Source: Candidatus Gastranaerophilales bacterium
Lineage (GTDB): Bacteria > Cyanobacteriota > Vampirovibrionia > Gastranaerophilales > Gastranaerophilaceae
DNA: 33,320 bases
Assembly: GCA_944326615.1 (NCBI GenBank)
Contig: CALVEO010000018.1
Span: 1 to 33,320 of the forward strand
Direction of reading: 5' to 3'
Position 1 is the stretch's first letter; each line of letters starts with the position of its first letter. Below the pieces are notes generated by a model. It ran no database searches and was not told the origin of the DNA. It saw nothing but the letters and a program-made list of their open reading frames with translations. Below, piece after piece: positions 1-33,320 of the stretch. The position numbers were made by a program, and so were the translations under genes.

Positions 1-73
<73 letters not shown>

Positions 74-227
74 TTAATATTTTTATGGCGCGGGGAACAT
101 ATTAACAAAATATATTCTAACAAAAAAAGATTTATTTTCAAGTTTTTTATTTTTATTTTAAAAACGGCATTATAATTAATCTTTTTTTTATTAAACGTGT
201 TATTCTCGAATTGAGAGGTAAATTTTT

Positions 228-428
228 ATGGAAAAATTAACAGAAAGAGAAATTGCAATATTAAAACTTCTTACCCAAGGATATGATAACAATGAAATAG
301 GTGAAATTATCTTTATAAGTATTCATACTGTTAAGGCACATATTAGATCAATAATGAGAAAATTAAACGCGAAAAACAGAACAAATGCAGTTTATATAGC
401 AGTAATTAATCATTTACTTGACGATTAA
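228..428 (+). CDS. stand-alone LuxR/GerE-type HTH regulator (66 aa)
   Basis: The whole 66-residue protein is one GerE/LuxR C-terminal DNA-binding domain: LTEREIAILKLLTQGYDNNEIG, then the recognition part ISIHTVKAHIRSIMRKL and the closing NRTNAVYIA. There is no receiver or other sensor domain. A GAGAGG ribosome-binding site sits 8-9 nt before the ATG, and the protein ends in LLDD. Single-domain LuxR-type regulators exist in cyanobacteria (PedR is an example), but whether this one is related to them cannot be told from the sequence. It lies 63 bp upstream of the amidase gene, which has its own promoter, so co-regulation is possible but not shown. The partner or signal is unknown. Confidence 0.85.
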   Translation: MEKLTEREIAILKLLTQGYDNNEIGEIIFISIHTVKAHIRSIMRKLNAKNRTNAVYIAVINHLLDD

Positions 429-440
429 AATTGTTACAAT

Positions 441-469
441 TTGATAGCTTTTCTTGCCCGTTATATAAT
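441..469 (+). promoter_or_regulatory. sigma70-type promoter of the amidase gene
   Basis: TTGATA (441-446), a 17-nt spacer and TATAAT (464-469) match the housekeeping consensus closely. Transcription would start near 476, leaving a leader of about 16 nt before the ATG at 492. The box overlaps an in-frame TTG at 441 and so argues against translation starting there. Confidence 0.75.
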
Positions 470-491
470 AGTAATGAGTGAGAGTGTATCT

Positions 492-2342
492 ATGAAAAAA
501 TTACTAATATTATTATCTTTTTTATTTATATATTTACTTACATTTGTCCAAAATGCATTTGCCGGTGAACTTTACAAGTTTTCGTCTGCGAATTTTGACA
601 CTTCAAATTCCTTGATTGTATTATCTGCTCAAGATACCCAGGGGAGCTCTGTATTATCTAATATTAAACTCGTAAAAATGGACAACCCCAAAAGAGTTTA
701 CTTTGATTTAGATTCGTCGATTATTACATTTCCCAAGCAGGATTGGGTATTTAATTCCGGCTGTATTAAAGAAGTAAAAATTAACCAATTCTCGACAAAC
801 CCGGATGTTGTACGTGTAGTATTATACTATGATAACGGGTTTAATCCAAATGACATTGAATTTACAAGGGTAAAAAATAATATAATAATCAAGCTTAAAA
901 AAGGCACTATAGGAGATAATGAATATTTTCATAATACATACAGAGATGAACATTCTTCAGCCAGCGATTTTTATGAGTATTTGACTATTACAACGCCTGT
1001 AACACAAAGTCAGGACTCTCTTGTTGGGCAAATTCAGGAAGCATTTAATACTCAGGCCGAACAAATAATGGAGAGAAAAGAACTTAAACTTAATACAAAA
1101 TACTATTTAAACAACATAACACCTAAACAAAATGGAATTCTTTTAAACGGGTTCGGCTCTGTTACAATTGAAAAACCAATGATTTTATACAATCCTACAA
1201 GAATTGTGTATGATCTTCCCAACACTCTTGTAGACATGAAAATAAGAAATAAAGAATACAGAATCAATGAAACTGAAACCGTAAAAATCGGACAATTTTC
1301 CGTCAACAAAGCCAGAATTGTAATAACAACAGATGCTGTCAGCGATTATATTCCAATATATTCAAGCGATAATCAGTCTTTAATAATTGCGAATTATAAA
1401 AAAACTAATAACTCAACATTATATAATCATTCCAGCAATGCAATCAGCTACAGCAAAGAAAAAAAAGATTCGCTTACGGAATCAATGATTATTAAATTTG
1501 ATTCATCAATTGTTCATGGGCTTGACAGATATAACGATAAAGTTATTTTATACCTTTACAATGTTTCCAAATACAGCGATGAAAACTTTAAAAACACATA
1601 TAAAAATACATTCTTTAATGATTCATATATAGAATTAATGCCAAAAATAGGCTTAAAACTTGTTATTCCGACCCAACAGGATGCTATAGCAAGCACTTAT
1701 CTCGGAGCAGACGGGAGAAGTATAAAAATAACAGTTAAACAGGCTAAAGAGCCTTCTAAACCAATAATGCTTAATCCACCTATCAATAATAATAAAATAT
1801 CATCAGACAAGAAAAAAGTTGTTATTGATGCAGGTCATGGCGGTTCTGATGCCGGTGCAATCGGCGGTGGAATTTACGAAAAAGATATTACACTGGATGT
1901 TTCCAAAAGAGTGGAAGAAATCCTAAAGAAAAAGGGATACCAAGTATTGATGACAAGAGATGATGACACTTATGTATCCCTGCAGGACAGAGTTGCAATA
2001 AGTGAAAATTTCGCTCCAGATATATTTGTAAGTATTCATGTAAATTCAAGCGTAAGGCCTGAAATTACAGGCGTTGAGACTCATTACTATCATCAGGAAA
2101 GCATGTCTCTTGCTCAAACGGTTCATTCATCTTTTGCAAGTTCTGTTCAATCTCCTAACAGAGGTTTGTTTAAATCTAAATTTTATGTTATAAATCATAC
2201 TACATGTCCTGCGATATTAGTCGAAATAGGTTTTATTTCAAACAGCGGTGAACGAGAACAGCTAATTGGCAGCAAACGCAAGCAGGCAACTGCTAAATCA
2301 ATAGCTGAAGGTATTGATAATTATTTTAAACAGTATAAATAG
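492..2342 (+). CDS. periplasmic N-acetylmuramoyl-L-alanine amidase with AMIN domains
   Basis: This is a zinc amidase that cleaves the bond between MurNAc and L-Ala in peptidoglycan, normally to separate daughter cells. A signal peptide (MKKLLILLSFLFIYLLTFVQ, then NAFA before Gly) is followed by AMIN-like beta domains near residues 40-137 and 215-302, and possibly a third near 330-416. The Amidase_3 catalytic domain covers about 441-612. Zinc ligands are visible as His449 (DAGHGG), Glu463 (YEKD) and His516 (SIHVN), with the catalytic glutamate at 578 (LVEIGF). The start at 492 is chosen because it begins a proper signal peptide; an upstream TTG at 441 lies inside the promoter. AMIN domains usually target such enzymes to the division site or envelope machinery. 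murI follows after 8 bp, making a wall-related pair. The family resembles AmiC; the exact orthologue is not settled. Confidence 0.95.
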   Translation: MKKLLILLSFLFIYLLTFVQNAFAGELYKFSSANFDTSNSLIVLSAQDTQGSSVLSNIKLVKMDNPKRVYFDLDSSIITFPKQDWVFNSGCIKEVKINQFSTNPDVVRVVLYYDNGFNPNDIEFTRVKNNIIIKLKKGTIGDNEYFHNTYRDEHSSASDFYEYLTITTPVTQSQDSLVGQIQEAFNTQAEQIMERKELKLNTKYYLNNITPKQNGILLNGFGSVTIEKPMILYNPTRIVYDLPNTLVDMKIRNKEYRINETETVKIGQFSVNKARIVITTDAVSDYIPIYSSDNQSLIIANYKKTNNSTLYNHSSNAISYSKEKKDSLTESMIIKFDSSIVHGLDRYNDKVILYLYNVSKYSDENFKNTYKNTFFNDSYIELMPKIGLKLVIPTQQDAIASTYLGADGRSIKITVKQAKEPSKPIMLNPPINNNKISSDKKKVVIDAGHGGSDAGAIGGGIYEKDITLDVSKRVEEILKKKGYQVLMTRDDDTYVSLQDRVAISENFAPDIFVSIHVNSSVRPEITGVETHYYHQESMSLAQTVHSSFASSVQSPNRGLFKSKFYVINHTTCPAILVEIGFISNSGEREQLIGSKRKQATAKSIAEGIDNYFKQYK

Positions 2343-2350
2343 AGACAAAA

Positions 2351-3145
2351 ATGACCCAGCAAGATAAAAGACCAATAGCATTTTTTGATTCCGGCGTAGG
2401 CGGATTAACTGTTTTTGCGAAAGTAAAAAAACTTCTGCCGGAAGAAAATTATTTATACTTTGGCGACACAAAAAATATGCCTTACGGAGAAAAAACAGAA
2501 AGCCAGCTTGTGGACTTTGCGGACAGGATTTTTAAATTCTTTGAAAAAGAAAATGCAAAAGCCGTTGTAATGGCTTGCAATACAACATCTGCCATTACCT
2601 ATGAAAAACTTAAAGACAAATATAACTTCAAAATATACCCTATAATTCAGTCTGTGAGTTCATCTCTTGCAAAAATGGAAAACTTGAAAAAATTATGCAT
2701 AATTGCAACCCCTGTAACAATAAACTCACATGCTTATTCCCGAGAAATTACAAAATACAATAATGAAATACAGGTAAATGAAATACCTGCCCCAGGTTGG
2801 GTAAAAATTGTCGAAGAACACAGAATTAATCAGCCTGAAAGTATTATAGAAATACAAAATATTCTACACAAAGCAGAAGAATTTGAGCCGGATAAAATAG
2901 TTCTCGGATGCACACACTATCCATATCTTATGAGTATATTAAAAAGATTTATGCCCAAAGAAAAATTTATTGATCCTGCAACTTATTTTGCACAAAATAT
3001 AAAAGAAGACCTTGAAAAAAGCGGGTTGTTGAATAACAAGAATGAATATGAAAAATTTTATGTAAGTTCTAATCCTGAAAACTTCAAGAAAGCCTCAGAA
3101 CTGTTTTACAAACTAAAAAAAGCTCCTTTATTAAAAAGTGTCTAA
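2351..3145 (+). CDS. murI: glutamate racemase
   Basis: Interconverts L- and D-glutamate to supply D-Glu for peptidoglycan. The 264-residue protein has the family's hallmark sites: FFDSGVGGL with Asp13, MACNTTSA with catalytic Cys76, and GCTHYPYL with catalytic Cys187. Length is normal for the family. It starts 8 bp after the amidase stop codon, with only a weak AGAGA before the ATG, so it is probably translated from the same message. Its last 15 bp overlap the end of the convergent DUF3326 gene on the other strand. Confidence 0.96.
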   Translation: MTQQDKRPIAFFDSGVGGLTVFAKVKKLLPEENYLYFGDTKNMPYGEKTESQLVDFADRIFKFFEKENAKAVVMACNTTSAITYEKLKDKYNFKIYPIIQSVSSSLAKMENLKKLCIIATPVTINSHAYSREITKYNNEIQVNEIPAPGWVKIVEEHRINQPESIIEIQNILHKAEEFEPDKIVLGCTHYPYLMSILKRFMPKEKFIDPATYFAQNIKEDLEKSGLLNNKNEYEKFYVSSNPENFKKASELFYKLKKAPLLKSV

Positions 3146-4117
3146 TTTATTAATAATATAATCTATACAGCTTTCATAATCAGGCATTACGATGATTGAA
3201 GAATTAATTTTATCGGCAGAAACATTGAGTACAGAAGTATTTTCTTGAACAGCAAAAACAGGAATATTATTCTTTAAGGCTTCAAATACAGGAATTGAAC
3301 CTAAAGCATCATACGGCATAACTAAATAGTCAAGATTTTCAATAGAAATTCCTCCGTAACCGCTAAATTTAGGCGCATTATTTAAGCCTATCAAAATACA
3401 AGGCAAAAATGTAGGCGTAATATATTCAGATGCGGCACGTGCATCGACAGCATCAGCTGATATCTGATAATCTCTAAATGCAGGAGAATGAGCACATGGA
3501 ACATTCAATTCTTTAGAAATATAATGAGATAAAATAGCTTCAACACCGCCTACAGGATCAACTCCTATGCCTTTTGAATAATCCGGATTATCATTTTCAG
3601 GCTCATCAAAAAGACAAACGAGCGCAATAGCATTACATCCCAGCTCCAACAGTTTTTTGGAAGCATTAAGAAGGGGCTCAGGATTTTCAACGTAACCTGT
3701 TGAAATACCGCTGTTTTCTATATTAAAACCGACACCAACGCCTGCTTCTGTAACCTCATACCCTTCAATATCAATGCCGTATATACATTTCACAGCATTT
3801 ATGGTATTGATATGCACCTGCAAAACATCTGATGGTATTGCTTTATCAAAAACAACGCCGATTTTATTGTTATTTGAAGGTATAAGATTAAGATTTCCCT
3901 TAAAAAATTCATCAATCGCATAACCTTCAACATACAGCATATTATCCGTAATTCCGGAAAAACAACCTGCGTTAACCACATTAGGATTAACTATTAGATT
4001 AGAAATCTTAGCAAATTTTTTAGCATAACAGCTTGCATCTCCGGCATAACCGCCAATGGAAGCTCCAATACCAGTCGGGACAATAAAAGCGCCTAATTTT
4101 TCTCCGTTATTCAACAT
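3131..4117 (-). CDS. DUF3326 family protein (cyanobacterial-type, unknown function)
   Basis: The protein matches the DUF3326 family, which is best known from cyanobacteria and whose biochemical role is not established. Recognisable stretches are FIVPTGIGASIGGYAGDASC near the N-terminus, VVNAGCFSG, YVEGYAIDEF, KGIGVDPVGGVEAILSHY, VPCAHSPAF and TPTFLPCILIGLNNAP. There is no signal peptide and no membrane segment, so it is expected in the cytosol. I start at the ATG at 4117; a TTG start at 4135 would add six residues but lies in the promoter-like region. No Shine-Dalgarno is present. A TATTAT box (4124-4129) is exactly 6 nt from the ATG, so the mRNA may be leaderless. It converges on and overlaps murI by 15 bp. 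Confidence 0.85.
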   Translation of the reverse strand: MLNNGEKLGAFIVPTGIGASIGGYAGDASCYAKKFAKISNLIVNPNVVNAGCFSGITDNMLYVEGYAIDEFFKGNLNLIPSNNNKIGVVFDKAIPSDVLQVHINTINAVKCIYGIDIEGYEVTEAGVGVGFNIENSGISTGYVENPEPLLNASKKLLELGCNAIALVCLFDEPENDNPDYSKGIGVDPVGGVEAILSHYISKELNVPCAHSPAFRDYQISADAVDARAASEYITPTFLPCILIGLNNAPKFSGYGGISIENLDYLVMPYDALGSIPVFEALKNNIPVFAVQENTSVLNVSADKINSSIIVMPDYESCIDYIINKLDTF

Positions 4118-4123
4118 AAATAT

Positions 4124-4129
4124 ATAATA
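4124..4129 (-). promoter_or_regulatory. -10 box for a leaderless DUF3326 mRNA
   Basis: On the minus strand TATTAT is followed by 6 nt and then the ATG at 4117, so the predicted first transcribed base is the A of the start codon. The -35 region overlaps the terminator hairpin at 4141-4156 and is weak (TCAAAC at 17-nt spacing). Confidence 0.45.
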
Positions 4130-4140
4130 CAACAAAAAAA

Positions 4141-4160
4141 GCAGTCGTTTGACTGCTTTT
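4141..4160 (-). terminator. intrinsic terminator, palindromic
   Basis: GCAGTC (4141-4146), loop GTTT and GACTGC (4151-4156) form a 6-bp hairpin with T-runs on both strands. On the minus strand it lies 24 bp past the stop of the coiled-coil gene (4180-4569) and would end that transcript, separating it from the DUF3326 gene. The plus-strand T-run means it could also stop read-through from murI. Confidence 0.75.
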
Positions 4161-4179
4161 TATATATTTAATAAATTTA

Positions 4180-4569
4180 TTACTGCTGAACACCGCCGTA
4201 TGAGAAATCATTTTTGATATTTGTCTGAAGCAGTTTTGTCCATGTTGATTCAAATGTTGTAATCTCATTAAGCTGCGTTTCCAAATTATTTTTTTCAAGC
4301 TCTAATTCCTGCTCCCAGGAATTTAAGTTAGCAAGCTCAAGCTCATGCTCATTATCACATTGTTCCGAAAGCATTTCATATGTTGCAGGATCTGTTTCAT
4401 AATAATTATAATAGATTTCGTCAACTTTATCATTATATTTTGCCTGATTTTCTGCTACCTGCTTAGATGCATTCAAAGAATCCATCATATTAGTAGACAG
4501 TTTGTCATTAATTAAAGATTTTTGCTTTGTGTACATTAGCAGTGTTTCATGAATATTAGAAATAGCCAT
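4180..4569 (-). CDS. small acidic coiled-coil protein, unknown function
   Basis: A 129-residue protein with no recognised domain. It is mostly helical and charged, with heptad-like stretches around NASKQVAENQAKYNDKVDEI and ELELANLNSWEQELELEKNN, and ends in FSYGGVQQ. No signal peptide or membrane segment is seen. The ATG at 4569 is chosen over upstream starts because GAGGACGAGAG lies just before it, a good ribosome-binding site. It has its own terminator downstream and is divergent from rsmI. The acidic helical character resembles small chaperones or structural adaptors, but there is no motif that assigns it. Confidence 0.75.
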   Translation of the reverse strand: MAISNIHETLLMYTKQKSLINDKLSTNMMDSLNASKQVAENQAKYNDKVDEIYYNYYETDPATYEMLSEQCDNEHELELANLNSWEQELELEKNNLETQLNEITTFESTWTKLLQTNIKNDFSYGGVQQ

Positions 4570-4747
4570 ATCTCTCGTCCTCTTATTTTTACTTCTCTTA
4601 TATATATAAACAATTTTCAGACAGGGCAATTTCATAAGGCTAAATATTCTTTACATTTGTTTACATTATATACAGAAGTAAAAAATAAACTATACAAAGG
4701 TTATAATAAATTATTCCGAAATAAATTTTATTTATTGTTTTTTAATA

Positions 4748-4753
4748 TATAAT
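4748..4753 (+). promoter_or_regulatory. -10 box for a leaderless rsmI mRNA
   Basis: TATAAT at 4748-4753 is 6 nt before the rsmI ATG at 4760 and no ribosome-binding site exists between them. The -35 region is AT-rich without a clear consensus hexamer. A second TATAAT occurs at 4702-4707 and would instead give an ordinary leader of about 45 nt. Confidence 0.5.
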
Positions 4754-4759
4754 TTTACT

Positions 4760-5569
4760 ATGAAAGAATACAATTTTTACATAGTTCCGACACCCATCGG
4801 GAATTTAGGCGATATAACTCTCAGAGCAATAGAAATTTTGAAATCTGTTGATGTTATAGCTTGCGAAGATATACGAGTTACACAAAAACTACTCAATCAT
4901 TTTGATATTAAAACAAGATGCATTTCATATCACAAATTTAATGAAAAAGAACGTGTGGATTTTTTCCTAAAAATTTTGAAAGAAGGAGAAACAATAGCAC
5001 TTGTATCAGATGCCGGCACCCCTCTTTTTTGTGATCCCGGAGCCGTAATCGTTGAGGAATTGAGAAAAAATAATTTCACTGTAACTGCTCTTGCAGGAGC
5101 CAATGCTGTAGCAACATTTCTTTCACAAATTCCACGAGATGGGGAAGATTTTACGTTCGTTGGATTTTTACCGAAAACAAAATCGCAAATTGAAAATATT
5201 ATTAAAAAATATAAATCAACCGATATAGTTTTCTACGATTCTCCAAACAGAATTTTAAATACTCTTGAAATAATAAAGGAAACAAGGCCTGATTCCCGCT
5301 GTGCAATAGGACGGGAATTAACAAAAATATTTGAAGAAATTGTAATAGATAAAACTGAAAATGTTATAGAATATTTCAAAAACAATCCTGTAAAAGGAGA
5401 AATTGCAGGACTTATTTTTCGCGAAGCAACAAATGAAAATGACTTGGATATTGATGAAAAAATCGCCCTTTTAAAATCGAAAAATTTTAGAGCAAAAGAA
5501 ATCTCTATTATTCTTTCAGAACTTTATCATATTAACAAAAATGATATTTATAAAAGATGTTTAAGTTAA
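4760..5569 (+). CDS. rsmI: 16S rRNA (cytidine1402-2'-O)-methyltransferase
   Basis: RsmI 2'-O-methylates C1402 in the decoding centre of 16S rRNA, using S-adenosylmethionine. The tetrapyrrole-methylase fold is recognisable from YIVPTPIGNLGDITLRAIEI at the N-terminus, then VIACEDIRVTQKLLNHF, LVSDAGTPLFCDPGA (SAM site), and VFYDSPNRI with GRELTKIFEE further on. The 269-residue length is close to that of the enterobacterial enzyme. No Shine-Dalgarno precedes the ATG; the -10 box at 4748-4753 suggests a leaderless message. It stands alone between divergent and downstream promoters. Confidence 0.95.
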   Translation: MKEYNFYIVPTPIGNLGDITLRAIEILKSVDVIACEDIRVTQKLLNHFDIKTRCISYHKFNEKERVDFFLKILKEGETIALVSDAGTPLFCDPGAVIVEELRKNNFTVTALAGANAVATFLSQIPRDGEDFTFVGFLPKTKSQIENIIKKYKSTDIVFYDSPNRILNTLEIIKETRPDSRCAIGRELTKIFEEIVIDKTENVIEYFKNNPVKGEIAGLIFREATNENDLDIDEKIALLKSKNFRAKEISIILSELYHINKNDIYKRCLS

Positions 5570-5577
5570 TTTACATG

Positions 5578-5605
5578 TTTCACTTTTTTTAATTTATGAT
5601 ATAAT
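5578..5605 (+). promoter_or_regulatory. candidate promoter of bamA
   Basis: TTTCAC (5578-5583), 16 nt, TATAAT (5600-5605). The -10 is perfect and the -35 is poor. The leader would be about 37 nt and carries the ribosome-binding site AAGGTAGAG (5635-5643). Confidence 0.45.
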
Positions 5606-5648
5606 ATTTTTAGGATAGTAACATTGAAGTTTTTAAGGTAGAGATTTT

Positions 5649-7604
5649 TTGAACTTACAAAAAAATATATACATATCTTTAATAGCCCTGATGCTGGTTA
5701 TAATGTGCCCTGTTCAGAGCGCTGCAAAAGGTAATTTTTGGGGAGATACGGTTGATACGGAAATACATAACGTTCAGCCACAGTCCGGTGTTCAAACAAA
5801 TCCCCCTGAAACAACTTCATCCGATATCAATTCCCAGTCTGCTGAAAAAGGCAAAAAAATAATTAAAGATATTGAAATTATTGGAAATAATATCATTGAC
5901 AAATCTCTAATCTTAGAACAAATGAAACTTCAACAGGGTGATGCATATAACAGAGATCTTGTACGCCATGACCTTAAAGCTATCTATGAATTAGGCTATT
6001 TCACAGAAAAAATGAAAGCCATACCTGTTAACAATTCTGATGGGACCGTAACTTTAAAAATTGTACTTGAAGAAAATGCACCTGTAACCGATTTTACAAT
6101 AGAGGGCAATACCGTAATCTCTACCGATGAAATACTAACTTATCTTATGCCAATGAAAGGCAAGCCGCAAAATATTGCCGATATAAATGACGCCATCGCA
6201 AAAATTCAAGACTGTTACAGCTCAAAAGGATATATTCTGGCAAGAATAGAATCTGTCTCTGATGATCCGGATGGGACTGTCAACATCAGCATTAAAGAAG
6301 GTACAATTAACAGAATCCTTATATCAGGAAACGAAAAAACAAAAGATTATGTTATTGAACGGAATGTCTTAACAGAACCGGGACAGGTCTATAATGAAAA
6401 CCTTTTGAAAGAAGATCTCGTAAGACTTTATGCCACACAAGCCTTTAAAGATGTTACAAGAGAAATTGAACCGACAGAAGATCCTGACAAATATGATATT
6501 ACAATTAATATCGAAGAACAGAGAACTGCAAGCATTTCAGTAGGCGGCGGTATTGACTCTGTTACCGGGGTATTCGGCTCTGTTGGAATATCTGACAACA
6601 ACTTTATGGGAAGAAATGAAAGAATTTCATTAAACGGTATTGCAGGTACCGGCGTAATTCTAAATGACTCATCTATCAAACGCCGTATGAATTTGCAGGC
6701 AGAATTAAGCTATTTCAAACCATATTTTTATAATGCAGATACCTCATTAATGAGTAAAGTATTCTACAGAGACTTCGGCTCGTATCAGGTTCCACTGGCA
6801 ATTGAAAGAAGAATAGGTGCAGAAGCAACCGTTGCACATAGAATGAAATGGAACAAACACGTAACGGGTACTTTCTCGCTTGGGGTTGAAAATATTGATG
6901 TTTCAGAAGGTGATGGACGCAAAATCAGTAATCTATATTCAAGATACAATATACCTATTTCTGAACGTGCAAGACAATTGGAAGGCGGTTTTTTCCTGTC
7001 TTTGAGCCCGGCATTACTTTATGATACACGTGATAATGCTACTGTTACAAGAAAAGGAACAATGGCAAGCATCAGGTTTGATGAAGAATTCGGACTGATT
7101 GACTTTGACAAAACCCATGGAAAACTAACCGGTATGGTTAAGCAGTATATTCCTGTCGGGAAAAAATCATCGTTGTCATTCACAGCAAAAGCCGGCGGGA
7201 AAATACATGGCGACAATATGCCTGAGGTAATGGCATACAGATTAGGCGGCCCTTACACAATCAGAGGTTTCAAAATGAGCGGGGTAGGTACAGGTGATGC
7301 TTTTGTTATGGGTAGTGCAGAGTTTGCAACTCCTATTCCGTTCCTTGACAGAACACGAATTAACTTCTTAAATAACTTAAGATTTACTGTATGGGCCGAT
7401 GCAGGTAAAATATTCAACCCGTCAATAACCGATCAGATATATGACAGACCGCTTTATGCAGTGTCTGCCGGTATCGGTTTAAAACTTTATATTCCCGGAA
7501 TGGGACCGCTATCAATTGATTACGGTATTCCGCTCACCAATCCGGGCGACAACGGCAACAGAGGCGGTTACTTTACGTTTGGTGTAGGCGACTTAATGTA
7601 TTAA
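5649..7604 (+). CDS. bamA: outer-membrane assembly protein BamA/Omp85, three POTRAs
   Basis: Inserts beta-barrel proteins into the outer membrane. A signal peptide (MNLQKNIYISLIALMLVIMC, then PVQSAA) is followed by a low-complexity linker, three POTRA domains at about 70-142, 143-217 and 218-291, and a barrel from about 294 to the aromatic C-terminus (FTFGVGDLMY). The loop-6 signature is visible as IRGF at residues 538-541. Three POTRAs is the arrangement known for cyanobacterial Omp85, against five in proteobacterial BamA. The start codon is TTG at 5649: AAGGTAGAG sits 5 nt upstream and the first ATG-coded methionine downstream would remove half the signal peptide. ompH follows after 24 bp, the usual bamA-skp neighbour pair. 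Confidence 0.94.
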   Translation: MNLQKNIYISLIALMLVIMCPVQSAAKGNFWGDTVDTEIHNVQPQSGVQTNPPETTSSDINSQSAEKGKKIIKDIEIIGNNIIDKSLILEQMKLQQGDAYNRDLVRHDLKAIYELGYFTEKMKAIPVNNSDGTVTLKIVLEENAPVTDFTIEGNTVISTDEILTYLMPMKGKPQNIADINDAIAKIQDCYSSKGYILARIESVSDDPDGTVNISIKEGTINRILISGNEKTKDYVIERNVLTEPGQVYNENLLKEDLVRLYATQAFKDVTREIEPTEDPDKYDITINIEEQRTASISVGGGIDSVTGVFGSVGISDNNFMGRNERISLNGIAGTGVILNDSSIKRRMNLQAELSYFKPYFYNADTSLMSKVFYRDFGSYQVPLAIERRIGAEATVAHRMKWNKHVTGTFSLGVENIDVSEGDGRKISNLYSRYNIPISERARQLEGGFFLSLSPALLYDTRDNATVTRKGTMASIRFDEEFGLIDFDKTHGKLTGMVKQYIPVGKKSSLSFTAKAGGKIHGDNMPEVMAYRLGGPYTIRGFKMSGVGTGDAFVMGSAEFATPIPFLDRTRINFLNNLRFTVWADAGKIFNPSITDQIYDRPLYAVSAGIGLKLYIPGMGPLSIDYGIPLTNPGDNGNRGGYFTFGVGDLMY

Positions 7605-7628
7605 TAAAATTCCTTAGGAGGTAAGAAC

Positions 7629-8087
7629 ATGAAAAAATTTAAATTATCAGCTCTTTTAATGACAGCAGGATTATTCCTTGCTATAGGCAATCAAGCTTAC
7701 TGTGCAGGGGTAGGTTATATTGATTACCAAAAAGTACAGGAAAATTTTCCATATGCACAGCAGGCTGTAAAAGAAATTGATGCTAAAGCACTTGAAATGC
7801 AGCAGTATATGGTCGACAAAGAAAAACAGTATAAATCTTTAGACACTCCATTGAAAAAACAAAACTTTGAAGAACAAACAGCCAGAGAATTCAAGCTTAA
7901 ACAAGATGCTTATATGAAATTAAAAGCCCAAAAAGAAGAAGAAGTATATAACAAAATCCAAGCTGCAACAAAACAGGTTCTTGTACAACAGAAACTTGAC
8001 GCAATTGTAGATTACAGAGTTATTTTTGTCGGCGGTGTTGATATTTCAGATCTTGTTATACAAAAATTAAAAAGCGGCCAGTTTTAG
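7629..8087 (+). CDS. OmpH/Skp-family periplasmic chaperone
   Basis: Skp-type proteins hold unfolded outer-membrane proteins in the periplasm and pass them to BamA. The signal peptide MKKFKLSALLMTAGLFLAIG is followed by NQAYCA and the mature start GVGYIDYQKV, which is the typical Skp opening (xxIDxxxV). The body is a charged coiled coil (about residues 45-125, rich in K, E and Q), and the C-terminal part returns to a short beta segment, VDISDLVIQKL. At 152 residues the length fits the family. The ribosome-binding site AGGAGGT (7616-7622) is near perfect, suggesting strong translation. It follows bamA directly and is probably in the same transcript. Confidence 0.9.
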   Translation: MKKFKLSALLMTAGLFLAIGNQAYCAGVGYIDYQKVQENFPYAQQAVKEIDAKALEMQQYMVDKEKQYKSLDTPLKKQNFEEQTAREFKLKQDAYMKLKAQKEEEVYNKIQAATKQVLVQQKLDAIVDYRVIFVGGVDISDLVIQKLKSGQF

Positions 8088-8143
8088 CAACGTGCCGCTG
8101 ACATATCAGACTATAAAAATTTACAAATACTCAAAGGAACACC

Positions 8144-8908
8144 ATGAAATATTCAAAATACGGGGAACAGTATCATATCGGACTTAATAAGGGAGATATC
8201 GGCGAATATGTAATATTGCCGGGTGATCCCAAAAGATGTGAAAAAATAGCAGCATACTTTGATAATTCAAAACTTATAGCTGACAGACGTGAATTCACAA
8301 CCTATACCGGGATTTTAAACGGAGTAAAAGTAAGTGTAACCTCGACCGGTATAGGAGGCCCCTCAGCTGCTATCGCAATGGAAGAACTTGTAAATGTAGG
8401 AGCCAAAACATTTATAAGAGTTGGTACCTGCGGCGGGATTGATACGAATGTTAAAGGCGGAGATATCGTAATTGCAACCGGAGCTGTAAGGATGGAAGGT
8501 ACTTCAAGAGAATACGCACCGATTGAATTTCCTGCTGTTGCTAATCTCGATGTTGTCAATTCTCTTGTACAAGCTTCAAAAAATCTCGGTTATGAACATC
8601 ATACAGGAATTGTCCAATGCAAAGACTCCTTTTACGGACAGCACAATCCTGAAAGAATGCCTGTTAGTTACAAACTTTTAAACAAATGGGAAGCGTGGAA
8701 ACGGCTTGGATGCCTGGCCTCAGAAATGGAATCAGCCGCGCTTTTTATTGTCGGAAGCTTTTTAAAAGTCAGAGTCGGCTCTGTTTTTCTGACAGTTGCA
8801 AACCAGGAACGTGAAAAAATCGGACTTGAAAATCCTGTTGTCCATGATACAGATAAAGCCATTAAAACCGCCATAGAAGCATTAAAACTTCTTATTGGAA
8901 AAAACTAA
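8144..8908 (+). CDS. udp: uridine phosphorylase
   Basis: Nucleoside phosphorylase that splits uridine to uracil and ribose 1-phosphate. The 254-residue sequence follows Escherichia coli Udp along its length: [14 protein letters not shown] (phosphate site), [45 protein letters not shown] and SEMESAALF, where the glutamate binds the ribose hydroxyls. The match to Udp is better than to purine phosphorylase DeoD (REFTT and the FPAVA segment are Udp-like). AAGGAA provides the ribosome-binding site. It begins 56 bp after ompH and 12 bp before the FlhA-like gene, so transcription may continue through all of them. Confidence 0.92.
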
Positions 8909-8920
8909 GGAGATATTTTT

Positions 8921-10399
8921 ATGTATAACAAAAAAATGCAGTATGTAATTAAAACCTGCCCCAGCGACAACACTCAGGAGCTTCAAAACCTCTTAAACGA
9001 AATGTCTATGAATAACTGGGAATTATACAGCATGCAGGAGGTTGAAAATGAGGATGGACAAATTCTGTGCCACTGCATTTTTATGCGCGAATCAGAAAAT
9101 TCTGCAAACGAAATTAATGCCGACACTATAAATATCTCCACATTTAAAAGCCAGATGGAAAAAATGCTATCGCCAGAGCTTTCTCCTTATGAATTATGCC
9201 TTGATATTCAAAGTAAAATAAGAGATCAAAAAGCTAAAATTGCCAAAATAAAAAAAGAACTGGAAGGCGAAGCTCCTGCATCTGTCAGCAGAAAAAAACT
9301 CAATGATAAAATATCTGCCGGTTTAAAAGAACTTGATGAATTAAAACTTAAACTTGCAAAAGCTACATCTCCCGATGCAATGTATTCAAAATTAAAAGAA
9401 GAAAAATTATCAATTCACTTAAGTGAAGAAATTTTGGGTTACATAGATCCTGACAGCGAAATCCCCGAAGAAGAACTTGTCGCAGAAACAGTAAAATCAC
9501 GTCTTAAATTAACAGAAGAAACCGGTTATGTTATTCCTAAAATTGTTTTTCAGGATGATGAAAGCTTAAATCCGTATGAATTTTCAATAAGAATTCGCGG
9601 GATTGATGTTTTCAAGGCATGTGTATATCCGCAGTTTTTAATGTATTTTTCAGATGAACTGCACCTTGAAAAGAAAATTAAAAATTCCGTAACGGACACT
9701 GATAAAATTACCGGCCGGAAAATTGTATGGATAGAAAAAGAAAAAACAAAAGATTTCTGGCAAAATGGTATATCCGGTGCAGAATATATTGCACACGCTT
9801 TAGAATTCTGCGCTGTCAAATATGTTGATGAGCTTTTGGATTATGAAGAACTTGATAAATACATTAATGTAGTAAACGATACAAATGATTTTCTGGTATC
9901 AAATATAATACCTGATTTTATATCTTTATCTGACCTGCGTTTTATTTTAACAAGCCTTATCCGGGAAAGAATATCAATTAAAGATATTACATATATCTTT
10001 GAGAAAATAAACGATTTTGCACAGGAAAGCACCAAATCAGATTTAATAAAAAAAATCAGACTCTCTTTATCGAGACAGATTTGTAAAGACTACGAAAATA
10101 CAGATGGAGTTATTTCCGCCTTTGAAATTTCTGAAAAAACTCTTGAAAAATTTATGCCGAATTTCGATGAAAGTGACGACTCCATAATTCGTATAGATGC
10201 AGGATTTGCAGAAAAACTAGCTGACAAACTCCTGAAAAAATCAGCTCAGTTGAATATTCAATCTCCGAAACTCTTGGTTCCTCTGGAGTTCAGACATCTA
10301 ATTTTTACACTTTTAAGCAATTATATGAATAATATAACAGTTCTCTCAAGAGAAGAAATAGGATGTAATTCTCAAATTGAAGTTATATCAGAAATTTAA
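8921..10399 (+). CDS. soluble FlhA-cytoplasmic-domain (FHIPEP) protein with DUF4177-like N-terminus
   Basis: Three parts are visible in 492 residues. Residues 5-57 look like a DUF4177 domain (YVIKTCPSDNTQELQNLLNE, then NNWELYSMQEV ... CHCIFMR). Residues about 90-147 are a charged coiled coil. Residues about 160-492 match the cytoplasmic domain of FlhA, the export gate of flagellar and type III secretion systems, to its very end: NPYEFSIRIRGIDVFK (217-232), SLSDLRFILTSLIRERISIK (335-354) followed by DITYIFEKINDFA, LSLSRQIC (381-388), LLKKSAQLNIQSPKLLVP and VLSREEI. The membrane-embedded N-terminal half of FlhA is absent, and there is no membrane segment or signal peptide. AAGGAGAT precedes the ATG. 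In FlhA this domain forms a nonameric ring that docks chaperone-substrate complexes; what a free copy does here is unknown. The tagged glucanotransferase follows after 52 bp. Confidence 0.88.
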   Translation: MYNKKMQYVIKTCPSDNTQELQNLLNEMSMNNWELYSMQEVENEDGQILCHCIFMRESENSANEINADTINISTFKSQMEKMLSPELSPYELCLDIQSKIRDQKAKIAKIKKELEGEAPASVSRKKLNDKISAGLKELDELKLKLAKATSPDAMYSKLKEEKLSIHLSEEILGYIDPDSEIPEEELVAETVKSRLKLTEETGYVIPKIVFQDDESLNPYEFSIRIRGIDVFKACVYPQFLMYFSDELHLEKKIKNSVTDTDKITGRKIVWIEKEKTKDFWQNGISGAEYIAHALEFCAVKYVDELLDYEELDKYINVVNDTNDFLVSNIIPDFISLSDLRFILTSLIRERISIKDITYIFEKINDFAQESTKSDLIKKIRLSLSRQICKDYENTDGVISAFEISEKTLEKFMPNFDESDDSIIRIDAGFAEKLADKLLKKSAQLNIQSPKLLVPLEFRHLIFTLLSNYMNNITVLSREEIGCNSQIEVISEI

Positions 10400-10451
10400 T
10401 AATATGTTACAAATAGTCAAAAAAAGTTTTTGTTGGATTTAATATAATTGT

Positions 10452-12470
10452 ATGCATATATCAGGGATAAAGAATTACCAATTATCATTTCAGAGGCGTC
10501 CGACAAAAGATGAAGAACCGGGCTTAAAAGATACAATAGACAAAACTTATAAAGCTCTCGGCACAAAAGAACGTATTGTAATCACACATGGCTCGTGTTT
10601 TCCTGCATCGCAAATCGAAAGAAACACAAATATAGGCAGTCCGTACGGCCAATCTGCAAAAGACTGGGCAAAATTTTTAATGCTGTACGGTTTTAACGGA
10701 AATCAGCTTGGCCCCGGCGGCCAGCTTGAATTTAAAGACGGAAAAATAAAACCGTCTCCTTATAATGCATCTGCTTTTGCGAAAAATAAACTTTTTATAA
10801 ATCTGCATGATTTAACTACAGATAAATACGGCAGAATATTGTCAGAAGAAACATTCAACAGCGTAACCAAACCGCCTGAAATTACTGCTAAAGATTACGA
10901 ATTTACAGACTTTAACGAGGCCGTAAAAACATACGATAAAGCTCTTTCAGAAAGCTGGAAGAATTTCAAAGCAAATGTAGCAAAAGGACAGCCCCAAGCT
11001 CTTGCTTTGAATAAAGAATTTAAATTATTTTTGCAAAAACATAATGAACGGCTTACAGAAGAAGGTGTATTCAAAGTTTTAGCGAAACATTACAACACCG
11101 ATGAAACAGCCGACTGGCACAACGATATTGATGAAAATTTGATGGTTGATGTTAAAAACGGTGATATAAAAGCAATCAAATATTATAATGAGCTTGTCAA
11201 AAATAACAAAAATGAGATTGATAAGCATAAGTTTGAACAGTTTATAGCGACAAAACAAATAAAAGAAAATAAAGAATGGCGCGATAAATACGGGTTTAAA
11301 TATTATAATGATCTGCTTGTAGGCTGTTCAAAAATGGATAAATGGCGCTTTAAAGACGCATTTTTAAAAGACTGGGAAATGGGAGCCAGAGAAGCCGGCG
11401 GAGTTTCCCAAAGATGGTATATTCCTGTAATAGATCCTAAAAAAATATTCAAAAACGACAAATATGAACTTAATATCGGCGGAGAGTTTCTCAAAGAAAA
11501 AATAGACTTTGCACTTGAATTTAATGAGAACATAAGAATTGATCATGCAATGGGGCTCATTGAACCGTATTTATTATCAAAACATGCAGATAAAAAAGAA
11601 TTTGTAAACGGACCTCAAAAAAATGAAAATGTTGAAAAATATATTTCCCAGCTTAGAGATTTTAAAGGCGAAGAATATGACAAATACTGGGATTACCCCA
11701 AACTCGTAGAAAAACTTGTATTGCCGGAACTGAAAAAATACGATATAACTCCTGACATGCCTGTCTGGGAAGATTTATGCAGTTACCCTTCAAGATTTGT
11801 AGATATTTATGAAAATAAACTTCATCTTCCTAAAATAATTAATCTTGATTGGATTAAAGCACAAAAGGCCCTTGAAAATCCTAGAAAAGGCGACTGGTAT
11901 CTTATGGGGTCGCATGACAATATTCCTGCTATGACATATTTAGAGCGTATCGGGGATATGAAAGACGGCAGCAAGGGCGAATATACACGCGAACATGAAG
12001 CTTGGGAAACACCATACCTTGCAGGATATTTGAATATAGATGACGGAAGAGAAAATATTGAAATAATAAGAAAAGACTTGCAGGAACTCTATGAAACTAA
12101 TGACAGAGAACGTGTCAGAGCTAAATTTGCAGAATTAATGACAACGCCGAAATTCCAGATTTCATTTGCAGACCTTCTTGGTATAACTGATGTAACATAT
12201 AACATTGGCGGGACTACAAGGGAAGAAAACTGGAAAGAGCGAATTTCACCTGATTATCTCGACAAATATTACAAAAATCTTGCAAGCGAAAATCCGACAG
12301 CCCTGAATATTCCTGAATTGTTAAAAAAAGCACTTCAGGCAAAAATTGACATGCAGGTCATGAACAGCAGTGATAGGGATAAGACAAGAGCAGAGCTTAG
12401 TGAAAAATACAAACCTCTTCTGGATGATTTGCAAAAATACGCTGATATCTTAAAAGAACCTGAAGAATAA
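10452..12470 (+). CDS. malQ: 4-alpha-glucanotransferase (GH77, MalQ-type) with N-terminal tag
   Basis: Transfers alpha-1,4-glucan segments in glycogen or maltodextrin metabolism. All three GH77 catalytic residues are in place: nucleophile Asp364 (RIDHAMGL), acid/base Glu440 (WEDLCSYP) and Asp489 (GSHDNIP). Other family stretches include GSPYGQSAKDWAKFLMLYGF and GGVSQRWYIPVIDP. At 672 residues it is longer than many MalQ proteins. The first 16 residues, MHISGIKNYQLSFQRR, are not part of the enzyme fold and resemble the N-termini of several unrelated proteins in this window. There is no Shine-Dalgarno; TATAAT at 10443-10448 lies only 3 nt before the ATG. It may be expressed with the FlhA-like gene upstream. 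Confidence 0.88.
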   Translation: MHISGIKNYQLSFQRRPTKDEEPGLKDTIDKTYKALGTKERIVITHGSCFPASQIERNTNIGSPYGQSAKDWAKFLMLYGFNGNQLGPGGQLEFKDGKIKPSPYNASAFAKNKLFINLHDLTTDKYGRILSEETFNSVTKPPEITAKDYEFTDFNEAVKTYDKALSESWKNFKANVAKGQPQALALNKEFKLFLQKHNERLTEEGVFKVLAKHYNTDETADWHNDIDENLMVDVKNGDIKAIKYYNELVKNNKNEIDKHKFEQFIATKQIKENKEWRDKYGFKYYNDLLVGCSKMDKWRFKDAFLKDWEMGAREAGGVSQRWYIPVIDPKKIFKNDKYELNIGGEFLKEKIDFALEFNENIRIDHAMGLIEPYLLSKHADKKEFVNGPQKNENVEKYISQLRDFKGEEYDKYWDYPKLVEKLVLPELKKYDITPDMPVWEDLCSYPSRFVDIYENKLHLPKIINLDWIKAQKALENPRKGDWYLMGSHDNIPAMTYLERIGDMKDGSKGEYTREHEAWETPYLAGYLNIDDGRENIEIIRKDLQELYETNDRERVRAKFAELMTTPKFQISFADLLGITDVTYNIGGTTREENWKERISPDYLDKYYKNLASENPTALNIPELLKKALQAKIDMQVMNSSDRDKTRAELSEKYKPLLDDLQKYADILKEPEE

Positions 12471-12593
12471 TAAATGAGCTATATGCAACTTTTCCATTCA
12501 TCTAAAATAATTTTTGGCAGACTTTTTATACTTTTTTCAAAACATTACCTTTAATAGATGCTGAAACGAATTTAGCAGACAGTATCCCGTATT

Positions 12594-12602
12594 CCCCCCC
12601 CC
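12594..12602. repeat. homopolymer of nine C (nine G on minus)
   Basis: A run of nine C in a very AT-rich context, 7 nt beyond the stop codon of the minus-strand gene at 12610-13392. Such tracts slip during replication, but here a length change would not alter a reading frame I can identify. Confidence 0.9.
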
Positions 12603-12609
12603 TGAAATC

Positions 12610-13392
12610 TTATTCTTCTCTGTGTGTACCGGTTTTTACTCCTGGAACACATAAAAATAATGGGACAGTTCTTTGTACAAACGAAACAAACGGAGATTTT
12701 TCTGCCATAAGTGATAAAGCAACCCCGAGATCATCAACGTGAGGGGCAAAATCTGATCCTTTTATTTCTCTTTTCACTTTTTTATGAAATATTTTTTCAT
12801 TCAAAACATTTGAAACTCTGTTTCCCGTAAAAATACCAATACCCAAAGATGCAAGTGTTGCAATAGAGAACGGAATTGCTTTCAAGGATTTATTAAATAC
12901 TGCAGCAGCTTTTCCGCTGTTTTTTATTTGCGGAACAAGGCTCAATATCTTATCTTTATTCTTTTTATATAATAAAGAAACAGTTCCTACACAGGCAATC
13001 GGGACAAGTACATTTCCAAGAAGCTGATTTACTGATTCTCTCAATTTAGATTTAAAATGTTTTTTATCATCAAATATTGCACCGCCTGCTAATCCGCCTG
13101 CGACAGAAGCTGCAGCAATTTCTATAATATCAAGCGGATCATCAAGATCAAGAATTTTCTTTTCAGGATGTTTTTTGCTGTAAAGCGAGAATATAGCCCA
13201 ATCTTTTACGGGTGTATTTTTAATTACCTTAGGGGATAGAGAAAACCCCTGTCTTTTTGCGACATGTGCAAGAGCAGATGCAACACCCAATGCAGACATT
13301 GCCGTAACTCCTGCTTTTATTTTTAAATCCTTTTTTTTATCAATATTTGTTTTAGTCTGGTTTAAATTATTATTAATCGGATTAACTTGCAT
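12610..13392 (-). CDS. lineage-type multi-pass membrane protein, unknown function
   Basis: A 260-residue protein I do not recognise. It opens with MQVNPINNNLNQTKTN, similar to other tag-like N-termini here, then a lysine-rich stretch, then hydrophobic segments near residues 25-45 (AGVTAMSALGVASALAHVA), 88-108, 125-143 and 172-190, and ends in a charged tail. Glycine- and alanine-rich segments such as ASVAGGLAGGAIF suggest membrane-inserted helices. The ATG at 13392 is preceded by AGAAGG at suitable distance and is preferred to a start 12 codons upstream. It is divergent from the larger membrane protein at 13582, sharing a 189-bp regulatory region. Confidence 0.75.
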   Translation of the reverse strand: MQVNPINNNLNQTKTNIDKKKDLKIKAGVTAMSALGVASALAHVAKRQGFSLSPKVIKNTPVKDWAIFSLYSKKHPEKKILDLDDPLDIIEIAAASVAGGLAGGAIFDDKKHFKSKLRESVNQLLGNVLVPIACVGTVSLLYKKNKDKILSLVPQIKNSGKAAAVFNKSLKAIPFSIATLASLGIGIFTGNRVSNVLNEKIFHKKVKREIKGSDFAPHVDDLGVALSLMAEKSPFVSFVQRTVPLFLCVPGVKTGTHREE

Positions 13393-13476
13393 TTTGCACA
13401 CCTTCTGCTTCCATTGTATCAAAAACACTGAAGAAAAAACATTGTTAATTTTTTACATAAATTTAACAAAACTTAA

Positions 13477-13497
13477 TTAGTGCTAAAAATACACTAA
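13477..13497. repeat. short inverted repeat in the shared divergent promoter region
   Basis: TTAGTG (13477-13482) and CACTAA (13492-13497) form a 6-bp dyad with a 9-nt centre, midway between the divergent genes at 13392 and 13582. It could be an operator serving both, but it is short and the region is AT-rich. Confidence 0.3.
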
Positions 13498-13581
13498 TAG
13501 TGTAACAAAATTTTAACAACTAAATACAATAGCGCAAAAATAAATCTTGAGGTATATTAAAATATTCGGGAAAATTTTCTT

Positions 13582-15153
13582 ATGACTAATATAAAAGTTA
13601 CTCCAAACCAGACATTAAAAGATTTCAGCTACGGAAGAAAGTTTGTAAAAGGACTCGCCAGCCGTTCCATTGCTCCCGTAATTTTGCTTGAAGCCTGCGT
13701 CGAAATCGGAAGAACTTATCAGGCATACCAAAGAGGGGGTTACACAGAAGCCAGAGAACGTTTAACAGAAGAAATGCTCGGTGCGGCATTCTGGTTCAGC
13801 GGAGTACCTTTATTCAACAGCCTTATTGACAAATTTGTAGGGAAAAAGATTTACAAACTTCCTGAAACAAACTTTGATACAGGCAAAGATAATGTCAGAA
13901 ATCCGTTTGCAAATTATATGAAAAAATTTGCAAATGAGATGAAAATTGATCCTAAAAAAGCTGAAAAAGTAATAGCAAACTACAAATTCGGCAAAGTTAT
14001 GACAAGTATAATTCTTGCGAACTGTCTTGTCGGATTTGTTCTGCCCAAAACAAATCAGGCAATAACAAAATATCTGCTGAAAAAAGAAAAAAATAAACAG
14101 GAACAGCCAAAAACAAATAATGAACCGAAGCAGCAATATTCAATGGATAAATTTTTGAATAACGACAAAAATGTTTCATTCGGTGCAATTTCTCCACAGA
14201 CATTAATGTCTCTTGCATACAGCTTTGAAAATAACCCAAAATACGGGCTTTTATCAACTGATATGGGAGTCTGGATAGGCAGAGGCGTATGTGCAAGAAA
14301 CAGCCACGAAAGAACGGAAGTCTTATTCAGAGATACTACTTCCAGCTACTTCTATATGTTTAACATGCCTGTAATTGCATATCTTTTGAACAAAATTCAA
14401 GACGGAAAAGGTACAAGACTTGACCCTGTGGCCGCAAAACAAACTACAGATTTGATGCAGTCAGTGCTTGATGCAAACGGCGGAAAAATGAGCGTAGATA
14501 AATTCAGGACAGAAATTCTTGGCAATCCGGACAACACCGGCTACATAACAAAAGATATTGCAAAAGCCATTAGAGAAGGCAAAGGCACAATAGAAATAAA
14601 CAAATTTGCCAAACTATTACAGGACGTAAAAACAAAATATCCTGATGTTGACATTACTAAAATTGAAGCTAATGCAAGAAAAATGGCAAAATTACAGCCT
14701 TCTTTAGCAGGAAAAGAAATTATTACAGAAAGACAAATTCTGAACGTGTTTAAAGATGGTGCTGTTAACATCCCCGAATTTTTGAAAAATGTATTTACAT
14801 GTTCAACCTCAGACCAGAACCTGTTTACCGGTAAAATATCAGAGCCTGTATTTGACAAACCATTGAGCTTTATTTCAAATGAAACATTTATCAAAAAACA
14901 AAACGAAATAGAAGATTATGTTAAATCTGTAATTAAAAAGGCAAAAAATGGTAAAATTACAAAAGAACTTCTCGACAAAGCCTGCAAGACAAATTATGCT
15001 AAAAACGCGTTCAACTGGGGCTTAGGATTTGTAATTTCAGCAGCGTTCTTATCAACCTTTATCCCGAAAATCCAATACTGGATTACAAGAAAAACTACGG
15101 GCTCAAACGCCTTCCCAGGCACCGCTGATTACTCTGATGAGAAAAAAGCTTAA
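13582..15153 (+). CDS. large lineage-type membrane protein, unknown function
   Basis: A 523-residue protein with no domain that I recognise. Hydrophobic stretches occur near 30-45 (SIAPVILLEACVEIG), 68-88 (GAAFWFSGVPLFNSLI), 131-150 (KVMTSIILANCLVGFVLP) and near the C-terminus (WGLGFVISAAFLSTFIPKI). Between them lies a large polar region of about 300 residues that is probably soluble. An internal NVSFGAISPQ at about residue 197 resembles the F-G/Q tags on other proteins here. The pattern of a polar body between membrane segments and its position opposite another orphan membrane protein suggest a lineage-specific envelope pair. A GGGAAA element lies about 8 nt before the ATG. Function cannot be assigned. 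Confidence 0.8.
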   Translation: MTNIKVTPNQTLKDFSYGRKFVKGLASRSIAPVILLEACVEIGRTYQAYQRGGYTEARERLTEEMLGAAFWFSGVPLFNSLIDKFVGKKIYKLPETNFDTGKDNVRNPFANYMKKFANEMKIDPKKAEKVIANYKFGKVMTSIILANCLVGFVLPKTNQAITKYLLKKEKNKQEQPKTNNEPKQQYSMDKFLNNDKNVSFGAISPQTLMSLAYSFENNPKYGLLSTDMGVWIGRGVCARNSHERTEVLFRDTTSSYFYMFNMPVIAYLLNKIQDGKGTRLDPVAAKQTTDLMQSVLDANGGKMSVDKFRTEILGNPDNTGYITKDIAKAIREGKGTIEINKFAKLLQDVKTKYPDVDITKIEANARKMAKLQPSLAGKEIITERQILNVFKDGAVNIPEFLKNVFTCSTSDQNLFTGKISEPVFDKPLSFISNETFIKKQNEIEDYVKSVIKKAKNGKITKELLDKACKTNYAKNAFNWGLGFVISAAFLSTFIPKIQYWITRKTTGSNAFPGTADYSDEKKA

Positions 15154-15173
15154 GTTTCAGGAAAAATATTAGT

Positions 15174-15406
15174 GTCATACTGAACGTCAGATTGATCTTT
15201 GTGTTTCAGGATCTTTTTATTTATTCCTTCTCCCGCAAAGGGGAGAATGTGGCATATCATGCCGGATGAGGGAAGCGTGCCGCTCCCACCAGAACTTGCT
15301 CCCTCCCCGAATGGCGAGGGGATTAAAAATTAAGGGCTGTCATCGCGCACATGATGCGCGATCTTTTTGCAACAAATTCCAGATTGCGCAATAAATGCGC
15401 AATGAC
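15174..15406. repeat. mosaic of intergenic palindromes (REP/BIME-like)
   Basis: A GC-rich island inside AT-rich DNA made of hairpins. Unit A, 15174-15214, starts GTCAT, has CTGAA...TTCAG arms and ends GATCTTTTT. Unit B, 15339-15364, is GTCAT-CGCGCA-CATGA-TGCGCG-ATCT. Unit C, 15381-15406, is an inverted relative of B with arms ATTGCGCA/TGCGCAAT. B and C match at 20 of 26 positions, and two of the six differences (C-G changed to T-A) keep the stem paired. Between A and B are further hairpins: TTCTCCC/GGGAGAA at about 15225-15244, GGCAT/ATGCC at 15251-15263, and CCCTC/GAGGG at 15301-15320. No reading frame of note crosses it. Confidence 0.7.
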
Positions 15407-15551
15407 ATTACTGTATATGACTTGATTTCCTGGCTTCTCACCACCTGTCAGCTGAGCCCCGATGAATACTTCGTAATAAATCTCTTATAAAAACACTATT
15501 TTCATATATAACTTATCTTCTTATTATAATATATTTTTTAATATTTTTCAA

Positions 15552-15578
15552 GCAAAATTACTTGTAAAATAATTTTGC
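15552..15578. repeat. 9-bp inverted repeat upstream of the radical SAM gene
   Basis: GCAAAATTA (15552-15560) and TAATTTTGC (15570-15578) flank a 9-nt centre that contains the -35 box at 15562-15567. A regulator bound here would cover the promoter. Confidence 0.4.
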
Positions 15579-15590
15579 CCATGCCATAAT
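15562..15590 (+). promoter_or_regulatory. candidate promoter of the radical SAM gene
   Basis: TTGTAA (15562-15567), 17 nt, CATAAT (15585-15590). A start near 15597 leaves a short leader with GAAAGG just before the ATG at 15612. Confidence 0.5.
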
Positions 15591-15611
15591 TTAGATATTG
15601 AAAGGCTAGTC

Positions 15612-16253
15612 ATGGCAAACACTTTAGTATATTTACTCGACGGAAAAATTTATATTAATCTTACTAACAGATGTACAAATGACTGTATATTCTGCCTTAG
15701 AAAAGACAAAAGTGATGTCAAAGGCCAAGAGCTTTGGCTTGATAATGAAAATTTTACAGCAAAAGATGTTATTGAACAGTTTGAAACACTTATAAAACGG
15801 CACTTCACTCTTCACTCTTCACTCTTCACAGAAGTAATTTTCTGCGGATATGGCGAACCGATGATGAAATTAGATGTTTTGAAAGAAGTCGCAAAATATA
15901 TTAAAGAAAAATATCCCGATACAAAAATTCGGGTTAATACAAACGGACATGCTAATTTTGTTTATAAAAGGAATGTTGTTCCCGAATTAAAAGGCCTTGT
16001 TGATGAATTTTCAGTAAGCTTAAACGGCTCAACAAAAGAAGAATATGACGAGCTTTCACAACCAAAGTTTGACGAAGCCTATGATGAAATGAAAAAATTT
16101 ATTAAAGCTTGCACTGAAGAAGGAATATCTGTTGTTGCAAGTGTGGTAGAAGGTTACAAAGGCAGACACCTTGACCTTGAAAAATGCGAACAAATTGCAA
16201 ATGATTTAGGCGCAAACTTCAGAGTAAGAGAATGGATTGTCAACGGATATTAG
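15612..16253 (+). CDS. radical SAM protein, TatD-associated type
   Basis: A 4Fe-4S radical SAM enzyme of 213 residues. The cluster-binding cysteines are Cys21, Cys25 and Cys28 (RCTNDCIFC), followed by the conserved FCGYGEPMM and the RVNTNGHAN strand. The short size and these motifs resemble the family usually found beside TatD-type nucleases; no tatD gene is in this window. Substrate is unknown. Codons 64-73 (HFTLHSSLF) are written by a 7-bp tandem repeat, TTCACTC, at 15804-15829, so loss or gain of one unit would shift the frame just before the FCGYGEP motif. GAAAGG serves as ribosome-binding site. The tagged small protein follows after 11 bp. Confidence 0.85.
   Translation: MANTLVYLLDGKIYINLTNRCTNDCIFCLRKDKSDVKGQELWLDNENFTAKDVIEQFETLIKRHFTLHSSLFTEVIFCGYGEPMMKLDVLKEVAKYIKEKYPDTKIRVNTNGHANFVYKRNVVPELKGLVDEFSVSLNGSTKEEYDELSQPKFDEAYDEMKKFIKACTEEGISVVASVVEGYKGRHLDLEKCEQIANDLGANFRVREWIVNGY
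15804..15829. repeat. 7-bp tandem repeat, 3.7 copies, inside a coding region
   Basis: TTCACTC occurs at 15804-15810, 15811-15817 and 15818-15824, followed by a partial TTCAC at 15825-15829. The unit length is not a multiple of three, so copy-number change would switch the radical SAM frame on or off. Confidence 0.95.
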
Positions 16254-16264
16254 AAAGGGATATT

Positions 16265-16645
16265 ATGCAGGTTCAAAACATTCAGTCAACAAATTTTCAA
16301 GGCAAAGCTGTTTTTATTAACCACTATCGGAATTCTTACGGCAGCAAAAAATTAGAACAGGCTGTCAAACAGTTAAATACAATGAATATTATAAAAAATA
16401 ATAAATTTGATATTTTTGTTGAAGATGTCTGGCAGACTAATGCAAGAATAACAGCAGCCAAAAATGCTAAAGAAACAGAAAGATATAAAGCTCAAAAAGT
16501 AACATCAATGACAACAACTGCACATCCCGAAGCTGTTATAGGCACTGCAAAACTTGTAAGTTACAGCCATAGAAACAAATTAGCCTCAATAAAAGAAGAA
16601 AAGTCAAAAACTTTTTGGGATAAAATAAAAAATTTATTTACATAA
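16265..16645 (+). CDS. small tagged protein, unknown function
   Basis: A 126-residue basic protein without a recognised domain. It starts MQVQNIQSTNFQGKAVF, the tag-like N-terminus seen on other proteins here, and ends KTFWDKIKNLFT, an amphipathic tail. No signal peptide or membrane segment is apparent. The ATG at 16265 is chosen because AGAAAGGGA lies 4 nt upstream. It sits 11 bp behind the radical SAM gene and is probably co-transcribed. No cysteine-rich or peptide-precursor pattern is present, so there is no direct sign that it is a radical SAM substrate. Confidence 0.72.
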   Translation: MQVQNIQSTNFQGKAVFINHYRNSYGSKKLEQAVKQLNTMNIIKNNKFDIFVEDVWQTNARITAAKNAKETERYKAQKVTSMTTTAHPEAVIGTAKLVSYSHRNKLASIKEEKSKTFWDKIKNLFT

Positions 16646-16691
16646 TAATATAAAACTAAGAACTTTAAATTACGAAGAAAGGACGTAAAAA

Positions 16692-18851
16692 ATGAGTAAT
16701 TTAGACAAAATCATGAAACCGAAATCAATAGCGGTTATCGGTGCGTCAACAAAAGACCACACCATCGGTTCAGATATTATGAAAAGATTACAGGAATACA
16801 AGTTCAACGGGAAAATTTATCCTGTAAACCCTAAAGGCGGAATAATCGAAGGTCTTCAGGCTTACACTTCTGTTCTTGAAGTTCCCGGAGAAGTTGACCT
16901 TGCAATTATCGTTGTAAACGCTAAATTTGTTTTATCAACAATTGACCAGTGCCATGAAAAAGGCATTACAGGTATTTGTATAATCACAGCAGGCTTCAAA
17001 GAAACAGGAGCTGAAGGTGCCGAACTTGAAAAACAATTAGTAGAAAAAATTAAAGAATACGGCATGAGATGTGTAGGTCCAAACTGCTTAGGCGTTGTAA
17101 ACACCAACCCTGAAATCAGAATGGACGGATGTTTTGCAGAATCTTTACCTGAACGCGGAAACATCGGCTTTGTATCTCAGTCAGGTGCTTTAGGCGGCGG
17201 TATTTTGAATATTTTGAAAGACCTTAACTTAGGTTTTGCACAATTTATTTCAATCGGCAATCAGGCTGATGTTAACGCTGAAACAGCTATTGAATACTGG
17301 GAAAATGACGATGATGTCCAGCAGATTCTTTTGTATATGGAGTCAATTCAAAACCCTGCAAACTTTAGAAAATTAGCATCAAGAATTACAAAGAAAAAAC
17401 CTATTCTGGCTCTTAAAGCAGGACGTTCTGCGGCAGGTGCTTCAGCTGCATCTTCTCACACAGGCTCTTTAGCAGGTGCTGATAAAGCTGCGGCAGCATT
17501 ATTGCATCAGTCAGGCGTTATCAGAGAATTTTCTTTGCAAAACCTTTTTGAAACTGCAAAAGTATTTGCAAACTGCCCTATTCCAAAAGGCGACAGAGTA
17601 GCTATCATCACAAACTCAGGCGGCCCCGGAATTATGGCTACAGATGCTGTATGTGAATACGGTATGCAAATGGCTAAAATTTCAGATGCAACAAAAGAAA
17701 AATTAAGAAGCTTCTTACCTTCTGCAGCATCTGTTAAAAACCCGATAGATATGATTGCATCAGCTCCTATCGAACACTACAAACAAACTCTTGAAACAGT
17801 TATTGCCGATGAAAACGTTGATATGATTATTACAATCTATCTTCCGTTCTTAGGCTTGAAAGATATTGATGTTGCTCAGGCTCTAATGGAAATTAAGGCT
17901 AAAAATCCGCAAAAACCGATTATCGGCGTATTTATGACCAAAAATGAATTCTTCTCAAAACTTTCTGATATGAATGTTAATATGCCGTTCTTTATGTACG
18001 CTGAACAGGCTGCTGACGGTTTGAACAGATTGAACCAGCAAAGATTATGGATGGAAAGAGAAGAAGGCAAAATTCCTTGCTACGACGTTGACAGAGCTAA
18101 AGTTGAAAAAATTATTGCAAACTCTATCAAAGAAGGCAGAGCACAGCTTACTACTCTTGAATCAATCGATGTATTACAGGCATACGGTATCAGAGCCTGC
18201 AAATACGGTCTTGCAACAAATGAAGAAGAAGTTGTTGAACTCGGTAACTCAATCGGCTACCCTGTTGTTATGAAAATGACTTCTAAAACTACATCACACA
18301 AAACAGATGTAGGCGGTGTTGTTGTTAACATCAAATCAGAAGAACAATTGAGAAAAGAATACAAAGCACTTCTTGAAAGATTGGAAGCAAAAGGACTTTT
18401 AGACGGTCTTGAAGGCGTTATCATTCAGGAAATGGTAAAAGGCAGCCGCGAAATGGTTTGCGGTATCGCAACAGATCCTCAATACGGTCCTATGATGATG
18501 TTCGGTTTAGGCGGTGTATTTGTCGAAGTTATGAAAGACGTAACATTCAGAATTGCTCCTTTAACTGATATTGATGCTATGGATATGATTAAATCCGTTA
18601 AAGCATACAAATTATTAGAAGGTGCAAGAGGCACAAAACCTGCACAAATTAACCAAATTCAGGAAACTTTACTGAGATTGTCTCAATTAGTAAGCGATTT
18701 CAAATTCATTGATGAATTAGATATTAACCCGCTGTTAATTTCTGAAACTACAGGAGAAGGAATTGCTGTTGACGGACGTATCAAAGTAAGATTAGAAGAA
18801 GCTAAAGAAGCTTTAGGATGCACATGCGCATCTTCCTGCTGCTGCGGCTAA
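16692..18851 (+). CDS. single-chain ADP-forming acyl-CoA (acetyl-CoA) synthetase
   Basis: Makes ATP from ADP and acyl-CoA, releasing the free acid; in fermenters it typically converts acetyl-CoA to acetate. The domain order is CoA-binding Rossmann (about 5-100), ligase CoA domains (about 140-440) and ATP-grasp (about 480-700), i.e. alpha and beta subunits in one 719-residue chain. The phosphohistidine is His256 in ASSHTGSLAG. SVAVIGAS-like KSIAVIGAST and GFVSQSGALGGG mark the nucleotide sites. The protein ends in CTCASSCCCG with five cysteines in nine residues, which is not part of the family fold. AAAGGA is the ribosome-binding site and a strong terminator follows, so the gene looks monocistronic and well expressed. 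Confidence 0.9.
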   Translation: MSNLDKIMKPKSIAVIGASTKDHTIGSDIMKRLQEYKFNGKIYPVNPKGGIIEGLQAYTSVLEVPGEVDLAIIVVNAKFVLSTIDQCHEKGITGICIITAGFKETGAEGAELEKQLVEKIKEYGMRCVGPNCLGVVNTNPEIRMDGCFAESLPERGNIGFVSQSGALGGGILNILKDLNLGFAQFISIGNQADVNAETAIEYWENDDDVQQILLYMESIQNPANFRKLASRITKKKPILALKAGRSAAGASAASSHTGSLAGADKAAAALLHQSGVIREFSLQNLFETAKVFANCPIPKGDRVAIITNSGGPGIMATDAVCEYGMQMAKISDATKEKLRSFLPSAASVKNPIDMIASAPIEHYKQTLETVIADENVDMIITIYLPFLGLKDIDVAQALMEIKAKNPQKPIIGVFMTKNEFFSKLSDMNVNMPFFMYAEQAADGLNRLNQQRLWMEREEGKIPCYDVDRAKVEKIIANSIKEGRAQLTTLESIDVLQAYGIRACKYGLATNEEEVVELGNSIGYPVVMKMTSKTTSHKTDVGGVVVNIKSEEQLRKEYKALLERLEAKGLLDGLEGVIIQEMVKGSREMVCGIATDPQYGPMMMFGLGGVFVEVMKDVTFRIAPLTDIDAMDMIKSVKAYKLLEGARGTKPAQINQIQETLLRLSQLVSDFKFIDELDINPLLISETTGEGIAVDGRIKVRLEEAKEALGCTCASSCCCG

Positions 18852-18884
18852 TTTCTAAACAATTAATAGCAAAAAATAATATTT

Positions 18885-18920
18885 ACCGGTCTTTTATAAA
18901 TATATAAAAGACCGGTTTTT
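18885..18920 (+). terminator. strong intrinsic terminator of the acyl-CoA synthetase gene
   Basis: A perfect 14-bp stem (18885-18898 with 18903-18916, arms starting ACCGGTCTTTT) closed by a 4-nt loop and followed by T residues. It lies 34 bp after the stop codon. Confidence 0.92.
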
Positions 18921-18947
18921 ACCCCACATTTTTAAGAAAGGGAAAAA

Positions 18948-19232
18948 ATGAGAATACAGAGAACAATTAACGCAATTATAGGCGCAACAAAAGACCGCAG
19001 AGATATAACAAGAGGCGCTAAGCATAAATTGGAAGGAGTAGATTTACAATTTTACAATAACCTCAAAAGTACATCAGGACCTTCAGTCCACAACCCCGTA
19101 AAAGTTGCAAAAAGCTGGTATAAGGCTTACAATGAAAATATTAAAAAATTAAAACTGATAGAAGAATTGAATAAGCCATTTAAAAAACCTTCATTGATTA
19201 ACCAAATTTTTCACAGATTAACAAGAAAATAA
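18948..19232 (+). CDS. small basic protein, unknown function
   Basis: A 94-residue, strongly basic protein with no recognised domain (opens MRIQRTINAIIGATKDRRDI, ends FHRLTRK). It has no signal peptide or membrane helix. AAGAAAGGGA lies before the ATG at 18948, and the gene starts 28 bp after the terminator of the preceding gene, so it may need its own promoter or read-through. The MRIQ...I opening is weakly like the tag at the start of neighbouring proteins. Confidence that it is a gene rests on the ribosome-binding site and on codon use like its neighbours. Confidence 0.6.
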   Translation: MRIQRTINAIIGATKDRRDITRGAKHKLEGVDLQFYNNLKSTSGPSVHNPVKVAKSWYKAYNENIKKLKLIEELNKPFKKPSLINQIFHRLTRK

Positions 19233-19320
19233 AATAATTGTAAATTTTTCTTAATGAATAAACAAAAAATCCCTTTATTTAATATCATATTTGTATGGTC
19301 TTAAATGAGGGGTATTATTT

Positions 19321-19959
19321 ATGAGAATTTCAGCAATACAGAGTTATCAAACAAATACTTATTTTTCAGGAGAAAAGAAAAATAAACTCAAAAATACGGC
19401 AGGTGCAGCGGCTATTGCTCTTGTCACTGCAGTACCTGCAACAAATGCAGATGCACAGTATTACTACACACCACCCATAACTCTTCCGCCGCCTGCAACC
19501 TTACACACACCCGGCTCAGTACCGGATTGTTTTATCATCGGTGATATGAAAACTTTTAACGGCGGGAAATCCTTAAAACAGGTATTTAATGAAATTGATT
19601 CAAACCAAAACGGAACAATTTCAGCAAACGAGGTTGTAAGAACAGACAGAAACAATAAAACAAGATATAATGTATATCCTTATAATGTCTATACACAGTA
19701 CCAGAGCCAATATACAAGAAATCAATTCCAAGACTTATCCGAAACCTATAACGAAGATGACTCAAACCCGAATACTATAAACTACAATGAATACAAAGCA
19801 ATAATGGAAGACTTTTTGGATTCCAGAAATGTAACAAACTTTATGGACTTATTCAGCACTCCTGGACTGTATCCGCTGCCACCGCTTTATAATCCTTTCA
19901 GACCTGATCCTCCGCATCATCACCACAGGCACAGAGACCACGATCATCATAGAAGGTAG
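19321..19959 (+). CDS. tagged EF-hand protein with His-rich tail
   Basis: A 212-residue protein. It opens with the tag MRISAIQSYQTNTYFSGEKK, followed by a lysine-rich stretch and a hydrophobic segment (AGAAAIALVTAVPATNADA) that looks like a signal sequence placed about 25 residues in, with likely cleavage before QYYY. A canonical EF-hand loop runs from Asp93 to Glu104 (DSNQNGTISANE). A second, degenerate one runs from Asp146 to Glu157, with Pro at position 5. The tail is proline-rich and then histidine-rich (PPHHHHRHRDHDHHRR), a likely Zn/Ni/Cu-binding segment. AGGGGT is a poor-to-fair ribosome-binding site. It is probably exported and metal-binding; role unknown. It converges on the XRE gene with 3 bp between stop codons. 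Confidence 0.78.
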   Translation: MRISAIQSYQTNTYFSGEKKNKLKNTAGAAAIALVTAVPATNADAQYYYTPPITLPPPATLHTPGSVPDCFIIGDMKTFNGGKSLKQVFNEIDSNQNGTISANEVVRTDRNNKTRYNVYPYNVYTQYQSQYTRNQFQDLSETYNEDDSNPNTINYNEYKAIMEDFLDSRNVTNFMDLFSTPGLYPLPPLYNPFRPDPPHHHHRHRDHDHHRR

Positions 19960-19962
19960 TTA

Positions 19963-20283
19963 TTACAAAACAGCAAGAATGAGTTTTTTTATCAAAATTA
20001 GTTGTTCTTCTTTGGCTAAAGATAAAATGTCATTTATGTCAGATTTAAGCTTATTTTTAGAAGCGTTTTCTTCATTGTAATCAGAATAGATTAAATCATT
20101 AGGAGTAACAGCTAAAACTTTTGCCATTTTTAAAAGTGTTTCAACAGATGGCAAACTTTCACCTGCCTCAATTCTTGCAACCTGTCTTACATCTATATCT
20201 ATTAATTCCGACATTTTTTCCTGCGTATAATGATGTAATTTACGTAAATTTTTAATCTTTTTCCCGAAAAATTTCTTATCCAT
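19963..20283 (-). CDS. XRE-family transcriptional regulator
   Basis: A Cro/CI-type helix-turn-helix occupies residues 8-62 (IKNLRKLHHYTQEKMSELID, then DVRQVARIEAGESLPSVETL and LLKMAKVLAVTPNDLI). A short 40-residue tail, mostly helical, follows and may mediate dimer formation. Length is 106 residues. AAAGGA lies about 6 nt before the ATG at 20283. The gene is divergent from the pilin-like gene at 20409, whose promoter overlaps a symmetric element (20372-20396), making that promoter and its own the natural targets. Confidence 0.9.
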   Translation of the reverse strand: MDKKFFGKKIKNLRKLHHYTQEKMSELIDIDVRQVARIEAGESLPSVETLLKMAKVLAVTPNDLIYSDYNEENASKNKLKSDINDILSLAKEEQLILIKKLILAVL

Positions 20284-20352
20284 AAGAGATCCTTTTAATA
20301 GAGAATACTAAGAGCTAAAGTAAAACAACATGCTAAAATTATCATTATACAA

Positions 20353-20381
20353 TTGACTTTATGCAATATATAGCATATAAT
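20353..20381 (+). promoter_or_regulatory. sigma70-type promoter of the pilin-like gene
   Basis: TTGACT (20353-20358), 17 nt, TATAAT (20376-20381): a near-consensus promoter. Start is expected near 20388, with GGAGGT at 20399-20404 as ribosome-binding site for the ATG at 20409. Confidence 0.8.
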
Positions 20382-20396
20382 AATAATATATATGCT
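20372..20396. promoter_or_regulatory. candidate operator overlapping the -10 box
   Basis: AGCATATA (20372-20379) and TATATGCT (20389-20396) form an 8-bp inverted repeat with a 9-nt centre. It covers the -10 box and start point of the pilin-like gene. A further half-site, TATGC, lies at 20360-20364. The adjacent XRE regulator is the obvious candidate to bind it. Confidence 0.5.
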
Positions 20397-20408
20397 GTGG
20401 AGGTCATA

Positions 20409-21149
20409 ATGAAAAATAAAAATTTTTATTCAAAAACTTGGAACATTACAACAAAAAAATCAGGTTTTACACTGGCAGAGGTATTAATTACTCTTGGAAT
20501 AATAGGTGTTGTTGCAGCGATGACAATGCCTGTTCTTGTCTCTAATTACCGTAAAAATGTTGTTGAGACCAGGTTAAAAAAGTTTTATTCTTCTATGAAT
20601 CAGGCAATAAAAATGGCCGAAGCAGAATACGGAGATAAAGAAGGCTGGCAGCCTAAAGACACAGATGATTTCTGGAACAACTATCTTTCAAAGCATTTAA
20701 ATTATATAAATGTGGAAGAAAATTCAAGCGGTTCAAGAAAACAAAAAATTGTTTATTTTGCAGACGGAAGTGCAGTAAAAATTGACATTTACTTTTCCGA
20801 AAATGATGATGGAGAAGTAACAATGTCAACACAGGGCGGTCATTTTCTATTCTGTCCTGAGGCTAAATATTGTAAAGAACCATATTATGCAGAAAACGGT
20901 GAAAAAGATAAAGGTAAAAGAATTTTTACATTTGGTTTCTGGCCTAATGAAACAAACAGTAATTTTAAATATCATAAGAATAAAGGGGTTGAACCATACA
21001 TGGTCTGGTGGAATGGAGATGAAAAAGTTCTTTATACTAGCAGTACCTATGGGTGTAATACATCAGAAGCATCTAAAAAAATGTATTGTGCTGCAATAAT
21101 ACAGCATAACGGCTGGAAAATTCCGAAAGATTACCCGTTCAGATTTTAA
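20409..21149 (+). CDS. type IV pilin-like / pseudopilin protein
   Basis: The N-terminus carries a prepilin-peptidase site: a basic leader (MKNKNFYSKTWNITTKKSG) followed by FTLAEVLITLGIIGVVAAMT, with cleavage after Gly and Glu at mature position 5. The hydrophobic helix continues to the polar head of about 200 residues, rich in aromatic residues and with paired cysteines (FCPEAKYC and YGCNTS ... MYC) that could form disulfides. Length 246 residues. The ATG at 20409 has GGAGGT just upstream; an earlier in-frame ATG at 20361 lies in the promoter and is rejected. No pilus-assembly genes are nearby, so it is an orphan minor-pilin type. Confidence 0.9.
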   Translation: MKNKNFYSKTWNITTKKSGFTLAEVLITLGIIGVVAAMTMPVLVSNYRKNVVETRLKKFYSSMNQAIKMAEAEYGDKEGWQPKDTDDFWNNYLSKHLNYINVEENSSGSRKQKIVYFADGSAVKIDIYFSENDDGEVTMSTQGGHFLFCPEAKYCKEPYYAENGEKDKGKRIFTFGFWPNETNSNFKYHKNKGVEPYMVWWNGDEKVLYTSSTYGCNTSEASKKMYCAAIIQHNGWKIPKDYPFRF

Positions 21150-21153
21150 AAAA

Positions 21154-21182
21154 TTGACCTGTATTCATATTAATGATTTAAT
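21154..21182 (+). promoter_or_regulatory. promoter giving a leaderless spmA mRNA
   Basis: TTGACC (21154-21159), 17 nt, TTTAAT (21177-21182), then 6 nt and the ATG at 21189. Predicted start coincides with the A of the ATG, and there is no Shine-Dalgarno. Confidence 0.6.
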
Positions 21183-21188
21183 ACATTT

Positions 21189-21827
21189 ATGAATTACATT
21201 TTCTATTTTTTAATTGTTGTTTCAATAATTGCAGGCGCAATTAACGGAAGATTAGATGCAGTTGTTAATTCAATACTTTCAGGGGCAGAATTATCAGTAA
21301 AAGTTGCATTTTCTCTTATCGGGATTATGGCATTCTGGCTTGGTATGATGAAAATTGCAGATAAATGCGGACTTATCACAATTATTGCAAAGCTGATAAA
21401 ACCAATTACAAAAAAATTGTTTGATGAAGTTCCTGAAAATTCTCCCGCAATAGGCGATATTGCAATGAGTTTTTCTGCAAACGCATTCGGGCTTACAAAT
21501 GCGGCAACACCTATCGGGATTAAGGCTATGGAGGAATTGCAGAAACATAACAAAGATAAAAATTCTGCATCAAATGCGATGTGTATGTTTCTTGCTATGA
21601 ATACGGCAGGATTTCAGCTAATCCCGGCAACAGTCATTGCAGTTTTAATAAGCATTGGATATAAAAATCCGACAGAAATTATCGCACCAACACTTCTTGT
21701 AACAAGTATAGCATTTTTGAGTGCAATTATTCTTGCTAAAATTTTCCAAAACTTCTGGCAGCCCCAACAGTCGACCTCCCCACTGGAAAAACAAAAATCT
21801 GATGGAGGGAAAAACAGTGTTAATTAA
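21189..21827 (+). CDS. spmA: SpmA-like nucleoside-recognition (Gate) domain membrane protein
   Basis: An inner-membrane protein of 212 residues with about five hydrophobic segments and the Gate-domain stretches LIGIMAFWLGMMKIADKCG, FSANAFGLTNAATPIG and MCMFLAMNTAGFQLIPATVI. It is the SpmA half of the SpmA/SpmB pair, first named for spore core dehydration in Bacillus but widespread in non-sporulating bacteria, where its role and substrate are not established. The C-terminal tail is polar. spmB begins 90 bp later. No ribosome-binding site precedes the ATG, in keeping with the leaderless promoter at 21154-21182. Confidence 0.88.
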   Translation: MNYIFYFLIVVSIIAGAINGRLDAVVNSILSGAELSVKVAFSLIGIMAFWLGMMKIADKCGLITIIAKLIKPITKKLFDEVPENSPAIGDIAMSFSANAFGLTNAATPIGIKAMEELQKHNKDKNSASNAMCMFLAMNTAGFQLIPATVIAVLISIGYKNPTEIIAPTLLVTSIAFLSAIILAKIFQNFWQPQQSTSPLEKQKSDGGKNSVN

Positions 21828-21917
21828 CAGACAAAACTTTTCAGGTAATATATATCTTTGTAATAGGGAGCAGTCCTTAACGAGCCTGCGAGTTATAGAA
21901 ATGCGGGAGAGGGTTTA

Positions 21918-22451
21918 ATGTTTCAGAAATTCATGCAAATAATATCTTTATGGGCACTTCCCGCAATACTGATTTTAATATTAACAATGGGCTTGTTTAA
22001 AAAAGTTCCATTGTATGAAACCTTTACGGACGGAGCAAAAGACGGATTTAAAGTTGCAATTAATATTATCCCATATCTTGTTGCAATAATTGTCGGGATT
22101 TCAATGTTCAGGGCTTCAGGAATTATTGAAATGATAAGCAATTTTTGCTCTCCTGTACTTTCTCACTTTAATGTCCCTGCTGATACAATTCCTGTTATGC
22201 TAGTAAGACCTTTATCAGGTTCTGCAGCGCTTGGTGTTTTTTCAGATATCGCTCATAATCTCGGACCTGACGCTTATGCAACAAAACTTGCGGCTGTTAT
22301 GATAGGTTCAAGTGAAACCACGTTTTACGTACTGGCTGTATACTTCGGAGCTGTCGGAATTTCAAAACTGCGTTATGCATTGATTGTAGGACTTCTAGCG
22401 GATGCAATCAGTATTCTGGCAGCAATCGCGGTCTGTAATTTGATGTTCTGA
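21918..22451 (+). CDS. spmB: SpmB-like nucleoside-recognition (Gate) domain membrane protein
   Basis: The second half of the SpmA/SpmB pair, 177 residues, with about four hydrophobic segments and the motifs FTDGAKDGFKVAINIIPYLV, MLVRPLSGSAALGVF and GSSETTFYVLAVYFG that are typical of SpmB. GGGAGAGGG is a strong ribosome-binding site ahead of the ATG at 21918, unlike spmA. The last 44 bp overlap the convergent zinc-ribbon gene. Presence of both Gate-domain halves side by side suggests they form one complex. Confidence 0.88.
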   Translation: MFQKFMQIISLWALPAILILILTMGLFKKVPLYETFTDGAKDGFKVAINIIPYLVAIIVGISMFRASGIIEMISNFCSPVLSHFNVPADTIPVMLVRPLSGSAALGVFSDIAHNLGPDAYATKLAAVMIGSSETTFYVLAVYFGAVGISKLRYALIVGLLADAISILAAIAVCNLMF

Positions 22452-22788
22452 AATCCGTTTCCACCCAGCTCTGCGTAAAATTATCCGGATTGTTTTGAAT
22501 AACAGCTTTAACAAGCACTGCATAGCTTATATCAATAAAATTAATTTTGTTAATTCTTTCGACAACAAAATCATGCTCTCCGCAATTATGACAAAAATGT
22601 TCTGCCGGAATAATTTTTCCTTTTTTAATAATACCTCTCAGCTTTACACCACAGCAGGCACATCTTACAAGATACCATTGATTTTCAATCAATTCCCCGC
22701 AATCAGGACAGTATGCAAAATCAATTTCCGGCCGTACTTTAGAATGTTCACAAACCTTATTAAATCTAAACAACTCCAGTATAGTCAT
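22408..22788 (-). CDS. zinc-ribbon protein, unknown function
   Basis: A 126-residue protein with zinc-knuckle pairs: Cys27/Cys30 (CPDCG), Cys43/45/46 (CACCG) and Cys66/Cys69 (CHNCG), i.e. probably two treble-clef or ribbon sites. The rest contains KINFIDISYAVLVKAVI and a basic-acidic tail. The cysteine pattern makes it a real gene even though its end overlaps spmB by 44 bp on the opposite strand. It starts 13 bp after the last glycosyltransferase gene, and also has its own leaderless-type promoter (22795-22822). It could be a small nucleic-acid or protein adaptor; no family was identified. Confidence 0.8.
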   Translation of the reverse strand: MTILELFRFNKVCEHSKVRPEIDFAYCPDCGELIENQWYLVRCACCGVKLRGIIKKGKIIPAEHFCHNCGEHDFVVERINKINFIDISYAVLVKAVIQNNPDNFTQSWVETDFRTSNYRPRLLPEY

Positions 22789-22794
22789 ACATTT

Positions 22795-22822
22795 TTAATA
22801 ATTATTTTTTTTTTAAAGTCAA
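22795..22822 (-). promoter_or_regulatory. promoter giving a leaderless zinc-ribbon mRNA
   Basis: On the minus strand TTGACT (22822-22817), 16 nt, TATTAA (22800-22795), 6 nt, ATG at 22788. It overlaps the end of the glycosyltransferase gene at 22802. Confidence 0.5.
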
Positions 22823-23803
22823 ATAAAAAAAACGATTAAATATAAATTTTATCATATTATCACAATATTTTGAGCTGTATAAAAGTTTTTTATTTTTATA
22901 ATTTCCATTATACAATTGCCGCCACTTTCTGCAAAGAGTTTTGTATAAACAATGTTTGTCAAAAATTTTTAATTCACTGTTATTTTTCTCAATCTCATTA
23001 AACAATTGCTTTAATTGTTCTGTCAATATTAAAATATCCGCATCATCCAATGTTGTAAAATAAGAACCTGATTGATTAAAAACATTTTTTAAATTATCAG
23101 GAATTTCAATATTCAATACTTTTAAATTTCTCTGTACAAGCTCAACTGTAGAACGCTGAATTAAATCATACTTATTATTTGAAATATTATTACCATCCCA
23201 TCTGTAATAAAAAAGCACCTGCGGAATTATATGTATATCAAAACATAAACTTGCTCTTGACCATAAATCATGATCTTCTATAGGGCAACTTTCATCGTAA
23301 CGAAGATTATATTTGTCAAATAATGACTTCCGAAACATTGAACCGCCATGAGCGATATCGCAGAAAAAAATTAAATTCGATTTTAGCCTTTTATCATTAC
23401 TTGTTCCTTTATAAATTTTGTCTAAATCACCAAAAAATTTATACCAGCAGCTTACAATCCCTGTATTTTTATGTAAATCTAAATATTTTACCTGTTTTTC
23501 CAATCTATCAGGAGCAGATACATCATCTCCGTCCATTCTTGCAATATATTCACCTCTGGCTTGCGCTAATCCGATATTCAAAGACGCGGCAAAACCCTTT
23601 TTAACATTATTCTGAATAATCCGAATTCTGGAATCATTGTAAGATTTCAGGATATCGACACTGCCGTCATCATATCCAAATTCATTCACTATCAAAAATT
23701 CAAAATTCTGAAATGTCTGGTTAAGAATTGAATCCACAGCTTCTTTTAAATAACTTTTATCTTTGTATATTGTCATTAACACTGTTACTTTTGGATTAGA
23801 CAT
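22802..23803 (-). CDS. family 2 glycosyltransferase
   Basis: A GT-A fold glycosyltransferase of 333 residues that adds a sugar in surface-glycan assembly. The N-terminal nucleotide-sugar site is VTVLMTIYKDKSYLKEAVDS, followed by the metal-binding DxD in RMDGDDVSAPDR and the acceptor-side IEDHDLWSRAS. No membrane segments are evident. AAGGAG precedes the ATG. Its start overlaps the acetyltransferase gene by 8 bp, so translation is likely coupled. Donor and acceptor cannot be read from the sequence. Confidence 0.92.
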   Translation of the reverse strand: MSNPKVTVLMTIYKDKSYLKEAVDSILNQTFQNFEFLIVNEFGYDDGSVDILKSYNDSRIRIIQNNVKKGFAASLNIGLAQARGEYIARMDGDDVSAPDRLEKQVKYLDLHKNTGIVSCWYKFFGDLDKIYKGTSNDKRLKSNLIFFCDIAHGGSMFRKSLFDKYNLRYDESCPIEDHDLWSRASLCFDIHIIPQVLFYYRWDGNNISNNKYDLIQRSTVELVQRNLKVLNIEIPDNLKNVFNQSGSYFTTLDDADILILTEQLKQLFNEIEKNNSELKIFDKHCLYKTLCRKWRQLYNGNYKNKKLLYSSKYCDNMIKFIFNRFFYLTLKKK

Positions 23804-24275
23804 TATTCTCCTTACAATCTATCTTTTTATCAGAAAAATTTTTTATCAATTTTGCAGGAACTCCACCCCACATTGTATTATCAGGTATATCACAAGTTAC
23901 AACAGCATTTGCAGCAATAACCGAATTATTTCCAATTACAATGTTGCCGACCACAACAGCACCTGCATATATTGTAACATTGTCTCCGATTTTTGGAATA
24001 TTGTCCGCGTAACTGTCAAGATGTTTTCTCGTATCCAGACCTATAGTAACATTTTGATAAACAACACAATTTTTACCAAATCTTACCCCATGCCCTATTA
24101 CAATGCCATAAGGATGGTCAAATTTTACATTATTCTTAATTTTAGAATATTCCGGGATAAAACAATTGAATTTTATACAGAGAAAATTTTTACATTTTTC
24201 AATATAATATTTAAAAAATCTTTTTTTTATTATCCATACAAAATGTTCTATTTCATACAATATAGGGATTTTCAT
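23796..24275 (-). CDS. hexapeptide-repeat acyltransferase, serine acetyltransferase-like
   Basis: A left-handed beta-helix acyltransferase of 159 residues, probably O-acetylating a surface sugar. The hexapeptide region begins about residue 45 with VKFDHPYGIVIGHGVRFGKN, containing the His-Pro-x-Gly element of serine acetyltransferases, and continues through VTIYAGAVVVGNIVIGNNSV and VPAKLI. It lacks most of the N-terminal helical domain of CysE, and its place among glycosyltransferase genes makes a polysaccharide role likelier than cysteine synthesis. It overlaps the following gene by 8 bp. Confidence 0.85.
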   Translation of the reverse strand: MKIPILYEIEHFVWIIKKRFFKYYIEKCKNFLCIKFNCFIPEYSKIKNNVKFDHPYGIVIGHGVRFGKNCVVYQNVTIGLDTRKHLDSYADNIPKIGDNVTIYAGAVVVGNIVIGNNSVIAANAVVTCDIPDNTMWGGVPAKLIKNFSDKKIDCKENNV

Positions 24276-24297
24276 AATTTTACACCGCCTGATTTTA

Positions 24298-26253
24298 TTA
24301 TTTCATCGCATCGTACAATTCTTTCATAGCTGCATCACCGGTATAATAAGCATTAGCAAAAGATAAGGCATTCTGTGAATAGATTTTATTTAACTGCCGA
24401 TTATTTATAAGTTCCACAACATCATCTGCAAACTCCTCAGGATTATCAGAAATAAAACCACAAAATTTATCAATGCCGCTAACACCCTGCGCACCAACTG
24501 ATGTTGTTACAACAGCAGTAGAATGTACAAGTGCTTCAACAAGTTTTATCTTTAATCCTGAACCAGCCAATAACGGAATAACTGAACAAAAAGCAGATTT
24601 GTAAATTTCTTTCAAGTCAGGAACAAAACCTTTGAAATAAACATTTTTGTATTCTTTTTCTTTAAAATAATTGCAAACACCACCGCAAACCAACAATTTT
24701 GCATCAGGAACTTTCTGCAAAACCAACGGAAAAATATTATTAATGAAATATTCAACACCCTGACAGTTAACAAGTGATGCGCCGCTAACACAAACTATAT
24801 TCTTTTCTTCGGGGTTCAAAACTTTTTCAGAATAACTCAATTGTCTGTAATAAATCACAGGTAAATTAACAACAATCTTATCAGGACACAAAGATTTTAT
24901 TTTTGCTTTCTCATCTTCTTGAATTGCAGCAACAATATCAGCCTTATTCCAAAATTTTACTTCATTATCTTTAGTCCAATATTCAATATCAGATGTATCA
25001 AGATTTTGATTTTTGAACATCTCCAGACGGTTATGCCAGATATCGTTTGTTAACACAACTTTATAAGGTATTTGCGAAGTCTCAGGTAAATCAAAAACAT
25101 TACATAAATTTGTCATATTTACAAAAACAGCATAATATTTATTTTTACTTAAAATAGTTTTTATCCAGTTAAGTTTTTGAACAGGTAACGGCATATTAGA
25201 GATAATTTTTGGAATATTAAAATCCAAATTTAAAAATGTATTGCTGCCTAAAATGCGAACAGCTTTATAAATATAATCAGGACTATTTTTTGCAGTAAAA
25301 CGATTTAACAGTTTTCTTGGCTGCCTTAGTGCTATATAATCGACACTATATTTTTTCTTTAATTCTGAAATAACAGAATTTAAATATTTATATGCCCCAT
25401 TGTTTAAATTTTTGCGGATTGCTAGTTCTGATATAAATAAAATTCTTTTTCTTGTATTCAAAATTTTAGATAAAATTATATATTTTTTCGGAGACAGTTT
25501 TAATTTAAACAGTATTTTTTCACAAGCAGGCAAATCAAGATCGTTACAGTTTTTATTCAATACTTTTTGCTTATACAATCTGTAATCACCAAATTTTAAA
25601 ATATTACTCACACTCTTTTTAGGACACCATGATGCATTAAAATGATGAACAGCGTAAGTATTGTCGCCTTCATATAAACAGAAATAATTGTAAGGGAATA
25701 AAACACAGTTCTTTTCAAGAACCACTTTTTCAGACCCGTTATATGGCGGCAAAAGATTATATTTCGATTTAAAATAATTTCTTACACGTACAGAATTAGT
25801 TGTCAAATCCATTTCGCCGTCAGGTTTTATAAACGGAATATCATTATATTCATCAAGCAAATCTTTAATAATTTTATTATGCTTTTGAGCACCGACAACA
25901 GCAGTAAACGGTTCCACAATACCATGCCAGTTATCAAATCCGGAAAAGAATTCCAAATCAAGAAAATCATCAAACGATTTGAAAACCTCATTATCAGAAT
26001 CAAGATATATACCGCCATAATTATACAAAGCATATAATCTGAAATAATCTGATATAAAAGCCCATTTTTTAGCTTCATAGGCTTCTTTGACATATCTGTT
26101 TTCACAACTTTTTAAATCATTATCATTCCATTCCCTGATTTCATAATCGGGAAGGTATTTTTTCCAGCTTTCAATACATTTAAGCACCAATTCAGGTTTT
26201 GGATTATTGCCAAACCAGCAATAGTGAATAATTTTTGGAATTCCGGCAAACAT
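24298..26253 (-). CDS. two-domain glycosyltransferase (GT32-like plus GT4-like)
   Basis: A 651-residue fusion. Residues 1 to about 230 are a DXD sugar-transferase of the GT32/capsular type: IPKIIHYCWFG, then FRLYALYNYGGIYLDSDNEV with the DSD at 85-87. Residues about 265-651 are GT-B: a Rossmann start (KKRILFISELAIRKN-like), a central LVVCV-type strand and the C-terminal motif FVPDLKEIYKSAFCSVIPL followed by GSGLKIKLVEALVHSTAVVT, the GT4 nucleotide-sugar site with its conserved glutamate. Two bonds are therefore made by one chain. GGAGAG lies before the ATG. Linkages and sugars are unknown. Confidence 0.88.
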   Translation of the reverse strand: MFAGIPKIIHYCWFGNNPKPELVLKCIESWKKYLPDYEIREWNDNDLKSCENRYVKEAYEAKKWAFISDYFRLYALYNYGGIYLDSDNEVFKSFDDFLDLEFFSGFDNWHGIVEPFTAVVGAQKHNKIIKDLLDEYNDIPFIKPDGEMDLTTNSVRVRNYFKSKYNLLPPYNGSEKVVLEKNCVLFPYNYFCLYEGDNTYAVHHFNASWCPKKSVSNILKFGDYRLYKQKVLNKNCNDLDLPACEKILFKLKLSPKKYIILSKILNTRKRILFISELAIRKNLNNGAYKYLNSVISELKKKYSVDYIALRQPRKLLNRFTAKNSPDYIYKAVRILGSNTFLNLDFNIPKIISNMPLPVQKLNWIKTILSKNKYYAVFVNMTNLCNVFDLPETSQIPYKVVLTNDIWHNRLEMFKNQNLDTSDIEYWTKDNEVKFWNKADIVAAIQEDEKAKIKSLCPDKIVVNLPVIYYRQLSYSEKVLNPEEKNIVCVSGASLVNCQGVEYFINNIFPLVLQKVPDAKLLVCGGVCNYFKEKEYKNVYFKGFVPDLKEIYKSAFCSVIPLLAGSGLKIKLVEALVHSTAVVTTSVGAQGVSGIDKFCGFISDNPEEFADDVVELINNRQLNKIYSQNALSFANAYYTGDAAMKELYDAMK

Positions 26254-26276
26254 TTTATACTCTCCACTATATAATC

Positions 26277-27272
26277 TTATCTTTTGTCTCCAAGTATACC
26301 GTAAAAACGATAAAATCTATATAGTAAAAATTGACTTAAAAAATATATTTTAAAACGTAAAGATTTAGAAAAATTTAAAAAGTTTTTCTCATAATATCTA
26401 CGAGTCTTAATATCAAGATTAATTGCAGAAACAATTTCATCTACCTGCTTTGCTGTTTTAAATCTATTTTTTCTTGGCAATTCACAAAAAGCACAATCAA
26501 CCGCATGTATTCTAAACAATTTATTTAAAATATCATTATATATTTGCAGCTTCTCTTTATCTTTTACATTTAATTTCACAAAATCAAACATGCTCTTCAT
26601 ACAATAGTAAACAGATATTCGCTTTTCAGGATTACATATTGCATTGGTGCCATGTTGAATATATTTGTAAAAAGGTTTATTTATAAAAGAAATTTTATCC
26701 GAACAGCAAACTAGATATTTAAAAGCAAATTCCAAATCCTCTGCGATTTGAAAACCTGTTAAAAATGATAAATTAAATTTATTAATGATAGATTTTTTAA
26801 AAATCTTATTCCATACACATGCAATAAGCATCCCTTCATTTAACAAATCAAATTTATCATCTATTCCGTCTAAATTTCTAATAAAAGATTTTTCTTCTAA
26901 TTCGTCAATTACCTCAATCCCGCATATTGCCATATCTGACTGTTCTTTTTCTATTGAAGAAATCATTTCAATATAAATATTTTCGTCCACATAATCATCC
27001 TGGTCGCAAAAAGTTACATAATCACCGTTAGCAGCATTAATTCCGTTATTTCGTGCAGCACTTACACCGCAATTCTCTTGTTCTATCAATACAACACGAT
27101 TATCAGCTAAGGCAAATTTTCTTATTATTTCAGCGGATTCATCACTACTACCGTCATTGATACACAAAATTTCTATATTTGTATATTTTTGATTAATAAG
27201 AGATGCCAAACATCTTTCTAAAAATTTTTCGCCATTATATACAGGTATAATTACAGATAATTTGTTATCCAT
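26277..27272 (-). CDS. family 2 glycosyltransferase
   Basis: A GT-A glycosyltransferase of 331 residues. The start KLSVIIPVYNGEKFLERCLA is the family's nucleotide-binding strand, followed by INDGSSDESAE, the CGVSAARNNGI segment and DxD as FCDQDDYVDE. The C-terminal half is basic and may meet the membrane or acceptor. AAGGAA provides the ribosome-binding site. It follows gmhA after 15 bp inside the operon. One candidate role is transferring the heptose made by the neighbouring genes, but nothing in the sequence proves it. Confidence 0.92.
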   Translation of the reverse strand: MDNKLSVIIPVYNGEKFLERCLASLINQKYTNIEILCINDGSSDESAEIIRKFALADNRVVLIEQENCGVSAARNNGINAANGDYVTFCDQDDYVDENIYIEMISSIEKEQSDMAICGIEVIDELEEKSFIRNLDGIDDKFDLLNEGMLIACVWNKIFKKSIINKFNLSFLTGFQIAEDLEFAFKYLVCCSDKISFINKPFYKYIQHGTNAICNPEKRISVYYCMKSMFDFVKLNVKDKEKLQIYNDILNKLFRIHAVDCAFCELPRKNRFKTAKQVDEIVSAINLDIKTRRYYEKNFLNFSKSLRFKIYFLSQFLLYRFYRFYGILGDKR

Positions 27273-27287
27273 TTATAATTCCTTAAT

Positions 27288-27863
27288 TCACCTATACAAT
27301 CGTTTATTTATATGTTCACAAATAATACTAACTATCATATGATCAAGCACCATATGCAAATCCTCAGTTATCTGCATATCATCAATATTCATGTTAACGG
27401 AATATTTAGCGGTTTGTTTCAGTCTGCCTCCGTTATAACCTGTCAAACCAACTGTTATACCGTCATTTAAATTTGCATATTCAACAGCTTTCAAAACATT
27501 TTTCGAATTACCGCTTCCTGATATACCTATAACTATATCACCGGGCTTATACAAATTCTTTAACTGTTCAACAAAAATATCATCATAACTTATATCATTT
27601 GCATAGGCCAGCATAGTCGGAATATTATCATTTAAACAAATAAACTTAAAGCGTTTTTCAAAACCATGACTTGCGCCTTTGTTAAAATCACAGCAAAAAT
27701 GACTTGCAGTTGATGCAGACCCGCCATTTCCCATTATAAAAATATTCTTTTCATTCTCTCTTGCCTCTAGTAATATTTCTATAAATCTTATAATTTCCTG
27801 CCTATCCAGCCTGTCTATAGTTGTTTTTAATGTTTCAAAATAATTATTGATAAACTCTTTCAT
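27288..27863 (-). CDS. gmhA: sedoheptulose 7-phosphate isomerase
   Basis: First step of heptose activation: D-sedoheptulose 7-phosphate to D-glycero-D-manno-heptose 7-phosphate. A 191-residue SIS-domain protein with GmhA signatures: FIMGNGGSASTASHFCCDFN, where the Gly-Gly-Ser loop binds phosphate and His55 follows, then ISGSGNSKNVLKA and TEDLHMVLDHMI near the end. Length matches the family. It sits 3 bp after hddA within the operon, and the following genes complete the pathway. Confidence 0.94.
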   Translation of the reverse strand: MKEFINNYFETLKTTIDRLDRQEIIRFIEILLEARENEKNIFIMGNGGSASTASHFCCDFNKGASHGFEKRFKFICLNDNIPTMLAYANDISYDDIFVEQLKNLYKPGDIVIGISGSGNSKNVLKAVEYANLNDGITVGLTGYNGGRLKQTAKYSVNMNIDDMQITEDLHMVLDHMIVSIICEHINKRLYR

Positions 27864-27866
27864 TTA

Positions 27867-28865
27867 TTAACTCCTGTACAATTTTACTTTATTATAGTGA
27901 ATAATATTTGTACCTTTGTTATCAAATTTAAAATCAATTTCTTTTAAATCAGCTAATGCTCTGCGGACTTTATTATGATATTGTTCTTCCACATAGAAAA
28001 GCAAAAATCCACCGCCGCCTGCTCCAAGAAGCTTTCCGCCAAGCGCTCCGTTTTGACGAGCCAAATCATAATAATAATCAATTTGAGAATTAGAAATTCC
28101 TGATGCAAGCTCCTTTTTATACATCCAGCCGGTATGGAGCACCTCTCCCATTGCACTTGTATTGCCTTTTAAAAGTTCTTCCTTCAAATCTCTTGATAAT
28201 TGTACCATTTTATGTAAATTATTAATTTTAGCATCATCATATGTTGTATTTTTCTTTTGTTCTGCCAAAATTTGGCCGGCAGAACGTGTCTGGCCGGTAT
28301 AAAACATCAACAGATTTTTCTCTAAAACACTGTATGCATCAGACATTAAGTATAATTTTTCAACATCAACAAGTCCGTTTTTTCTAAATTCTATAAAATT
28401 AAGTCCGCCGCAAGCACAGGCATATTGATCCTGCTTTCCTATTGGCTCTTTCAAATCTTCTATTTCAATTTTGCAAGCTAATGCTGCTATATCTTCTTTA
28501 TTCATATACTGATCGGTATAAGCATTGCATAAATTAATTAAACCTACAGTGAAAGCTGAAGAAGAAGCAAGCCCTGTTCCTGCTGGGATATCAGCACTGG
28601 AATTAAAATCAACACCCTTGATTGAGTATCTTTTAAAAACCTCTCTTATGATAGGATGATTAATATCTTCAACACTGGAAGGATTTTCAGTCTTTGAATA
28701 TTTTAAAAGATATTTATCCTCATTAAAATATGGGTGAATAGACAAATACATATATTTATTAATAGAAGCACTAACAACTGAACCGCCAAATCTTTCATAG
28801 TAATTTGATAAATCACTTCCGCCTCCGGCGAAACTAATTCTAAAAGGTGTTCTGGTTATTATCAT
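27867..28865 (-). CDS. hddA: D-glycero-alpha-D-manno-heptose 7-phosphate kinase
   Basis: A GHMP kinase that phosphorylates heptose 7-phosphate at C1 in the alpha configuration, giving the 1,7-bisphosphate. Motifs in the 332 residues: RTPFRISFAGGGSDLSNYYE at the N-terminus, PAGTGLASSSAFTVG (ATP-binding loop) and LLGAGGGGFLLFY near the C-terminus. The first stretch is typical of HddA rather than of other GHMP kinases. It overlaps hddC-gmhB by 4 bp (ATGA) and precedes gmhA by 3 bp, so the four activities are translationally linked. Confidence 0.93.
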   Translation of the reverse strand: MIITRTPFRISFAGGGSDLSNYYERFGGSVVSASINKYMYLSIHPYFNEDKYLLKYSKTENPSSVEDINHPIIREVFKRYSIKGVDFNSSADIPAGTGLASSSAFTVGLINLCNAYTDQYMNKEDIAALACKIEIEDLKEPIGKQDQYACACGGLNFIEFRKNGLVDVEKLYLMSDAYSVLEKNLLMFYTGQTRSAGQILAEQKKNTTYDDAKINNLHKMVQLSRDLKEELLKGNTSAMGEVLHTGWMYKKELASGISNSQIDYYYDLARQNGALGGKLLGAGGGGFLLFYVEEQYHNKVRRALADLKEIDFKFDNKGTNIIHYNKVKLYRS

Positions 28866-30130
28866 TTTAATTCTCCAATAATTAATTCAACGGCGTCTTT
28901 AAGGTTAGCTGCTATATAATCAGCCCCGTCTATTTTACCTATCGAAACAGTTTTACATCCTGCATTTTTCCCTGCCTCAATATCTCTTTTACTGTCTCCT
29001 ATCATCCAGGAATTTTTCAAATCAATATTTAAGTCATTAGCAGCTTTAAACAGCATACCAGCCTTAGGTTTTCTGCATTCGCAATCGATTTTTAGCTCAG
29101 GGACTTCTCCCTCAAAACCTTTTTCGGGATGATGAGGACAATAATAAATTTTATTTAAATATGCGCCCTGTTCACCTAACAATGTCTCCATTTTTTTATG
29201 CATATTTTCAATATCAGCAATTGTAATAAAACCTTTAGCCGCCATTGGCTGATTTGTAACAACAACTGCTAAATAATCACTATTGTTTATAATCTTGACT
29301 GCTTCTGCAGTTTCCGGCAGTAATTTAAAATCTTTAACTGACGGTTTTGTTCCCATATCCGGGTTAATAACTCCATCCCGATCTAAAAATATACATGGAC
29401 GTTTGTTTTTCTTATTTAATCTTGCAACCTTTCCGGATATAAAATCCTGTTCTACTTTTTCAAATCTCTCAGCAGTACCCATATCTTTAATATACTCAGG
29501 CGTTGAGTATGCTGCCAGAATTTCTCCGTTATCAATAAGTTTTTTCAAAATATCTTTCCCAAAATCCTGAAAAACACCATTTTCTATATAATCAAAAATT
29601 TTCGGAGAAAATATATACACAGCAGCATTCACAAGGTTTTGATAATATTTACCCTCATCATGAGGTTTTGGCAAAACAGAAGTTACAATATTTTCAGAAT
29701 TAATCTCCAATAGATCACTATCATACGGATGATCATTTGGGTGTACTATAGCAGTGCCTATTGAATTATGAGATTTATCAAAATCAATAAAACTTTTAAT
29801 ATCAAAATCCATAACAACATCGCCGTAGAAAACAAGGAACCTTTCTGTAATTTTCTCCCGGATTAGCTTTAAGCACCCTGCAGTTCCAAGCGGATAAGGT
29901 TCAACAACATGGTGAATTTTTACACCCCATTTTTCACCATTGCCGAAATAATCCTCAATAACATTCGCCAAGTGTCCCGATAATATAAAAATTTCATTAA
30001 TGCCATACCGTTTAGCAAACAGAATTTGATGCTCCAATAAAGGCTTCCCGGCAATTTTTACCATTGGTTTAGGAATATCCTTTAGCCCTAGTCTTGTGCC
30101 TTTTCCACCTGCGATTATTACAAGCTGCAT
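28862..30130 (-). CDS. fused heptose 1-phosphate guanylyltransferase and heptose bisphosphate phosphatase
   Basis: Two activities in one 422-residue chain. Residues 1 to about 230 are a nucleotidyltransferase (HddC type): GGKGTRL at 8-14, IPKPMVKI, and GDVV at 103-106; it would make GDP-D-glycero-alpha-D-manno-heptose. Residues about 243-422 are an HAD phosphatase of the GmhB type: FLDRDGVINPD with nucleophile Asp250 and Asp252, VVTNQ, the zinc cluster Cys331/His333 with Cys350/Cys352 (CPHH and CEC), RKPKAGM, and GDSKRDIEAG. GmhB removes the C7 phosphate just before nucleotide transfer, so the fusion joins consecutive steps. It overlaps genes on both sides. Confidence 0.93.
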   Translation of the reverse strand: MQLVIIAGGKGTRLGLKDIPKPMVKIAGKPLLEHQILFAKRYGINEIFILSGHLANVIEDYFGNGEKWGVKIHHVVEPYPLGTAGCLKLIREKITERFLVFYGDVVMDFDIKSFIDFDKSHNSIGTAIVHPNDHPYDSDLLEINSENIVTSVLPKPHDEGKYYQNLVNAAVYIFSPKIFDYIENGVFQDFGKDILKKLIDNGEILAAYSTPEYIKDMGTAERFEKVEQDFISGKVARLNKKNKRPCIFLDRDGVINPDMGTKPSVKDFKLLPETAEAVKIINNSDYLAVVVTNQPMAAKGFITIADIENMHKKMETLLGEQGAYLNKIYYCPHHPEKGFEGEVPELKIDCECRKPKAGMLFKAANDLNIDLKNSWMIGDSKRDIEAGKNAGCKTVSIGKIDGADYIAANLKDAVELIIGELK

Positions 30131-31071
30131 AAATCCCTCTCTAATATATATCTTATTGATTTTCTCACCGCTTCATTTGATGAAACTTTAGCTTTCCATC
30201 CAAGTCTGTGAATTTTATCCAAACAGTAACTGAATCTCGGAACATCGCCTACCCAGCCCCTTTCTCCTCCGGTGTATTTTATCTTGGCATTTAATCCCAT
30301 TTCTTCTATTACCATTTGCGCAATTTCTTTAACTTTAGTTCTGCTTTCAACCCCGAGATTAAAATAATTTATTTTATCGTTTGTTGATTTCCAAACCAGC
30401 AAAATTGCTTCCACAAGGTCTTTTACATACAAATAAGGCTTGACCTGCTCGCCATTTCCAAGAACTTCAAGTTCTGCGGGATTTTTTCTTAATTTATTAA
30501 TGAAATCATAAATTGCCCCATGTGTAGCTCTTTCGCCTACAACATTAGGAAATCGTGTAATCCATGCTTTAAAACCGTAATTTTCACAAAAACTTGAAAT
30601 ATATGCCTCCGATGCTAACTTTGAAGCTCCATAATGTGAAATAGGGAAAAGCGGCCCAAAATCCTCATTAACTGCAATTTCCGCCTCTCCATATATTGCA
30701 GAAGTAGATGCAAAAACTATCTCTGTTATATTGTATTCCTTCATTGCCAACAGCACATTATAAGTCGTAGATAGTGTATTATTAAAATCTACATCAGGAT
30801 CTTTATGACTTTTGGCAATATCTGAATTTGCTGCCATATGAAAAACAACATCAAAATTATTTTCTTCGAAAACCTTAAAAAAATCCTGCCTATCCATAAT
30901 ATCTCCTTTGATAAAAGAGAAATTCTGATTTTTCATTGCTTCATCCAAATTTGATAATCTGCCTAAAGATAAATTATCATATACAACAACTCTGTTTCCT
31001 TCTGCTAATAATGCATCAGCGAGATGGCTGCCAATAAAACCTGCTCCGCCTGTTATTAATATATTTTTCAT
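30118..31071 (-). CDS. extended SDR NAD-dependent epimerase/dehydratase
   Basis: A nucleotide-sugar or sugar-modifying short-chain dehydrogenase of the extended type, 317 residues. Rossmann motif TGGAGFIGSH (7-16), and catalytic Tyr147-x3-Lys151 (HYGASK), with the serine in ASTSAIYGEA. NLGVESRTKVKEIAQMV and the C-terminal GWKAKVSSNEAV are typical of UDP-glucose 4-epimerase-like enzymes. The exact substrate is not determined; in this operon it could modify a nucleotide sugar for the glycan. The ATG at 31071 is chosen because it overlaps the upstream stop as ATGA and follows GGAAGG; 14 extra upstream codons are rejected. Confidence 0.9.
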   Translation of the reverse strand: MKNILITGGAGFIGSHLADALLAEGNRVVVYDNLSLGRLSNLDEAMKNQNFSFIKGDIMDRQDFFKVFEENNFDVVFHMAANSDIAKSHKDPDVDFNNTLSTTYNVLLAMKEYNITEIVFASTSAIYGEAEIAVNEDFGPLFPISHYGASKLASEAYISSFCENYGFKAWITRFPNVVGERATHGAIYDFINKLRKNPAELEVLGNGEQVKPYLYVKDLVEAILLVWKSTNDKINYFNLGVESRTKVKEIAQMVIEEMGLNAKIKYTGGERGWVGDVPRFSYCLDKIHRLGWKAKVSSNEAVRKSIRYILERDLCSL

Positions 31072-32051
31072 TTTCCTTCCCCACAAAGATTTAAAAACTT
31101 TTTCAAAAAACAATTTTCCATTAATTTTTTATATCTTCTTTTCGTTTTTCTATCTAATAAATCAATATTAATGTCAATAGAGTTTAAAAAGTATCTTGAT
31201 TTTTTATCATAATCTTCCATAAATATTTTAGAAATTTTCTTTCTCCAAACATAAATTTGATTCACATAATAAGATTTTATAAATTGAAAAATTCCTTCAT
31301 TTAAATTCTGTTTATTTTGAATACAATGAAAGAATTCTACAACACTTTCATACCCTGCAATTATATCATTAAGTTTGCTTTTAATATTCTGTTTATCATG
31401 TTTTAACGAATTATCTCTAATTCTATAATAATAAACAGCATCCTTTGCAAAAGTAATTCTGTCTGCCATAAACAAAGCTTTCAAATTAAAAGAAACATCT
31501 TCCTCAGTTTTTGTATTGACAAATAAAATATTGTTTGTACTCAATAATGAATGTCTGTATAATTTATTCCAAACAACTACAGACCCAGACAACACTTTCT
31601 TATCACGGAAATCTGTAGTAACCTCTTTATTAATTTTAAATGCCTGCTTTTGAATATAATTCTGTTTAATTATGTCATTACCACAAAGATAAAAAGAATT
31701 TGAAAATACTACATCAGCATTAAATTGTTCTGCTCTATCGTATAATATTTGCAAAAAATCATTTTCTATTATGTCATCTGCATCAACAAAAGAAATATAT
31801 TTACCCGCAGCATATTTAAGTCCTATGTTTCTTGCAAGCGCAAGAGATTTATTATTTTGAGAATTTTTGATTAATCGAATACGGCTATCTCTTTCAACGT
31901 ATTCTTCACAAATTTTATTACAATTATCAGGGCCGTCAGAAACTATAATTATTTCTATATCAGACAAAGTCTGGCCGACAAGACTATCCAAACATTCCCT
32001 CAGATACTCTTCTACATTAAAAACCGGCACTATAACGGAAACTTTAATCAT
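31068..32051 (-). CDS. family 2 glycosyltransferase, first gene of the operon
   Basis: A GT-A glycosyltransferase of 327 residues: KVSVIVPVFNVEEYLRECLD at the start, IIIVSDGPDN, SLALARNIGLKYAAGKYISF and the DxD in VDADDIIEND, all typical of GT2 family enzymes. The C-terminal region is basic and hydrophobic in short runs, without a clear membrane helix. AAGGAT is the ribosome-binding site; ATG at 32051 or the preceding GTG at 32054 are both possible. It opens the long minus-strand gene series and ends overlapping the SDR gene by 4 bp. Confidence 0.92.
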   Translation of the reverse strand: MIKVSVIVPVFNVEEYLRECLDSLVGQTLSDIEIIIVSDGPDNCNKICEEYVERDSRIRLIKNSQNNKSLALARNIGLKYAAGKYISFVDADDIIENDFLQILYDRAEQFNADVVFSNSFYLCGNDIIKQNYIQKQAFKINKEVTTDFRDKKVLSGSVVVWNKLYRHSLLSTNNILFVNTKTEEDVSFNLKALFMADRITFAKDAVYYYRIRDNSLKHDKQNIKSKLNDIIAGYESVVEFFHCIQNKQNLNEGIFQFIKSYYVNQIYVWRKKISKIFMEDYDKKSRYFLNSIDINIDLLDRKTKRRYKKLMENCFLKKFLNLCGEGK

Positions 32052-32185
32052 CACAAAATATCCTTAAATATTATATATTATCATCAATATAACATAAATA
32101 TATAAAATGTTAAAATGTTAAGCTAAATATTAGCCATAAGTTTACAGTTCTTATAAGATTATAATACACAAATTAAACAAAAGAA

Positions 32186-32602
32186 CTAAAAAGCCTTAAC
32201 TAAAAAAATTTGAATATTTTTACCAACCCTCTCAACTCTTTTAACATAGCGCATATCTGCCCAGCTTGTTAAAATTAAAACAACAGCAGGACGCTTATGA
32301 GTCATTTCGGCATAATACAACGACTGTCCTACACTTTCTGCCCATTTTTTAGCAAAATCAAACTCAATTGCATATTCCTTTGTAAGACAATCAACCCTTG
32401 TCATATCCCACAGCCTGAATTCTTTTTTCCCGAAATTTGGCGCACACCACTGCTCAACATAATACGCTTCATCTTCATCACGCCTCATCGTTTGAATATT
32501 ATACAGACTCTTCGGAACATAATTTAAATCTAAATATAAAATCCCGCTTCCAATCAGAAGTAAAGAAAATACAAAACCAAATATTTTATTTTTCTTACGC
32601 AT
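32186..32602 (-). CDS. membrane-anchored PD-(D/E)XK-like protein
   Basis: A 138-residue protein. The N-terminal segment (IFGFVFSLLLIGSGILYLDL) is a signal anchor or signal peptide. The rest resembles a restriction-endonuclease-like core: VDCLTKEYAIEFDFAKKWAE, with Asp71, then Glu80-x-Asp82 and Lys85 in the right order, and VGQSLYYAEMTHKRPAVVLI, a conserved follow-up in such domains. The match is by motif only and activity is uncertain. If the core faces outside, it might act on extracellular or surface DNA. No Shine-Dalgarno is present; a TATAAT lies 6 nt before the ATG at 32602. There is no cognate methylase nearby. Confidence 0.7.
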   Translation of the reverse strand: MRKKNKIFGFVFSLLLIGSGILYLDLNYVPKSLYNIQTMRRDEDEAYYVEQWCAPNFGKKEFRLWDMTRVDCLTKEYAIEFDFAKKWAESVGQSLYYAEMTHKRPAVVLILTSWADMRYVKRVERVGKNIQIFLVKAF

Positions 32603-32608
32603 ACACAA

Positions 32609-32635
32609 ATTATACTATAAAAAATACCATCTCAA
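32609..32635 (-). promoter_or_regulatory. promoter giving a leaderless PD-(D/E)XK-like mRNA
   Basis: On the minus strand TTGAGA (32635-32630), 15 nt, TATAAT (32614-32609), 6 nt, ATG at 32602. The predicted transcript starts with the ATG itself. Confidence 0.55.
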
Positions 32636-32740
32636 TATAAATCTTCTAAAATAAGTAATAATTGCATAATTTACAGCAATGTGATAAGATTATAGAAAAA
32701 AAGTATTAATATGTAATTTAAATATAGCCTGACTGATTAA

Positions 32741-32848
32741 TTGCATATAAATCACTATTTACATTAAATAATAATATAAATCTTTTTCATACTTCCAGCT
32801 ATTCTTAATTCCAACTGAGCTTTATGCATTAGCAAAAAGCTCTTTTTT
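32741..32848 (+). ncRNA. candidate small RNA ending in an orphan terminator
   Basis: A plus-strand terminator (32817-32848) lies in an intergenic stretch with no plus-strand gene upstream for more than 10 kb. A weak promoter could start a roughly 70-nt transcript ending there: TTGCAT (32741-32746), 17 nt, TTAAAT (32764-32769). Nothing else supports an RNA gene, so this is a low-confidence call. The 32636-32740 stretch upstream holds nothing recognisable. Confidence 0.25.
32817..32848 (+). terminator. orphan intrinsic terminator, plus strand
   Basis: GAGCTTT pairs with AAAGCTC around an inner TGC/GCA stem, followed by seven T. It points away from the minus-strand genes and has no plus-strand gene to serve. 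Confidence 0.7.
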
Positions 32849-32868
32849 TATCTTAAAAATTCAAATCT

Positions 32869-32914
32869 TTTTCCTAGCGAAATATTTCAATACTAGTTGT
32901 AATAAAGTGATTGC
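32869..32914. repeat. left arm of 46-nt inverted repeat flanking the 5S gene
   Basis: Matches the reverse complement of 33213-33258 at 43 of 46 positions (arms begin TTTTCCTAG and end GTGATTGC). The other arm is the sequence just after the 23S rRNA 3' end. Confidence 0.9.
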
Positions 32915-32992
32915 CTTACAAAAAAAGACAATTGCAAATCACATAGGTAATTTAAAAATTCAACTTTAGCAACAAAAACCTATTGAAAAAAT

Positions 32993-33024
32993 AAAAAAAG
33001 CACCAATAAAAAATTTATTGATGC
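32993..33024 (-). terminator. terminator of the rRNA operon
   Basis: On the minus strand GCATCAATAAA (33024-33014), a 3-nt loop and TTTATTGGTGC (33010-33000) form an 11-bp stem with one G-U pair, followed by seven T. It lies 12 nt after the 5S 3' end. Confidence 0.88.
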
Positions 33025-33035
33025 TCTTAAAAATA

Positions 33036-33154
33036 GGTGCTGGCAACGAGCTATCTTCCCAGGCGGTGGCCCGCCAAGTATTTTCACCGATGTGAGTCTT
33101 TACGACCGTGTTCGGGATGGGAACGGGTGTTTTCCTCACTCTTGGTCACCAGCA
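33036..33154 (-). rRNA. rrf: 5S rRNA
   Basis: Read on the minus strand the sequence begins TGCTGGTGACC and ends GTTGCCAGCACC, closing helix I. It contains the conserved ACCCGTTCCCATCCCGAACA segment and the later GGCGGGCCACCGCCTGGGAA. Length about 119 nt, normal for bacterial 5S. Exact ends are estimated from the terminal pairing. Confidence 0.95.
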
Positions 33155-33212
33155 AGACTTTTAAATAGTACTCACTGTACCCTGAAAGCTGCATAAGAAT
33201 TATAAACAAAAC

Positions 33213-33258
33213 GCAATCACTTTATTACAACTAGTCTTAAAATATTTCACTAGGAAAA
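33213..33258. repeat. right arm of 46-nt inverted repeat, overlapping the 23S 3' end
   Basis: Reverse complement of 32869-32914 with three mismatches. On the minus strand this is the sequence that ends and follows 23S rRNA, where a processing stem with the 23S 5' flank would be expected. Confidence 0.9.
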
Positions 33259-33320
33259 GCCCTCGTCCTATTAGTATCAGTCGACTGAAAATGTTGCCAT
33301 TCTTACATCTCTGACCTATC
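33251..33320 (-). rRNA. rrl: 23S rRNA, 3' end only
   Basis: On the minus strand the last about 70 nt of 23S rRNA are visible: GAGATGTAAGAATGGCAACA, then GTCGACTGATACTAATAGGA and CGAGGGCTTTTCC. These match the conserved 3' terminal helix region. The rest lies beyond position 33320. The 3' boundary is an estimate. Confidence 0.93.

Follow-up and report, generated by a model that had tools for sequence, protein, structure and literature searches.

We found that one bacterial order, Candidatus Gastranaerophilales (gut bacteria and non-photosynthetic cousins of cyanobacteria), keeps a membrane-free FlhA cytoplasmic unit with an altered docking site besides a complete type III export gate. The unit, here named FlhA-S, is encoded in the window under study (33,320 nucleotides, contig CALVEO010000018.1 of assembly GCA_944326615.1). 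Our favoured reading, to which we give a probability of a little under one half (about 0.48), is that FlhA-S, a predicted soluble paralogue of the full-length FlhA2 of the same bacteria, would join, cap or stack on the FlhA2 ring or form its own ring beneath it, as a regulator or adaptor and not as a docking site for chaperoned cargo. To our knowledge, FlhA/SctV has been treated as a membrane protein, and its cytoplasmic ring has been held meaningful only under the gate. The surprise for type III export specialists is high.

The open reading frame at 8921-10399 on the forward strand starts with ATG and encodes 492 amino acids. Eight bases before the start codon stands an AAGGAG, which overlaps the stop codon of a nucleoside phosphorylase-like gene; this neighbour adjoins FlhA-S only within part of the family. 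The possibility had been raised that an FlhA membrane half lies in frame upstream of 8921. Since the phosphorylase gene there is intact, no membrane half has been lost at that place, and the short architecture is common to orthologues in many species. No other type III gene was recognised among the other window ORFs scanned, as had been noted before. The features of the locus are as follows.

8144-8908, forward strand: intact gene for a nucleoside phosphorylase-like protein, 12 bp ahead of the FlhA-S start (Pfam PNP_UDP_1, E 2e-43; gene orders)
8907-8912, forward strand: AAGGAG, Shine-Dalgarno-like (direct sequence reading)
8921-10399, forward strand: flhA-S gene, stand-alone soluble FlhA cytoplasmic-domain paralogue of 492 aa (ORF, Pfam, sequence match to solved structures, fold match)
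8933-9091, forward strand: DUF4177-like beta-alpha-beta-beta domain, residues 5-57 (PF13783 matches in the family, secondary structure of two models, conservation)
9176-9367, forward strand: two-helix hairpin, residues 86-149 (AlphaFold2 models)
9368-9460, forward strand: FlhA2-type linker, residues 150-180, SPxxMYxxI (alignment with FlhA2 and FlhA1)
9461-9835, forward strand: D1 with inserted D2 (about 240-284), residues 181-305 (alignment to Salmonella FlhA-C, fold match)
9701-9712, forward strand: docking site part 1, residues 261-264; D261, equivalent to Salmonella D456, kept; T264, at the place of F459, lost (alignment)
9794-9799, forward strand: docking site part 2, residues 292-293; H292, at the place of T490, and A293, at the place of H491, both lost (alignment)
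9836-10072, forward strand: D3, residues 306-384, the best kept FlhA domain (alignment)
10073-10396, forward strand: D4, residues 385-492, the most diverged domain (alignment)

The Pfam FHIPEP profile matched residues 144-481 over its positions 321-653 of 657 (E 1.1e-47), and its N-terminal half (with the membrane region, about profile 1-310) had no match in FlhA-S. The NCBIfam models for FlhA (153 bits) and SctV (96 bits) likewise matched the C-terminal part only, far under their full-length cut-offs. When compared by sequence with solved FlhA/SctV cytoplasmic domains, FlhA-S matched 3mix best (E 2e-20). The AlphaFold2 model (mean pLDDT 82, mostly around 90 in the FlhA part) was matched to the cytoplasmic domain of Vibrio FlhA (7amy_A, Z 29.5 over 339 residues, rmsd 3.0 A), and a Foldseek search gave 6ch2_C (E 4e-22). 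By Pfam, Foldseek and VIA (Z up to 29.5) the D1-D4 cytoplasmic fold of FlhA/SctV is present, and residues ~127-492 correspond to linker plus D1-D4. No membrane-like stretch was found in FlhA-S, in which the highest 19-residue Kyte-Doolittle mean was 1.43; the full FlhA of the same genome reached 3.02, with 78 windows over 1.6. These results bear out the original prediction of an FlhA cytoplasmic core lacking the membrane channel, as well as its expected match to FlhA/InvA-type structures, FlhA and SctV domains both being matched by the model. Its placing of the start of the FlhA part at about residue 160 was slightly late, as linker homology extends from near residue 127. That the cytoplasmic unit is uncoupled from a membrane gate is thus supported. 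FlhA-S is a paralogue of the FlhA cytoplasmic domain and not an FlhA, because two defining features of an FlhA, membrane gate and docking site, were tested for and are missing.

For the front end of the protein a DUF4177-like domain had been proposed, a claim that stands in weakened form: of 32 family members, 18 matched PF13783 at E up to 0.5 (best E 3.2e-4) and the model has a beta-alpha-beta-beta order, but the window protein itself gave no passing match to this Pfam family. Both AlphaFold2 models place the elements at E6-14, H18-30, E34-42 and E48-57. No confident match to a solved structure was obtained for the N-terminal domain (best Foldseek E 0.01), nor did a fold search with this domain plus hairpin alone return anything at E under 0.001; dodecin- and ACT-like fold matches at about 0.05 are a lead only. 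The adjoining coiled coil of the original prediction is indeed a helical region, modelled as two long helices (89-115 and 122-149, mostly pLDDT 80-90) that form a hairpin. Fold matches to the hairpin reach Z 9.9, which is what such a common arrangement would be expected to give. In six genomes searched, the N-terminal domain did not turn up a second time outside FlhA-S.

Among Vampirovibrionia genomes at least 90% complete, FlhA-S was detected in 183 of the 184 Ca. Gastranaerophilales genomes with a match, a row count over matching order genomes that leaves 7 non-matching genomes out. The sole exception (G034) carries FlhA2. An earlier survey had found FlhA-S in 86 of 90 order genomes, the exceptions being G034, G035, G062 (63% complete) and G089 (83%). 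Matches in other orders of the class scored like the full-length FlhA of those orders, and none was an FlhA-S. As to how widely this architecture occurs in Vampirovibrionia, it is near-universal in Gastranaerophilales and was detected in no other order searched. A profile-guided scan with one genome per species yielded at least 548 relatives, and in the 80 best of them nearly all of the 492-aa architecture is covered; named organisms among the matches listed were mostly Gastranaerophilales/Melainabacteria. Within the host genus, dN/dS of FlhA-S was 0.03-0.11, indicating purifying selection (a second L049 entry, an unrelated ORF, was left out of this set). A phage or mobile origin was also considered and was rejected, no relative of FlhA-S having been found in viral contigs within the sensitivity of that scan.

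The genome from which the window comes also encodes a full-length FlhA of 706 aa (FHIPEP profile 2-656 of 657), here termed FlhA2. Apart from FlhA-S it is the genome's sole FHIPEP match, and hence there is no free membrane half. The flhA2 gene clusters with genes for FliE, FliF, a 334-aa protein and FliH; another contig carries the order SpoA-FliO-FliP-FliQ-109 aa-FliR, and FlhB and FliI are encoded on other contigs. The further components for which a genome search had been proposed (FlhB, FliP/Q/R, FliI) were thus located, and the core of this system, termed T3SS-2, is complete in the host genome (FlhA, FlhB, FliP, FliQ, FliR, the ATPase with FliH, and the MS-ring protein). Its parts lie at the following loci.

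L003 9835-15905: non-flagellar T3SS core, own genome
L091 11093-15057: same core
L139 10464-11540: same core
L140 7684-9030: same core

Flagellin (PF00669) gave no match in the host genome or genus and was detected in just 37 of 90 surveyed order genomes. Full-length FlhA proteins of the order fall into two score classes, FlhA1 at about 850-890 bits and FlhA2 at about 670-740 bits. FlhA1 is restricted to flagellin-bearing genomes; FlhA2 occurs in almost all genomes of the order. The same split into two classes is seen for FliP, and FlhB and the ATPase each occur twice in those flagellated genomes that were tested and once in the others. The FlhA2 cluster of most genomes examined consists of two FlgF/G-like genes, flgB, flgC, a gene of ~205 aa, fliE, fliF, a gene of ~319 aa, fliH, flhA2 and fliI; in the host genus the FlgF/G-like, flgB and flgC genes stand apart from the rest. 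As judged from gene content, T3SS-2 is a second type III system, of non-flagellar kind, and nearly all genomes of the order carry it whether they are flagellated or not. It is also present in other orders, there without FlhA-S. No injectisome genes were recognised.

Several smaller features of T3SS-2 were recorded. The protein of 319-334 aa between fliF and fliH (L003 12674-13678, reverse strand; L158 8492-10025) occupies the position expected for FliG and had no meaningful Pfam match; in one genome (G080) it is preceded by a 187-aa paralogue. FliQ, with 162 aa, has a long extension at its C-terminus (L091 13454-14275), and the 109-aa protein between fliQ and fliR weakly resembles PF13629, the N-terminal region of pilus/secretin proteins. 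This small protein was the one feature seen that bears on an outer-membrane secretin of the injectisome kind.

Trees of the cytoplasmic domain placed all FlhA-S sequences in one clade (support 100), which groups with FlhA2 of the order and of two sister families, away from FlhA1. The stem branch of this clade is long (1.45 changes per column), and a duplication of FlhA2 within the order was not rejected (p-AU 0.51). The linker motif SPxxMYxxI matches NPNrMYERLG of FlhA2, not FlhA1. Origin from the flagellar FlhA1 was ruled out by tree and linker. In FlhA2 the linker stretch sits directly behind the last membrane helix, and the change would therefore have replaced the membrane region and little else. 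Based on these comparisons, FlhA-S is best described as a fast-evolving soluble paralogue of FlhA2, its nearest relative by score and tree (about 30% identity). FlhA2, in contrast, has retained the membrane region as well as the docking site, and its rate of evolution is several times lower.

In Salmonella FlhA, the dimple at which chaperones dock is made up of D456, F459 and T490, and the linker contacts D1 and D3 of the adjacent subunit and so stabilises the ring (PMC8166844). The D456 position is retained in 95% of FlhA-S (n=43 aligned sequences). That of F459 is Thr in 62% and Ser in 23%, that of T490 is Arg in 48% and never Thr, and at H491 only 14% have His (n=43 in each case); FlhA1 and FlhA2 of these bacteria have Phe/Tyr459, Thr490 and His491 in 95-100%. 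Of the positions fixed identically in FlhA1 and FlhA2, FlhA-S retains 9/13 in D3 and 5/21 in D4. Mean pairwise identity within the FlhA-S family is highest in D3 and in the DUF4177-like domain (49% each) and lowest in D4 (28%), and the family has conserved positions of its own in D1-D3. The alignments indicate that FlhA-S lost the docking residues F459, T490 and H491 and kept the linker and the D1/D3 scaffold while D4 drifted, the loss of docking residues being set in a generally fast-evolving protein. The docking platform for chaperone-substrate complexes that had been proposed is disfavoured, because Phe/Tyr459, Thr490 and His491, near-invariant in both other FlhA types, are lost in the FlhA-S family.

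A different soluble FlhA2 derivative, of 296 aa, was found in one genome (G147; L254:10145-11035). With domain limits read from the alignment, it combines a helical N-terminal part with an FlhA2-type linker, D1 and D3, and is without D2 and D4; it gives an independent hint that linker, D1 and D3 are retained in a soluble form. In six genomes (G043, G044, G049, G055, G056 and G061) there are more FHIPEP matches than FlhA1, FlhA2 and FlhA-S explain, up to nine in G056, and further soluble FlhA fragments may be common in genomes of the order.

FlhA-S shares the D1-D4 fold, the linker and the C-terminal end with FlhA-C of the flagellar gate, but has a DUF4177-like domain and a hairpin in place of the membrane region, together with the lost F459, T490 and H491 and the diverged D4. 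The cytoplasmic domains of SctV (InvA, MxiA, YscV, CdsV, EscV) have the same fold (Z 22-28); FlhA-S differs from SctV in being without the membrane region and is nearer in sequence to flagellar-type FlhA (NCBIfam scores above). Chlamydial FlhA (Cpn0363) resembles FlhA-S in being an additional FlhA paralogue that coexists with another T3SS gate, in a host without a full flagellar gene set. It is nevertheless the reverse of FlhA-S, as it retains the membrane helices, seven in number, with a short C-terminal part (PMC2830194). No naturally occurring soluble paralogue of FlhA was described in the papers that we searched.

Two flhA genes were listed among 13 flagellum-related genes common to the first Melainabacteria genomes in Di Rienzi 2013 (PMC3787301), one of them alone on another contig than the fliF-fliH-flhA-fliI cluster. 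This lone flhA is probably FlhA-S; that paper treats it as an ordinary flhA, and a missing membrane half goes unmentioned in the passages found. Partial sets in non-motile Gastranaerophilales have been read as an incomplete or decaying flagellum (PMC4040986; PMC3787301). The present data suggest that these partial flagellar sets are not simply decay but make up a second T3SS that has FlhA, FliP and rod-type genes of its own. T3SS-2 is found alongside the flagellum in flagellated members of these common gut bacteria and is kept in the others.

The favoured location of FlhA-S at the FlhA2 ring is suggested by the linker, D1 and D3, since these are the parts by which FlhA-C neighbours hold each other in the nonamer; conservation of D1/D3 in FlhA-S is compatible with a nonameric ring. 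FlhA-S would join, cap or stack on the FlhA2 ring or build its own ring below, would itself take no chaperoned substrates, and could set the occupancy of the ring or the class of substrate. A link to some other component would be made by the DUF4177-like domain and the hairpin, and through the former FlhA-S might tether something. The 'repurposed adaptor' of the original prediction lies close to this explanation. FlhA-S is probably a part of T3SS-2 rather than of the flagellum, because it is retained where flagellin is gone; both FlhA-S and T3SS-2 are near-universal in the order, which gives their co-occurrence little power to tie them together. Counting against the favoured reading are the lack of an operon link to T3SS-2, the fliJ-fliK-flgD-flgE neighbourhood in one genus, two genomes in which FlhA-S but no full-length FlhA was found, and the occurrence of FlhA2 without FlhA-S in G034 and of T3SS-2 without it in other orders. 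The bolder form of this reading, in which a chaperone-blind soluble subunit caps or mixes into the FlhA ring of T3SS-2, giving an order-wide, regulated two-component ring instead of a homo-nonamer, is doubtful at present; if true, such a ring would mean a new principle of control in type III export. If FlhA-S does bind the FlhA ring, nature would have provided an experiment in which the building of the ring is uncoupled from the docking of cargo, a question so far approached mainly through engineered mutants.

No neighbours of FlhA-S are conserved across the order; they vary from family to family, most of them being housekeeping genes, and a function could not be read from an operon. Gene orders revealed no operon link with T3SS-2. 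The scattered context (bamA-ompH, rplT and metabolic genes nearby, with PNP, BamA and OmpH as neighbours in part of one family only) would suit a protein repurposed outside secretion, for example in a housekeeping or regulatory task, and having no contact with the type III system. The long stem branch and an N-terminal domain conserved as well as D3 point the same way, as do two well assembled genomes (G147 and G211) in which FlhA-S is present and full-length FlhA was not found, a pattern that could come from such a role or, at such completeness, from assembly gaps. We nevertheless regard a role outside secretion as unlikely: within the range of our searches FlhA-S occurs only in an order with near-universal T3SS-2, it retains an FlhA2-type linker and D3, and it adjoins fliJ-fliK-flgD-flgE in one genus.

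It is likewise unlikely that FlhA-S builds a homo-oligomeric ring of its own that serves as docking or sorting platform for other cargo, unchaperoned or with unknown chaperones, and feeds T3SS-2. The complete D1-D4 fold, the retained D456, the family's own conserved positions in D1-D3 and a hairpin that could help oligomerisation are all consistent with such a platform, but the known docking dimple is lost, D4 is poorly conserved and no cargo or chaperone candidate is linked genetically.

A role in the classical flagellum, for example with FliJ at hook assembly, FlhA-S being merely inherited in non-flagellated members, is improbable. Its basis is the gene order in one genus, in which FlhA-S directly precedes fliJ-fliK-flgD-flgE, a set that may be flagellar, about 15 kb from fliH2-flhA2-fliI2.

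L102 13328-19019: FlhA-S with fliJ-fliK-flgD-flgE (G080)
L082 9888-14107: the same arrangement (G075)

Against it, this neighbourhood occurs in that genus only, FlhA-S is nearest to FlhA2 and not to the flagellar FlhA1, and in the host genus, which is without flagellin and for which a flagellar role is largely refuted, the gene is intact and shows purifying selection. A split gate, in which FlhA-S completes a separate membrane half encoded elsewhere, had been offered in the original prediction and is very improbable, being excluded by the full-length FlhA, with both halves, and the remaining core in the host genome. A frameshift, mis-assembly or pseudogene is practically ruled out by the open frame without stops, by a start, length and architecture that recur unchanged from species to species in many cases, and by the low dN/dS.

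Other genes of the window were also noted. A 523-aa ORF at 13582-15153, with no convincing Pfam match, lies near FlhA-S in related genomes too. The region 22802-32054 on the reverse strand encodes glycosyltransferases, a GHMP sugar kinase, a nucleotidyltransferase with HAD phosphatase and an epimerase, and looks like a surface-polysaccharide (heptose-type) cluster. A type IV pilin-like protein of the DUF6613 family with an N-methylation motif is encoded at 20361-21149 and has relatives in many Gastranaerophilales loci, and a 212-aa protein with EF-hand-like calcium-binding repeats is encoded at 19321-19959.
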